From NCBI GenBank assembly GCA_021821045.1, contig JAKACW010000028.1, forward strand, positions 1-55,828: a DNA stretch of 55,828 nt, in the 5' to 3' direction. The translations under genes were made by a program, and so were the position numbers. This stretch comes from Pseudomonadota bacterium (GTDB lineage: Bacteria; Pseudomonadota; Gammaproteobacteria; JAADHS01). Below the pieces are notes generated by a model. It was given only the letters and a program-made list of their open reading frames with translations. It did no database searches and had not been told where the DNA came from. Shown in pieces: positions 1 to 55,828 of the stretch (positions within the stretch are counted from its first letter, which is position 1; every line of letters starts with the position of its first letter).

Positions 1-2
1 CG

Positions 3-155
3 GGCGAAGCCGACGACCTGTTCATTGCCTGTTCGCCAAAACTTCCCGCGGCGCCGGAGTACGCGCGCATCCTCACTGAAGGAACCCAGACGCTGCGTCA
101 AAGCGGCGAGCTGAAAAAAATTCTCAGCAAGTACGGCCTTTCGGATTGGAAGTAA
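3..155 (+). CDS. C-terminal end of a periplasmic solute-binding protein (partial)
   Basis: The frame is open from the left edge and stops at TAA 153-155. About 50 residues are visible, ending [14 protein letters not shown]. The pattern of a helix followed by '[13 protein letters not shown]...W' is the usual C-terminus of family-3 bacterial extracellular solute-binding proteins (amino-acid type, also used as sensor domains). The start, signal peptide and ligand pocket lie outside the window, so the ligand cannot be named. The stop lies 17 bases before the chemoreceptor start, so the two are probably co-transcribed; a binding protein next to a chemoreceptor would fit ligand presentation, but that is inference. 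Confidence 0.6.
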
Positions 156-172
156 CGCGTCAGGAAATCGCG

Positions 173-1711
173 ATGGGAGTGTCACTCAAGACCAAGCTGC
201 AGGTGGCGTTGGTGATCACCTTGACCACCATCATGGTGTGCTATGGTCTATGGGACGTGGCCCGCATCAAGCGCGATCTACAAGTCGAAGTGGATCAGAC
301 GCAACGCGCGGTCATCACCCGCCTGCAAAGTGGATTGCCCAAGCCGTTATGGGACTTTGCCACACAAACGGTGAACGAGATGATACGCGGCGAATTGGCC
401 GATCCCCTCGTGACCCAGTTGGCGGTAATCGGTTCGGACGGTGCCGTGGTCGCGGCGGTGACCCGGGACAAGGCCGACGGATCTGATTTGTCAACCGCCG
501 CCGCGAGCGGTGACCGTACCGCCCTGAACAACGCCGGCTGGTCCACCGCCGAATTGCAGTTTAACGATGGCGGACAAATCCACCTGGTCGGACAAGTGGC
601 CGTGCGCCTTGACGACGGGTTTGTCTCCCGCGGGCTGGCATCCGCGATCCAGCGCATGGTGGTGGTTATCGTACTACTCAACGGTGCCCTATTCGTCCTG
701 CTCAATACCCTGATGGGAAAGCTCGTGCTCGGACCCATTTCCCAAATTGCCGATCCGCTCAGGCGCGTGGCCGGCGGCGACCTTACGGCGCGGATCGGCC
801 GCACCAGTGGGGATGAACTCGGCGACCTCGGCGCGACGGTAAACGCGTTTCTCGACAAAGTGGTGGGATTAGTCCGCGAAGTAAAAAGCGCCGTCACCGA
901 GATCGGCACCGCGGCACAAAGCGCCGAGGGTACGGTCGATGCGCTGCAGCAGCAGTTGCAGATTCAGCAAACGGACATCGACAAGCTCAAATCCGCCATC
1001 GATACCTTCGCCCAGGACGCGAGCAGCGTCGCCCAGCAGGCGGAATCAACGAGTCAAAGCGTGGCGGCGATGACGGAGGAATCCGACCGCGGCCTCGAGC
1101 GGGTGACCGCGGCGGGCGAAGCCAGCCAGCGTTTGGCCACCACCGTGACCGACGCGGCCGGCGTCATTGCCCAATTGGGCAGCCACGTCGGAAACATTGT
1201 GACGATACTGGATGAGATCAAAGGAATCGCCGATCAAACGAACTTGCTTGCCCTCAACGCCGCCATCGAAGCCGCCCGCGCCGGCGAGCAGGGCCGTGGC
1301 TTCGCGGTCGTAGCCGATGAAGTGCGCACACTGTCGCAACGCTCGCGACAGGCAACGGAAAAAATTCACGGCATGACGGAACAATTGGAACAGCGAGCCA
1401 CGGACGCGATACGTGCCATGGAATCGGGCCGGGATGGCGCGCAACACAGCGCGCAAACCACCGCGGCAGCTGGCGAATCCTTCGACCGAATCAGCAGTGA
1501 AGTGCGTAACGTGCTTGATCTTGCTCGTCACATCGCCGACGCGGCCGCTGCACAACAAGCCGCGCTCACCGATGTGCAATCCAACGTAGATGATTTGGTT
1601 CGTTGCCAGGAACAGACGGTCGCCGTCTCCCGCGATACCGCGGCATCGGGCTCTCAGCTGCGTGTGCTTTCCGAGCGTCTAACCCATCGGGTGTCGGAGT
1701 TTCGTACCTAA
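173..1711 (+). CDS. Methyl-accepting chemotaxis protein (transmembrane chemoreceptor)
   Basis: A 512-residue inner-membrane chemoreceptor. It has a transmembrane helix at about residues 8-26, a short periplasmic sensor region of about 130 residues, a second helix at about 161-182, a HAMP linker ([18 protein letters not shown]...), and a long helical signalling domain. The highly conserved hairpin tip is clear near residues 353-386 ([20 protein letters not shown] then FAVVADEVR), which binds CheA and CheW. I chose ATG 173, preceded by AGGA eight bases upstream; an upstream in-frame TTG at 146 overlaps the previous gene and has no ribosome-binding site. The sensor domain is too short and divergent to name a ligand. 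No other che genes lie in the window. Confidence 0.93.
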
Positions 1712-1729
1712 TCCGCCGGATACCTGGCG

Positions 1730-1755
1730 AAAAAAATCAAGACGCTTTGGTCTTG
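1730..1755 (-). terminator. Rho-independent terminator at the end of the 87-residue gene
   Basis: Read on the minus strand, CAAGAC-CAAAGC-GTCTTG forms a six-base-pair hairpin (1738-1755) followed by ATTTTTTT. The right arm holds the last codons and the stop of the small gene that begins at 2000. Confidence 0.7.
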
Positions 1756-2000
1756 CGCGACGTGTAAGCCGAATAGCTGCGTCCGCCTGCTCGCTCATTG
1801 AGATTTACAGCGACCGCTTCGGCGTGCTCGGTAACCGCTCGCAGCGTGCCGGGTTTCTTGCCTTCGATCTTCGACGGACCGGTGCCAATCACATAGCGAT
1901 GCCAGTTGTCTCCGCTCATGCCGGCGGGGGGAGTCGACTTTTCGACGATTTCGACGCGATATTTCGGTTTGCGAGAGGTCTCTTCGAGATTCATTGTCAT
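1737..2000 (-). CDS. Small conserved-looking hypothetical protein
   Basis: An 87-residue basic, soluble protein with no signal peptide, membrane helix or cysteine motif. It starts MTMNLEETSRKPKYRVEIVE and contains a middle segment with PPAGMSGDNWHRYVIG then a TGPSKIEGKKPGT stretch. I do not recognise the family. ATG 2000 is preferred because GGAG lies nine bases upstream; a longer in-frame start at 2036 has no good site. The gene is convergent to the chemoreceptor and has its own terminator inside its 3' end, which supports it being a real single-gene unit. The opposite-strand open frames here are much less protein-like. Confidence 0.65.
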   Translation of the reverse strand: MTMNLEETSRKPKYRVEIVEKSTPPAGMSGDNWHRYVIGTGPSKIEGKKPGTLRAVTEHAEAVAVNLNERAGGRSYSAYTSRKTKAS

Positions 2001-2250
2001 CGTCTTGGACTCCAAGTTGACTGGCGGCGACTGCAAGCGCGGATTTTAGCAAAATCAGGGCAAAAAAGCTACAATTCCTACGAATTAGCTGCTCACTCTC
2101 CGTCGATCCGAACGATTCCGTCACTTCTCCTACTCAATACAAGCGCCGAGGAATTCTACCTACGGCGATGCGAAAACAATCGAATTGGCGCCTGCGCTGT
2201 AAATCCGGACACTTCGTCCAACAAGATCACGGACAATTCAGGGAGGAAAC

Positions 2251-4806
2251 GTGTGCAATCGAACATCGCCAGTCTCGCCGTCGGCGCTGCAGTACACCCC
2301 AATCAAATCATCGCTTTCACTCTCCACAATCATTGCACCATTTCTCGCAGCCGTGATCCTGTCCGGTTGCGGTGGCGGTGGCGCCAGCAATAAGCAGACT
2401 GACGACGGTAGCGCACCTGCATCCGATTCGCCATCGGTCACCCAGGACGGACGTGCGCCGACAGCCCCGGCGAACCTCACAGTCGTCGCCGCAAGCCCCG
2501 ATATCGTTACGCTCTCGTGGAGCGCATCGCGCGACAACGTCGGTGTTGTTGGCTATGAAATCAGCGCAAGCGATATTCAAATCGGCGAAGTGGACGAAAC
2601 CGGCGTCACGGTGGACGGGTTGAGCGCGAACACCGACTACGCTTTCACTGTTCAGGCCTATGACGCCGCCGGCAATGTTTCGACAGCGAGCGCTCCCTTG
2701 GTCGTCAAGACACCCTCCGCTGACGACGCCAATTCCATTTTGCACACCGGCTTTCCGCGCTTGGGCTTCCCTCGCTTCGGCGGAGGTGGAGGTGGCGGCG
2801 GCGGTGGAACCGCGCCGGTGGCCGGACCGGATACCGCCGCGCCAAGCATTCCTACGGGATTGGCAGCCAGTGGTGTGAGTGCCAATCAAGCCACGTTAAG
2901 CTGGACGGCGGCGACGGACAATGTCGGCGTCGCGACCTACGAGGTTTTCAACGGCAGCCAACTTATGACGCTCACGACCCAGCCCGTGGCGGTTCTAACC
3001 GGACTAGCGCCATCCACAAACTACTCGTTCGCGGTGCAGGCGCGCGACGCGGCGCAAAACGTGTCGGGCCTCAGCGCGGCGGTTGCCGTGACGACGCTTG
3101 CCGCAACGACACCGACACCATCGACACCCAACACTCAAGGCCAGCTGACTTACACCCAATCCTGCGCCGTGTGCCATGGCGCCGACGGCCAGGGAACAGG
3201 GCAAGGCACCGTCGCACCGATCATTGGCGTGACCCGAGCCATTCCGCTTGCCGAACTGACCACGCTCATTGACACAACCATGCCGCCGGGGGACCCGACC
3301 CTGTGCACCGGCGCGTGTGCATCGAGCGTGGCGCAATATGTATCCGACACCTTCATGACCCAGCCCGGCGACGGCACGGAACCGGTCAACTTCACCGAAC
3401 CCCTGGCGGGATTGGCGGAAGGTCCGGAACAGATTGCCGCGCTGTGCAATCGCTTGGCGTTGCTCAATCGCAGCGACGTGGTTCGCGATACGTTCTGCGG
3501 CGCGACGCCTCCGGCGATTAACAGTCTGCGCGGCCTGCAAACGGCGTTAGGGCTGACGTTCAACAACCCCAACGCCACCGGTCGGGGAAACAATGGGGCC
3601 AACGGCAACCCCGGCTTCGCTCTCACCGGGCACTCCAGCTCGCTGGTGGCTCGCTTCGTCAACGCCATCAATCCACGCGCCATCATCTTTACGCCGGCCA
3701 ACCGCTTTGCAGGCGCCCCCGCCGGGTATGTCGCCATGGGCTTTGTGCGCGGCGACCAGTTCGCGGAGATCGCCGCGGCCGACCGCAACAACAACAATGC
3801 GGTGAACTTTTACTTGGTTACCTTCAAACAGGCCTGCAATCTTACCAACACGTGTACGGACGGCGATCTGTTGACGCCCGCCGTCGAGTCCAACTGGCTC
3901 GATGTCACGGTGTACGACGATTCCGATCTGCGCAATACCATTTTCGACTGTCTGCAATGTCACCAGGTCAATGGCCCCGGCACCCAGAAAATACTGCGCA
4001 TGCAGGAACTGGCCAACCCGTGGAGCCACTGGTTCCGCGACAATCGCGCCAGCAACGTCTTGTTGCAGGACTTCCAAGCCGCCCACGGCACCAATGAAGA
4101 TTACGCCGGCATTCCGGCCAACCTGATCTCGGCTTCGGACCCCGCGGAATTGGAGGATCTGGTGCGTGCCGCCGGCTTCGCGCCCCAGCCCAATCAGTAC
4201 AATAGCGGTCGCATCGAGGCCGAAGTGCGGCAGACTGCGGGTCAGCCGGCGGACAACACGACGCCCGGGGTGAGCGCCACCTGGAACGCGATCTACCAGA
4301 ATTCCGTCCAGAGTCAGGCCATCGCGGTGCCCTACCATGACATCAAAGTCACCGACCCGGCTTTGTTGCCGAATTTGATCCAGTCGTACCGCGGCTTCGT
4401 CAACGGCACCTTGTCGGCCCAGGCGCTGCCCGACATTCGCGACGCGTTCTACCAGGCTCAACTGCGCGACATCGGCTTTAAAGTGCAAGCGGGCCTGGAC
4501 GGCGCCGGCATCGTGCGCCAGGCCTGCGGCCAGTGCCACAACTCGCGGCTGGACCAAACCATCGGTCGGGCGCGGTTCAACATCGACCTCGCTGCCATGA
4601 GCGACACCCGCGGCGGCGTGCTCACCGGCGCGGCGCGGGACGCGGAAATCGGCCTGGCGGTAACGCGCATGCTGCTGCCGCCGGAAGACGTGCGCAAGAT
4701 GCCGCCGGAGATGTTCCGCACTCTCGATGCCGCGGAAATAAACTCCGCCGCAGCCTACCTGTGCTCGCAGACGACGACCGCCGTGCCGCAGTGCGCGGGC
4801 CGGTAA
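2251..4806 (+). CDS. Lipoprotein cytochrome c with two fibronectin-III domains and three haem motifs
   Basis: An 851-residue exported protein. The N-terminus is a lipoprotein signal ending in the lipobox LSGC (Cys40), then a Gly-Ser-Asp-rich linker. Two fibronectin type III domains follow (about residues 70-155 and 195-285; both carry the 'DNVGV..YE' and 'LSANTDYAF.VQA.DAAGNVS' signatures), separated by an eleven-glycine run near 177-187. A cytochrome c domain begins with CAVCH near residue 305, and two more haem motifs occur at CLQCH (about 567) and CGQCH (759); the last is followed by a region typical of DUF1588/DUF1595-like cytochromes ('ML.PPEDVRKMPPE'). GTG 2251 is preceded by GGGAGG at ideal distance. 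Predicted to be anchored to the outer membrane, possibly surface exposed; electron partner unknown. It ends next to the convergent four-haem cytochrome gene. Confidence 0.88.
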   Translation: MCNRTSPVSPSALQYTPIKSSLSLSTIIAPFLAAVILSGCGGGGASNKQTDDGSAPASDSPSVTQDGRAPTAPANLTVVAASPDIVTLSWSASRDNVGVVGYEISASDIQIGEVDETGVTVDGLSANTDYAFTVQAYDAAGNVSTASAPLVVKTPSADDANSILHTGFPRLGFPRFGGGGGGGGGGTAPVAGPDTAAPSIPTGLAASGVSANQATLSWTAATDNVGVATYEVFNGSQLMTLTTQPVAVLTGLAPSTNYSFAVQARDAAQNVSGLSAAVAVTTLAATTPTPSTPNTQGQLTYTQSCAVCHGADGQGTGQGTVAPIIGVTRAIPLAELTTLIDTTMPPGDPTLCTGACASSVAQYVSDTFMTQPGDGTEPVNFTEPLAGLAEGPEQIAALCNRLALLNRSDVVRDTFCGATPPAINSLRGLQTALGLTFNNPNATGRGNNGANGNPGFALTGHSSSLVARFVNAINPRAIIFTPANRFAGAPAGYVAMGFVRGDQFAEIAAADRNNNNAVNFYLVTFKQACNLTNTCTDGDLLTPAVESNWLDVTVYDDSDLRNTIFDCLQCHQVNGPGTQKILRMQELANPWSHWFRDNRASNVLLQDFQAAHGTNEDYAGIPANLISASDPAELEDLVRAAGFAPQPNQYNSGRIEAEVRQTAGQPADNTTPGVSATWNAIYQNSVQSQAIAVPYHDIKVTDPALLPNLIQSYRGFVNGTLSAQALPDIRDAFYQAQLRDIGFKVQAGLDGAGIVRQACGQCHNSRLDQTIGRARFNIDLAAMSDTRGGVLTGAARDAEIGLAVTRMLLPPEDVRKMPPEMFRTLDAAEINSAAAYLCSQTTTAVPQCAGR

Positions 4807-5160
4807 TCACTGGCGCAGGTGACACTCGCTGCAAAGCTTGGCCGGCCCACTGGGCCGGCCGGCTTTTCTCTCCGCCAGGTGACACGCGATGCAAACGCTG
4901 TGGAACGCATCCCGACTGTTGGCGGGATCGCGCGAGTCCGCCGTATGGCAAGCGCGGCAACTCCGTTCGATGGGACCATCCTTCACCGTGTGATGACATA
5001 CGCCGCAGCCGATTCCGCGGTGACTCTGGTGGGAGAACTCGACGGGTCCCGGGCGCGAGGGAATCACGATCGGTTCGTTCATCTGCGCGCGGGCCGTATT
5101 GGCGACGGTAGCCGCTAACAAGACCAAACAGCACTGCGTGAACTGTCTCGTCATGGCCAT
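4807..5160 (-). CDS. Periplasmic tetrahaem cytochrome c (class III / c7-like)
   Basis: A 117-residue exported protein: signal peptide (about 25 residues, ending in a TARA motif) and four haem-binding motifs, CGVCH, CRACH, CIACH and CSECH, with extra histidines (FSHQSH, CHH) that can act as distal ligands. The compact His-ligated arrangement matches small class III cytochromes that shuttle electrons across the periplasm. The ATG at 5160 overlaps the stop codon of the preceding 30-residue membrane ORF (TGATG), which indicates translational coupling and decides the start; ATG 5154 is an alternative. It is the last gene of an operon with the ferric-reductase-like flavocytochrome, a likely electron donor or acceptor. 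Confidence 0.88.
   Translation of the reverse strand: MAMTRQFTQCCLVLLAATVANTARAQMNEPIVIPSRPGPVEFSHQSHRGIGCGVCHHTVKDGPIERSCRACHTADSRDPANSRDAFHSVCIACHLAERKAGRPSGPAKLCSECHLRQ
4841..4866 (+). terminator. Possible terminator for the lipoprotein cytochrome, inside the convergent gene
   Basis: GCCGGCCC-ACT-GGGCCGGC is a perfect eight-base-pair hairpin (4841-4859), followed on the plus strand by CGGCTTTTCTC. It lies 35 bases after the stop of the plus-strand cytochrome gene and inside the 3' part of the minus-strand tetrahaem gene. The T-run is short and offset, so this is tentative. Confidence 0.4.
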
Positions 5161-5252
5161 CACAGGTTTTGGCTGAGCGCAAACAACGCGCACAGGCTCA
5201 CCAACAGCACTCCAATGCTCACAGCGAACAGTTTTGCGATCAGGATGCGCAT
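5160..5252 (-). CDS. Thirty-residue single-helix membrane peptide
   Basis: ATG 5252 opens a 30-codon frame, MRILIAKLFAVSIGVLLVSL followed by CALFALSQNL, which is almost entirely one hydrophobic helix with a basic N-terminus. It starts 7 bases after the flavocytochrome stop (GCGAG just upstream) and its TGA shares its A with the ATG of the tetrahaem cytochrome (TGATG). The tight spacing on both sides and the membrane-helix composition argue that it is translated. It could be a small subunit that helps assemble or dock the flavocytochrome and tetrahaem protein, or simply a leader that couples translation. It is not a signal peptide of the next gene because the frames differ. No family recognised. 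Confidence 0.6.
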   Translation of the reverse strand: MRILIAKLFAVSIGVLLVSLCALFALSQNL

Positions 5253-5259
5253 AGCTCGC

Positions 5260-6597
5260 TTAGGCCATTTCGAACAGCTCGGTGTGGATGTGTCGCACGG
5301 AAATGCCCATCCTCTCGAGATCGCGCTCCGCCGCTGCCGTCATGACCGTCGGACCGCATAAAAAATATTCCAAGTCCCGGTAGTTGTCGGGCAAATGGCG
5401 GCGCAAGATGCCTTCGCTCAGCAATCCGCGTTCGCCCGTCCAGTCCGCTGGAGCGTCGTTGAGAATCACGACCAAATTCAACTTGACGCGCGATTGCAGC
5501 GCCTGCAGTTGATCGTAGGCGGTGAGATAGTCCAAATTCTTGTAAGCGTAAAACAACCATACCGGCCGCTCATCACCCCGATCGGCCAGCGTTTTCAGCA
5601 TGCCCAGGATCGGCGCGATGCCCACGCCGCCCGCAACAAACACGTAACCCGGCGCGCCGGGATAGCGATCGATGGAAAATGCGCCGAAGGGGCCGTCCAG
5701 ACAGGCCGCCTGCCCGACCGTGACCTGGGACAGACGAGCCGTGAAGTCGCCAAGCTTCTTTATGGTGAAGCTCAGTCGCTGGGGCTGTTCGGCGCTGGAG
5801 GAGATCGAAAACGGATGCTCGCGCATAGCCAGCGCCGAGTGCCATAAGCAAAGCCAAACAAACTGGCCCGGCAGAAATCGCAAGCCGGCGTGGCCGACCG
5901 GCTCAAGCGTCAACGTCCACGCGTCGCCGCGCTCGGCCTTGATGTCGGCCACCCGATACGGGCGGCGCGAAATTCGCCACGGCCGAACGAGCCGCAGGTA
6001 TAGCATGAGCACAATCCACGATGCGGCAAACGCGAACCACAGCTCGTGCTTCCATGGCGCCTCGATGTAGTAATTCACGCCGACGATGTGCGCCACGGCC
6101 AGGACGATGGCGGTCATCGCCAACAACGCGTGCAGACGGCGCCAGGTATCGTATTCGAGTCCGATATATTTTCGCCAAATCGAGGTCGCGACCTGCAGGA
6201 TCACCGCCAGCAATGCGGCGGCGCCCGCCAGCATATGCCAGGGCGCGTTGGGTTTGAGGTATTCGATCAACAGCGGCTCGACGCCGAGCAAGATCACGGG
6301 GTGGCCCAACAGCAAGACGAATGCAATCAGAGCCACCCAGCGGTGAAAAAAGTAGATGATGTCGATACCGAACGCCCGCGTCGTCCACTGAAACCGCGCT
6401 GTCAGCAGAAACATGGAACCCATCAGCGACAAGGCGGAAAACCCCAGCGCCACCGCGAAATCCCACGCGAACGTGGTTCCCGGCGGAACACTGCCGACCA
6501 GCAACACCGCGAGCGGCGCTAAGATCAGAGCCAGATACGCGCTGGCCCAGAGTGTTCCATGGAAGGCGAAATTAAATGATCGTTCCGCTTGACTCAT
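5260..6597 (-). CDS. Ferric-reductase-like membrane flavocytochrome with FAD/NAD(P) domain
   Basis: A 445-residue protein. The N-terminal half has about six membrane helices of the ferric reductase / NADPH-oxidase type; two helices each carry a pair of histidines 14 residues apart (H85/H99 and H156/H170), the pattern that ligates two stacked b haems. The C-terminal half is a ferredoxin-reductase-type module: FAD-binding HPFSIS near 261-266, nucleotide-binding GGVGIAPI near 323-330, and the CGP motif near 414-416. It should pass electrons from cytoplasmic NAD(P)H through FAD and two haems across the inner membrane. It lies downstream of an exported DUF4412-like gene and upstream of a membrane peptide and tetrahaem cytochrome on the same strand, so a periplasmic cytochrome is a likely acceptor (inference). 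Confidence 0.9.
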   Translation of the reverse strand: MSQAERSFNFAFHGTLWASAYLALILAPLAVLLVGSVPPGTTFAWDFAVALGFSALSLMGSMFLLTARFQWTTRAFGIDIIYFFHRWVALIAFVLLLGHPVILLGVEPLLIEYLKPNAPWHMLAGAAALLAVILQVATSIWRKYIGLEYDTWRRLHALLAMTAIVLAVAHIVGVNYYIEAPWKHELWFAFAASWIVLMLYLRLVRPWRISRRPYRVADIKAERGDAWTLTLEPVGHAGLRFLPGQFVWLCLWHSALAMREHPFSISSSAEQPQRLSFTIKKLGDFTARLSQVTVGQAACLDGPFGAFSIDRYPGAPGYVFVAGGVGIAPILGMLKTLADRGDERPVWLFYAYKNLDYLTAYDQLQALQSRVKLNLVVILNDAPADWTGERGLLSEGILRRHLPDNYRDLEYFLCGPTVMTAAAERDLERMGISVRHIHTELFEMA

Positions 6598-6638
6598 CGG
6601 ACCGGGCCGTGCAGGCCACGTCGGCCGGCGAAAACGCG

Positions 6639-7382
6639 TCAGTCATTGGGCGGCATGGTCATGCCGGGCGGACCATTGCGCATCATTTCCTGCATAACCT
6701 CTTGCAGCGTGGTGCGCTGGTAGCCGGCGGGAAAATCGAAAGCGCCGGGCGGCGGATCAAAATTGACATTCAATGTTGTCACCTCGTGAATGACGCTGCC
6801 CTCGGCATCGAGGCTGCGCAGCGGAACGCCCAAGCTGCCGTAGCGTTTGGCCATTTCCGCCTCCGCCCGATCGCACGGCTCGGCGCCGACGTCGGCCAGG
6901 CCGTCATTCATGACCGCCATAGCGTCGGTGAAATGTTTTATATCGCCGGTGCGCAAGGCCTGTGGCGACAAAAATTCCTCGAAGCACACTTCGTCGCCGA
7001 CGCTGACGATGTAGCGCTCGGTGGCAAAGCCAACGATTTCCGGGCCTTTCCCTTTCTTTTCCACCTTGAGATCCAGCGGCGGCTGTTCATGCGGGACAGC
7101 ATCGCCGATCATGCCCTTCATCCCTTTTGCCATGTCAGTCATGTCAATGACACGCTTTTCTTGGTCGGACACCATGTACTGACGGTTCGCCTTAAGGTCC
7201 ATGATCATGTAGCCGCCGTCCTCCGGCTGGTTGACGCGGGCCTTGGGCCCACTGACCCAGATTTCCGAACTCACGCCCTCGCTGTCATCTTTGAAGCGAA
7301 TCATGGTGGCCGACAAAGCGGCAGTCGACACCGTAACAAGCGACAGGGCAACTATCCCGCGGCTCACGCAACGCAACGTCAT
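6639..7382 (-). CDS. Exported DUF4412-like protein
   Basis: A 247-residue protein with a clear signal peptide (cleavage after the ALSA region). The mature part opens TMIRFKDDSEGVSSEIWVSG and continues with 'KARVNQPEDGGYMIMDL..NRQYMVSDQEKRVIDMT', the pattern of DUF4412-type periplasmic beta-sheet proteins. It is rich in methionine (a MTDMAKGMKGM segment, and a C-terminus ending GMTMPPND). ATG 7382 is preceded by AAGGAG seven bases upstream, which decides the start over upstream in-frame candidates. First gene of the operon that continues into the flavocytochrome 41 bases later. Function unknown; Met-rich stretches could touch a metal, but this is speculative. Confidence 0.75.
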   Translation of the reverse strand: MTLRCVSRGIVALSLVTVSTAALSATMIRFKDDSEGVSSEIWVSGPKARVNQPEDGGYMIMDLKANRQYMVSDQEKRVIDMTDMAKGMKGMIGDAVPHEQPPLDLKVEKKGKGPEIVGFATERYIVSVGDEVCFEEFLSPQALRTGDIKHFTDAMAVMNDGLADVGAEPCDRAEAEMAKRYGSLGVPLRSLDAEGSVIHEVTTLNVNFDPPPGAFDFPAGYQRTTLQEVMQEMMRNGPPGMTMPPND

Positions 7383-7467
7383 TGAAGGACTCCTTCTCAT
7401 TGGGTGGCTAAGTGTAACCACTCCTATTGTCTGCTGTCATCCGAAGGGCCAATACACAACGCGCACC

Positions 7468-7496
7468 CTGGCAAAACACTTCACGGCGTCTATAAT
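7468..7496 (+). promoter_or_regulatory. Sigma-70-like promoter CTGGCA-17-TATAAT
   Basis: CTGGCA at 7468-7473, a 17-base spacer, and a consensus TATAAT at 7491-7496. Transcription would start close to 7503-7504, which coincides with an ATG. Confidence 0.55.
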
Positions 7497-7503
7497 ACCG
7501 GGC

Positions 7504-7629
7504 ATGAAAACACGGACGCTTTCATCCCCTGGTCAGCCGCTCAAGCGATCGCCTGTCTCCCGCATCAAGAAGCCGCGGCCGCGAAAACCGGGCAGCTTAC
7601 CGGGAAAGCAACTGCCCGGCCCGCGATAG
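7504..7629 (+). CDS. Possible leaderless 41-residue basic peptide or structured leader RNA
   Basis: ATG 7504 lies seven bases after a TATAAT box, so a transcript from it would begin at or next to the start codon without a ribosome-binding site. The frame encodes 41 residues, about a third Lys or Arg, with many prolines (for example SRIKKPRPRKPG). Inside it, CCGGGCAG (7588-7595) pairs perfectly with CTGCCCGG (7612-7619). The DNA could therefore equally be a structured untranslated leader for the exported gene at 7800, or a small RNA. I cannot decide between peptide and RNA from sequence alone. Confidence 0.3.
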   Translation: MKTRTLSSPGQPLKRSPVSRIKKPRPRKPGSLPGKQLPGPR

Positions 7630-7799
7630 TCGTAAGCCGCCGCAACGTCGTGCAGAATGCGCCCACTTCCCGCGGAAAGCGGGATGTTGGTCTTTCTACG
7701 CTGGGCAACTACCTAGTTAGACTGCGATATCTCCCCATCGCGAAAGGTCCTTTTGTGGTCGATCTTTTTAGTATCGATAGCTACACGAGGAGAATAGCC

Positions 7800-8129
7800 A
7801 TGCGCCATACGACAGCAGCCATCGTCGTGCTCGCGTTCGCATTATGCGGCGGCCCCGCCAATGCAGCCATGCTGCCCACGGGCCACAAGTGCACCATGAA
7901 AATTAACCTCATCGAAAAGCATCTCGAAACGCTTCGCAACAAATACGATGCCGTCATCAAGACGGCCCCGTCCGAGACCGAGGCCCGCGACTACGTCAAA
8001 CATCGGATCCAAACCCTGCTGGTCGACGTGCGTCGTTCGCTCGACCAACGCACTTGCGGCAGTCAACACCGCGCGCGTTTGCAGGAGGTGGAAGCGTCGC
8101 TTGAAACCATGATGAATTCGCGAATCTAG
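7800..8129 (+). CDS. Small exported hypothetical protein
   Basis: A 109-residue protein with a signal peptide (cleavage after PANA) and a mature helical part with two cysteines (HKCTMK and RTCGSQH), which could form one disulphide. The rest is charged and probably coiled-coil-like (ETEARDYVKHRIQTLLVDVR). ATG 7800 is chosen because GAGGAG precedes it by about eight bases and because the signal peptide starts there; the upstream in-frame extension looks non-coding. I do not recognise the family. It is convergent to the efflux adaptor gene, with 17 bases between their stops. Confidence 0.75.
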   Translation: MRHTTAAIVVLAFALCGGPANAAMLPTGHKCTMKINLIEKHLETLRNKYDAVIKTAPSETEARDYVKHRIQTLLVDVRRSLDQRTCGSQHRARLQEVEASLETMMNSRI

Positions 8130-8146
8130 CCAAGCGAGCGCTGGGT

Positions 8147-9349
8147 TCACCTTACCGCGAGGCGCGCGCCGTCGTGAATCTGCTCGTCGGGGTGGACGAT
8201 GACCCTATCGCCCTGCTCCACCCCGGAAAGAATCTGCGCGCTCAGACCGTTGCGCTCCCCCATCAACACGGAACGTTTGACCGCGCGGTCATTGCTCACC
8301 AAAAACAGCGCCCAGCCGGACCCATCCCGAAATAACGCGCTCGCGGGAACCTGAAGAACGTCATCCCCTTCCCACAGAACAAAGCTGGCCTCGACCCGGT
8401 AACCATCGCCGAGCCGGCGCCACTGCTCCGGTGGAGAAGTGAACGAAACGATCACCCATACCCGCTGCTCTTCCACGCCGAGGGCCGAGATTTTGGTGAA
8501 TCCCACCGGCTCGACGACGCGCACCACACCCTGTAGCGCGCCCTCGCCGCCCCAGCGCTCGAACAGCACTTTGGCGCCGGGTTGAATTCGCACCGCATCC
8601 GCGGACAGCACATCGATCTCGGCCTCCAAGTAGCGCGGATCGCCGATCTCGATCAGCGCCTGCCCCGCCGCCACCGGACCTTCACTTTTGCGTGGAATGC
8701 GCAGAACTTGCCCGCCCACCGGTGCATGGACCACGATAGGCTCGCGGTCGTCCGCGCCGGCCGCGGCAGAGAAACGCAACGCGGTTTGGGCGGCCTCCAT
8801 TTCGTGCTTTGCGGTGGTGACGGCGAACTGCGCCGAACGCACTTCCGCTTCCGTGCGGTCAACTTCCGTCACCGCTCGATCTTCGGCATCGGCGGAAATA
8901 TGCCCGCTAGGGCGCAAGGCCCGCACGCGCGCCAGTTCCTTGTGCGCCAAATCCGCACTGGCGCGGGCGGCGTGAACGCGTTGTTCCGCGGCATGAACGT
9001 TGGCCTGGGCCGCCGCGACCCGCGCCTCCGCCTCGGCGCGCCGCCGCGGATCCAACACTTCGGCATGCATGGGTTCAAGCCGCACCAACGGCATGCCCGT
9101 TTGCACTGCATCGCCGACGTCGAGGTCGATGCGGCGCGCGTAGGCGGCAATGGGCGACAGGATCACGTAGCGGTCCACCACCCGGGTTTTTCCTTCCTGC
9201 TCCACCGTGACACGCAACGGTCCGCGCGTCGCCTGAGCGACGTCCACGCCGATGGGTTGAGCGCGAAAACCGAAAAATAGACCGGCACCGATCAGAATGG
9301 CCACGACCCCGAACACTACTCGCCTGCGCAGCTGGACAACGTTTTTCAT
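8147..9349 (-). CDS. Efflux periplasmic adaptor (HlyD/MacA-type membrane fusion protein)
   Basis: A 400-residue membrane fusion protein: one N-terminal membrane helix (VVFGVVAILIGAGLFFGF), a beta-barrel/lipoyl half, a long alpha-helical hairpin rich in Ala and Glu (about residues 100-200), then the second lipoyl half (VVHAPVGGQVLRI) and a C-terminal barrel. It should connect the inner-membrane ABC permease to the outer membrane. ATG 9349 gives a normal anchor; a TTG 27 bases upstream is an alternative, and neither has a strong ribosome-binding site. It is the last gene of the ABC exporter operon, separated from the permease by about 135 bases that contain a REP-like inverted pair. Substrate unknown. 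Confidence 0.9.
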   Translation of the reverse strand: MKNVVQLRRRVVFGVVAILIGAGLFFGFRAQPIGVDVAQATRGPLRVTVEQEGKTRVVDRYVILSPIAAYARRIDLDVGDAVQTGMPLVRLEPMHAEVLDPRRRAEAEARVAAAQANVHAAEQRVHAARASADLAHKELARVRALRPSGHISADAEDRAVTEVDRTEAEVRSAQFAVTTAKHEMEAAQTALRFSAAAGADDREPIVVHAPVGGQVLRIPRKSEGPVAAGQALIEIGDPRYLEAEIDVLSADAVRIQPGAKVLFERWGGEGALQGVVRVVEPVGFTKISALGVEEQRVWVIVSFTSPPEQWRRLGDGYRVEASFVLWEGDDVLQVPASALFRDGSGWALFLVSNDRAVKRSVLMGERNGLSAQILSGVEQGDRVIVHPDEQIHDGARLAVR

Positions 9350-9403
9350 TAAGGAATCTCTGATCAATTGAACCAAATTCGCCGACGACGCCTGGCGTTC
9401 GTT

Positions 9404-9464
9404 GTGGGAGCGGTTTCCTACCGCGATTCTTCAACGCGTCAATCGCGGAGCAATCCGCTGCCAC
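9404..9464. repeat. REP-like inverted pair, family A, copy 1
   Basis: GTGGGAGCGGTTTCCTACCGCGATT (9404-9428) is followed by an imperfect inverted copy AATCGCGGAGCAATCCGCTGCCAC (9441-9464). The same sequence recurs at 17969-18035 and 47524-47592. It lies between the permease and adaptor genes of the ABC operon. Confidence 0.8.
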
Positions 9465-9485
9465 GACAACGCCCTGTTCCTTCGC

Positions 9486-11849
9486 TTACTCCGCCGTCTT
9501 GAGCACCGCGATGAGATCGAGTTGATCCAAGCGGCGCCGCACCACCAAACCGGACAACATGGCGGCCACGAGTACCACGCTGGCGGCAAAGGCGTAGGTC
9601 GCGGGGGCCAAAATGACCGGCACGCGAAACAGATCGTTCTGCAGCGCGAGCGCGATGTAGTAACACATCCAATAGCCCAACAAAAGACCGAGCGGAATGG
9701 CGACAAGCGTCAGCACGGCGAGTTCACCTAAGAGGATGTAAGAAATTTCACCGCGGGTGAATCCCAACACGCGCAGGCTGGCCAGCTCCCGTCCGCGTTC
9801 GGTCAGTGCGATGCGCGCGCTATTGTAAACCACACCAAAGGCGATAACGACCGCAAACATCGTCGCCACGTAAGTGAAGAACAACATGGTTTCCTCCATG
9901 ACCCGGTTGAAGTTGCGAATCTCCTGGACCCGCTGCGCAACGCCCGCAACCCGCGGCATGTTTTCCAAAGCGGTGAACAATTCCGGCAGTTGGGCGCTGT
10001 CCACGCTGAGGTACGCGCCGGAAATGGTCGGCCCTTCGCGCATGAAGCGATTGAGCGCGCCCAGTTCCATATAGCCGGACACGCCAAGATACTCCTTCAC
10101 CAACCCAACCACGGGAATTTCCCGCACCGGCCGATTGCCTTCCAAGACCTCCACCAGCAGGCTGTCGCCGGGGCGAACGTCCAACAGCGTGCCGAGATAG
10201 TCGGTGAGCAAAAGTCCGTCCGCCGGCAAGCTCACCGGGCGCAAACGGGCGTCGAGCACCCGCTGAATATCGCCGTCGGGCTCCAAACCGCGAATCGCGG
10301 TACGATAGCTGCGCGGCCCATGGCGCAGTTTCACCGCCACGGCACGAAACACCTCCACATGCTCGATGCCGCGTAACCCAAGCAAATCGAAACGGGCCCG
10401 GTACGCCGTCGGCTCGGTGAATGTCACGGACAGATCCTCGCGCTGAGACATTCCGTACTGCACATTGACCATATAGCCGACCGTATCCTGCTGAAACAGC
10501 CCGGTAAGGATAACGCCGCAGCCCAATGCGATGCCCAAAATCGTCAGCGCCGACTTCACCGCCCGCCGCTGGATATGGCGAAATATCATCCGCGCCGGCT
10601 GGGACAGCCAACGCTTGACACCCAGTCGTTCGATCCATGTCTCACGATAGCGCGCCGGCGGTTCGGGCCGCATGGCTTGAGCCGGACGCAGGGTGGCGGC
10701 CCGCCACACGGCGAACAACGTTCCCGCGCCCGCCGCCAGCAAGCTCGCAGCGCCGGCTTCCGCCGCGGTCATCGGCTCCAAGCTGAACTGCAGATACGGA
10801 AAATGATAGAACGCCATGTACACCAACGAGAGGCGTTGCCCCAACCAAATGCCCAACAGTGTGCCGCCGATTACACCGACGGCGACGATGACCGTCACGA
10901 ATTGGAGATAGTGCCCCAAGACGCCAAGGTTGCCGTAGCCGAAGGCCTTCAGCGTCGCGATTTGCTCGCGCTGCATGGTGACGATGCGGCCAATCACGAC
11001 GTTGAGCAGAAACGCCGCAATGCCCATGAACAGCACCGGGAACAGACTGGCGAGGGTTCCCAATTGATTGAACTCCTCGGAAAGAAACCGATGGGAGCGT
11101 TGGTCGGCCCGTTCGTAGGCGCCCAGTCCGCCGTAAGGCCCGAGCAATTCGTCGAGCCGATCGATGACAAACTGTGCATTTGCGCCGGCGCGCAAAGTAA
11201 GGGCAATGTCGTTGAAAGCGCCTTCCAAGTCGTACGCCTGACCGAGCGCGCGGCGACTCATCCAAAACACACCGTAGCGTTTGTAATCGGGAAAGACCGA
11301 GCCGGGCCGCAGCAATTGCACGAACTCCGGCGACAACGCTTTCCCAACCAACGTCAGCGGCTGTTTGCGGCCGTTGAGAACCGCGTAAAACCGATCGCCC
11401 AGGTCCAGACCGTGGGCCTGAGCGAAGGGCAGACTCGCCACCACTTCATCCGCCCGCAGCGGATCCGGCAGTCGGCCTTGACTCAGGTACAACGCATTCA
11501 GCCCCGGCGGGCCACGATCAGGCAGCGACGCCATCAGCCCCGTTACGGGTTCGTCGAAGTCCGGCATTTCCAAGCGAATCGGAACCACGACGCGCGTGTC
11601 GACATGGTTCACGCCGGCGATCTCGCCGATGCGCAAGCCCAGCGCATCGGGCGCTCGCTTGAGGGAAGCGAAAATTTCCGCGAAGCGATACTCGCGGTAA
11701 TAACTGGCTTGAGTATCGCGCAACGAGCCGAGGGTGGCGAGGAACATGATGTAGGTCCCCACGCCACACATGACCACCAGAGCGATGGCGACGGCCTGGG
11801 CCCGTACCTGCCACAGGTCGCGCCACATCTTGCGGGTCAGTGCGCGCAT
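9486..11849 (-). CDS. ABC transporter permease, FtsX/MacB family (double-size)
   Basis: A 787-residue membrane protein with two FtsX-like units. An N-terminal helix (AVAIALVVMCGVGTYIMFLA) is followed by a large periplasmic domain and a block of three helices near residues 260-390, then a second anchor helix near 435-455, another periplasmic domain and a final three-helix block near 660-770 that ends VVLVAAMLSGLVVRRRLDQL. This layout is that of LolCE/MacB-like permeases of the type that couple ATP hydrolysis to movement of a periplasmic substrate. It starts three bases after the stop of the ATPase gene, so translation is probably coupled. Substrate not predictable. Confidence 0.9.
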   Translation of the reverse strand: MRALTRKMWRDLWQVRAQAVAIALVVMCGVGTYIMFLATLGSLRDTQASYYREYRFAEIFASLKRAPDALGLRIGEIAGVNHVDTRVVVPIRLEMPDFDEPVTGLMASLPDRGPPGLNALYLSQGRLPDPLRADEVVASLPFAQAHGLDLGDRFYAVLNGRKQPLTLVGKALSPEFVQLLRPGSVFPDYKRYGVFWMSRRALGQAYDLEGAFNDIALTLRAGANAQFVIDRLDELLGPYGGLGAYERADQRSHRFLSEEFNQLGTLASLFPVLFMGIAAFLLNVVIGRIVTMQREQIATLKAFGYGNLGVLGHYLQFVTVIVAVGVIGGTLLGIWLGQRLSLVYMAFYHFPYLQFSLEPMTAAEAGAASLLAAGAGTLFAVWRAATLRPAQAMRPEPPARYRETWIERLGVKRWLSQPARMIFRHIQRRAVKSALTILGIALGCGVILTGLFQQDTVGYMVNVQYGMSQREDLSVTFTEPTAYRARFDLLGLRGIEHVEVFRAVAVKLRHGPRSYRTAIRGLEPDGDIQRVLDARLRPVSLPADGLLLTDYLGTLLDVRPGDSLLVEVLEGNRPVREIPVVGLVKEYLGVSGYMELGALNRFMREGPTISGAYLSVDSAQLPELFTALENMPRVAGVAQRVQEIRNFNRVMEETMLFFTYVATMFAVVIAFGVVYNSARIALTERGRELASLRVLGFTRGEISYILLGELAVLTLVAIPLGLLLGYWMCYYIALALQNDLFRVPVILAPATYAFAASVVLVAAMLSGLVVRRRLDQLDLIAVLKTAE

Positions 11850-11852
11850 GGG

Positions 11853-12590
11853 CTACCAACGCAACTGCGCCGCGGCGACTTTCTGCGCATTGCGCTCGAC
11901 GCGCGCCACCAGACCGTCGCTCAGATAGACAACGCGATCCGCCATGCCGGCGATAACGGCGTTGTGGGTGATCACCACGGTGGTGGTGCCCAACTCTCGA
12001 TTGACCCGGGCGATCACGTCCAACACCAGCACGCCGGTCTGGGCATCCAGCGCCCCGGTGGGTTCATCGCACAGCAACACGTCCGGCCGCTTGGCCACCG
12101 CACGGGCGATGGCCACCCGCTGCTGCTCGCCGCCGGACAATTGGGCGGGAAAGTGATCCATGCGCTCGGCGAGTCCCACCCGCGCCAGCGCCTCTTCCGG
12201 AGTCATGGGATTGGCGGCGATCTCGGTCACCAAAGCGACATTCTCCCGCGCCGTCAAACTGGGAATCAGATTGTAGAACTGAAAAACGAACCCAACGTGC
12301 TCGCGCCGGTAGCGGGTCAAGGCGGCATCGTCGTAAACGCTCAAGTCGTGGTCGCCATAGCGCACGCTGCCGCCGCTGGGCGAATCCAGGCCGCCGAGAA
12401 TATTCAACAAGGTGGACTTGCCGCTGCCTGACGGTCCCAACAGGACGACGAATTCGCCGGCGAAAAATTCAATGTCAACGCCGCGCAAGGCCTGCACTTC
12501 GACCTCGCCCATGGAGTAAACTTTGGTCAATCCGCGCGCCTGGAAGACGGCTTCCTTGCCAGCGGGGTCAGTGTCGATTTGGGGCGTCAT
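11853..12590 (-). CDS. ABC transporter ATP-binding protein (LolD/MacB type)
   Basis: A 245-residue cytoplasmic ATPase. Visible motifs: Walker [10 protein letters not shown] near residue 52, Q-loop [12 protein letters not shown] signature LSGGEQQR, Walker [13 protein letters not shown], and the H-loop histidine in ITHN. The [15 protein letters not shown] opening and the [14 protein letters not shown] stretch are typical of the MacB/LolD subfamily that pairs with FtsX-like permeases. Second gene of an operon with the DUF3817 gene upstream (13-base gap) and permease and adaptor downstream. Confidence 0.93.
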
Positions 12591-12603
12591 GTTGCGCCAA
12601 ATC

Positions 12604-12876
12604 CTAGAGTCGTTTCAGTTTCCTGTCCAACCAGAAAAACCCCAAAGGTATAATGCCTGCAAGCATTACCGCAGAATAGAATCGATTCGACCACTTGTTC
12701 TTCTGAGCGCAATGTGTCGCCATGGCCACGAAACCGATGAACAGGACGCCGTGAATCCAACCCATCACCGTGACAGCGAATGGGTAGCCGCCGAGATATT
12801 TCACCGGCATCGCAACGAATAACAACAGCAGCAGTGAAACGCCCTCGATATAGCTGATCGTTCGAAAATTCGCCAT
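12604..12876 (-). CDS. DUF3817 family small membrane protein
   Basis: A 90-residue integral membrane protein with about three helices and the DUF3817 pattern: [20 protein letters not shown], then PVKYLGGYP, then [12 protein letters not shown]. The C-terminus is short and basic (DRKLKRL). ATG 12876 fits the family length and has a CGGAAG stretch just upstream. It is 13 bases from the ABC ATPase start and probably leads that operon. The biochemical role of DUF3817 is not known to me. Confidence 0.85.
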
Positions 12877-12950
12877 ACTTCCGCCTATGATGACCGCATC
12901 TGGACATTGTGCACATATTCGGATCGTTTTGCGACGTGCCGGAGTTGCCC

Positions 12951-13142
12951 ATGCATTCGACTGACAGCGTTTGGATACACTGCCCCTACTGCGGTGAGCG
13001 CATCGAAATCGTCGTCGATTGCAGCGAAGCGTCGCAGGAGTACATCGAGGACTGCGAGGTATGTTGCCGGCCCATCGTGCTATCAATCAGCGTGAACTCC
13101 GATGGCCGGATCGACGTCGATGCCCGCGGCGAAAATGACTAG
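12951..13142 (+). CDS. CPXCG motif-containing cysteine-rich protein
   Basis: A 63-residue protein with two cysteine pairs, CPYCGE and CEVCCR, that would bind one zinc or similar metal. The order HCPYCGERIE ... DCEVCCRPI is characteristic of the CPXCG small protein family found in Proteobacteria; its function is not established. ATG 12951 is chosen since GGAG lies eight bases upstream and the longer frame from 12909 adds a non-conserved tail. Divergent from the DUF3817 gene. Confidence 0.85.
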   Translation: MHSTDSVWIHCPYCGERIEIVVDCSEASQEYIEDCEVCCRPIVLSISVNSDGRIDVDARGEND

Positions 13143-13446
13143 CCACCTAAGCACGTCGCGTCTCGGTCAACTAAACTGCGGCCATATAATCAAAACCGCG
13201 ATTCGCTTTCACACGCTGTGACTACCGCTCTCTGTATCACCCGCCGCTGCGCTGCGTAAATTTCCGAGTACAGCTTAAAGCGAGATTTTATTAACGTTAA
13301 TAAAGCGCCGGTTGTGAACGCGACCGCGAGGTCCTTCACCTCATTACAGCGCTGCTTCCCGCCTTCCGGATGTTGCGCGAAGCCGATTGGATTCGGTACG
13401 CAAGTGATTCTTGCGCCCCGTTTTGGGTCCGCGCCAGGGAGGCAGC
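13143..13446. other. Intergenic region upstream of the 35-haem cytochrome gene
   Basis: 304 bases without a convincing gene. It contains the 18-bp perfect palindrome at 13287-13304 and the AGGGAGG ribosome-binding site of the cytochrome gene. I see no clear -35/-10 pair, tRNA or terminator. Confidence 0.6.
13287..13304. promoter_or_regulatory. Perfect 18-bp palindrome, candidate operator
   Basis: TTTATTAACGTTAATAAA is identical to its reverse complement over all 18 bases. It lies 142 bases before the start of the 35-haem cytochrome gene in AT-rich sequence that stands out from the GC-rich surroundings. A dimeric transcription factor site is likely; I cannot name the regulator (the sequence does not match the FNR/CRP consensus). 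Confidence 0.5.
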
Positions 13447-15996
13447 ATGCACGAGCAGAACTTGCGATCGCTTTTCACTGCCACCGTTCTCCTCCTCCTG
13501 CTGACATTACACCCGCCCTTCGCATTCGGCCTCAGTCAAGCGACGACGGCCCATCCCGATTCGATGCAACCCTGCGCAGCGTGCCACGACAATCGCACCA
13601 CGGCAGGCAAGTCGCCCAGACATATGCCCACAACCGATCTGTGTGAAGACTGCCATGTCACCACCGACTGGCTTTCCGTGATGGTGGAACATGCGCAAGT
13701 GCAAGGCGCGTGCGAGCGCTGCCACGATAACCAACTGGCCAGCGGAAAACCGGCGAATCACATCGCCACGACGGCCGGTTGCGACATCTGTCATACCACG
13801 GTGAGCTATCGGGTGGACATGTTCGACCACGGCGCGACAAGTCAATCCTGCGCTGCTTGCCACAATGGAATAACGGCCGAAGCAAAAACGCCTGGGCACA
13901 TCAGCAGCTCTGACCGCTGTGATGCCTGCCACTCGGTGCAGAACTGGACAGTGGCCCGCCTCGATCACGAGGAGGTCAGCGGCGCATGCCAAAAGTGTCA
14001 CGACGGCGTGCTGGCCTCAGGCAAGTCCGCGGCTCATCCCCCCACTTCGGCACCCTGCGACGATTGCCACCAGACGGTAGCCTGGTTGCCGGCATCCGGC
14101 GGCGGCGACTTCACCATCGCGGCAGTCGGCAAGTCGCCGACCCATATTCCCACCAGCGACAAATGCATGGCCTGTCACGGCACCGCCGGCTGGATTCCCG
14201 TGTTGCGAGTCGACCACGCCGAAGTGATTGGCGTGTGTTCGACCTGCCACAACGGCGTCACCGCAGCGGGAAAACCGGCGAATCACCTGCCGACTCAGCA
14301 AGAGTGCGACGCGTGCCACGCCACCGTTGCCTGGCTGCCCGCCGGCTTCGACCACACGGGCATTGCGTCCAATTGCACAGCGTGTCATAACGGCAGCGAC
14401 GCCCGCGGAAGGGCACCAACCCACATCCCAAGCAGCGCGGTATGCGAAGCCTGTCATAACGTCGCGGCCTGGGCGCCCGTCACCCAGGTCGACCACAGTC
14501 AAACCATCGGCGCCTGCAGCGCCTGCCACAACGGCGCCACCGCAACCGGCAAACCTCCAACGCACGTACCCACACAGGCGCAGTGCGACAGCTGTCACGG
14601 GACACAAGCTTGGGTTCCGGCGACGTTCTCCCACAACGGTATCGTCGACAACTGCGTGTCCTGCCACAACGGCGGCGGCGCCGCGGGCAAATCGCCGACC
14701 CATATCCCCACCAGCGACCGTTGCGAGACGTGTCACAGTCCGACCACTTGGACCATTGTCTCAGTCAATCATGACCAGGTGATCGGGCCGTGCAGCGGCT
14801 GTCACAACAACGCGGCGGCGACAGGCAAACCGGTGAACCATGTCGCGACGACCTTCGACTGCGACCGCTGCCACATCACCCTGGCCTGGCGGCCGGCGAC
14901 CTTCGATCATGGCGGAATCATCGACAATTGCGCGTCCTGCCACAACGGGACACAGGCGCGCGGCAAAGCAGTGTCCCACCTGCCGACGACGGACGCCTGC
15001 GAACTGTGTCACTCGCAATTGGGCTGGACACCGCCGGCTTCGGTTGATCACAGCCAAGTCATCGGACTTTGCAGCGGATGTCACAACGGCGTTCGCGCGA
15101 TCGGCAAGCCGACCAATCACGTTCTTACCGCCAGCGATTGCGCCGCGTGCCATACCACCATCACCTGGTTGGGCGCCAACTTCGATCACTCCGGCATCAG
15201 CTCCAATTGCTTTTCCTGCCACAACGGCGTCACCGCCGCCGGTCAGTCGCCGCGCCACGTGCCCACCAGCAATTTCTGCAGCCGATGCCATGTCACCACG
15301 TTCTGGATCCCCGTGATTACTGTCGACCATACCCAGGTGTCCGGGCCGTGCTCCGGCTGTCACAACGGCATTCAAGCGCCAGGCAAACCCGCCAACCACG
15401 TCCCGACCAGCGCCGAGTGCAGCAACTGTCACCGCAGCGATGCGTGGCGCCCCGTGGTCTTTAACCATCAGGGAATTTTTTCCGGTTGTTTCGCTTGCCA
15501 CAATGGCGTCAACGCCACCGGCAAATCACCCACCCATCCACCGAGCACCCAGGTCTGCGAGGGTTGCCATGTGAATTTCTCGTTCTGGCGCCCGGTGTTC
15601 GCCGTGGATCACAATCAAGTGCTGGGGCAATGCGGCGGCTGTCACGACAACGGCACCGCCCGGGGGAAACCCGCCAGTCATGTGCCCACGACGTCGGACT
15701 GCGGCGTGTGCCATTCGACGCAGGCGTGGTTTCCCGCCAGCTTCGACCATGTTGGCATCGCCGGGAATTGCGCCAGTTGCCACAATGGCACCGGCGCCAC
15801 GGGGCAATCGTTCACCCATATTCGAACCACGTTGATTTGCGAGGCGTGTCATACCCCGGCGAGTTGGATCGTCACCGCCGTGCCCGACCACACCCAGATC
15901 CTGAGCACCTGCAGCCGCTGTCACCCGCTGCCGGGCGATCACGACCCGGTCGGCGCGCAAGAGTGCAACCTCTGCCACGACATCAACGGATGGTAG
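13447..15996 (+). CDS. Giant exported multihaem cytochrome c with 35 CxxCH motifs
   Basis: An 849-residue protein with a signal peptide (about 30 residues, hydrophobic LLLLLTLHPPFAF core) and then almost nothing but haem-binding repeats. I count 35 CxxCH motifs from Cys43 (CAACH) to Cys840 (CNLCH), one per about 24 residues. They alternate in two-haem modules of about 47 residues: type A 'CxxCHNGxxAxGKxxxHxPT' and type B 'CxxCHxxxxWxPxxxxDHxxxxx'. The conserved His of HxPT and of DH in each half are good distal ligands, so most haems could be bis-His. One type-A unit is missing near residues 211-238. ATG 13447 is preceded by AGGGAGG. No lipobox or outer-membrane anchor is seen, so it is periplasmic or secreted. 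Likely a long-range electron conduit or store; maturation by a Ccm system elsewhere is needed. Confidence 0.92.
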   Translation: MHEQNLRSLFTATVLLLLLTLHPPFAFGLSQATTAHPDSMQPCAACHDNRTTAGKSPRHMPTTDLCEDCHVTTDWLSVMVEHAQVQGACERCHDNQLASGKPANHIATTAGCDICHTTVSYRVDMFDHGATSQSCAACHNGITAEAKTPGHISSSDRCDACHSVQNWTVARLDHEEVSGACQKCHDGVLASGKSAAHPPTSAPCDDCHQTVAWLPASGGGDFTIAAVGKSPTHIPTSDKCMACHGTAGWIPVLRVDHAEVIGVCSTCHNGVTAAGKPANHLPTQQECDACHATVAWLPAGFDHTGIASNCTACHNGSDARGRAPTHIPSSAVCEACHNVAAWAPVTQVDHSQTIGACSACHNGATATGKPPTHVPTQAQCDSCHGTQAWVPATFSHNGIVDNCVSCHNGGGAAGKSPTHIPTSDRCETCHSPTTWTIVSVNHDQVIGPCSGCHNNAAATGKPVNHVATTFDCDRCHITLAWRPATFDHGGIIDNCASCHNGTQARGKAVSHLPTTDACELCHSQLGWTPPASVDHSQVIGLCSGCHNGVRAIGKPTNHVLTASDCAACHTTITWLGANFDHSGISSNCFSCHNGVTAAGQSPRHVPTSNFCSRCHVTTFWIPVITVDHTQVSGPCSGCHNGIQAPGKPANHVPTSAECSNCHRSDAWRPVVFNHQGIFSGCFACHNGVNATGKSPTHPPSTQVCEGCHVNFSFWRPVFAVDHNQVLGQCGGCHDNGTARGKPASHVPTTSDCGVCHSTQAWFPASFDHVGIAGNCASCHNGTGATGQSFTHIRTTLICEACHTPASWIVTAVPDHTQILSTCSRCHPLPGDHDPVGAQECNLCHDINGW

Positions 15997-16005
15997 ATTG
16001 AAAAT

Positions 16006-16021
16006 TCGCGGTACACCGCGA
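16006..16021 (-). terminator. Weak hairpin terminator after the CusF-like gene
   Basis: On the minus strand TCGCGG-TGTA-CCGCGA is followed by ATTTTCAATC. It sits between the convergent ends of the 35-haem gene and the CusF-like gene. The T-run is interrupted. Confidence 0.4.
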
Positions 16022-16045
16022 TGGCGCACTGCGGTGCACGATCGG

Positions 16046-16348
16046 CTATTGCGCGGGCGCCGGCGGTATCACGGTCATTTTGAGAATGACGTAGTCGAAC
16101 GGCGGTCGCTGTTCCAACGTGAAATGAACGCGGTCGCCTTGCTTGACGCCTTTAAGGAGGGAGGCGTCGTCGACCGTAAACTCCATGGTCATCTCGCCCA
16201 TCATGTCTTTGATTTCACCGTGATGGATAAGGACCGATTTGCTCTCCGGGCTCACACCCAGCACTTCTCCTTCGCCCTCGCCGGTTCGACCGGCCCAGGT
16301 GCTGCATGCAAACAAGAAAATCAGCGAAGCGCTAGCGAGTCGTTTCAT
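16046..16348 (-). CDS. CusF-like periplasmic copper-binding protein
   Basis: A 100-residue exported protein of the CusF/copper-binding OB-fold family. After a short signal peptide (FLFACSTWAG) come 'GEGEVLGVSPESKSVLIHHGEIKDM' and the metal motif MGEMTMEF. By alignment with E. coli CusF the ligands would be His42 and Met53/Met55, with Met50 where CusF has its tryptophan, a variation I know from related metallochaperones. ATG 16348 has AAGAAGGA five bases upstream. It probably binds Cu(I) or Ag(I) in the periplasm; no CusABC or copper ATPase lies in the window. A role near the giant cytochrome (copper handling for cytochrome maturation) is only a guess. Confidence 0.82.
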   Translation of the reverse strand: MKRLASASLIFLFACSTWAGRTGEGEGEVLGVSPESKSVLIHHGEIKDMMGEMTMEFTVDDASLLKGVKQGDRVHFTLEQRPPFDYVILKMTVIPPAPAQ

Positions 16349-16463
16349 GGCGGTCCTTCTTCAGCGGGAAAAAATCACAGCAAGCGTGTAACTGGGCGCA
16401 CTTTCTATCAGCGCCGCATAGAGTACCGTAAATTCATCTGGAAAAAATAGCCGAGGTGCGCTA

Positions 16464-16832
16464 ATGAAGATTCGTAATAGCGTCTTATTTTCGGCTCTTT
16501 TCCTTTTTGCTGCCTGCGCCGTCGCCGAGCCGCCCGTGGCCATCAACGGCGTTCTACTCAGCGCGGACGATGTCGCAAGCCTCGAGGCTCGACTTGGCGG
16601 CCGTGTCGTTCCGGGAAGCTATGCCTACGACCCCACCACTGGCTGCTGGGCAAATCTCAGCGTTGGCACCAGCGGCTGTCTGGGCAGCGATACGGTAACC
16701 ACCTTCGGCCGCTATGGCAGCGGCGAGCGCAATTCCAATGGCGTTTGGAGCTACAACAGCGACATAGCCGGCGGCAGCGTGGGCGGCACGGGCGATGGCT
16801 GCGTCTACGCCTTCGATTGGTCGAATTGCTAA
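16464..16832 (+). CDS. Small secreted cysteine-containing hypothetical protein
   Basis: A 122-residue protein with a strong signal peptide (LFSALFLFAACAVA). The mature part of about 100 residues contains four cysteines (GCWAN, SGCLGS, DGCVYAF and a C-terminal SNC) and is rich in Gly, Ser, Asn and aromatic residues, so a small disulphide-bonded beta fold is likely. The start is supported by GAGGTG five bases upstream. I do not recognise a family. It is divergent from the CusF-like gene, with about 115 bases between, and upstream of the methyltransferase. Confidence 0.65.
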   Translation: MKIRNSVLFSALFLFAACAVAEPPVAINGVLLSADDVASLEARLGGRVVPGSYAYDPTTGCWANLSVGTSGCLGSDTVTTFGRYGSGERNSNGVWSYNSDIAGGSVGGTGDGCVYAFDWSNC

Positions 16833-16921
16833 CTCAGCGACGGGTCGGCGCGCCGCGACCCGCGCCGAGGTGAAATGTGTAAAATAGCCTCTGTCATCGA
16901 AAATCACAGGCGGGGGTGAAT

Positions 16922-17965
16922 ATGTCGGGCTCTGGGACTGGTCAAAAAGGCGCGGGCGGAAGTTGGGGAGTGCCGCAAGGCCTGGACCCCATGCGCGTCA
17001 TGGACGTTGCGTCGGCGTATTGGAATTCCTGCGTGCTGCACGCCGCCAACCGTCTCGACATTTTCAATCGACTCGACGGCCAGCCCAAGGACCTCGACAC
17101 GCTGACCCGCGAAACGGGCGCCGACAAACGCTGCTTGGGCACGCTGTTGAGCGCGCTGGTTTCAATTGATTTTCTCGACCGCGACGGCGACGTGTTCCGC
17201 AACAACAAATTCAGTCAAACCTTTCTCACCAGCTCGAGCACGTTTTACCAAGGCGGCATCGTCTATATGTTCGAGAATTGGTATCAGGCCTGGGGCGGTC
17301 TCTACAACACGGTCATGACCGGCAAGCCCTCTGCGCTCATGCACCAGGAGTACACCGACGAGGAAACGCGCAATTACATGATGGGCATGCACAATCGCGC
17401 GTTATCCCAATCGGACGTGCTGACCAGCATGTTCGATTTAAGCGGCAAGAAGCAGCTCATGGACGTGGGTTGCGGTCCGGCGACGTTCGCGGTCAAGTTC
17501 TGCGAGCGCTACCCGGGATTGCAGGCGGTAGCGATGGACCGTCCGCAGAATCTGAAAATCGCCAAGCAAATCGTCGACCAGTACCACATGCAGGACCGGG
17601 TGGAATTGCGACCCGGCGACTACAACACCGACAGCTTGGGATCGGGGAACGACGCCATGTTGTTATCGTCCATGACCAATCAGGAATCGCCGCAAACCCT
17701 GCGCAAGCTGCTCAAGAAATGCTACGACTCCATGAACAAGGATGGCGTCATCATGATTCAGGAGCAGTTGTTGCATCCCGATAAGAAGGGGCCGCGCCTG
17801 GCGGCGATGATCGGCGTCAACCAAATCATCAACACCGTGTCCGGCATGTCGTACTCGTCCACGGAGATGGAGACGATTCTGCGGGATGTCGGCTTCGTCG
17901 ATGTGGAATCCAGGCAGATGGCGCCGCCGAGTCCGTTTGTGATGGTGTCGGGGTATAAGCGGTAA
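16922..17965 (+). CDS. O-methyltransferase (acetylserotonin/hydroxyneurosporene type)
   Basis: A 347-residue SAM-dependent methyltransferase of the class-II O-methyltransferase family (dimerisation plus catalytic domains). The N-terminal winged-helix dimerisation part is at about residues 20-100 (SAYWNSCVLHAANRLDIFNR); the SAM-binding motif is MDVGCGPATFAVKF near 180, with acidic Asp in VAMDRPQ. The C-terminal half carries the family pattern 'GVIMIQEQLL' and a conserved SSTEMETILRDVGF segment. ATG 16922 follows GGGGGTGA closely; the GTG at 16916 is an alternative. No biosynthetic neighbours, so the substrate is unknown; family members methylate hydroxyls of secondary metabolites, quinones or carotenoids. 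Confidence 0.85.
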   Translation: MSGSGTGQKGAGGSWGVPQGLDPMRVMDVASAYWNSCVLHAANRLDIFNRLDGQPKDLDTLTRETGADKRCLGTLLSALVSIDFLDRDGDVFRNNKFSQTFLTSSSTFYQGGIVYMFENWYQAWGGLYNTVMTGKPSALMHQEYTDEETRNYMMGMHNRALSQSDVLTSMFDLSGKKQLMDVGCGPATFAVKFCERYPGLQAVAMDRPQNLKIAKQIVDQYHMQDRVELRPGDYNTDSLGSGNDAMLLSSMTNQESPQTLRKLLKKCYDSMNKDGVIMIQEQLLHPDKKGPRLAAMIGVNQIINTVSGMSYSSTEMETILRDVGFVDVESRQMAPPSPFVMVSGYKR

Positions 17966-17968
17966 CTC

Positions 17969-18035
17969 AATCGCGGAAGGATCCGCTCCCACAGTGGAGC
18001 GGATCTCCATGTGGGAGCGGTTTCCGACCGCGATT
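17969..18035. repeat. REP-like inverted pair, family A, copy 2
   Basis: AATCGCGGAAGGATCCGCTCCCAC (17969-17992) and GTGGGAGCGGTTTCCGACCGCGATT (18011-18035) form an inverted pair between two convergent genes. Nested inside is a ten-base-pair hairpin GATCCGCTCC-CACAGT-GGAGCGGATC (17980-18005). With no T-run it could still act as a two-way barrier to transcription from the flanking genes. Confidence 0.85.
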
Positions 18036-18043
18036 GTTCTCGA

Positions 18044-20128
18044 CTACTTCTTCTTATTGCGCTCCAGCGTTTCCTTGATCACCGCCTCGGCCACGTTGCG
18101 CGGGCACGGCAGGTAGTGAGAAAACTCCATGGAGAACTGGCCGCGACCGGAGGTCATGGTGCGCAGGTCGCCGATGTAGCCGAACATTTCGCTCAACGGG
18201 CATTCCGCCTTGATACGCACGCCCGTGGCGCTCGGCTCTTGCGCTTTGATCATACCGCGGCGGCGATTGAGGTCGCCGATAACGTCGCCGACGTGATTCT
18301 CGGGTGTGAACACGTCCACTTTCATGATCGGCTCCATCAACTGCGGCGAAGCCTTCGGCACGGTTTGACGGTAGCCGGCGCGGGCCGCGACTTCATACGC
18401 GATCGCCGATGAGTCCACCGGGTGGAACGCGCCGTCGGTAAGCGTCACTTTCAAGTCTACGCAGGGGTAGCCGGCCAACACGCCTTTTTCGATGCTGGCT
18501 TTGAAACCCTTTTCGACAGCGGGCCAAAATTCGCGGGGTACGTTGCCGCCGGTGACCGCGGACTCATAGGTGAATCCACTGCCGGGTTCACCCGGCTCGA
18601 TCACGTAGTCGATTTTCGCGTACTGACCCGAACCACCCGTTTGCTTCTTGTGGGTGTAGCTGTCTTCGACACGCTGGGTGATGGTTTCGCGGTAGGCCAC
18701 CTGGGGTTTGCCAACCACGACATCGACACCGTGGGTACGGCGCAGAATGTCGATCTTGATATCAAGATGCAGTTCGCCCATGCCCTTGAGGATGGTTTCG
18801 CCGCTGTCTTCGTCCGTTTCAACGCGGAACGAAGGGTCCTCCTGGATCATCTTGCCCAAAGCCACGCCCAGCTTTTCCGACGCGCCCTTGTCTTTCGGCG
18901 CGACGGCCATGGAGATAACCGGATCGGGGAAAACCATGGGTTCGAGCGTCGCGGGATTCTTCACATCGCACAGGGTGTGACCGGTACGCACGTTCTTGAG
19001 ACCGATGGCGGCGATAATGTCGCCGGCTTGGGCTTTGTCGATTTCCTCGCGATCATTGGCGTGCATCTGAACGATACGGCCGATGCGTTCGGTTTTGCCC
19101 GTGGCGGTATTCAGCACGGTCATGCCCTTTTCCAGCCTGCCCGAATAGATGCGCAAGAAGGTCAAAGCGCCGAAGCGGTCGTCCATGATCTTGAACGCCA
19201 ACGCGCGCAGTGGCCGCTCGGGATCGACAATGGCGAATTCGCCCGTTTCCTTGCCTTCCAGATCGACTTCCGGCTGCGGTTTGACTTCCGTTGGGCTGGG
19301 CAGATAGTCAACGACGCCGTCGAGCACCAACTGGACGCCCTTGTTCTTGAACGAAGATCCGCAGTAAGTGGGAAAGAATTTGAGGGCGATGGCGCCCTTG
19401 CGGATGCACTTCTTCAGAGTGTCGATATCCGGCTCTTCGCCTTCCAGGTATTTCTCCATGGCGGCGTCGTCTTCCTCGACCGCCGTCTCGATGAGTTTTT
19501 CGCGCCACTCTTCGACCTTGGCTTTCATTTCCGCCGGCACGTCTTGAATGGTGTAGCCCATCGGGTCGCCGGAGTCGTCCCAGACCCAAGCTTTGCGGGT
19601 GAGAAGATCAACCACACCGATGAAGTTCTCTTCGATGCCGATCGGCAGTGTCATGACCAGAGGGGTGGCGCCAAGCACATCCTTGACCTGCTTAACGACG
19701 CGATAGAAATCCGCGCCGATGCGGTCGAGCTTGTTGACGTAGATGATGCGCGCAACTTCGGAATCATTGGCATAGCGCCAGTTGGTTTCCGACTGGGGTT
19801 CGACGCCGCCGGAGCCGCAAAACACGCCAATGCCGCCGTCCAGAACTTTGAGAGAGCGATACACTTCGATGGTGAAGTCGACGTGGCCGGGCGTGTCGAT
19901 AACGTTAAAGCGATGGCCTTTCCAGTAACAGGTGGTCGCGGCGGACTGAATCGTAATGCCGCGCTCGGCTTCCTGTTCCATGAAGTCCATGGTCGATGCG
20001 CCGTCATGCACTTCGCCCAGTTTGTGAATCTTACCGGTCAATTTCAGAATGCGTTCCGTGGTCGTCGTTTTGCCGGCATCCACGTGGGCGAAAATTCCGA
20101 TGTTTCTGTACAAGCTCAAGTCAGTCAT
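18044..20128 (-). CDS. fusA: Elongation factor G, EF-G2-type paralogue
   Basis: A 694-residue five-domain translational GTPase, full length for EF-G. GTPase motifs are intact: P-loop [15 protein letters not shown] (residues about 14-28), DTPGHVDF, and NKLD. The switch region reads [20 protein letters not shown], which differs from the main EF-G (usually AVGGVQPQSETVWRQA) and is characteristic of the second, stand-alone EF-G copy found in many Gammaproteobacteria. The gene is not in an str operon (no rpsL, rpsG or tuf nearby), which supports the paralogue view. It catalyses ribosomal translocation or acts with the ribosome in recycling; the division of labour with the main copy cannot be read here. 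The 3' end meets a REP-like pair. Confidence 0.93.
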
Positions 20129-20366
20129 GCGTTCACTCTTAAATTGTGGGTAAGAATCTCTCGGCGTCCGGTCGTCAGCTTCAAGGCATCACTCTGCTTC
20201 GTTCCCCCGCCCTTTACGAGCCGGGATAAAAAACCGCACTATTCGCCGCCTTTTCCTATGCTGCCGCCGCCCAAACTCGACTTACTCGGCAAATGGGCGG
20301 CGCATTATACCTCAAAACTTCTCCCGCCTGTGTCGGTTTCGCCTTGGCGCGGCGTACAATCTTTCG

Positions 20367-20714
20367 ATGCACGACATACCACACCGAATCGCCGCCGTAC
20401 TGCTGGAAGTCGAGGCCAGTCTTCGCGCCACCGGTAAATGGGGGTCAGAAAAGCCGCCTGCAAGTGCCCTCGCCAGCGCCGAGCCGTTTTGTTTCGATAC
20501 GCTCAGCCTCGAGCAATGGCTGCAATGGATATTCATCCCGCGAATGAAGCATATCCTCGAACATCGCCAGCCCTTGCCCAAACAAAGCGCCATTTTCGAG
20601 TACGCTCAGGTCTGCGTTCCGACGGGGGATCCACGGGCCGTGAGTTTGCTCGCCCAAATCAGGCGTTTCGACGAGTTGATCGCCATTCAGTCAGGCACGC
20701 GCAAGTATCATTAG
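20367..20714 (+). CDS. yqcC: YqcC family protein
   Basis: A 115-residue soluble protein. The pattern 'LLEVEASLRATGKWGSEKPP', 'ALASAEPFCFDTLSLEQWLQ' and 'WIFIPRMKHIL' with 'LP..SAIFEYAQV' is that of YqcC (DUF446) of Gammaproteobacteria, usual length about 110 residues. In E. coli it sits beside truC. Biochemical role unknown. No strong ribosome-binding site is seen before the ATG, but the start matches the family N-terminus. Divergent from the EF-G2 gene, with about 240 bases between. Confidence 0.88.
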   Translation: MHDIPHRIAAVLLEVEASLRATGKWGSEKPPASALASAEPFCFDTLSLEQWLQWIFIPRMKHILEHRQPLPKQSAIFEYAQVCVPTGDPRAVSLLAQIRRFDELIAIQSGTRKYH

Positions 20715-20760
20715 GACAGCGACACACGGACGCGGTTTCCTCGAGTAGAACAGATATTCT

Positions 20761-21366
20761 CTAACGACCGCCGCCGTGGTCACCAAGTCTAATGTCGACG
20801 ACATGACCGTTCTCAAACACAATCGTGCGCATGAAACGGGTCGCGCCGAAGTCGTAAGTCCACTCCTCGACCGTGACATTGAACTTGCGGGTGACCGACC
20901 CCGCTTGTTGAATTCGAATCTCCTCCCGCTCGTCCTTGAAGTAGGGCTCGCCGCAGGATTCCAACACCTCATTCTTGGATGTCGTTTGCTCCAAAACTTC
21001 CGGCGTGCAGGTTTTGGGTTTGCCGGGCGCGCGGGTATAGCCATAGTCGCCACGTTCGATTTTTACCAGCCGCCCGTTTTCGAAGTACAGGTATTGCATA
21101 AACTGGGTCGGTCCAAAGTTATAGACCCATTGCTCGTGGGCGATCGAACCGCCGTGGCGAATGCCGCGGTCGCGTTCTTTTTGCCACCACTCCTCGTCGT
21201 ACTTCTCGCGCCAGGCCGGCTCGCCGCAGATCCGAAACACTTCGGCCTTGCTGTCGCCGACTCTCACCAACCTTGTACCGCAGCTCAGCGTGCTCGCGGC
21301 GAGAGCGTCGTGGACCGAAATCCACAATGCCAGCAGGAGCAGCCAGCTCACCATCCGCATGATCAT
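20761..21366 (-). CDS. Exported protein with two tandem DUF2845 domains
   Basis: A 201-residue protein with a signal peptide (WLLLLALWISVHDALA). Two copies of a DUF2845 unit follow: 'CGTRLVRVGDSKAEVFRICGEP' with 'EQWVYNFGPTQFMQYLYFENGRLVKIERGDYGY', then a second 'EVLESCGEP' with 'VEEWTYDFGATRFMRTIVFENGHVVDIRLGDHG'. Each unit has one cysteine in 'CGEP', giving possible disulphides. The start has GAGG five bases upstream. Periplasmic; function unknown. The second copy probably arose by internal duplication. Confidence 0.85.
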   Translation of the reverse strand: MIMRMVSWLLLLALWISVHDALAASTLSCGTRLVRVGDSKAEVFRICGEPAWREKYDEEWWQKERDRGIRHGGSIAHEQWVYNFGPTQFMQYLYFENGRLVKIERGDYGYTRAPGKPKTCTPEVLEQTTSKNEVLESCGEPYFKDEREEIRIQQAGSVTRKFNVTVEEWTYDFGATRFMRTIVFENGHVVDIRLGDHGGGR

Positions 21367-21552
21367 ATTGGACCTCTAATCAAATCGCTAAAACCACGGC
21401 CGATCCCGACGATCGAAATCGTCGTTGCGCGCGATCTGAACTAAACCATCGGTTCTCTCCGTTGGAACACGCATGTGGCCGCCAGTCGAGTAGCGTAGTA
21501 TTTTGTCTGGCAGTGCGTCGTATTGAACGGCGGACTTAGGGGAGATCCTAGC

Positions 21553-22047
21553 ATGCGTTCGGCCAGGACGATTTTGGGAATGTCGGTTGTCGCGCTTTTG
21601 TGCGGGTGCGCCGCCGCGCCGAAATTCGATACAACTGGCGTTGATATGACCATTACGCCGCAACGAGCGTCCATGGAGACAGAGCAATTGGGTAGCGCCC
21701 GCGTGTTGTGGGGAGGCATGATCATCGGCAGCCGCAATCTCACGGACGCCACGGAGTTGGAGGTGCTGGCCTATCCATTGGCATCAAATCGAGAACCGGA
21801 TACCGCGCAAGCGCCGCTCGGGCGCGTCCTTGCGGTGCGCGACGGTTACCTGGAAACAGCGGATTACACGCAAGGCCGCAGCGTGACATTCAATGGCGCA
21901 CTCGATGGGATTCGCCAGGCCCAGATTGGCGAGGCGGAATACACCTATCCTGTGGTGCGTATCGACATGCTGCATTTGTGGCCGCAACGCGGCGCCTCCT
22001 CCGAACCAAGGGTCCACTTTGGCATCGGGGTGATGTTTGGCAATTGA
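21553..22047 (+). CDS. Slp family outer-membrane lipoprotein
   Basis: A 164-residue lipoprotein with signal sequence ending LLCGC (lipid-bearing Cys19). The body has the Slp/YeaY pattern: 'ARVLWGGMIIGSRN..D.TELEVLAYPL', '..PLGRVLAVRDGYLETADYTQGRSVTFNG' and 'QIGEAEYTYPVV'. ATG 21553 is preceded by GGGGAG; a longer start at 21523 lacks a site. E. coli Slp is a starvation- and acid-inducible outer-membrane lipoprotein; here the role is not known. It is divergent from the DUF2845 gene. Confidence 0.88.
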   Translation: MRSARTILGMSVVALLCGCAAAPKFDTTGVDMTITPQRASMETEQLGSARVLWGGMIIGSRNLTDATELEVLAYPLASNREPDTAQAPLGRVLAVRDGYLETADYTQGRSVTFNGALDGIRQAQIGEAEYTYPVVRIDMLHLWPQRGASSEPRVHFGIGVMFGN

Positions 22048-22102
22048 CGCCGTCCGGCGCGGGGCGCTGAGTTGCCACTGACCAGGCTGCCAGCAACCGG
22101 GG

Positions 22103-22131
22103 TTGCCGAGGTCTGGTTTGTAGGCTATAGA
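22103..22131 (+). promoter_or_regulatory. Sigma-70-like promoter for the PAS-GGDEF-EAL gene
   Basis: TTGCCG (22103-22108), a 17-base spacer and TATAGA (22126-22131). It lies between the Slp gene and the GGDEF-EAL gene, about 150 bases upstream of the latter's start. Confidence 0.5.
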
Positions 22132-22277
22132 TAAACAACGTCTGATGAGTGTACTGACAACGCGTCCGCGATGAATTTGCGGTGGCCGTCATCCCGGCGC
22201 TAGCTTCGCAATCAGCACAATCAACAGTTCTTGAACGACCTGGTTTCGCGCACCTTCGCGCACCCGGAGCCGCGTCT

Positions 22278-24236
22278 ATGCAAAATCTAGCCACGATTTT
22301 GTGGCTTTCGGTCATCCTCCAAATCGTCGCCGTGGTATTGGCGTTGCGCCTGATTCCGGTATCGGGTCGCGCATTGGCCTGGATTGTCCTGTCGGCGGCG
22401 TTTTTGCTCATGGCTGCCCGTCGCGCCGTGTCACTGCTGTACGAACAAGGCATCATTCAGAGCAACTGGATCGGGCCAACTCTGGCCGAGAGCATCGCGC
22501 TGGCCATCTCGGTGTGCATGTGCGTCGGCGTCTATCTTGTGCGCGATATTTTCGTGCAGCGCAAGCGCAGTGACGAACAACTGCGCAAACTGTCGCGGGC
22601 GGTAGAGCAAAGCCAGGGCGGCACATTAATCACCGACGAAGCCGGACGTATCGAATACGCCAATCCTTGGTTTCTGAGCGTCAGCGGCATATCGCCAAAA
22701 GACTTGCTAGGGCAACCCTTGGCCGCCATTCGACACCCGGACACACCGGAGTCAACCTACGAACAACTGTGGCGCAGCGTGCGGATCAACGGCAGCTGGA
22801 AGGGCGAACTGGCGCACCGCGGGCGCGGCGAGCCGGCGCGCTGGGACGCCACTTACGTCTCGCCCGTGCGCAACGAAAAGGGTGCGGTAACCCACTTCGT
22901 CGTGACGCTGCAGGATATCACCGAAACGAAGGAACAAAATCGCCGCTTGGAAAAACTCGCTATGGAGGACACACTAACCGGCCTGCCGAATCGCACCTTG
23001 TTCGACGACCGGCTCAAACAAGCGATTCACCAAGCGCAACGTAATCACAATTCATTTGCGCTCATGATCATGGATCTCGATCGCTTCAAGGAGATCAACG
23101 ACACGTTGGGGCATCATATCGGCGATCTCATCTTGCGCGAGATTGGCCCGCGCCTATCGAACGTGTTACGCAAGGCGGACACCGTAGCGCGCATGGGGGG
23201 CGATGAGTTTCTTTTTCTGCTGCCCGACGCCGACCGCCTGCACAGCCAGCGCATCGCATCGAAGATCGCGGCGGTTTTGGCGGCACCGTTTGAGACGGCC
23301 GGGTACACCTTGAGGGTCGGCGCGAGCATCGGCATCGCCGTGTTCCCGGAAGACGGCGTGACGCCAGAGCGCTTGACCCGCTGCGCCGACGTGGCGATGT
23401 ATTTCGCCAAGCGGCACAGCTTCGGCTTCGCGTTTTACGACCCGGCACACGATGATCACAGTGTTCAACGATTATCCCTGATGAGCGATCTGGGGCGGTC
23501 CATCGCGCACAATGAATTGGTGTTGTATTTCCAGCCCAAATTGTCCTTGAAATCGGGTGAGGTGGAAGGGTTCGAAGCGCTGCTGCGTTGGCGCCACAAC
23601 GGCGGAGGTCTTCTTCTGCCGAACGTGTTTATTCCGCTGGCGGAGCAGACGGGCATGATCCGGCCGCTGACGGAGTGGGTTGTCTCGCAGTCGTTTGCCC
23701 AAATGGTTCGACTGGCAAAAAGCGGCCATCAGGTGAAAGTCGCTATCAATATCTCGGCGCAGGATTTTCAAGACGAAGCGTTCCTCGCCATGGTTGAGCG
23801 GATCGCTCTTGCGCATCGCATCAATCTGAGCAATGTGATCTTTGAACTGACGGAAAGAACCATCATGACCGACGTCAAAAAAGCGATCGGCACCCTGCAG
23901 CGCTTGGCCGACATGGGGATTCGCTTATCAATCGACGATTTCGGCACCGGTTACTCGTCCCTGGAATATCTAAAGCGGCTGCCGGTTCATGAACTTAAAA
24001 TCGACAAGTCCTTCGTCAAAGACATGACCACCGACCGCGGTGACGACGCCATCGTGCGATCGACGATCGATTTGGGTCACAACTTCGGCTTAAAGGTGGT
24101 TGCCGAAGGCGTGGAAGACAAACCGGCGTGGAACCGCCTGCGTGAATTGGGTTGCGACACCGCCCAGGGCTTTCTCTTCAGCGAACCCTTCGACGCCGCC
24201 AACACCGAAGACTACCTCGCCCGCCAACCGATTTAA
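22278..24236 (+). CDS. Membrane PAS-GGDEF-EAL cyclic-di-GMP enzyme
   Basis: A 652-residue protein with about three N-terminal membrane helices (residues 5-90), a PAS domain (about 105-230, including 'GRIEYANPWFLSVSGIS' and 'FVVTLQDITETKEQN'), a GGDEF domain with an intact GGDEF motif at residues 307-311, and an EAL domain with intact EAL (Glu433) and DDFGTGYSS loop. Both the diguanylate cyclase and the phosphodiesterase are therefore potentially active. ATG 22278 has GGAG eight bases upstream and gives a sensible membrane start; a GTG at 22182 is an alternative. A promoter-like sequence lies upstream. The signal sensed is unknown. Confidence 0.93.
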   Translation: MQNLATILWLSVILQIVAVVLALRLIPVSGRALAWIVLSAAFLLMAARRAVSLLYEQGIIQSNWIGPTLAESIALAISVCMCVGVYLVRDIFVQRKRSDEQLRKLSRAVEQSQGGTLITDEAGRIEYANPWFLSVSGISPKDLLGQPLAAIRHPDTPESTYEQLWRSVRINGSWKGELAHRGRGEPARWDATYVSPVRNEKGAVTHFVVTLQDITETKEQNRRLEKLAMEDTLTGLPNRTLFDDRLKQAIHQAQRNHNSFALMIMDLDRFKEINDTLGHHIGDLILREIGPRLSNVLRKADTVARMGGDEFLFLLPDADRLHSQRIASKIAAVLAAPFETAGYTLRVGASIGIAVFPEDGVTPERLTRCADVAMYFAKRHSFGFAFYDPAHDDHSVQRLSLMSDLGRSIAHNELVLYFQPKLSLKSGEVEGFEALLRWRHNGGGLLLPNVFIPLAEQTGMIRPLTEWVVSQSFAQMVRLAKSGHQVKVAINISAQDFQDEAFLAMVERIALAHRINLSNVIFELTERTIMTDVKKAIGTLQRLADMGIRLSIDDFGTGYSSLEYLKRLPVHELKIDKSFVKDMTTDRGDDAIVRSTIDLGHNFGLKVVAEGVEDKPAWNRLRELGCDTAQGFLFSEPFDAANTEDYLARQPI

Positions 24237-24287
24237 TCGGGGGTCAGGCCTCTTACTAAGCTCATTCCTTGGGGTCTGACCCCCGAT
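24236..24287. repeat. GGGGTCAG palindrome (family B), copy 1
   Basis: ATCGGGGGTCAG (24236-24247) and CTGACCCCCGAT (24276-24287) are perfect twelve-base inverted arms around a 28-base spacer that begins GCCTCTTACTAAGC. It starts right at the stop codon of the GGDEF-EAL gene and probably also ends its transcript. Confidence 0.8.
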
Positions 24288-24333
24288 AATTTTGCAGTGG
24301 CGGCGATTCGGTGGATTTGTTTGGGATTTCGTT

Positions 24334-24380
24334 CGGGGTCAGGCCTCTGATTAAGGCTGTTAATTGGGGGTCTGACCCCC
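24334..24380. repeat. GGGGTCAG palindrome (family B), copy 2
   Basis: CGGGGTCAG (24334-24342) with CTGACCCC (24372-24379) around GCCTCTGATTAAGGC. It is a second copy of the preceding repeat 50 bases away and ends just before the next gene. Confidence 0.8.
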
Positions 24381-24411
24381 GGGGATTGCGAAGCGCGGCG
24401 GGTCTGCGACA

Positions 24412-25242
24412 ATGGGGGACATGCCTTTACTGCGAAATGCGGCGTCGCGCCGAGTCTTCCTCTCCAGTGTGCTTGTCGTTTGCTCCGGCTGGAGTGCGCT
24501 CGCGGACGAGTCGGCTGCCGACCGGCTATGGTCCACGGTTCGCATCACCACCCAGGAGACCGAAATGATCGGCCAACGCATCTGGCGCAACGAGGGCGCC
24601 GGCAAGGTTGAGAACTTAACCGTTTGGAACGAAGGCGAGGCGTTCCCCTCGTTCGGCATCGGTCATTTCATTTGGTTTCCCCGCGGTGTCGACGCGCCCT
24701 TTGTGGAAAGTTTTCCGCAGCTCATCACGCATCTGCGCCAATCGCGCCGGGTGCCCGCCTGGCTGCATGAGACACCTCATGCACCGTGGGCGAACAGAGC
24801 GGCGTTTTACGCTGACATTCGCAGTCCACGCATGACCGAGCTGCGCGCGTTTCTGGCGGAGACGGTCGCGGAACAAACTCGATTCATCATTGCGCGTTTG
24901 GAAGCAGCCCTGCCCAGACTGCTCGACGCCGCAGGAGACCCGTCGCGACGCGACCACATCCGCCGGCAGTTCTACCGCGTCGCCGACACCGCGAATGGTA
25001 TGTATGCGTTGATCGACTACGTTAATTTCAAAGGTGAGGGGGTGTCGCCAAAAGAACGCTACAAAGGCCAAGGCTGGGGTCTCTCGCAGGTGTTGGAAAA
25101 CATGAATACCGCGGCGGCGGATCCCGCGGCGGAATTTATTCGCGCCGCCGATCACGTGCTAACCCGTCGGGTGGCAAATGCCCCGCGGGACGAAACGCAG
25201 TGGTTGCCCGGTTGGCGAAAACGCCTAGAGACATACCGTTGA
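24412..25242 (+). CDS. Conserved-looking exported protein of unknown function
   Basis: A 276-residue protein with a signal-like N-terminus (RRVFLSSVLVVCSGWSALA). The mature part is helical and charged, with the motifs IGQRIWRNEGAGKVENLTVW, 'NEGEAFPSFGIGHFIWFP', 'APWANRAAFY' and a C-terminal 'YKGQGWGLSQVLENM'. The E(x)n-FGIGH arrangement resembles the catalytic region of lysozyme-like folds, but I would not assign an activity on that alone. Start is uncertain: ATG 24412 or 24421, neither with a good ribosome-binding site; the family-B repeat ends about 30 bases upstream, so the promoter must lie in or near it. Confidence 0.7.
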   Translation: MGDMPLLRNAASRRVFLSSVLVVCSGWSALADESAADRLWSTVRITTQETEMIGQRIWRNEGAGKVENLTVWNEGEAFPSFGIGHFIWFPRGVDAPFVESFPQLITHLRQSRRVPAWLHETPHAPWANRAAFYADIRSPRMTELRAFLAETVAEQTRFIIARLEAALPRLLDAAGDPSRRDHIRRQFYRVADTANGMYALIDYVNFKGEGVSPKERYKGQGWGLSQVLENMNTAAADPAAEFIRAADHVLTRRVANAPRDETQWLPGWRKRLETYR

Positions 25243-25278
25243 ACCAGGGTCGCGGCGTCGCGACGAGCACGCAACGCG

Positions 25279-25749
25279 TCACTTTTCCTGCGGTACGATG
25301 TCCACCACCAGAGCACGAACGGACTGAGCCGTCTTGTTCTCCCACCAGTGCGTCACGCCAGTCTTCTCGAACGCCACGTTGCCCGGCTTTCTCACGTGCG
25401 GCTCGGGACTATCGTTGCGGTACTCGACGATCTCTCCCTCGAGGATGTAGGCCAGACCGGGACGCGCATCGTGTTGATGCACGGCGACCACGCCGCCGGG
25501 CTCGATGATGATCTCTCGCGCCCTCAGCACCCGGCCTTCCAGGCCCGGGAATTCGTCGCCAAGCGCAACGCTGCCCAGCGCGGCAACGGCCTTGACACCC
25601 TTGTTCACCGCCGGCCCGCTCGCGTGTTTTTCTTTAGCGATCTGCCTCTCCCGGCTCGGAACCACTTGCGGGCCCTCGTCGGCGACAACCGGCGTTGACC
25701 CCAACAGCCAAACCCCCAGCAAACAACCGACACCTAACCCTCGCCCCAT
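25279..25749 (-). CDS. Exported cupin-domain protein
   Basis: A 156-residue protein with a signal peptide (VGCLLGVWLLGSTPVVA). The C-terminal half is a small cupin: 'EPGGVVAVHQHDARPGLAYILEGEI' with the HxH metal motif, followed by 'VRKPGNVAFEKTGVTHWWEN', whose His is the usual third or fourth ligand. ATG 25749 has GGAG six bases upstream; a TTG 24 bases earlier overlaps the previous gene's stop. Last of a three-gene cluster with the DUF6488-like protein and the His-rich porin. Periplasmic location of a single metal-binding cupin suggests binding rather than catalysis, but this is open. Confidence 0.82.
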   Translation of the reverse strand: MGRGLGVGCLLGVWLLGSTPVVADEGPQVVPSRERQIAKEKHASGPAVNKGVKAVAALGSVALGDEFPGLEGRVLRAREIIIEPGGVVAVHQHDARPGLAYILEGEIVEYRNDSPEPHVRKPGNVAFEKTGVTHWWENKTAQSVRALVVDIVPQEK

Positions 25750-25769
25750 GCGTGACTCCGTCCGCTTGA

Positions 25770-26123
25770 TCAATTGCCGGTATAGTTCGCCGCCAGATAG
25801 TGACCGAACTGATCGAAAAACACGTACAGCGTTTGTTTCGACTTATCGGCAATTTTGGCGTTGGCAAATGTCACGACCCACTCCGGCCCCTTGGCGAATG
25901 TTTTTTGCTCGGCGCCAGACACACTCGCGTCGCTCCAACTGGCGTCGATCTTCCCCGCTTTGACTAAGTCCGCGACCTTGGCCGTGGCCTTTTCAATGGC
26001 CACGTCCTTGCTGATGGTCGAATGAGCGTGACCACCGGCGTCATGGCCGTTATCAGATGCGGCGAACGCTGACGGCATGACCAGACAGGTCCCTAACAAA
26101 ATTACTTTCAGTGCGTTACGCAT
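25770..26123 (-). CDS. Exported DUF6488-like small protein
   Basis: A 117-residue protein with a signal peptide (VILLGTCLVMPSAFAA), a His-rich mature start (NGHDAGGHAHS) and a compact domain 'ISKDVAIEKATAKVADLVKAGKIDASW' to 'YVFFDQFGHYLAANYTGN'. I recognise the domain as close to the DUF6488 type, with unknown function; the resemblance to PepSY-like folds is possible. GGAGAAATA precedes ATG 26123. The His run suggests metal binding and is shared with the neighbouring porin. The stop is 18 bases before the cupin ATG, so the two are probably co-transcribed. Confidence 0.78.
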   Translation of the reverse strand: MRNALKVILLGTCLVMPSAFAASDNGHDAGGHAHSTISKDVAIEKATAKVADLVKAGKIDASWSDASVSGAEQKTFAKGPEWVVTFANAKIADKSKQTLYVFFDQFGHYLAANYTGN

Positions 26124-26190
26124 TATTTCTCCTGCAACCAGTGATGTCGACGCTGACGCGCCGCAGTCCGGATCACCTGTATGACAACAA

Positions 26191-26218
26191 CCGACCACCA
26201 TCCCATGATGGCGGTCGG
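26191..26218. terminator. Strong hairpin between the porin and DUF6488-like genes
   Basis: CCGACCACCATC-CCAT-GATGGCGGTCGG pairs at 11 of 12 positions. It lies about 50 bases after the porin stop and before the next gene on the same strand. There is no T-run directly after it on the minus strand, so it may attenuate rather than end the porin transcript, or stabilise its 3' end. Confidence 0.5.
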
Positions 26219-26268
26219 CGTGACTATGTTCCTTTTTTCAATGGCTCACGTCAATAACTTCGTTCGCG

Positions 26269-27510
26269 TTAGAACATATGAACAATGCCGATACCAAGCG
26301 TCTGCGGGTCACCACCGTCGCCCAGCGGACCGATGGTGCCGTTGCTGTACGCCGCATTCTCGTCGTTGTCCGTCTTGGCGTAAACTGCATAGATTTCCGT
26401 GCCCGCTCCGATTTCCCGCGCCACGGCCGCCGCGATCATCTGCCCGCCGTCCTTGGTCTCGAGTTCGTCGGCCTTGGAATAGGCCAGTTTGAATTTATTC
26501 TTGGCCATAAAGCGTTGCAGGAAGTTAACGTAATATCCGTCGCGACTCTTGTCTGGGATGGATGTGGATTCCGCGTCCATTTCCAACTGCTCGAAGAACG
26601 CGCCAACCATGGTGTCGCCGTTGTTGAAGTGCATCATCCCGCCGACGATAAGGCCGCTGGTCTTGTCGATCGCCAGCCCGGCCGTGTCTTCATCGTCATC
26701 GTGGTCATAAGTGTCGAAGTTCTTGTGCTCCTCGTAAGCGGCCACCAACGTAAACATATCTTGCTGCCAGCGCACACCTAAGCCGAAAGCCGAAGGATCG
26801 TCCTCGCCGTCATCTTCCAAGGTTTCATTGAGAGCAAATATCGCGCCTTCAAACGATAAGCCGTTGGCTAACTTGGGTGACTTGTACATGATGGTGTCGG
26901 ACGCGGAAACATTGAACGTCCCGCCGTGGTGATCGCCGGTACCGCTTTCCGTTCCCGGCAACCGCCCCAGCATCGATCGCACGTCGCCCGGAAGATGGTG
27001 GAACAGGTCGAACTGAATGGTCGCATCGAAAAACGGGGTGTTATGTTTACCCACGAGCACGGTGCCCCAGTCCCCGGAAAGACCAAGGAAGCTGTTGTGC
27101 CCGCCCGCCAGTTCGCTGTCGTTGTAGTTGGGCGGTTGCGTGCCATGGGCATGACCGGCGCTGTCGCCGAATTCGTCGAAATTGATAACCGACTCGATTT
27201 GCCACACCGCCCTCAGGCCTGCGTCGAGCGGAATCGAACCGCGAAATCCTAACGTCGTTCCGTCAGTCGATAACCACGTGTTGGTTTGCGACTTATTGCC
27301 GCCGTGCGAAAGTGCATCCCCCGCATCGTTACTCTGCAACGACGCATACAGCGCGCCGTAAATCTCCCATGGCTTGTCCGATAACTGGTCGTGCATGGAA
27401 TGATGATCGCTCGAGCCCGCATGGACGTGGCCACCCACATCGCTGTCGGCATGGGCACCGACCGTAAATACCGCTCCAAATGCCAGAACTCCTGTGACAA
27501 CTCTTTTCAC
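26269..27510 (-). CDS. Gram-negative porin with a histidine-rich N-terminus
   Basis: A 413-residue outer-membrane beta-barrel with a signal peptide (GVLAFGAVFTVGAHA) and general-porin features: 'EIYGALYASLQ', 'GFRGSIPLDAGLRAVWQIE', 'SFLGLSGDWGTVLVGKHNTPF', and a C-terminal terminal Phe (GIGIVHMF) typical of BAM-recognised barrels. The mature N-terminus is very His-rich (VGGHVHAGSSDHHSMHD), which is unusual and points to metal binding. Acidic loops (DDDEDT) could also bind cations. First gene of the cluster with the DUF6488-like and cupin proteins; a metal-uptake or metal-response role is an inference. Confidence 0.88.
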   Translation of the reverse strand: MKRVVTGVLAFGAVFTVGAHADSDVGGHVHAGSSDHHSMHDQLSDKPWEIYGALYASLQSNDAGDALSHGGNKSQTNTWLSTDGTTLGFRGSIPLDAGLRAVWQIESVINFDEFGDSAGHAHGTQPPNYNDSELAGGHNSFLGLSGDWGTVLVGKHNTPFFDATIQFDLFHHLPGDVRSMLGRLPGTESGTGDHHGGTFNVSASDTIMYKSPKLANGLSFEGAIFALNETLEDDGEDDPSAFGLGVRWQQDMFTLVAAYEEHKNFDTYDHDDDEDTAGLAIDKTSGLIVGGMMHFNNGDTMVGAFFEQLEMDAESTSIPDKSRDGYYVNFLQRFMAKNKFKLAYSKADELETKDGGQMIAAAVAREIGAGTEIYAVYAKTDNDENAAYSNGTIGPLGDGGDPQTLGIGIVHMF

Positions 27511-27539
27511 GCGTCTACTCCTCTATGTTTTTTATAAAA

Positions 27540-28622
27540 TCAGTTCTTCCTGCAAGCCACTATGTGCGTCACGTATTGCGCCGAATGCCGGCTGTGAATG
27601 CGAATGTTCCACGGATGCTCTTCGACTTCGCCAACGATCCGCAGACTGCCGACGGCGCCGGCGGTTCCTGGCGAGAGCATATTCCGCAACAACGGTTCGG
27701 CGGATCCGCCGTGAAGCCCGCGCTGTGAGTGCCCCCCCACCCATGTTTCGATGGGCGTCGATGCGGACCAGTCATACGGGGTGGCGAGGATCGCCGCACC
27801 GTCCGTTGCCAGCGCTCGGTCCATGGCGACGAGCAAATCCCGCGGCGCGTTGACGACGTCGAAAACGTTCATCGCGCTGGTAAAGCGAAAGGTTTCTTCC
27901 TGGAAAGGCAAGGCCAACGCGTCGCAAGCCCAGAAATCCACCTTGTCCTTGTTTTCGAACGCCACCGGGTATTCCTGGCGATCATAGACGATGCCAACCC
28001 GCTTCAATGGAAACGTCGCGACGCCCGTGTGCAAAACCCGCTGAGCAAGGCGCAGCAACGAGAAGTTGAGATCGATGCCAAGCGTAAGACCGGAAAACCG
28101 CTGCGCCAACTCGAAACTGGTTCGCCCCGCCGCACACCCGATGTCCAGCAGCGGCGCTTGCGCCTGAGCCCCCAGCAATCTCAAGCCGGCACTCAAACAG
28201 TCCGCGACTGTTCCGGTGGTATCGCTCCCGGTCGCAGCTTCGGCGCGGCTCGCCGGCGCTTTGTCGCCATAATGGCCCCAGCCGTAGGTGCTCAAGTGGT
28301 GGCGCGCCACGTTGAACGGCGTTCCCGGTCCTACCGCGTCACCCAGGATCGACTCGACAACAGGGGACAGATCGTCGCGCGCGTTGATTTGAAAAACGTT
28401 GTCCGCGAGATACTTTCGGATGTTGTTAACGATGATCGGAATGCCGTCGATGATGGGATACTCGAGCCGGCAGCCGGAATCGGAGCAAATCAAATTGCCT
28501 TGCAGGATAGTATCGCCCTGCTCCACGGCCACGGCGGCGAGACTTAACGGCGCGATAATTTTGCGGTCATGCTTGCACCGCGGGCAGACGGGTCTGAGCT
28601 GTTCGAAATGACTGCGGCGCAC
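27540..28622 (-). CDS. Trm112-like zinc domain fused to SAM methyltransferase
   Basis: A 360-residue protein. The N-terminus has a Trm112-type zinc site: Cys13 and Cys16 (CPRC), then Cys46 and Cys51 (CSDSGC), followed by LEYPIIDGIPIIV. The C-terminal two thirds is a class I methyltransferase with SAM motif LLDIGCAAGRTSFELA, acidic 'LGIDLNFSLLRLAQR' and 'WACDALALPFQEETF'. The fusion of these modules occurs in uncharacterised bacterial methyltransferases. Substrate unknown. No operon partner is evident; the DsbA-like gene is divergent. Confidence 0.82.
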   Translation of the reverse strand: MRRSHFEQLRPVCPRCKHDRKIIAPLSLAAVAVEQGDTILQGNLICSDSGCRLEYPIIDGIPIIVNNIRKYLADNVFQINARDDLSPVVESILGDAVGPGTPFNVARHHLSTYGWGHYGDKAPASRAEAATGSDTTGTVADCLSAGLRLLGAQAQAPLLDIGCAAGRTSFELAQRFSGLTLGIDLNFSLLRLAQRVLHTGVATFPLKRVGIVYDRQEYPVAFENKDKVDFWACDALALPFQEETFRFTSAMNVFDVVNAPRDLLVAMDRALATDGAAILATPYDWSASTPIETWVGGHSQRGLHGGSAEPLLRNMLSPGTAGAVGSLRIVGEVEEHPWNIRIHSRHSAQYVTHIVACRKN

Positions 28623-28748
28623 CGGCCTGGGCCTCGCAAATTGTTGAGTCCGCCCATCCTAGTTACTCGTTCCACATGCGTCAAGGCGACGCGACGCCAC
28701 GCCTGGCTCGTCCCGGCCGCGTGTCCGTAGAGTCCCTTATGCGTTATC

Positions 28749-29453
28749 ATGACCCATGTCTTATCGCCGACGAGCAGCACAATCGTGACCGAGGCAGTTC
28801 TTCACTATATTTACGATCCTCTCTGCGGCTGGTGTTACGGCGCCGCGCCGCTGCTCACGATTGCGCGCGAGATCCCGGGCCTGTCGATCGAGATGCACGC
28901 CGGGGGAATGTGCGTCGGCAACGACCGCCGCCCCATCACGCCGAAAGTCCGCGACTACGTGCTCAGACACGACCAACGAATCGCCGCGGTCACCGGCCAA
29001 GTCTTTGGGGAACCGTATCTTTCCGAGCTGTTATTCGATGAGAGCGAAACCCTGGACTCCGAACCGCCGACAACCGCCATCCTCGCCGCCCAGGCAATGA
29101 GCAGCGACGGGCTGGAAATGTTGAAACGTATTCAGATGGCGCACTTCATCGACGGGCGACGCATCTCGCGCCGCGCCACGCTGATCGACATCGCGGCTGA
29201 GATGGATCTTGATCGAGAAGCCTTCGCCGCGTCCTTCGATTTATTTCGCGGCGAATTCACTATGAATCATATCGAGGAGACACGCCGCCTAATGTACGCC
29301 GTCGGCGCCACCGGATTCCCGACATTCTTGTTAGCGGTGAAGGAAGGGTTTCATTATCTCGACACCAGCCGGTACCTGGCCCGCCCGCTTGAGTGGCGCG
29401 ACTATCTGTTGGAACGGATGGCAAGCGATCCACCCGTCGACAGCACTTGGTAA
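28749..29453 (+). CDS. DsbA-family thiol oxidoreductase-like protein
   Basis: A 234-residue cytoplasmic (no signal peptide) thioredoxin-fold protein of the DsbA/FrnE-like group. The active-site motif is CGWC at Cys26-Cys29 in YDPLCGWCYGAAP, followed by a long helical insertion and the cis-proline loop GATGFPTFLL. The 'DPLCGWCYG' start is diagnostic for this group. The start at ATG 28749 is not backed by a clear ribosome-binding site, and a GTG at 28788 is a possible shorter start. Likely reduces or isomerises thiols or conjugates; substrate unknown. Confidence 0.87.
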   Translation: MTHVLSPTSSTIVTEAVLHYIYDPLCGWCYGAAPLLTIAREIPGLSIEMHAGGMCVGNDRRPITPKVRDYVLRHDQRIAAVTGQVFGEPYLSELLFDESETLDSEPPTTAILAAQAMSSDGLEMLKRIQMAHFIDGRRISRRATLIDIAAEMDLDREAFAASFDLFRGEFTMNHIEETRRLMYAVGATGFPTFLLAVKEGFHYLDTSRYLARPLEWRDYLLERMASDPPVDSTW

Positions 29454-29463
29454 CCCAATCCCC

Positions 29464-31110
29464 TTACGCCGGGGCGGTCTGGGCGCCGACGAGTTGGCGA
29501 TAGAGTTCCTGCAGGGTGGGCAGCAGCCCGTTCGATGGGTCAATCTGCCGCACCTTATCGAGGGATTGGCGCAGCAGAAATACATGGCGTTCCGTCTTGC
29601 CGTTCTTCTGCATCGCTTTCACCAGCGTTTGCGCCAGTGCAAGATTCACCTGAAGATTGTTGGGCGTGGCGCCGGCGGCCTGCAGAAAGTGACTAATGGC
29701 TTCGTCCAACGCACCCTGCTTGACCAATTCAGTCCCTTTGTCCAACAGTTCTCGCGTGGCTTGGCGGGCGGCGTCGACGAGTTTTTTCGCCGTATCGCCT
29801 TTGCCCGCCGCGTCAAACGACGCTTGCACACGCAAGACCAGCTCGGCGTCATCGTGGTTGTTTTTAACCAAAGTCGTCGTCAATTCTTGCGCCAACGCGT
29901 CGCGTTGCGAATTCAGCGCCGCCTTGATGAAGTCCATGGCCACACCACTGGAGATATTGGCCGCTTTCTGCGCGATGGCCGTCGCGCCGTCCAGCGCTTG
30001 TTCGGCCTGAGCACCCAGTCCGAGTTTAGTGTAGATGTCCGCCTCGGCCAAAAGGCCCTGCAACAGCGCATCGTGATTGTGTTTGAACTCTTCTTTGAGG
30101 GTCGACAGCACTTTGACAGCTTCAGTGGCGGCGCCCTTGTCCGCATACACACGGGCCAAGCCGCTGTAGTCGTCAGCGGATTTGTAGATCGAGCCGCGAC
30201 CCATTTTGATGATGCGCCGATAGGCCTTTTCCGCGGCATCGAGATCGGCATTGGTGTAGGCGAGCCGGGCCATGGCCTTTTGGCGCAGAATCGCTTTGGG
30301 CGATTGAGCGATGGCGGATTCGAGAACTTGTTGTGCGCTTTTCGCATCCCCCAACGTTTCGTGCACGCCCGCCAGCAAGTCATAGGCTTCAACCAGCGTC
30401 GGCATTTGGGCGATGGCGGCAGAGAGGATGTCCTTGGCGGCGTCGAACTTCTCCGCCCGGATCAACATGCGGGCATGACCGAGCTGAGCCCAAGCCAGCG
30501 GCCGTTGACCGAGTACTCGATTGTAAATCGCATCCGCTTCCGACCACGCCTGCTGCCGCTCGTGAAGATCGGCCTTGATCTGCAGCAGCTCGAACGTTTC
30601 CTTCTTCGCCAAATGGGCGGCGACATGCTCGAGGGCTTTGTCGTAGGCGCCGCTGTCGCGCGCGGCGAGAATATCCCGTAGCTCCGCCTTGCGCGCTTGA
30701 ATCTTCATGACTCGAACGGCGAATTCTTGTTTGGTAAAGGGCTTGGTCAGGTAGTCGTCGGGCTTGTATTCAAGGGCGCCCATCACCATCTCCACCGTCG
30801 TTTCGGCGGTCACCATCATCCAAATCGTGGTGCTGGAAATGTACTTGCGATGCTTGGCCTCTTCGAGAATCTGCTGGCCGTCCTTGCCGTCGCCCAGATT
30901 GTAATCGCACAGTACGAGGTCGAACTTGGTGGCACCCATCTTTTCGAGGGCTTCATCGCCGTCGCGGGCCAATTCAACCGCCAACCCCTTAAATGACTCC
31001 ACCGTACGCCGCATCATGGAACGCATGTCCGCGAAGTCGTCGATGACCAGAATTTTCAGGGCCGACAAATCGAGGTGATAAGGGTTGAGCTGGCCGGGCG
31101 TTACAATCAT
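29464..31110 (-). CDS. CheY-like response regulator with tetratricopeptide repeats
   Basis: A 548-residue cytoplasmic protein. The N-terminal receiver domain (about residues 18-140) has the acidic pair in VIDDFADMR, the phosphoacceptor Asp in LVLCDYNLGDG, and the Lys in DYLTKPF. The remainder is helical with about ten TPR-like units (for example 'AWAQLGHARMLIRAEKFDAAKDILSAAI', 'EAYDLLAGVHETLGDAKSAQQVLESAI'), a scaffold for protein contacts. No DNA-binding or enzymatic output domain is present, so output is by protein interaction. Start ATG 31110 is inside a hairpin-flanked leader (see regulatory entry). No histidine kinase lies next to it. Confidence 0.9.
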   Translation of the reverse strand: MIVTPGQLNPYHLDLSALKILVIDDFADMRSMMRRTVESFKGLAVELARDGDEALEKMGATKFDLVLCDYNLGDGKDGQQILEEAKHRKYISSTTIWMMVTAETTVEMVMGALEYKPDDYLTKPFTKQEFAVRVMKIQARKAELRDILAARDSGAYDKALEHVAAHLAKKETFELLQIKADLHERQQAWSEADAIYNRVLGQRPLAWAQLGHARMLIRAEKFDAAKDILSAAIAQMPTLVEAYDLLAGVHETLGDAKSAQQVLESAIAQSPKAILRQKAMARLAYTNADLDAAEKAYRRIIKMGRGSIYKSADDYSGLARVYADKGAATEAVKVLSTLKEEFKHNHDALLQGLLAEADIYTKLGLGAQAEQALDGATAIAQKAANISSGVAMDFIKAALNSQRDALAQELTTTLVKNNHDDAELVLRVQASFDAAGKGDTAKKLVDAARQATRELLDKGTELVKQGALDEAISHFLQAAGATPNNLQVNLALAQTLVKAMQKNGKTERHVFLLRQSLDKVRQIDPSNGLLPTLQELYRQLVGAQTAPA

Positions 31111-31133
31111 GGCGCGCCCCCTGCTGGGGCGCG
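31111..31133 (-). promoter_or_regulatory. Hairpin covering the ribosome-binding site of the CheY-TPR gene
   Basis: On the minus strand CGCGCCCC-AGCAG-GGGGCGCG (31133-31113) is a perfect eight-base-pair hairpin whose right arm includes the G-rich segment next to the start codon, two bases before ATG 31110. If folded it would hide the start region from the ribosome. Confidence 0.5.
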
Positions 31134-31312
31134 GCACCCATGGCGCGTGGTCGCACCCAAATTCGGCATTTTGTTTCCTCTGTACATCAAATGGTTACCT
31201 CTCATTTATTTATCGACGTTGAGCGGGAAACCGTAATCATTCGCCAATCCGCGTGCGTCATGAGGGTTTACGCCGCAACGGCCGTCTTTCACGGAACTTT
31301 GAATCTGAAGGC

Positions 31313-31342
31313 TTTTCAAATCACATAAGCGTTTGCTAATAT
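31313..31342 (+). promoter_or_regulatory. Promoter-like TTTTCA-18-TAATAT for the DUF2892 gene
   Basis: TTTTCA (31313-31318), an 18-base spacer and TAATAT (31337-31342), 26 bases before the DUF2892 start. The 31111-31368 gap otherwise contains the divergent leader of the CheY-TPR gene and nothing I can name. Confidence 0.4.
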
Positions 31343-31368
31343 ACTGCATGCACGTCGGAGGAAATGAA

Positions 31369-31614
31369 ATGACCGTCAATCGAGTAGTTCGAATCATCGC
31401 CGGGTTTTTTGTACTGCTTTCCTTGGGATTGGGCGTCGAGGCGAGCCCCATTTATCACAGCGCCAACTGGCTGTGGTTCACCGCCTTCGTCGGCGCCAAT
31501 CTGTTTCAAAGCGGCTTCACCAACTGGTGTTTGATGGACCAAATTTTGACCAAGGTGGGACTGCCCAGTTGCGCGCAGCAAACCAACCCCCTTAAACCCG
31601 CGTCCCGCGCTTAG
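31369..31614 (+). CDS. DUF2892 family small membrane protein
   Basis: An 81-residue membrane protein with two helices (RIIAGFFVLLSLGLG and WLWFTAFVGANLFQSGFT) and the DUF2892 signature ending 'NWCLMDQILTKVGL'. It starts MTVNRVVRIIAG, the usual N-terminus of the family; GGAGG lies seven bases upstream. The domain is also found as the C-terminal anchor of YgaP rhodanese. Function not known; Cys pairs may matter in sulphur transfer in relatives. Confidence 0.82.
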   Translation: MTVNRVVRIIAGFFVLLSLGLGVEASPIYHSANWLWFTAFVGANLFQSGFTNWCLMDQILTKVGLPSCAQQTNPLKPASRA

Positions 31615-31662
31615 GGTCAGCAGCGACAGGGCAAATTCCTTCGGCAGTTACCGCGAGTAACA

Positions 31663-31700
31663 GCCTCCGCGCCCGCAATCAGCCGGCGCGGAGGCGTGTT
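31663..31700 (+). terminator. Rho-independent-like terminator after the DUF2892 gene
   Basis: GCCTCCGCGCC (31663-31673) pairs perfectly with GGCGCGGAGGC (31685-31695), followed by GTGTTTGG. It lies 49 bases after the DUF2892 stop. Confidence 0.6.
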
Positions 31701-31774
31701 TGGCGCTCGCGCTTGGGGTTGGGCTTGTCATAGAATTCGGCCTGGCGTGAACAATCCAACCCGCGAGGCCAGCC

Positions 31775-32362
31775 GTGAAAACCATCAAACGTTGCGCATG
31801 GTGCGGGACCGACCCCGACTACATGCACTACCACGACAGCGAGTGGGGCGTGCCCGTCAGTGACGACCGTACCTTGTTCGAATTCCTGATTTTGGAAGGT
31901 GCCCAAGCCGGCCTGAGTTGGATCACCATCCTGCGCCGCCGCGACGGCTACCGCAAAGCGTTCGCCGATTTCGATGCGCAAAAAGTCGCGCGCTTTTCCC
32001 GCGCCAAAATCGAATCCCTGATGACCAACGACAAAATCATTCGCAACCGGCTCAAGATCGAATCAACTGTGGGCAACGCCAAAGCGTTTCTGAAAGTTCA
32101 AGACGAGTTCGGCAGCTTCAGCGATTACCAGTGGCAGTTCGTGGACGGCAAACCGATTCAGAATCGCTGGCGGTCGATGAAAGAACTGCCGGCGGAAACG
32201 CCGATTTCAAAAGCCTTCAGTAAAGACCTCATGAAGCGCGGCTTCAATTTCGTGGGACCGACCATCGTGTATGCCCACATGCAGGCGGTCGGCATGGTCA
32301 ACGACCACATTGTGGAGTGCTATCGCCACGCTCAAGTCAAGGCTCTCGCCGCGCACTTTTAA
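31775..32362 (+). CDS. tag: DNA-3-methyladenine glycosylase I
   Basis: A 195-residue base-excision-repair glycosylase that removes 3-methyladenine from DNA. The N-terminus RCAWCGTDPDYMHYHDSEWG is the family signature; Cys7 and the tyrosine-histidine region provide part of the zinc site, with partners in the C-terminal NDHIVECYRH. The central 'EGAQAGLSWITILRRRDGYRKAF' and 'NFVGPTIVYAHMQAVG' are also diagnostic. GTG 31775 has GAGG six bases upstream. Length matches the usual 190 residues. Confidence 0.94.
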   Translation: MKTIKRCAWCGTDPDYMHYHDSEWGVPVSDDRTLFEFLILEGAQAGLSWITILRRRDGYRKAFADFDAQKVARFSRAKIESLMTNDKIIRNRLKIESTVGNAKAFLKVQDEFGSFSDYQWQFVDGKPIQNRWRSMKELPAETPISKAFSKDLMKRGFNFVGPTIVYAHMQAVGMVNDHIVECYRHAQVKALAAHF

Positions 32363-32389
32363 AACGTCCGTCGCAGACCGCAATGCCGG

Positions 32390-33706
32390 CTAAAGCGTAA
32401 ACGCGAAATCCTCCACCAGCGCGCCAGGCAACAGGGCGCTGGCATCGGAGCGTTTTTCGTAGGTTCCCGTATCCAGGATGTGCTCGCGTTCCGCTGTCAG
32501 CGCCACCAGTTTGTCACCGAGAAAGTGATAAACGCTTTCATCGAACCGCATGACATCGATGGGCGCGATGGCTTCGCCGTTTTCCACCCACAAGCTCGCA
32601 AAGCGGGTCATGCCGGTAATGCGGCAGTTGTTGCGGTCGGAAAAGTTGCAGTACCACAGATTGCTAATGTAGATGCCGGTGCCCAGTTCCCGCAGCACGT
32701 CGGCTTGACTCAAATCACCGCCGGCCATGTGCAGCGACTGCGGATGCTCGATGGCGCAGTTCACCTCGACGCCGTATTCCTTGGCGTCGCGGGCGTTCGC
32801 CAGGCAGTCGCGATACTCGCCCTTTTCGATCAGCGCCACGCGCTCGGGCTTGGCGAAGCCCTGCCGGGTAAAACGCGGCGCCAGACCGTCGGCGTGGTGC
32901 TCGACGAGATGCACTTGGCGCTGCAATCGCGCCGCTTCCTTGATCATTTTGATGAGCGGCGTTTGCAGCGTACGGTGGCTCTTCAAGCCGAAGGCGCCCC
33001 AGTTGAGCAGCGTCATAATTTCATTGAGCGCGCTCGGCGTAAGAAACACCCGATAACGGCCCGGTTTGAGCTTGATGGCCGGACGCGCGAGGACCGTCTG
33101 CACCTCGCGACTGTAGTTGAGCTTTTGTTCCAGAACTCCGTTGTTCCATTGGGTTCCGGCGTAGTTCGACTTAACCGCTTTGTCGCTGTTCTGATAGACG
33201 CTCCAGTCGAAGTTGAAACTGGCCCGGGCGTGCCAATTGAACTGACCCAACGAGTTGGCGAAGCCGCGCAGCTGCTGCCCGCTGGCCCAAATGCCGACCA
33301 GATCCAAGCCTTGCGCCCGGCCGATGATGTCGTCGACGGCCGCGTACGGGGACGGCAAAGCGCTGTCCGCCGCATCGCGCGAGTCGTGGACCGCGAGAGC
33401 ATAGTTGATATGGGGGTTGTCGGGTATCACCGCGAGCTGTTCACGCAACCCGGCGATCACCTTCACCGCCTGCGTTTCATCCCGCGCGCGGTCGCCGCAC
33501 AATGGCAGCGTCGCAGTGCTCTGCCGCTGCTTGGCGATGAGGTCCAGCTGCAGGTACTGTTGCCGGACATTGCCGGCCTGGCGGATCTTGTTCTGGTTGA
33601 AGCGAACGAAATCGGATGTTTCGCCGTCATAGTTGAGCAGCAGCGTTTCCTGGGGAAGAATCGCCGCACACAAGGTCTGAGCAAGATCGCGAAAATAGGT
33701 TTCCAT
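32390..33706 (-). CDS. PmbA/TldE-type TldD-family protein
   Basis: A 438-residue member of the TldD/PmbA (TldE) family, partner subunit of the preceding gene. It contains the two-domain core but, like PmbA, lacks an HExxxH motif; instead 'SALNEIMTLLNWGAFGLKSH' sits in that position. C-terminal part: 'YISNLWYCNFSDRNNCRITGMTRFASLWVENGEAIAPID' is typical. ATG 33706 has AAGGTG six bases upstream. The TldD/TldE heterodimer of E. coli is a protease that trims flexible peptides (microcin B17 precursor, CcdA). The gene ends 28 bases from the convergent tag gene. The substrate of this pair is unknown. Confidence 0.87.
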   Translation of the reverse strand: METYFRDLAQTLCAAILPQETLLLNYDGETSDFVRFNQNKIRQAGNVRQQYLQLDLIAKQRQSTATLPLCGDRARDETQAVKVIAGLREQLAVIPDNPHINYALAVHDSRDAADSALPSPYAAVDDIIGRAQGLDLVGIWASGQQLRGFANSLGQFNWHARASFNFDWSVYQNSDKAVKSNYAGTQWNNGVLEQKLNYSREVQTVLARPAIKLKPGRYRVFLTPSALNEIMTLLNWGAFGLKSHRTLQTPLIKMIKEAARLQRQVHLVEHHADGLAPRFTRQGFAKPERVALIEKGEYRDCLANARDAKEYGVEVNCAIEHPQSLHMAGGDLSQADVLRELGTGIYISNLWYCNFSDRNNCRITGMTRFASLWVENGEAIAPIDVMRFDESVYHFLGDKLVALTAEREHILDTGTYEKRSDASALLPGALVEDFAFTL

Positions 33707-33733
33707 ACGCTGCACCTTCTAACCGGTTGCTGC

Positions 33734-35173
33734 TTAGGCCCCGCCGAAGACCTCTACATTGCTGAACACGCACGCCGGCGAGGCATGGCCGACTTGGATG
33801 ACTTGATTGGGCTCGCCCTTGCCGCAATAGGGCGTGCCCCAGATCTCGAACGTGCCCCGATCACCCACTTGCGTCAAATTGCGCCAAAACTCGGCCGACA
33901 CGCCGCGATAGCTGGGATTCTTCACCACGCCCTTTAGTTCGCCGTCTTGAATCAATCGTCCCCATTCGCACCCGAACTGAAACTTGTTGCGGCTGTCGTC
34001 GATGGACCACGAGCGGTTGGTATCCATGAGCACGCCGTTTTCGATGGCTGCAATCAATTCCTGCAGCGACCGATCGCCCGGTTCGAGGTTCAGGTTCGCC
34101 ATGCGATCGATGGGCGGGCGGTTCCAATCGCAGGCGCGGGCGTTGGCCACGCCGTCCATTCCCGCGCGAGACTGAGAAATCGACCCGCCCAGCGGCCGTT
34201 CCAACACGCCATTGCGAATAAGAAACACCCGCTGCGCCGGACTGCCGTCGTCATCGAAGCCGTAGCTGGCCACTTCTTCCGGATGGGACGGATCGTAAGT
34301 AACATTGAGCAATTCGGAGCCGTATTGATAGTGGCCGAACATATCCAGGGTCACGAAGCTGCGCCCGGCGTAGTTGCGCTCATCGCCCAATATGCGGTCC
34401 AGCTCCAGCGGATGGCCGATGCTCTCGTGGATCTGCAGCATCATTTGACTGGGCGTCAGCAGCACGGACATTGTGCCGCTCGGACACTGCGGCGCATCCA
34501 CCAGCGTTAGCGCTTCCTCGGCCACTTGCCGCGCCGAATCGGGAAAACCGAACGCCGCCAGTTGTTCCAGTCCGCCCTGGCGCACGCTGCCCCAGCCGCC
34601 GCCGGTACGCATTTGCGTTTCGGCGCCGCGATTGGCCACCGCCGCACAGCCGGGCACGATGTAGTGAAACGTTTGTTCGATGCTTACGCCGTCGCTGGTG
34701 CACAAGACCACGGCGGTGCGGCGGTGTCTGAGATGGGCCTCCCAATAGACGATGGCGGGGTCGATTTTCAGTGCTGTATTGACCTGCTGCAGCAACGCCA
34801 ACTTGTCGTTCAACGTCATGCCGTGCCACGGTTGCGCCACCGCTGAGCGATAGCGGCCGCTGGTGCCCGGTCGAGGGAGTTTGTCGACATTTAACAGCGC
34901 GTGGCGCCGCGTAACCTCGAGCCAGTTCATGGCGCTCTCGATGGCGCGCTTGAAGCCCGGCGCGGTGAGGTCGCTCGTCGCGCCGTAAGCCATGCCGCCA
35001 CGATGAACGAGCGTCATGTAAGCCCCACGGCTTTGCGCCGACGCGGGCGGCTGGGCCACACCCTCCCGTACGCTGAGGGTCTCCGTTTCGTCGTCCACCA
35101 GCCGCAACGACCAGAAATCCACCGCGGGCACGCACTGCTTGAATTCATCGACAATCGGTTGCCAATTCATCAT
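33734..35173 (-). CDS. TldD-type metalloprotease subunit with HESIGH motif
   Basis: A 479-residue TldD-family protein. The zinc motif is HESIGH (His249, Glu250, His253), followed by PLELDRILGDERNYAGRSF. This reads differently from E. coli TldD (HEAVGHGLEGD...), so I take it as the second TldD subfamily seen in many bacteria rather than the canonical copy. The first ATG overlaps the stop of the lytic transglycosylase gene (TGATG), with GGAG just upstream; a second ATG follows directly. It precedes the PmbA-like gene by 27 bases, as expected for the heterodimer. Confidence 0.88.
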   Translation of the reverse strand: MMNWQPIVDEFKQCVPAVDFWSLRLVDDETETLSVREGVAQPPASAQSRGAYMTLVHRGGMAYGATSDLTAPGFKRAIESAMNWLEVTRRHALLNVDKLPRPGTSGRYRSAVAQPWHGMTLNDKLALLQQVNTALKIDPAIVYWEAHLRHRRTAVVLCTSDGVSIEQTFHYIVPGCAAVANRGAETQMRTGGGWGSVRQGGLEQLAAFGFPDSARQVAEEALTLVDAPQCPSGTMSVLLTPSQMMLQIHESIGHPLELDRILGDERNYAGRSFVTLDMFGHYQYGSELLNVTYDPSHPEEVASYGFDDDGSPAQRVFLIRNGVLERPLGGSISQSRAGMDGVANARACDWNRPPIDRMANLNLEPGDRSLQELIAAIENGVLMDTNRSWSIDDSRNKFQFGCEWGRLIQDGELKGVVKNPSYRGVSAEFWRNLTQVGDRGTFEIWGTPYCGKGEPNQVIQVGHASPACVFSNVEVFGGA

Positions 35174-36399
35174 CAGCTCCGGCGTTCGTTCAACTTCTCC
35201 AACATGCTCACCGAGGGATAACCATCCTGCGGCAAACCGGCGTCGCGTTGGAAGGCGCGTATGGCGGTTCTGGTTTGAGCGCCGGGAATGCCGTCCGGCG
35301 TGCCCACAGGGTAGCCCAATTCATTCAATTTGCTCTGCAGCGCTAAAGCCTGCTCACGCGACAACGGCCGATTGTCGGCGTCGCGACCGTGGCGAATGCG
35401 CGGCAATCCTACGAACCGGTCGGCGAGATAACCGACCGTGACCGCATAGTTGATCGAACGGTTCCAGTTCATGATCACGTCGAAATTGCGATACACCAAG
35501 AACGCCGGCCCTTGGTAACCTTGGGGTAGCACGATCGCGCCGGCGACATCGGCCTTCGGCAATGGGCCGCCGTCGGGTTTGCGCACGCCCATCTTCGCCC
35601 ACTCGGCGATCGGCTTTTTGATCGAAAGATCGGCCTGATCCCAGAGAAAATCTTTGGGCAGTTTTACTTCCCGGCCCCAGATTTCATCACTGCGCCAGCC
35701 GAGGCGGTTGAGATAATTGGCAGCGGAAGAAAACGCATCGGGCAGCGAACCCCACAAGTCCCGTTTGCCGTCCCCCGTGGCATCGATCGCGTATTGCAGA
35801 AACGTGCTCGGCATGAACTGCATGTGCCCGACCGCGCCGGCCCAGGAGCCTTTCATGTCCGCCACCGTCACGCTGCCCTCATCGAGGATATGCAACGCAT
35901 CCAAAAGCTGAGCGCGGAAAAACGCGTCGCGGCGGTGATCGTGAGCAAGCGTGGCCAAAGAGCCCACCACGGGGAAGGCCCCCAGATAACTGCCGAAGTT
36001 CGTCTCCAAGCCCCAGAACGCCACTAAAAACCGCGGTGGCACACCGTACTGCTTTTCCACTTTCGCCAGCAGATCGCGGTGTTCTTCCAGCAGTTTGCGC
36101 CCGCGTGCGATGCGGTCCTCGGTTACCCGCTGGCCCAGATAATTCCAAAAGGTCTGCGTAAACTCGGGTTGCTGACGGTCCAGTTCGATGACGCGCGGAA
36201 TGGGTCGCAGACCCTGCAGCGCCGTGTCCAGCGTTGAAGCGGAAATGCCTTTGCCGGCGGCTTCGTCGCGCAACGCGCCCAGCCAGGCGTCGAAATCACT
36301 CGCCAGCGCTGGCTGTCCGGTCGCGGACAAACTCAATGACAGCAGAATGGCGAATAATACGTTGGCGCTTGTCGCAGGTTTTACGGCAGAAATATTCAT
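35173..36399 (-). CDS. Lytic murein transglycosylase (MltB family) with peptidoglycan-binding domain
   Basis: A 408-residue exported enzyme that cleaves peptidoglycan glycan strands with formation of 1,6-anhydro-muropeptides. Signal peptide (VLFAILLSLSLSATGQPALA); catalytic domain of the MltB type with Glu in AFWGLETNFGSYLG and the motif 'WAGAVGHMQFMPSTFLQYAID'; C-terminal PG_binding_1 domain ('LNELGYPVGTPDGIPGAQTRTAIRAFQRDAGL'). Start: ATG 36399; a TTG 30 bases upstream is a weak alternative. The stop codon overlaps the start of the TldD-type gene, so peptidoglycan remodelling and TldD/E proteolysis may be co-expressed. Confidence 0.9.
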   Translation of the reverse strand: MNISAVKPATSANVLFAILLSLSLSATGQPALASDFDAWLGALRDEAAGKGISASTLDTALQGLRPIPRVIELDRQQPEFTQTFWNYLGQRVTEDRIARGRKLLEEHRDLLAKVEKQYGVPPRFLVAFWGLETNFGSYLGAFPVVGSLATLAHDHRRDAFFRAQLLDALHILDEGSVTVADMKGSWAGAVGHMQFMPSTFLQYAIDATGDGKRDLWGSLPDAFSSAANYLNRLGWRSDEIWGREVKLPKDFLWDQADLSIKKPIAEWAKMGVRKPDGGPLPKADVAGAIVLPQGYQGPAFLVYRNFDVIMNWNRSINYAVTVGYLADRFVGLPRIRHGRDADNRPLSREQALALQSKLNELGYPVGTPDGIPGAQTRTAIRAFQRDAGLPQDGYPSVSMLEKLNERRS

Positions 36400-36516
36400 C
36401 GACTCGGGTTTCGGCTCACGCAGAGTCAAAGGCTATATTCAACCGAATGGTTTGGCAACGCTTTTTACACGCACGTCGATAATGAACGAATTTTCAGTGG
36501 ACGCCGCCGACAGCGA

Positions 36517-38619
36517 TCAATGCAGGTGCGGAGCAGCGGAATAGGCCGGCGAAAACTGGTTGTGGTTGGTCGCCACCAGATGGGTAAATTCGTTTATCTC
36601 CTGCGGACGCCCGCAGAAAAATCCCTGCGCGATATCGATGCCGTGGGACTGCAGGAATTGATATTGCGAAGCCCGTTCAATGCCTTCCGCGACAATCTTG
36701 AGATTGAGTGGATGAGCCATGGCAATGATGCCGTCGATAATCGCTTCATTCTCATCAGATTTGGGCAAGGTCTCGATGAATGATCGATCAATTTTCAATA
36801 TATCCAACGGGAACTTACGCAGCAGACTTAAAGAAGAATATCGGCTGCCGAAGTTGTCGATGGCAATGCGCACACCCATTTCGCGCAAACGTTTGAGCAA
36901 GCCGGACGACGCGCTGGCATCCTCGGTCAGATAGCGCTCGGAAATCTCCAAACACAAACACGAAGCGTCGACGCCGGTTCGCAGCAACGTATCACCAATT
37001 TGGTCGGCCAAATCCGGATGCCAAAACTGCTTGGCGGAAAGATTCACGGACACCGTTCGGATGGTCGCACCGAGATCGCGCCAGGCCCGAAAATCCATGC
37101 ATACCCGCTCCAGCATCCATTCCGTCACCTTGTTGATCAGTCCGGTTTCCTCCAGGACGGGGAGAAACTCGTTCGGCGGCACCAACCAACGCTCTCCGCG
37201 CGACCAGCGCAACAGGGCTTCGGCGCCGACCACGCGGCCGTTGCTGAAGTCGACTTGCGGCTGATAGTGAACAACGAACTCTTCACGCTCCAAGGCGCGG
37301 CGCAGCGCGCCTTCCATGTGCATTTGGCCAATGGTGTCGGCGTCCATGGTCGGCGAGTATTGGCGCATGCCGCCGCTGAGTTTAGCTTGGTGCAACGCAC
37401 GGTCTGCGTACTTGATGAGGGCGTCGGCATCGCGGGTGTCCTGCGGATAACGGGCCACGCCGATACTGGCGGTGAGGAACAACTCTCGCGAACCGAGCAC
37501 AAACGGCTCCTTCAAACAATCGGCGAGCTTCTGCGTTACTTCCTCGAGTTTAGCTTCGCGGTCCAGATCAACCAGCACCACCGCAAACTCATCGCCCCCT
37601 AGACGGGCGACGATATCGTTTTCCGAAGTGTGCTGGCGCAAGCGCTGGCTCACCCGCTGCAGGATGCGATCGCCGTGATGGTGTCCCAAGGTGTCGTTGA
37701 TGCGGGTGAAACGATCCAAGTCGAACTGCAGATAGACGATTTCCCGGTTCAAGTAGCCGGCGCGCAGAATGGCGCTCTTGAGTTTTTCGCGTAGCAGAGC
37801 GCGGTTGGGGAGATCGGTCAGCGCGTCATACTGCGTCAGATAGCGCACGCGCTCTTCGGCCTTGCGCTGCACGCTGAGGTCGATCAGGCTGCCGATGTAG
37901 TGGCTCACCTCCCCCATGTCGTCGCGCACGCTGCTGATGGTTAACCAGGCGGGAAAAATCTCGCCGTTCTTGCGCCGGTTTTGAATCTCGCCGCGCCAGT
38001 AGCCGCTGTCCTGCAGCGAACGCCACATCTGGCGAAAAAAGGGCGCGGTATGCCGGCCGGAACCCAGCAGTTGCGGCGTGTTTCCGATGACCTCATCGAC
38101 GCTGAAGCCGGTCATGTCGCAAAACGCCTGATTGACCCGCACGATCCTCGCCTTGGGATCGGTGATCATGATGCCTTCCATGCTGTTGTCGAACACGCTG
38201 GCCGCCAAACGCAGCGCGTTTTCCGCTTCGCGGCGTTCCTTGCGAATCTGCGCCTCGACCAACTCCCGTTCGATCGCCGGCGCCAACCGCGTCAAGTTGC
38301 CTTTCATGATGTAGTCGTGCGCCCCGGCCCGCATGGCATCCACGGCCGTGTCTTCCCCGATCGCGCCGGAAACGATCACAAAAGGAACGTCGATGCCTGT
38401 GCTGCGAACCAGATTCAGCGCGTCCAGACCGCTGAAGCTCGGCAACGAATAATCGCTGATGATGCAGTCCCACGTCTGCTGGGCCAGTGCGTTACGCAGT
38501 TGACCGGGCGTCTGAACGCGCACATGTTCGGGTTCGAATCCAGCCTGACGCAATGCCCGTAATACGAACAGCATGTCATCTTCGGAATCTTCAACAATCA
38601 GCACGCGTATGGGCTTCAC
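36517..38619 (-). CDS. Response regulator with PAS, GGDEF and (degenerate) EAL domains
   Basis: A 700-residue cytoplasmic protein. REC domain (residues about 5-120; VEDSEDD, phosphoacceptor Asp in CIISDYSLPS, Lys in DYIMKGN), PAS domain (about 145-265), GGDEF domain with intact GGDEF at 341-345, and EAL domain with Glu467 in GAEALLRW. The usual DDFGTGYSS loop here reads IDNFGSRYSS (Asp588-Asn589), so the second acidic metal ligand is missing. The cyclase looks competent; the phosphodiesterase may be dead or regulatory. The GTG at 38619 is preceded by AGGTTG. Orphan regulator: no kinase beside it. Confidence 0.9.
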   Translation of the reverse strand: MKPIRVLIVEDSEDDMLFVLRALRQAGFEPEHVRVQTPGQLRNALAQQTWDCIISDYSLPSFSGLDALNLVRSTGIDVPFVIVSGAIGEDTAVDAMRAGAHDYIMKGNLTRLAPAIERELVEAQIRKERREAENALRLAASVFDNSMEGIMITDPKARIVRVNQAFCDMTGFSVDEVIGNTPQLLGSGRHTAPFFRQMWRSLQDSGYWRGEIQNRRKNGEIFPAWLTISSVRDDMGEVSHYIGSLIDLSVQRKAEERVRYLTQYDALTDLPNRALLREKLKSAILRAGYLNREIVYLQFDLDRFTRINDTLGHHHGDRILQRVSQRLRQHTSENDIVARLGGDEFAVVLVDLDREAKLEEVTQKLADCLKEPFVLGSRELFLTASIGVARYPQDTRDADALIKYADRALHQAKLSGGMRQYSPTMDADTIGQMHMEGALRRALEREEFVVHYQPQVDFSNGRVVGAEALLRWSRGERWLVPPNEFLPVLEETGLINKVTEWMLERVCMDFRAWRDLGATIRTVSVNLSAKQFWHPDLADQIGDTLLRTGVDASCLCLEISERYLTEDASASSGLLKRLREMGVRIAIDNFGSRYSSLSLLRKFPLDILKIDRSFIETLPKSDENEAIIDGIIAMAHPLNLKIVAEGIERASQYQFLQSHGIDIAQGFFCGRPQEINEFTHLVATNHNQFSPAYSAAPHLH

Positions 38620-38735
38620 GGCGCAACCTATGATGTCATGATGAAGGGATGAGATTAAAATGCATTATAGGCGCTCGAGAGCAAAAAGAAACCCGACAAA
38701 TCGGTTGGTGAACACGGTGTGGACAATCCAATGCG

Positions 38736-39605
38736 ATGCACTTGGAAACGCCGTCGGAGATAGTTCACATTGTCCAATCCGATCGGAATTATTACTCCGC
38801 AATTCGAATGATTAACAGAATGGCGATGCAGATGACAACGCAAGACGCGTCTTCAAGTTTGACTCCGTTTGATGCCCAGCTAGTCCTGTATCAGGACGAC
38901 GACATCATCTGTATCAACAAGCAGGCCGGCGAGTTAGTGGTGGCGGATCGCTGGAAAAAAGAAACCAATGTGCTGTTGCACAAGTTGGGCGTTTATCTGC
39001 GCGCCCAGGGCCACCAACCCGACGCCACGGGGCGCGATCTCTACCCGGTGCACCGTCTTGATCGCGACACCAGCGGCGTGGTCGTCTTCGCGAAAAACGC
39101 CGAGGCCCACCGCAATTTGTCCAAACAATTCGAGTCGCGCGATGTCGCGAAAAAGTATTGGCTGTTCACCCGTGGCGCGCCGGAGTGGGATGAACACATT
39201 GTCGATGCGCCGTTGCGCCGGCTCGAAGGCAAGCGCGGGCGCGGCAGAGGCACGGTGGATTGGGAAAACGGCAAGCCCGCGCGCACGCAGTTCCGCGTGC
39301 TTAATCGTTACCATGACGTGGGATGGCTGGAGGCAGAGCCGGAGACGGGCCGGCTGCACCAAATACGCTTGCACGCCATGGAAGCCGGATTCCCGCTGCT
39401 CTACGATCCGCAATATCTCAAGGCGCCTTGGGAAAGCGAGTTTTACGGCCCATTGCCGTTGCAGCGCGTGCCGCTTCACGCCCATTGGCTGCGTTTCGCC
39501 CACCCGCGCAACCGGCAGCGCGATCTGGAAATCAGCGCGCCTCTGGACGGCGCGTTAACCCAATTGGTGCGCGTTCTGGAAGACGAAAGCGAAGTGATGA
39601 TATGA
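38736..39605 (+). CDS. RluA-family RNA pseudouridine synthase
   Basis: A protein of up to 289 residues that isomerises uridine to pseudouridine in rRNA or tRNA. The catalytic motif HRLDRDTSGVV is complete (Asp109 when counted from ATG 38736), and 'LHQIRLHAMEAGFPLLYDPQY' and 'PLHAHWLRFAHP' are family features. No S4 domain is present, so it is a compact RluA/RsuA-like member. Start is uncertain: the longest frame begins at 38736, but ATGs at 38808, 38820 and 38832 are nearer to the family N-terminus; none has a convincing ribosome-binding site. Target site not predictable. Confidence 0.87.
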   Translation: MHLETPSEIVHIVQSDRNYYSAIRMINRMAMQMTTQDASSSLTPFDAQLVLYQDDDIICINKQAGELVVADRWKKETNVLLHKLGVYLRAQGHQPDATGRDLYPVHRLDRDTSGVVVFAKNAEAHRNLSKQFESRDVAKKYWLFTRGAPEWDEHIVDAPLRRLEGKRGRGRGTVDWENGKPARTQFRVLNRYHDVGWLEAEPETGRLHQIRLHAMEAGFPLLYDPQYLKAPWESEFYGPLPLQRVPLHAHWLRFAHPRNRQRDLEISAPLDGALTQLVRVLEDESEVMI

Positions 39606-39616
39606 CATCACTCCTA

Positions 39617-41029
39617 TCATTTTTGCTCAAGCGTGTTGGAATGGAGATCGAATTCGTTATTGACCGAGGGCGCGACCACGGCGGCGTTTAATTCGGAACG
39701 CAGCGTCGCGGCCAATGCATCCATGGCGCGCGGCTCGCCGTGTACGAGAATAACCGGCGGCCGACCCTTGAACTTTTGGTACCAACCTAACAGCCCGGCT
39801 TTGTCCGCATGGGCCGACAAACCGCCCACCGTGTGCACCGTCGCCGCCACGCGAATGGTCTCGCCCCATAGCCTGATGTGTTGAGCGCCGTCCACCAACG
39901 CGCGACCAACCGTGCCCTCGGCTTGAAAGCCGACAATGATGATATGCGTCTCGCTGCGCCAGGCATGGTGCTTGAGATGCTGTTTGATGCGGCCACCGGT
40001 ACACATCCCCGAGCCGGCGATGATAATGGCACCCGAGCGCACATTGTTGAGCTGCATGGACTGCTCCGGCTCGGGCGTGAAATGCAAATTGGGCAGCAAC
40101 GCGCCGGCGCGCAGCTTGCTGAGCAACTCGGCCGCCTCCGGCTCCAACAAGTCCTTGTGCTGCGTATACACTTCCGTCGCCTCGATGGCCAACGGGCTGT
40201 CGAGAAAGATGTTCCACCGGTCGATGCTCCAGTCGTCGTAATACTTTCCGAACAGATACAGCACTTCCTGGGTGCGCCCCACCGCGAAAGCCGGAATGAG
40301 AATATTGCCCCGCGCACTCTTCACTTCCGAGACGACATCTTTGACTTCTTCCCAGGTTCGCTCCCAAGGGCGGTGCAAGCGGTCGCCATAGGTGCTCTCG
40401 AGCATAACGACATCGGCATCCGCGAGCACGGTCGGATCGCGCATCAAAGGCGTGCCGATGTGGCCGAGGTCGCCGCTGAATACGACACGACGTTTGAGCG
40501 GACCTTCCTGCAGTTCCAGCACGACAATGCAGGAACCCAAAATGTGTCCCGCGTCATACAAGGTCAGCGTGACCCCGGGGAGAATTTCCCGCGCCTGCTC
40601 GTACTCGAAAACCTCGAATAACGCCACGGTCGACTCGGCATCCTCCATCGTGTAGAGGGCTTCAACCGGCTTAAGCCCCTTGCGTTGTCGTTTCTTGTTG
40701 TCCCACTGGCTGTCTTTCTCCTGCAGATATGCCGCATCCCGCAGCATGATGCGACACAGATCGCGCGTGGCGCGGTGGGCATAGATGGGGCCCTTGTAGC
40801 CCTGCTTGACCAGCCACGGCAAGCGTCCGCTGTGATCGATGTGCGCGTGACTCAGCACCACGGCGTCGATTCGATGAGGTTCGATCGGCAAGGGTTCGGA
40901 ATTGCGCGCTTCGTCCGATGGAAGGCCCTGAATCAAACCGCAATCGACCAAGAATTTCTTACCGCCCACTTCGAACAGATGACATGATCCGGTGACTTCG
41001 CGCGCGGCGCCCAGGAATTTTATTTTCAC
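39617..41029 (-). CDS. Metallo-beta-lactamase / beta-CASP ribonuclease
   Basis: A 470-residue metallo-beta-lactamase-fold nuclease. Zinc motif HAHIDHSG (His61, His63, Asp65, His66), then beta-CASP region: 'SGDLGHIGTPLMRDPT', 'ESTYGDRLH', 'IPAFAVGRTQEVLY' and 'AGSGMCTGGRIKQHLKHH'. This architecture is shared by RNA 3'-end processing and degrading enzymes (archaeal CPSF-like and bacterial homologues). Full length; the start ATG 41029 lies close to the next upstream gene. Substrate likely RNA; in bacteria the in vivo target of this subgroup is not settled. Confidence 0.92.
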   Translation of the reverse strand: MKIKFLGAAREVTGSCHLFEVGGKKFLVDCGLIQGLPSDEARNSEPLPIEPHRIDAVVLSHAHIDHSGRLPWLVKQGYKGPIYAHRATRDLCRIMLRDAAYLQEKDSQWDNKKRQRKGLKPVEALYTMEDAESTVALFEVFEYEQAREILPGVTLTLYDAGHILGSCIVVLELQEGPLKRRVVFSGDLGHIGTPLMRDPTVLADADVVMLESTYGDRLHRPWERTWEEVKDVVSEVKSARGNILIPAFAVGRTQEVLYLFGKYYDDWSIDRWNIFLDSPLAIEATEVYTQHKDLLEPEAAELLSKLRAGALLPNLHFTPEPEQSMQLNNVRSGAIIIAGSGMCTGGRIKQHLKHHAWRSETHIIIVGFQAEGTVGRALVDGAQHIRLWGETIRVAATVHTVGGLSAHADKAGLLGWYQKFKGRPPVILVHGEPRAMDALAATLRSELNAAVVAPSVNNEFDLHSNTLEQK

Positions 41030-41042
41030 GGCTTTATCCTAC

Positions 41043-42089
41043 TCAACGTATTGGACTCCCCGCGTCGGGCTCATCGGAAATGCCCGGCTGATGAAACTCC
41101 TGAAACTCCTCTACTTGCGCGGCGACATCATCGGGACGATGCACTCGCGCCACGTGAAAAAGGCCATCGCCTTCGTTGGCCAACGGCAGATTGGACCGGC
41201 CGAGGACGATGCCGCTCATCGCCGCCAAGACCTCCTCTTCCCGATCGCCGAAAGGATCGGTTACCACACCGAGCAGACCGTCCCGTTTAACCCTGCCGCC
41301 CAGTTTGACCAGCGGGCGGAATATGCCACTCACCGGCGCACGCACCCAATAGCTTGATCTGGCCACCACCGGTGCCGCCTGCCGGCGCCGCTTCTTCAGC
41401 GCGGGAAGCATGCCGAGGGCGCGCATGACGCTGATGATGCCGCGCTCGCCGGCGCGAATCGCGACTTCATCGAAGCGCAATCCCTCGCCGCCTTCGTACA
41501 ATAGCATGGGCATACCGCGCTCGGCGGCCCGTTGGCGCAGCGAACCGTCATGCAGATTGGAGTTGAGCAACAACGGGACGTGGAACTCCTGCGCCAGTCG
41601 GGTTGTTTCCGCATCATCCAGGTTCGCCCGAATGTGGGGCAAATTGCTACGGTGCACCGCGCCGGTGTGAAGATCGATGCCGTGGGTGCACTTCTCGACG
41701 ATTTCAGTCATGAACAGATGGGCGAGGCGCGCGGCAAGCGAGCCTCTTTCCGAGCCGGGGAAGCTGCGATTGAGATCGCGCCGATCAGGCAGGTAGCGCG
41801 AATGCTGCAGCAGACCGTGAACGTTGACGATGGGGATCGCGATCAACGTGCCGCGAATGGCGTTCAGGCGCGGCGAACGCAGCAAGCGACGGATGATCTC
41901 CACGCCGTTGATTTCGTCGCCGTGAATGGCGGCGCAGATGAACAACCGCGGCCCCGGGCGCTTGCCCCGTATCACGTGCACCGGCATCCCCATTTCAGTA
42001 TGGGTATAGAGTTTCGTGACAGGCAGATCGATGGTCAACCGCTGCCCCGGCGCGATGGAAACCCCGTTGATTCGGAATGCATCGGCCAA
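41043..42089 (-). CDS. Succinylglutamate desuccinylase / aspartoacylase family zinc hydrolase
   Basis: A 348-residue M14-like amidohydrolase. Zinc motif HGDE (His56, Glu59) in ICAAIHGDEINGVE, then 'YLPDRRDLNRSFPG', 'THGIDLHTGAVHRSNLPHIRANL' and 'LLYEGGEGLRFDEVAI', followed by a lipoyl-like C-terminal part. The start appears to be TTG 42089, near AGG in the RimK stop region; no ATG fits better. Third gene of the rimB-rimK-aspartoacylase cluster; relatives cluster with rimK, and the enzyme might trim glutamyl chains or act on another amide (inference). Confidence 0.87.
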   Translation of the reverse strand: MADAFRINGVSIAPGQRLTIDLPVTKLYTHTEMGMPVHVIRGKRPGPRLFICAAIHGDEINGVEIIRRLLRSPRLNAIRGTLIAIPIVNVHGLLQHSRYLPDRRDLNRSFPGSERGSLAARLAHLFMTEIVEKCTHGIDLHTGAVHRSNLPHIRANLDDAETTRLAQEFHVPLLLNSNLHDGSLRQRAAERGMPMLLYEGGEGLRFDEVAIRAGERGIISVMRALGMLPALKKRRRQAAPVVARSSYWVRAPVSGIFRPLVKLGGRVKRDGLLGVVTDPFGDREEEVLAAMSGIVLGRSNLPLANEGDGLFHVARVHRPDDVAAQVEEFQEFHQPGISDEPDAGSPIR

Positions 42090-42094
42090 AGCGC

Positions 42095-43000
42095 CTAGCC
42101 CTTTCCTCGCGTGCGCGTTTTGTTGGGCTCGCCATGACGCTCGATGAATTCGATCATCATGGAGGCGATGTCCTTCTTGGTCGCGCCTTCGATACCTTCC
42201 AATCCCGGCGAGGAATTCACTTCCATGACGAGCGGACCGCGATTGGAGCGCAGAATGTCGACGCCGGCCACATTCAGGCCCATGGACTTGGCGGCTTTCA
42301 ACGCCGTTGATCGCTCGGCGGGCGTGAGCTTCGTAACCGTCGCCGTGCCGCCCCGGTGCAGATTGGAGCGGAACTCGCCTTCCCGGGCTTGCCGCGTCAT
42401 CGCCGCGACGACCTTGTCGCCAATGACGAAACAGCGCACGTCGGAACCGCCTGCCTCCTTGATGAACTCCTGCACCACGAAATCCGCCTTTAATTCCTGA
42501 AAGGCATCGATCACGCTCTCGGCGGCCTTTTTGGTCTCGGCCAAAACGACGCCTTTGCCTTGGGTCCCTTCGAGAAGCTTGACGACCACCGGCGCGCCCC
42601 CCACCAACCGAATCAAATCGTGGGCATTTTCGATGTCATGGGCAAAACCGGTATTCGGCAGTCCCACGCCTTTGCGCGACAACAGTTGCGAAGAGCGCAG
42701 TTTGTCCCGAGCCCGCCCGATGGCCACCGATTCATTGAGCGGGAACACGCCCATCATTTCGAATTGGCGCAGCACCGCCAACCCGTAGCCTGTAATCGAC
42801 GCGCCGATGCGAGGAATCACCGCGTGGAAGCCATCGAGCCGCTCGCCCTTGTAGTAGATGCCCGGCTTCATGGTGGCGATATCCATGTAGCACTTCAGCG
42901 TGTCGAACACGTAAACCTCGTGCCCGCGCTTTTGCCCCGCCTCCACGATACGGCGAGTCGAGTACAGCCTCCTGTTGCGTGACAATACAGCTATTTTCAT
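42095..43000 (-). CDS. rimK: RimK, ribosomal protein S6 glutamate ligase (ATP-grasp)
   Basis: A 301-residue ATP-grasp ligase that adds glutamate to the C-terminus of ribosomal protein S6; exact usual length for RimK. Features: [20 protein letters not shown] start, '[21 protein letters not shown]' ATP-grasp loop, '[30 protein letters not shown]' metal/ATP site. ATG 43000 with AGGGA two bases upstream; a longer in-frame extension to 43186 is not RimK-like. It follows rimB by 23 bases and precedes the aspartoacylase-like gene, the order seen in rim operons of Pseudomonas-type bacteria. Confidence 0.93.
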
Positions 43001-43023
43001 GATCCCTGTCCGTGCCTGTCCCT

Positions 43024-43491
43024 TTATGTCCGTGGTTTGGTGCGTTTCTTGCGTCCCGGCGGCAGCGTACCGATCAAATATGACGCCTTGGGGTCGACCA
43101 GGAACTTTGAATCCAACGCCGTTCGGCCCAGCAGCATTCGGAACCTCATGATATCCCGATCGGTCAAGGTCATTTCGATCGGCCACTGATGAGAACTCAC
43201 CTGGGCCGTCGTTACGATCACATATCGCTGCTCGCGATGACCGCCCGAGTCTGTCACCCAGCGCCGGTCGATGATCTCAGCCTCGCAAACCTTTACGATG
43301 TCCGTTCGCCCCTGAAAGGGGTGAAGTTTAAAACGCGCCAGCCAGACGCCCCGCGCCTTCACGGTTTCGATAGCGAAAGCGTGCAACGCCGACGTGCGGG
43401 CGCCAGTATCGATTTTCGCTTTAATATGGGGAACGTGAAGTTCGGGGAGCGATATCCATTCGCGCCAGCCTATGAGATGCCGATCGGTCAC
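43024..43491 (-). CDS. RimB-like retropepsin-type aspartic protease
   Basis: A 155-residue soluble protein with the retropepsin motif DTGA (Asp28) in [15 protein letters not shown], and the later '[18 protein letters not shown]' strand. This family (DUF615-neighbour 'ATP-dependent zinc protease', RimB) is encoded beside rimK and is reported to work with it on ribosomal protein S6. GTG 43491 is preceded by AAGGA three bases upstream. The gene is 23 bases before rimK. Dimerisation is needed to form a complete active site. Confidence 0.85.
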
Positions 43492-43626
43492 AATTCCTTA
43501 GACCCTCAATCGATAACCTGACCACTCACACGCTGTTCCCGCAAGCCGATGACGCGGGATTTTTATACCGGATCGGGCCGCCCCTGTAAATGACCGCCGT
43601 GGAAACCCGCCACGGGAACGTTGACG

Positions 43627-46101
43627 CTAGGCCACCACCGGGCGGCCGAAATAGTACCCTTGAGCCAGATCGATGCCCACCGTTCTCAGCAACTGCAAGG
43701 TACGCTCGTCCTCGACGCCCTCGGCCAGCGTCGTGACGCCGAGACTTTGGGCGGTGTCTTGAATGGCTTGGATGACCGAGCGCACTTTACTCTCGTGCGA
43801 CGCCCTCTTCACCAATTCGCCCTCGATCTTGAGGTACTTTATGGGCAGGTCCGCAAGATAACGAAACGATGAATAGCCGCTGCCGAAATCGTCCAGCGCC
43901 AGCGTAAGCCCGAGATCCAAAAACGGGCGCAGCAGACGACGCGCCTCGTTGGTCTGGCCCAGAAACTCTCGCTCGGTAATTTCGATGACCAGCGGCTTCT
44001 GGCCGTGCAACGAACAGCGTTCGTTGTCGCAGAGGACTTTCAACTCATCCACCAATCGCTCGATCAATTCCGGATGACGCAACAGGTCCGTGGAAATATT
44101 GACGAAGCGCATAACCGGGTCGCCGAGCGACTCGTCGCCGGAGCGTCGAATGGATTGCGAAATCAACTCATAGTCAATGCGGTGGACCATCTGCAGTTGA
44201 TGAGCGGCCTCGATGAACGAACTGGCTTCCAAATAGCCGCGCTCGCCGCCATCGATGCGCGCAAGGGTTTCCTCGGCCACTACTTTTCCTGAGATCAGAT
44301 CGACGATCGGTTGGTAGGCCGGGCGCAGCCGACCTAAATTCAGCGCCGACTGAATCTGCCCCGCGATGGAGAACACGCCGTAGGTTTTTCCCCGGCTGCA
44401 GACGACGCGATTGCGTCCGGCGCGCTTGGCCTCATAGAGCGCCGCATCGGCGCAACTCAGCAGCGTGTCGATACGGTCGCCGTCCTCGGGATAGGTCGCA
44501 ACACCCACGCTGATGGTGGTTTGAATCTCAAGGGCATCGGTAAGGTGCATGGTGGACGCAACGTGGGTGCGCAGCCGCTCCGCAACTTGCATTGCTTCCT
44601 CCCGGTCGGTATCCACCAGCAGGCACAGGAATTCTTCTCCGCCCCAGCGCCCCACCGCATCGCCATCACGCAGCGCGCTTGGGGCTTGGGAGGCGATGCG
44701 GCTCAACACTTGGTCGCCAGCGCCGTGCCCATAGTTGTCATTGATCAATTTGAAGCGATCCAAATCGCATAACAAAACGCTGTAAGGTCGCCGGTGCCGC
44801 TGCGCACGCGCATGCTCACGCTCGATCAGCTCCTGAATCCCCCGGCGATTGGGGAGCCCTGTCAACTCGTCCCGCGTGGCCATGTGCTCCAGATGGAGAT
44901 TGGCGTCACGCAGGCGCCGCGTGGCTTGATCGATGCGCTCCTGCAGTTCCGAATTGAGCAGGCGCACTTCCTTCTGCGATTGCTGGAAACCGTTGGTAAG
45001 CGCGCCGAGAACGCCGGACAATTGCTGTACCTCCCGCGGCGCGGCCCACTCGCTCAGCGGCAGCTTGCCCTGGAAACCGTGCTGCACCAAACGCTCCGCC
45101 GCCAGGGCAAGGCGGTTGATGGGGCCGGTGATCCAGCGCGCCAAGGCGATCGCGCACACGACAGCCAGCGCGAGCGCAAATCCGCCGCCGGCATAGGTGG
45201 ACAATAACAGTTGATTGACCTGGGACTCGATCTCCGCCCGGGGCTGAGGAACCATGATGCCCCAGCCGATCCCATGCACAGCGGCGTAGCCCGCCACCAT
45301 TTGCATCTTCGTAAAGGGCGAGAAGAACTCTCCCACTCCGTTCTTGCCCGATTTCATCTCCTGCACGATGGTCCAATCGGACAGGTCGCGCATCTCCTTC
45401 ATCCACTCGGGATTGGGATGGGCGATGACCCGGCCCGTTTGGTCGACGATGGCCGAATGGCCGCCTCTGCCGAAAAAGACATTCTTGCGCAGACGTTCAA
45501 TCACTCCGATATCCAGCTCACCCAACAGCACGCCCAACAGGCGGTTGTCGTAGTCGATGACCGGCTGGCAAATCTGGATGGTCGGATTTTGCGCGGCGAG
45601 ATTAGACGTAATGCCCGTCACCACATGCTTGCGCGTCGACGCTGCTTGCGACAGGCACGGCAATCGACCCAGATCGTCCTGTGTCGACGGGCGCACGCCG
45701 CCGCGATTAGCCAGGCCCACCAGTTGCATGTCATTGTCGACCAGGGCCAAGTTCTCAAATCCGGAAAAGCTATTCAGGCTGACATCGAGCAGCTGTTGAA
45801 CATTGGGATGGTCGGCGATGCCATTGCGATAGTAGCTGGCGATCTGGTTTGCCGTCATGCCCAGCATCTGTTCATGATCCTGAACATGGACCGCAAGCGG
45901 AGCGGCAAGATTGATCGCCAGTAGTCGATGTTTTTCATTGACCTCCCGCCACGCGTCGTCCCAGGACGCCTGGTAAAGGCTGTAAGTGATGATCACCACA
46001 GGCAGCAGGGCAACCAATGCGAAGCATCCCGCGACAACCTGGTTGACAGGGCGTGCGGTCAGGCGCGACAACACGGTGTGCAAGTTCATATTTGCAGTCA
46101 T
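43627..46101 (-). CDS. Cache-HAMP-GGDEF-EAL membrane cyclic-di-GMP enzyme
   Basis: An 824-residue membrane protein with an N-terminal helix, a periplasmic double-Cache-like sensor (about residues 45-290; 'SAIVDQTGRVIAHPNPEW', 'GEFFSPFTKMQMVAGYAAVHGIGWGIMVPQ'), a second helix, HAMP, a coiled coil, a GGDEF domain with the active variant GGEEF at residues 487-491, and an EAL domain where the signature reads ETL (Glu611-Thr612-Leu613) in VAEETLAR. The DDFGSGYSS loop is intact, so the phosphodiesterase may still work. The start is ATG 46101 or 46089. Likely responds to a small extracellular molecule; ligand unknown. Confidence 0.92.
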   Translation of the reverse strand: MTANMNLHTVLSRLTARPVNQVVAGCFALVALLPVVIITYSLYQASWDDAWREVNEKHRLLAINLAAPLAVHVQDHEQMLGMTANQIASYYRNGIADHPNVQQLLDVSLNSFSGFENLALVDNDMQLVGLANRGGVRPSTQDDLGRLPCLSQAASTRKHVVTGITSNLAAQNPTIQICQPVIDYDNRLLGVLLGELDIGVIERLRKNVFFGRGGHSAIVDQTGRVIAHPNPEWMKEMRDLSDWTIVQEMKSGKNGVGEFFSPFTKMQMVAGYAAVHGIGWGIMVPQPRAEIESQVNQLLLSTYAGGGFALALAVVCAIALARWITGPINRLALAAERLVQHGFQGKLPLSEWAAPREVQQLSGVLGALTNGFQQSQKEVRLLNSELQERIDQATRRLRDANLHLEHMATRDELTGLPNRRGIQELIEREHARAQRHRRPYSVLLCDLDRFKLINDNYGHGAGDQVLSRIASQAPSALRDGDAVGRWGGEEFLCLLVDTDREEAMQVAERLRTHVASTMHLTDALEIQTTISVGVATYPEDGDRIDTLLSCADAALYEAKRAGRNRVVCSRGKTYGVFSIAGQIQSALNLGRLRPAYQPIVDLISGKVVAEETLARIDGGERGYLEASSFIEAAHQLQMVHRIDYELISQSIRRSGDESLGDPVMRFVNISTDLLRHPELIERLVDELKVLCDNERCSLHGQKPLVIEITEREFLGQTNEARRLLRPFLDLGLTLALDDFGSGYSSFRYLADLPIKYLKIEGELVKRASHESKVRSVIQAIQDTAQSLGVTTLAEGVEDERTLQLLRTVGIDLAQGYYFGRPVVA

Positions 46102-46327
46102 AGACTCAACATGGGCGCAACACGCCACAGCACAGGGCTACAAGAATCGTCGGCTGAAGATCCCTCCCCTCGCGCGCCATCCGAGCTGCTTCGTTTTTCT
46201 TAACGAATGCGACGACGGACCAAGTCCTCACTATATGGACTAATGATGCGATGTCAATAATAGACTGATTAATTAGCGAATTCTTGTATACTTGATGCGA
46301 CGACCTCTAACATGAGGGTTATCCACT

Positions 46328-47482
46328 ATGACAAACTCGCGCACGGATGAGCGCTGCGCCGCGGAATTTCCGCAAGCCGCCGAGTTGATTTACCTCAATC
46401 ATGCCGCCGTCAGCCCTTGGCCGCGACGCACCGCCGAAGCGATCAAGCGCTTCGCCGATGAAAACGTCACCCACGGAGCGCGCCATTATCCACGTTGGGC
46501 GGAACAAGAGCGGCGCTTGCGCAACCAATTGCGCGCCCTGATCAACGCCCCCTCCCCCGACGACATCGCATTGCTCAAAAACACCTCCGAGGCGTTGTCG
46601 GTCGTTGCCTGCGGAATGGACTGGCAACTCGGCGACAACGTGGTCATCACCGATCAGGAGTTTCCATCGAACCGCATTGTCTGGGAATCACTGGCGACAC
46701 GGGGCGTCGAAGTGCGTCCGGTGTCGTTGCAGGGCGATGCGGAGCACAATCTGAGTGCGGCGATCGATCAGCATACTCGCCTGATGTCGGTCAGTTCGGT
46801 GCAATACGCCAGCGGGTTCCGGCTCGACCTGGTCAAGTTGGGGGCGATGTGCCGCGACCGTGGCGTGGCGTTTTGCGTTGACGCGATTCAGTCGTTGGGC
46901 GCACTGCCCCTCGATGTTCAAGCGGCACAAGCCGATTTTGTCATGGCCGATGCGCACAAGTGGCTCATGGGCCCGGAAGGCATCGCGGTGTTCTACTGCG
47001 CGGAAGCGTGGCGCGAACATCTGCGGTTACACCAGTTCGGCTGGCACATGGTCGAGGATCTGGGCAATTACGATACGCTGGACTGGAAGCCGGCGCGCAG
47101 CGCCCGACGCTTCGAATGCGGCAGCCCCAACATGCTGGGCATTCACGGTTTGTCGGCTAGCCTCGACCTGATCGATGAACTGGGACAGAAAACAATCAGC
47201 GAGCGGCTTCTCGAACTGACGGGTTACTTGACCGAAGCGCTCGCTGATTTCGAAGACATCACGTTGTTATCGCCGCACGAGGAACAGCGCCGCGCCGGCA
47301 TCGTTACCTTCCGACCGAGCAACGTCGACTGCGCGGCGTTGGTGGAGGCCGTTAAACAAAGGGGCGTGATTTGCGCTTATCGCGGTGGCGGCGTGCGCTT
47401 TTCGCCCCACTTCTACAACACACGGCAGCAACTCGAGCGCGCGTTGGAGATAACGCGGGAGGAGATCGCCCGCCTGCGCTAG
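46328..47482 (+). CDS. Class V aminotransferase (cysteine desulfurase-like fold)
   Basis: A 384-residue PLP enzyme. The Schiff-base lysine is in ADAHKWLMGPEG; other family marks are 'IYLNHAAVSPWPRRTAEAI', 'NTSEALSVVACGM', 'VVITDQEFPSNRIVWESLA' and the C-terminal 'AYRGGGVRFSPHFYNTRQQLE'. This subgroup is generally annotated as isopenicillin-N-epimerase or aminotransferase class V; the true substrate is open. No sulphur-relay or iron-sulphur genes sit next to it, so I do not call it a desulfurase. Divergent from the Cache-GGDEF-EAL gene. Confidence 0.9.
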   Translation: MTNSRTDERCAAEFPQAAELIYLNHAAVSPWPRRTAEAIKRFADENVTHGARHYPRWAEQERRLRNQLRALINAPSPDDIALLKNTSEALSVVACGMDWQLGDNVVITDQEFPSNRIVWESLATRGVEVRPVSLQGDAEHNLSAAIDQHTRLMSVSSVQYASGFRLDLVKLGAMCRDRGVAFCVDAIQSLGALPLDVQAAQADFVMADAHKWLMGPEGIAVFYCAEAWREHLRLHQFGWHMVEDLGNYDTLDWKPARSARRFECGSPNMLGIHGLSASLDLIDELGQKTISERLLELTGYLTEALADFEDITLLSPHEEQRRAGIVTFRPSNVDCAALVEAVKQRGVICAYRGGGVRFSPHFYNTRQQLERALEITREEIARLR

Positions 47483-47523
47483 AGTTAGCGGGTGCGGATC
47501 ACTCCGAGTTCGACTCGATAAAG

Positions 47524-47592
47524 AATCGCGGTAGGAAACCGCTCCCACAGCGATCTCGCCGGCACAGTGTGGGAGCGGATCATTCCGCGATT
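47524..47592. repeat. REP-like inverted pair, family A, copy 3
   Basis: AATCGCGGTAGGAAACCGCTCCCAC (47524-47548) and GTGGGAGCGGATCATTCCGCGATT (47569-47592) in opposite orientation. They lie between the ends of two convergent genes, and may terminate both. Confidence 0.85.
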
Positions 47593-47600
47593 CTTGGCTG

Positions 47601-48206
47601 CTACGATACCCTCTTGCGCCACACCAATGTCCGATTGTTCGCCGGCATGGCGTGATCGGCCTGCAAATCCAACCCGGCAAGACTGGCCAGCTCGTTGACG
47701 GCTTCGAAGTCGCGGATGCCGCTGCGCGGATCGCGCGCCTTCAGCCATTGATCGAATTGCGCGTTGCTCGCGCTGGTATAACGCCCGCCGTAGTTGAACG
47801 GCCCGTACAAACAGAAGGCGCCGCCGGGAAGGAGCACCACGCCGACGCCGGCAATCATGTTGACCACCTGTTCCCAACTCATGATGTGGGCGGTATTGGC
47901 GCTGAAAACGCCGTCGGCGCGAAGCGCCAGCCACTCGCGCCCATCCACATCGAGGCGCAGCGGCGACCTGACGTTGGGCAACGCGGCTTCTTTCAGCCAC
48001 GCGCAGATGCCCGGATGGTTGTCTTCGACGTCGCCGGTCTGCCACACCAGATGCGGCAATGCCGCGCCAAAGTGCACCGCGTGCTGCCCCGTGCCGCTGC
48101 CGATCTCCAGCACCGTCCGCGCCGAGGCGAATGCCGGGGCGATGACCGCGAGAATCGGGTCCTTGTTGTTTTCACACGCTTGGGAAAACGGTTTGTGGGA
48201 TATCAT
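47601..48206 (-). CDS. DUF938 SAM-dependent methyltransferase
   Basis: A 201-residue protein of the DUF938 methyltransferase family: 'KPFSQACENNKDPILAVI' start, SAM motif VLEIGSGTGQHAVHFG, 'LVWQTGDVEDNHPGICAWL' and 'FSANTAHIMSWEQVVNM..GV..LLPGGAFCLYGPFNYGG'. ATG 48206 lies 5 bases after the TatD stop. Substrate unknown. Ends near the REP-like pair copy 3. Confidence 0.87.
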   Translation of the reverse strand: MISHKPFSQACENNKDPILAVIAPAFASARTVLEIGSGTGQHAVHFGAALPHLVWQTGDVEDNHPGICAWLKEAALPNVRSPLRLDVDGREWLALRADGVFSANTAHIMSWEQVVNMIAGVGVVLLPGGAFCLYGPFNYGGRYTSASNAQFDQWLKARDPRSGIRDFEAVNELASLAGLDLQADHAMPANNRTLVWRKRVS

Positions 48207-48211
48207 CGCCA

Positions 48212-49000
48212 CTAAGGCCGCGCGCAAGCGAACAGGCGAAAAAAATTGTCCGTCGTTTTTTGCGCCAGCGTGTCGTACGTCGCGCCGCGCAGGCCGGCGA
48301 TGGCCTCGGCGACGTATCGGACATAGGCGGGTTGATTGCTCTTGCCGCGATACGGCACCGGCGCGAGATAGGGCGAATCGGTTTCGACCAGCAAAAAATC
48401 CTCCGGAACACGCTTCGCCACTTCGCGCAGACTCTCGGCGGATTTGAAGGTCACGATCCCCGAGAACGAGATCATGAAATTCAAGTCCATGGCCCGGCGC
48501 GCGGTATCCCAGTCCTCGACGAAACAGTGCATGACGCCGCCGACCTCCTTGGCGTTCTCTTCGTCGAGAATTCGCAACGTGTCTTCCTTGGCGTCGCGAC
48601 AATGAACGATCAGCGGCTTCTTGACGCGACGGGCCGCGGCAATATGGCCGCGAAAGCGCTCGCGCTGCCACTCGGTGTCACCCTCGACGCGAAAATAGTC
48701 CAACCCTGTTTCGCCGATGGCGACCACCCGCGGGTCCGCCGCGCGGGAAATCAAATCGTCGACGTCTACCGCATCGCCGGGATCGTGATTGGGATGCACG
48801 CCCACCGAGGCGAACACCGAGGGATAGTCATGGGCCAGCTTCAGAACGTCGCCAACAGTGTGCAGATCGACGCTGACGCACAGAAAATGACCCACGCCGT
48901 TGGCGTGTGCCGCGGCGAGAACATCGCCCACCGACGAGGCTAAACCCTCGGCGGGTAACAAGTTCAAGTGGCAATGAGAATCGACAAGTAGGGCGGACAT
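48212..49000 (-). CDS. TatD family metal-dependent DNase/hydrolase
   Basis: A 262-residue TIM-barrel hydrolase with the TatD pattern: DSHCHLN (metal histidines), 'VGVHPNHD', 'GETGLDYF', 'PLIVHCRDAKEDTL', 'GVMHCF' and 'LVETDSPYLAP'. It acts on 3' ends of DNA or RNA in relatives (YcfH/TatD). It follows pilZ in the conserved order tmk-holB-pilZ-tatD. Confidence 0.93.
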   Translation of the reverse strand: MSALLVDSHCHLNLLPAEGLASSVGDVLAAAHANGVGHFLCVSVDLHTVGDVLKLAHDYPSVFASVGVHPNHDPGDAVDVDDLISRAADPRVVAIGETGLDYFRVEGDTEWQRERFRGHIAAARRVKKPLIVHCRDAKEDTLRILDEENAKEVGGVMHCFVEDWDTARRAMDLNFMISFSGIVTFKSAESLREVAKRVPEDFLLVETDSPYLAPVPYRGKSNQPAYVRYVAEAIAGLRGATYDTLAQKTTDNFFRLFACARP

Positions 49001-49036
49001 TTTTGGTGACAGCGGACCGTGGGCCGCGATGCATTA

Positions 49037-49429
49037 TTACATCGTGTGCGTCAGGCGATCCGATTTCAAACCGCCGGCGAGGTAGGTTTCGATCTTGTTG
49101 CGCACGGCTTCACCTTCTTTGTCGGCGGCGAACTGCACGCCAATGCCGGAAACGCGGTTTCCTTGCGCGGCTTGCGGGGTTTTCCAGACGACTTTGCCAA
49201 CCACCGGCATTTTGTCGGTCTCTTCCATCAATTTGAGGAGCATGAAGACTTCTTCACCGAGCTTGTAAGTCTTGTTGGTGGGCACGAAAAGTCCGCCCCC
49301 TTTGATGTAGGGCATGTACGCGGCGTACAAGGCGCCTTTGTCCTTGATGGTAAGGGAGAGTATCCCTTTTTGCGGCGCGTCCGCGGTTTTATCGGCGGCG
49401 CCTTCCGGCTTTTCCGTATTCTCGGCCAA
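49037..49429 (-). CDS. pilZ: Type IV pilus PilZ-domain protein
   Basis: A 130-residue PilZ protein. 'GILSLTIKDKGALYAAYMPYIKGGGLFVPTNKTYKLGEEVFMLLKL' and 'PVVGKVVWKTPQ...G.GVQF' match the PilZ protein encoded after holB in Gammaproteobacteria. The classical c-di-GMP site (RxxxR and DxSxxG) is not evident near the N-terminus, as in the prototypical P. aeruginosa PilZ that does not bind c-di-GMP itself but is needed for pilus assembly through PilB/FimX contacts. Gap to holB is 4 bases. Confidence 0.9.
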   Translation of the reverse strand: MAENTEKPEGAADKTADAPQKGILSLTIKDKGALYAAYMPYIKGGGLFVPTNKTYKLGEEVFMLLKLMEETDKMPVVGKVVWKTPQAAQGNRVSGIGVQFAADKEGEAVRNKIETYLAGGLKSDRLTHTM

Positions 49430-49433
49430 AGTT

Positions 49434-50447
49434 TTATCCCTGGGAGTGCCCTTGCGCTGTGCGTCCGAACAACGCGGCCCACTCTAACAACACGTTCTCG
49501 ACGAGGAGTTGGCTATTCAACGCGCCGCCGCAGTCGCGAACCGCGCGTTCAACCGCGCTCAAGTAGGTAAATAATGGTTTTAAGTCTACCTGCTTTGCCA
49601 TGGCTTGCAAAGCGCCGGCCCGTCTCGCGTCGACCATTCCCGCCGTGTCATTGGTCGCCCGGCAGCGCGCCATGTCGCTGACCCAGCCACTCAGCCACCG
49701 CAGCGCTTGGCTGCCATCGCCTTTCGTCCATCCTTGGGCTGTGTCGAATACCAGGGACGGGTTCTTGGCGACATTGCACCACTGCTGGAAAACGTTCTCC
49801 TCGGCGCGCCGCCAATCCTCGTTGGCTTCCGCCAGTGCGGACAGCGGGGCCCCTCGTGCGCGTCGCAACGCGTGTTCAGCCTCCGTCGGCGAGGCCATCC
49901 GCTGGGTCAACCAGGTCACAGCCGTTTGATGATCGGGCAGCGTCATGTGCAGTTTTTGGCACCGGCTGCGAACCGTCGCCGGAAGCATGGCCGGTCGCGA
50001 TGTCACCAAGATAAACACCGCCGCCGTTGCCGGTTCTTCCAAGGTCTTGAGCAAACTGTTCGCCGCGTTCAGCGTCATTCGATCAGCGGGAAACACCAGG
50101 GCGACTTTGAATTTACCGCGGCGCGGCGTGAGGTTCATGAATTCGATCAACGCGCGTACGGCGTCAACGCCGATCGTGGTCCGCTCCTCCTCCGGCGTCA
50201 GCAGAAAAAGATCCTCGTGACTATCGGCCTGCAGCAGTTGGCAACTGCGACACTGGCCGCACGCGCCCGCGGTACCCTTCGCCGTTTCGCACAACAGGCG
50301 TTTGGCCAATTCTCTGGCGAATTGATTCTTGCCGACGCCCTCCGGACCGTGAAGCAGCAGCGCGTGGGCCAACTCGCCTTGGGCGATGCGCGCCGTCAAT
50401 TGGCGCCACGTGTCGTTTTGCCATGGCAGAATGCTCGTCGTCATCAT
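49434..50447 (-). CDS. holB: DNA polymerase III subunit delta prime
   Basis: A 337-residue clamp-loader subunit. The AAA+ domain shows LLLHGPEGVGKNQFARELAK and the zinc motif CGQCRSCQL, with the sensor region LKTLEEPATAAVFILVTSRP. It is the delta' subunit of the clamp loader that opens the beta clamp. The start overlaps the tmk stop (ATGATG and TGA); either of two adjacent ATGs may be used. Confidence 0.93.
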   Translation of the reverse strand: MMTTSILPWQNDTWRQLTARIAQGELAHALLLHGPEGVGKNQFARELAKRLLCETAKGTAGACGQCRSCQLLQADSHEDLFLLTPEEERTTIGVDAVRALIEFMNLTPRRGKFKVALVFPADRMTLNAANSLLKTLEEPATAAVFILVTSRPAMLPATVRSRCQKLHMTLPDHQTAVTWLTQRMASPTEAEHALRRARGAPLSALAEANEDWRRAEENVFQQWCNVAKNPSLVFDTAQGWTKGDGSQALRWLSGWVSDMARCRATNDTAGMVDARRAGALQAMAKQVDLKPLFTYLSAVERAVRDCGGALNSQLLVENVLLEWAALFGRTAQGHSQG

Positions 50448-51091
50448 CGAACCTCGTCCACCAATCCCGCCATTAATCTCGTGAGGTCCGACTGAACTTC
50501 GCTAAGACTCCGCGCGGCATCCACGACCCGGATGCGGCTCGGTTCGCGGGCCGCTCGCCCAAGATAGCATTGCCTTACCTTGGTAAAAAAATCCTCTTTT
50601 TCCTTTTCGAACCGGTCTTGCGCCGCGCCGCGTTGGCTGACGCGTCCAAACGCCACGTCCAACGGGGCATCGAGCAAAATGGTCATGTCCGGACGCAAAC
50701 TCCCTTGAACCCACTCTTCCAACACAGCGATACGCTTCCCCGGAATGCCACGCCCGCCCCCTTGGTAGGCGTATGTGGCATCGGTGAACCGGTCGCACAG
50801 CACCCACTGTCCGGACGCGAGGCGCGGACGGATTTCCCGCCCCAGATGTTCCGCGCGGGCGGCGAACATCAACAGCAGTTCGGTGTCGTGCGCCATGCCG
50901 TCGTGACGGTGTCCGAGCAACAGGGCGCGAATCTCCTCGCCCAAGTCCGTTCCCCCCGGTTCGCGCGTCACCCACACGTCGACGCCCCGCTGTTTGAGAG
51001 TATCGTGCAGAAACGCCAGATTGGAACTCTTGCCCACGCCTTCGATACCTTCGAGTGTGATGAATCGGCCTCGTTTCATAGCGATCGTCAC
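50444..51091 (-). CDS. tmk: Thymidylate kinase
   Basis: A 215-residue dTMP kinase. P-loop 'FITLEGIEGVGKSSNLAFL', substrate motif DRFTDATYAYQGGGRG, and LID region 'KEKEDFFTKV'. It makes dTDP for DNA synthesis. GTG 51091 overlaps the mltG stop (GTGA); ATG 51079 matches the usual N-terminus (MKRGRFITLEG) and is a good alternative. Full-length. Confidence 0.94.
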   Translation of the reverse strand: MTIAMKRGRFITLEGIEGVGKSSNLAFLHDTLKQRGVDVWVTREPGGTDLGEEIRALLLGHRHDGMAHDTELLLMFAARAEHLGREIRPRLASGQWVLCDRFTDATYAYQGGGRGIPGKRIAVLEEWVQGSLRPDMTILLDAPLDVAFGRVSQRGAAQDRFEKEKEDFFTKVRQCYLGRAAREPSRIRVVDAARSLSEVQSDLTRLMAGLVDEVR

Positions 51092-52095
51092 TTTCCCAAC
51101 TGATACTTGCGCACGGCATCGTTGTGCTCTTCGAGGGACGCCGAAAAATAGTGCGAGCCGTCGCCCCGCGCGACGAAATAAAGATAGCCGCGATGGTCGG
51201 GGTGCAGCACCGCGCTGATCGCCTCGCGGCTCGGCAAGGCGATGGGGGTCGGCGGCAACCCGCCGCGAGTGTAAGTATTGTACGGCGTGTCCCGGGATAG
51301 GTCACGGCGCCTGATATTGCCGTCGTACTCTTCCCCAAGCCCGTAAATTACCGTCGGATCAGTCTGCAACCGCATGTTCTTGCGCAGTCGATTGACAAAA
51401 ACCCCGGCGATCAACCGCCGTTCGGCTGGTACAGCCGTTTCCCTTTCGACGATCGACGCCAGAATGAGGGCCTCGTACGCCGTCTTGAGCGGCAGATTGG
51501 CTTCGCGCTTCTCCCACTCCTGCTGCAAGAACGCCTTCATGGCGACGTGGGCGCGCCGGTAAAACTCCTTGTCGGTGGTGCCGCTGGGAAAGTGATAGGT
51601 GTCCGGCAGGAACCATCCTTCCGCCGGCCCCGGGTCGAAGCCCAGGATCTCCAGCATCTCGTCATTGGGAACGTCATTGAGCGTCACAGTGATTTTGTCG
51701 TGTAGCTGCAAGGCGCGGCGCAGCTGGGCGAATGTCCAGCCCTCCACGACCGTCAAGCCGTGCTGGAGCACTTGACCGGATACCAGTTGCTCCAGCAGCG
51801 CGTCGACAGTGGTGCGCGGCTCGATCAGATACTCCCCGGCCTTGATCTTCTCCGCCAGACCTCGCCAGCGCGCGTGCCAAACAAAATACCGCGGATGGCT
51901 CACAATTCCTTGTTCGTGAAGCTGGTAGGATACTTGTTTGATCGACGATCCCGGTGTGACGCTGATCACAATACCTCGCTCGGGCACCGCCAGCGGCGTA
52001 GTCCTGAAGGCGCGATAATCGAGCATCATCCATCCGCCCACGGCGCTGACCACGATCAACAACGCCCCGGCCACTTTGAACAGTGTGTCGCGCAT
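51088..52095 (-). CDS. mltG: Endolytic murein transglycosylase MltG
   Basis: A 335-residue inner-membrane lytic transglycosylase that ends glycan strand growth. One N-terminal helix (VAGALLIVVSAVGGWMML), a LysM-like segment ('VTPGSSIKQVSYQLHEQGIV'), and the YceG catalytic domain with Glu in ASIVERET and 'LQTDPTVIYGLGEEYDG', 'YNTYTRGGLPPTPI'. ATG 52095 overlaps the pabC stop TGA (TGATG), which decides the start. Confidence 0.94.
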   Translation of the reverse strand: MRDTLFKVAGALLIVVSAVGGWMMLDYRAFRTTPLAVPERGIVISVTPGSSIKQVSYQLHEQGIVSHPRYFVWHARWRGLAEKIKAGEYLIEPRTTVDALLEQLVSGQVLQHGLTVVEGWTFAQLRRALQLHDKITVTLNDVPNDEMLEILGFDPGPAEGWFLPDTYHFPSGTTDKEFYRRAHVAMKAFLQQEWEKREANLPLKTAYEALILASIVERETAVPAERRLIAGVFVNRLRKNMRLQTDPTVIYGLGEEYDGNIRRRDLSRDTPYNTYTRGGLPPTPIALPSREAISAVLHPDHRGYLYFVARGDGSHYFSASLEEHNDAVRKYQLGK

Positions 52096-52919
52096 CAGCC
52101 GGCCGTTTCCTCCGAGTCTAGGGCCGTCGCAATGCGACGTGTCATATCGCCGATCGGCCACGTTTGGTTGTCCAAGCGGCGAATGGGCCATACGCCGATG
52201 AGACTGTTACAGAAGAATGCTTCGGCACTGGCTTGGAAGTCTTCAAGGGTGTAACGGGCGACATGCAGCGGAATATTCTGCCGGCGCGCGTATTCCAATA
52301 TGCGCTGGCGTGTCACCCCCGCCACGCCGCATTCGGCCAGATCCGGCGTGCACAGAGCGCCGTCCAATACAAAAAAGAGATTGGACATCGTCCCCCCCAC
52401 CACCAGCCCGAAGGTGTCCAGCATCAGTCCTTCGGCGACGGCGGGATCGCGCCATTCCGCCCGCGCCAGGACTTGTTCGAGTCGGTTAAGGTGCTTCATG
52501 CCCGCCAGTAATGGATTGCGGCCCAATCGTGTGCTGCATAGCCGCGCCGTAATGCCGTCCGCTGCGAAGGCGGCGGGATAGTTGGGCGCGCTGTGCACCT
52601 GGAGTATGCGGGTCGGTGTCGACGCCGCCGGCGGCCGATAACCTCGGTCGCCTATGCCACGGGTGACGACAATTTTAAGCACGCCGTTTTCAACTGGAGA
52701 AACCAGATCCAGCACTTCGGCCTCCAGCACCGATTGATCGAGACCGGAAATACCCAAACGCGCGCAACCGGCGGATAAGCGCGCCATATGGAGGCCCCAG
52801 TGACACGCTTTTCCCTGACTGATACGCAGTGTCTCGAACAGGCCATCACCGTACATCAGACCACGATCCGCCGCATCGAGCGCATTCGTTCGCACGCCGT
52901 TGACCAGGGTGACCGTCAT
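52095..52919 (-). CDS. pabC: Aminodeoxychorismate lyase
   Basis: A 274-residue PLP-fold (class IV aminotransferase) enzyme that releases pyruvate from aminodeoxychorismate to give 4-aminobenzoate for folate synthesis. PLP lysine in GMKHLNRLEQ; other marks 'RGLMYGDGLFETLR', 'TMSNLFFVLDGALCTPDL' and 'GVAGVTRQRILEYA'. It overlaps mltG at the stop and follows pabB by six bases. Confidence 0.92.
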   Translation of the reverse strand: MTVTLVNGVRTNALDAADRGLMYGDGLFETLRISQGKACHWGLHMARLSAGCARLGISGLDQSVLEAEVLDLVSPVENGVLKIVVTRGIGDRGYRPPAASTPTRILQVHSAPNYPAAFAADGITARLCSTRLGRNPLLAGMKHLNRLEQVLARAEWRDPAVAEGLMLDTFGLVVGGTMSNLFFVLDGALCTPDLAECGVAGVTRQRILEYARRQNIPLHVARYTLEDFQASAEAFFCNSLIGVWPIRRLDNQTWPIGDMTRRIATALDSEETAG

Positions 52920-52925
52920 GACGAA

Positions 52926-54344
52926 TTAATCGACACTCCCATCCTTTTGCAGCGCGCGCAGCAGCCCCCGGGCCTTGGCGCGTGTTTCCGCAAGCTCCGC
53001 CTGCGGATCCGAATCGGCGACAATCCCCGCCCCTGCGCGCAGCGTCAGGCTCTGGCCGTTCGCAGCCATGACCAGCGTGCGGATCAGAATATTGAAATCC
53101 ATGCTGCCGTCGCGATTCACATACCCCATTGCGCCAGTATAGGCACCCCGTCCGATTTGTTCCAATTCGGCAATGATCTCCATGCAGCGAACTTTCGGAC
53201 AGCCGGTGATTGTTCCGCCGGGAAATACCGCGCGCAGCACATCGGCGGGGCCCACTCCCTCGCGCAGCGTGCCCGATATATTGGAGACAATATGGTGAAC
53301 GTGGGCGTAAGACTCCAGGGCCATCAGTTCGTCGACACGCACCGATCCCGGCACGCACACTCGTCCCAGGTCGTTGCGTTCCAAGTCGATCAACATGACA
53401 TGCTCAGCCCGTTCCTTGGGATGGCCGATCAACACCTGCAACAGGGCTTCATCTTGGGCCGGCGTGGCGCCCCGCGGTCGCGTGCCGGCGATGGGACGGG
53501 TTTCCACGCAGCGATCGCGAACTTTCACCAGTCGCTCGGGCGACGAACTGACAACGCTCCCCCACGGCGTCACCGCCAGCGCGGAAAACGGTCCGGGATT
53601 GGCGAGCGCGAGGTGCCTGTAGACATGGGCGGGATTCTGGGGCGAATTCCAGCGGCCGCGCCAGGCCCGGGAGAGGTTGACTTGAAACACATCTCCGGCG
53701 GCGATGTAATCCTTGATGCGCAACACATTGTCGAGGTACGTCCGGGGCGGATCTTCTTCCCAATCATCCAGCGGCGGCAACTCACCCGTTTGGCGCCGCG
53801 CATTCGCACTCACCGCCGTTTCGAGTCGCGCCAAGCAGTCGGCACGATCGGATTCCGCTACCAGGTGCGTGCACTGACGCTCATGATCGACAATCAGCGC
53901 GGCGGGAATCCGTGTGGCGAAAGCCATGGGCAGACTCCCGTCGTCGCGGGGAAGACGCAAGCGCGGTTCGATCTCTTCGGCCAGTTCATAGGCCAAATAG
54001 ACGAACCAACCGCCGCGAAACGGAACGTCGGGGAGATCCGAAAAAGCCGTGCGCTCGGATTGCCAGGCGCTATCGAAAGCGGCGAGGAATCCGCAGGACA
54101 TGCCGCTCACGCCGGCGGCCTCTTCCTCGTCGACATGCAACGCCAAGGTTTCGCCGGGAAAGGCGAACAAGATGTCATACCGCCCGGTTGTCGAGTTGCG
54201 CGCGCTGCTGGCCAGCAAATAGGGAAATTGCGTCGGATCGGATTGGTGCAACGCGAGTAAATCGACACCACCGGGCAGGGTCCGCAACAGCGGCGCGGAC
54301 CCCGCTCGCACGCTCAGGGAACCGCGATCCCCGCTGCGCGCCAT
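52926..54344 (-). CDS. pabB: Aminodeoxychorismate synthase component I (PabB)
   Basis: A 472-residue chorismate-binding enzyme: 'GDVFQVNLSRAW', 'SSSPERLVK', 'ERNDLGRVC' and 'FPGGTITGCPKVRCMEII' are typical. At residues 284-288 it reads PIAGT, where E. coli PabB has PIKGT with the catalytic Lys274; PIAGT is the anthranilate synthase-like form. Position between fabF and pabC, the tight 5-6 base gaps and the overall similarity favour PabB. It would take ammonia from a PabA or TrpG-type glutaminase encoded elsewhere. Confidence 0.88.
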   Translation of the reverse strand: MARSGDRGSLSVRAGSAPLLRTLPGGVDLLALHQSDPTQFPYLLASSARNSTTGRYDILFAFPGETLALHVDEEEAAGVSGMSCGFLAAFDSAWQSERTAFSDLPDVPFRGGWFVYLAYELAEEIEPRLRLPRDDGSLPMAFATRIPAALIVDHERQCTHLVAESDRADCLARLETAVSANARRQTGELPPLDDWEEDPPRTYLDNVLRIKDYIAAGDVFQVNLSRAWRGRWNSPQNPAHVYRHLALANPGPFSALAVTPWGSVVSSSPERLVKVRDRCVETRPIAGTRPRGATPAQDEALLQVLIGHPKERAEHVMLIDLERNDLGRVCVPGSVRVDELMALESYAHVHHIVSNISGTLREGVGPADVLRAVFPGGTITGCPKVRCMEIIAELEQIGRGAYTGAMGYVNRDGSMDFNILIRTLVMAANGQSLTLRAGAGIVADSDPQAELAETRAKARGLLRALQKDGSVD

Positions 54345-54349
54345 TTGGG

Positions 54350-55591
54350 CTAGATCTTTCGGAACACCACGGTTCCGTTTGTGCCGCCAAATCCAAATGA
54401 ATTGGAAATCGCCACGTCGATCTTCATTTGACGGGCCGTGTTGGGCACGTAGTCCAAATCGCAGTCTGGGTCGGGCGTGATGTAGTTGATCGTCGGCGGC
54501 GCGACCTGATCACGAATCGCCAGCACGCTGAAAATCGCTTCGATACCGCCGGCCGCGCCCAATAGGTGGCCCGTCATGGACTTGGTGGAACTCATGGCGA
54601 CTTTCTTGGCGTGGTCCTTGAAGCTGCGCTTAACCCCCATGGTCTCCGCCGCATCGCCCACCGGCGTCGAGGTTCCGTGAGCGTTGATGTAGTCGACGTC
54701 GGTGACGTTGATGCCCGCGTCGCGCAGCGCGTTGTCCATGCAGCGGCTGGCGCCCTCGCCGCCTTCGGACGGCTGAGTCATGTGATAGGCATCGCCGCTC
54801 ATGCCGAAACCAATCAGCTCGGCATAGATGTTGGCGCCGCGCTTCTTCGCGTGCTCGTACTCTTCCAGAACCACCACGCCGGCGCCGTCGGCCAGGACGA
54901 AACCGTCGCGATCCTTGTCCCAGGGTCGACTGGCGGTCGCCGGATCGTCGTTGCGCGTGGACAGTGCGCGCGCCGCGGCGAAGCCGCCCAGGCTCGTGGG
55001 CGAAGTGGCCATTTCGGCGCCGCCGGCGATCATGACATCGGCCTCGCCGCGGGCGATGATCCGCCCGGCCTCGCCGATGTTGTGGGTGCCGGTGGTGCAC
55101 GCGGTGACAATGGCGATATTCGGCCCCTGGAACCCATACATGATGGACAGGTTGCCCGAAATCATATTAATGATATTGCTGGGAACGAAAAACGGCGAGA
55201 TCTTGCGCGGGCCGCCTTCCATGAAAGCCGTGTGACCCTTCTCTATCCCCGAAATGCCGCCAATCCCCGAGCCAATTGCCACACCGATCATGGGCGCGGA
55301 CTGCTCGGTGGCTTCAATGCCGGCGTCTTTAATAGCTTCCATCGCGGCGGCGATCCCGTAGTGAATGAACGGGTCCATTTTTCGGGCTTCTTTCGGCCCG
55401 ATGTAGTTGGCCACATCGAACCCCCACACCGATCCGCCGATGCGCACGCTGAACTGACTGACGTCCATGTGCTTGATGGGGCCAATGCCGCTGCGCCCCG
55501 CCAAGATGGCGTCCCAAGAATCCTTAACATTCAACCCGACCGGACCAACCATGCCCAGTCCGGTCACCACGACGCGCCGTCCCTTACTCAC
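54350..55591 (-). CDS. fabF: 3-oxoacyl-ACP synthase II
   Basis: A 413-residue ketoacyl-ACP synthase of fatty-acid elongation. Catalytic Cys in [11 protein letters not shown]; histidines in [11 protein letters not shown] and [13 protein letters not shown]-terminal [14 protein letters not shown]. The GTG at 55591 follows AAGG six bases upstream and gives the usual start ([14 protein letters not shown]); the longer frame to 55624 is not FabF-like. It is preceded by a terminator-like hairpin after acpP and followed by pabB. Confidence 0.94.
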
Positions 55592-55640
55592 TGCAAGCCT
55601 TCCCAGAGATTGAATCGGTGACAATGAAACATATGATAGG

Positions 55641-55676
55641 AAAAAACAAAAGCCGCTACACGAATGTTATAGCGGC
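55641..55676 (-). terminator. Terminator/attenuator between acpP and fabF
   Basis: On the minus strand GCCGCTA-TAACATTCGTG-TAGCGGC (55676-55652) is followed by TTTTGTTTTTTCC. This is a good rho-independent terminator 43 bases after acpP, so high acpP expression could be uncoupled from fabF. Some readthrough or a separate promoter is needed for fabF. Confidence 0.75.
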
Positions 55677-55718
55677 ACTTGCTTTGTGGGATCTATCGGA
55701 TACTCGACAGACCGACCG

Positions 55719-55828
55719 TCAGCCGATGTGTGCGTTGATATAATCGACAGCCTGTTGAACGGTGGTGATCTTTTCCGCTTCTTCATCCGGAATCTCACAC
55801 TCGAATTCTTCTTCGAGCGCCATGACCA
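55719..55828 (-). CDS. acpP: Acyl carrier protein, C-terminal part (partial)
   Basis: The minus strand encodes the C-terminal 36 residues of ACP, ending at TGA 55719-55721: '[20 protein letters not shown]' and '[15 protein letters not shown]'. The Ser that carries phosphopantetheine lies outside the window. It is upstream of fabF in the usual order. Confidence 0.95.

Follow-up and report, generated by a model that had tools for sequence, protein, structure and literature searches.

What a single protein with 35 haem-binding motifs does, and where in or on the cell it does it, is the question raised by an isolated gene in the window, that is, the whole 55,828-nucleotide stretch of DNA analysed here. 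A preliminary description of the locus had presented the product as an exported protein of 849 residues that might serve as a long electron wire or capacitor. Our analysis favours, with a probability of about 0.55, a free-standing relative of the PCC3-type extracellular cytochromes that would conduct or store electrons outside the PCC3 conduit.

The gene and its repeat architecture

Translation of positions 13447-15996 on the forward strand gave 849 residues followed by a stop, with no internal stops, and both the length and the count of 35 CxxCH motifs agreed with the preliminary description. A wrong reading frame, about which that description had been wary, was not borne out, as the frame was intact over 849 codons and the GC content of the codon positions had the pattern of a coding frame (GC3 0.76 vs 0.57 at the first and 0.56 at the second position). 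AGGGAGG stands ahead of the ATG; a search for a sigma-70-like promoter of this gene found none. The features of the gene are as follows:

13437-13442, + strand: GGGAGG, probable ribosome-binding site with a 4-nt spacing to the ATG (from sequence)
13447-15996, + strand: gene of the 849-residue cytochrome with 35 haem motifs (translation, motif count, Pfam, shuffles)
13447-13533, + strand: probable cleavable signal peptide, residues 1-29, LFTATVLLLLLTLHPPFAFG (from sequence; cleavage site judged by eye)
13552-13689, + strand: N-terminal two-haem segment, residues 36-81, without a PCC3-type N-cap (sequence comparison)
13690-13965, + strand: four-haem repeat unit 1, residues 82-173 (motif positions, lag comparison)
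13966-14214, + strand: repeat unit 2 with three haems, residues 174-256 (a CxxCH and its His lost)
14215-15888, + strand: repeat units 3-8, residues 257-814, four haems each (motif positions, lag comparison)
15889-15993, + strand: C-terminal two-haem cap, CSRCHPLPGDHDPVGAQECNLCHDINGW (common to the 37- and 73-haem paralogues)

By its signal peptide, the protein is predicted to be exported. The peptide has no lipobox Cys; no Cys precedes that of the first CxxCH. All 70 Cys residues lie inside CxxCH motifs, and one His stands upstream of each motif (at -7 in 34 cases and at -8 in one), so that a proximal and a candidate distal ligand can be assigned to every haem; the one candidate distal His per motif noted earlier was thus recovered for 35 of 35. 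Residue shuffles of the protein (n=5000) yielded a mean of 0.48 CxxCH and a maximum of 4, indicating that 35 motifs do not arise by chance. The density is 24.3 residues per haem, and among the window's other open reading frames of 100 residues or more, none exceeds four CxxCH.

The regular repeat that the preliminary description had recognised was confirmed, but its period of two-haem modules of about 47 residues was not the one that fits best. Unit identity was highest at a lag of 4 (0.48), with 0.345 at lag 2 and 0.24-0.26 at lags 1 and 3, which identifies four haems, or about 93 residues, as the true period at the level of sequence similarity. The layout can then be written as 2 + [4,3,4,4,4,4,4,4] + 2 = 35 haems. 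The step from motif 8 to motif 9 is 36 residues, compared with about 46 expected; about 10 residues, among them one CxxCH and its His, are gone. We rejected a hidden frameshift at this step, since neither of the two shifted frames restores a CxxCH there and a simple frameshift would therefore not explain it. Assembly collapse, which had been named earlier as a finding that would overturn the description, was rejected as well: the gene contains no exact repeat of at least 24 nt, and the DNA copies of the repeat units are 60-82% identical, which makes collapse or inflation during assembly improbable and shows the repeats to be old.

Relation to known multihaem cytochromes

Pfam matches of the protein were limited to cytochrome c domains (c7, c3, doubled CxxCH, and MtrC-like), in keeping with the earlier view of a wire- or capacitor-like cytochrome with no enzymatic domain. 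Membership in two decahaem families was rejected on NCBIfam scores, which were 128.2 bits vs a cut-off of 192.2 for DmsE/MtrA and 78.8 bits vs a cut-off of 325 for GSU2203. A PDB search revealed no convincing sequence relative among solved structures, and no sequence match to the polymeric filament cytochromes OmcS, OmcE, and OmcZ. A hit to chain A of 6r2q, an entry that we take to be the Shewanella MtrABC complex, carried the name cystathionine beta-synthase (E 0.003); we rejected it as an enzymatic domain because the alignment spans CxxCH motifs. AlphaFold2 models built without haem from a shallow alignment had an uninformatively low pLDDT, 29 for the full length and 46 for two repeat units.

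Geobacter GSU0702 may also be a 35-haem protein. GSU1996, the dodecahaem "nanowire" of Geobacter sulfurreducens, resembles the window protein in being one chain with many c-type haems for which a wire or capacitor role has been proposed. However, its chain is a series of c7-like domains, each with three haems of which one is His-Met (PMC10138318), whereas the period in the window protein is four haems, and the PDB search at E 0.1 gave no GSU1996 match.

The preliminary description knew of no named, characterised protein with this layout; a layout without precedent was not supported, since the extracellular cytochromes of the PCC3 class have the same repeat. Like the window protein, they are exported and consist of A/T/S/G-rich, low-complexity haem repeats with few residues per haem, and the cytochromes encoded beside PCC3 porins share its step of 23-24 residues and its His at -7. 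In He et al. 2017 (PMC5566968), the PCC3 extracellular cytochrome had 34 motifs at the median and 85 at most, and a study of Gallionellaceae (PMC10734462) gave 10-35 and suggested an elongated, linear molecule that serves as wire and capacitor; the published wire or capacitor role of PCC3-type giant cytochromes is a model. We rejected 35 as a record haem number, as 45 motifs had been reported by 2010, 85 were given in 2017, a 2020 paper (PMC7327174) named 113 as the largest number known, and 73 occur in a protein of the same genome; a 2024 survey also reported neighbourhoods with over a hundred motifs. Since both have been published for the PCC3 class, neither the haem number nor the wire idea is new. 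Judged from sequence and gene order, the count of 35 is ordinary for the PCC3 family, and the unusual part is a stand-alone gene whose product has no N-cap (defined below).

Relatives of the protein in its own genome have 10-73 motifs and are mostly larger, and its repeats are 42-63% identical to those of giant cytochromes on two contigs (C126 and C135). Contig C126 carries a complete PCC3 set comprising an inner-membrane protein, a 21-haem cytochrome, four giant cytochromes of the extracellular type beside it (23, 33, 73, and 37 motifs), and a porin homologous to the porins of PCC3 clusters in other genomes. The inner-membrane protein has the HX13H and SGxxG motifs that mark this component of PCC3 (He et al. 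2017, PMC5566968). The motif spacing of the periplasmic 21-haem partner is irregular, unlike that of the window protein. As a separate observation, the C126 cluster (L017:4786-18750 and L018:1031-2728 in G000) has four giant cytochromes instead of one, and genes for an L,D-transpeptidase and an M15 peptidase lie among them. C135 carries genes for a further inner-membrane protein, a further porin, and a 41-haem cytochrome, and C136 encodes a 51-haem N-capped paralogue with no porin or 21-haem gene adjoining. The relatives on C19, with 14 and 10 motifs, are two probable lipoproteins (L021:3471-6728 in G000) in which an Ig/PKD-like part is followed by the haem motifs; their repeats are of the window-protein type, interrupted by acidic and Gly/Pro inserts.

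The genome also contains genes of the cytochrome-c assembly family and four matches to the RuBisCO large-subunit family (C79, C131, C135, and C76), one of them a partial frame, and a search of it for an MtrB/PioB porin found none. With PCC3 and several RuBisCO-family genes but no MtrB/PioB porin, the genome would fit a lithotroph supplied with electrons by an external source.

Terminal caps and gene neighbourhood

Nearly all PCC3-type relatives examined carry the N-terminal pattern FDHxxTGFPLxGxHxxxxCxxCHxxxxFxGTPxxCxxCH, which we term the N-cap. It does not appear in the PCC3 papers and was defined in this work; its near-universal presence was judged by pattern matching and by reading of N-termini, in a sample selected for likeness to the window protein. 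The latter has no N-cap; its repeats begin directly. With the 21-haem protein as query, the region of about residues 420-496 matched the N-termini of several capped paralogues (33-45% identity), and no match to the window protein was obtained, indicating that the N-cap resembles a repeat of the 21-haem cytochrome. From this likeness we infer that the N-cap may dock the cytochrome to a porin or periplasmic partner; against this idea, some N-capped relatives, such as the 51-haem paralogue on C136, have no adjoining PCC3 genes. The other uncapped repeat cytochromes are mostly lipoproteins or have Ig/PKD-like N-termini (C19 of the same genome, L078, L114, L115, and L129).

At the other end, the window protein terminates in the cap CHPLPGDHDPVGAQECNLCH, a type (CHxLPxxHxxxxxxCxxCH) also present in the 37- and 73-haem paralogues on C126 and in genomes G306, G323, and G108. 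Elsewhere this cap is usually followed by a Pro-rich tail, which is absent here. The same two paralogues have the highest repeat-core similarity to the window protein but, unlike it, possess an N-cap, a Pro-rich tail, and a place in a PCC3 cluster. The window protein differs from most PCC3-linked members examined in having no N-cap and another C-terminal cap. Its nearest counterpart by layout comes from another genome of the class, G323: a 20-haem lipoprotein (L114:5619-7595) that likewise has no N-cap, the same terminal C-cap, and one skipped haem, but is lipid-anchored (lipobox AAGGC) and shorter and has Pro-rich inserts. Tentatively, and as a possibility to which we give well under even odds, these two cap-less proteins might represent a distinct group freed from the porin conduit, namely, surface or secreted wires or stores made from PCC3 repeats.

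The gene is also unlike PCC3 loci in its surroundings, as it belongs to no cluster of porin, periplasmic cytochrome, and inner-membrane protein genes; homologues of the porin, the 21-haem cytochrome, and the inner-membrane protein were sought throughout the 55.8-kb window, and none was found. Three redox genes are present upstream:

2251-4803, + strand: tri-haem probable lipoprotein cytochrome (lipobox LSGC)
4810-5193, - strand: tetrahaem class III cytochrome (domain matches)
5263-6597, - strand: ferric-reductase-like membrane protein with FAD and NAD domains (domain matches)

The latter two could possibly provide an electron path from NAD(P)H to cytochrome. The electron-transfer setting invoked in the preliminary description finds loose support: the genes exist, but they lie about 7-11 kb from the 35-haem gene, behind HlyD, FtsX, and ABC-transporter genes on the opposite strand. 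Genes for an O-methyltransferase and EF-G are located downstream of the 35-haem gene. The product of 2251-4803 contains fibronectin type III domains and three CxxCH motifs, one of which falls within a cbb3-type cytochrome c domain.

Possible place of action and distribution

In the free-standing reading that we prefer, the protein would be exported by Sec and then have its haems attached by the Ccm system, and it would fold as a long chain of about 35 bis-His haems, either extracellular or periplasmic. This chain could conduct or buffer electrons, linking outside donors or acceptors with the PCC3 conduit or with other surface cytochromes. Having no N-cap, the element whose sequence is like a repeat of the 21-haem partner, the window protein would not itself be the porin-docking subunit, and the missing cap suggests that it acts beside rather than inside the porin conduit.

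The same protein might instead be an ordinary PCC3 extracellular subunit that is encoded at a separate locus and docks in trans to either PCC3 porin. The shared PCC3 repeat and the C-terminal cap held in common with the 37- and 73-haem paralogues would fit such an arrangement, as would the presence of two PCC3-type porins in the genome, and the 51-haem paralogue on C136 is likewise without a neighbouring porin or 21-haem gene. However, that paralogue and the others of the extracellular type have the N-cap, which is missing here, and we regard docking in trans as unlikely. We give still less credence to a periplasmic electron store of the GSU1996 type, which would buffer electrons exchanged by the inner membrane and the conduits of the outer membrane. 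The repeats are of the PCC3 extracellular type with no match to GSU1996 (PDB, E 0.1), and the PCC3 periplasmic partner spaces its motifs differently, although a simple signal peptide without a lipobox, together with the absence of an N-cap and of a Pro-rich tail, would suit this location, and monomeric periplasmic chains with 12-27 haems have been described as capacitors (PMC10138318).

A decaying or silent paralogue, left by the expansion of the giant-cytochrome family, would account for the isolation of the gene, the loss of one haem, and the failure to find a promoter-like site. The intact frame, the distal His at 35 of 35 motifs, and the placement of 70 of 70 Cys in motifs argue against decay; the motifs are intact although the units have diverged widely, pointing to selection on the haem sites, and we consider this explanation improbable. 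PCC3 cytochromes are widespread. With its PCC3 clusters, giant cytochromes, and a cap-less stand-alone relative, the genome lends itself to testing N-cap function and could show whether giant cytochromes act away from the porin conduit.

In an even draw of the class, matches to the 35-haem protein at E 1e-60 were found in 29 of 369 genomes, representing 24 of 272 genera. Two other genomes of the same family gave no match, and a plasmid collection gave one distant relative only. Loci in other genomes display a recurring order of 21-haem cytochrome, repeat cytochrome, and porin, and N-capped repeat cytochromes range from about 15 to 133 motifs. The upper figure comes from an open frame of 4086 residues with a PCC3-like N-cap (L061:6976-19233, G219:C17), directly after a 24-haem cytochrome gene. 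Its 133 CxxCH exceed the 113 called the largest known in 2020 (PMC7327174); since the frame contains exact repeats of over 50 nt, its assembly needs checking. Another open frame, of 3306 residues (L120:3888-13805, G108:C131), has 129 CxxCH, an N-cap, and a Pro-rich tail, and the genome that carries it is rich in giant cytochrome genes, with others of 79, 51, and 43 motifs.
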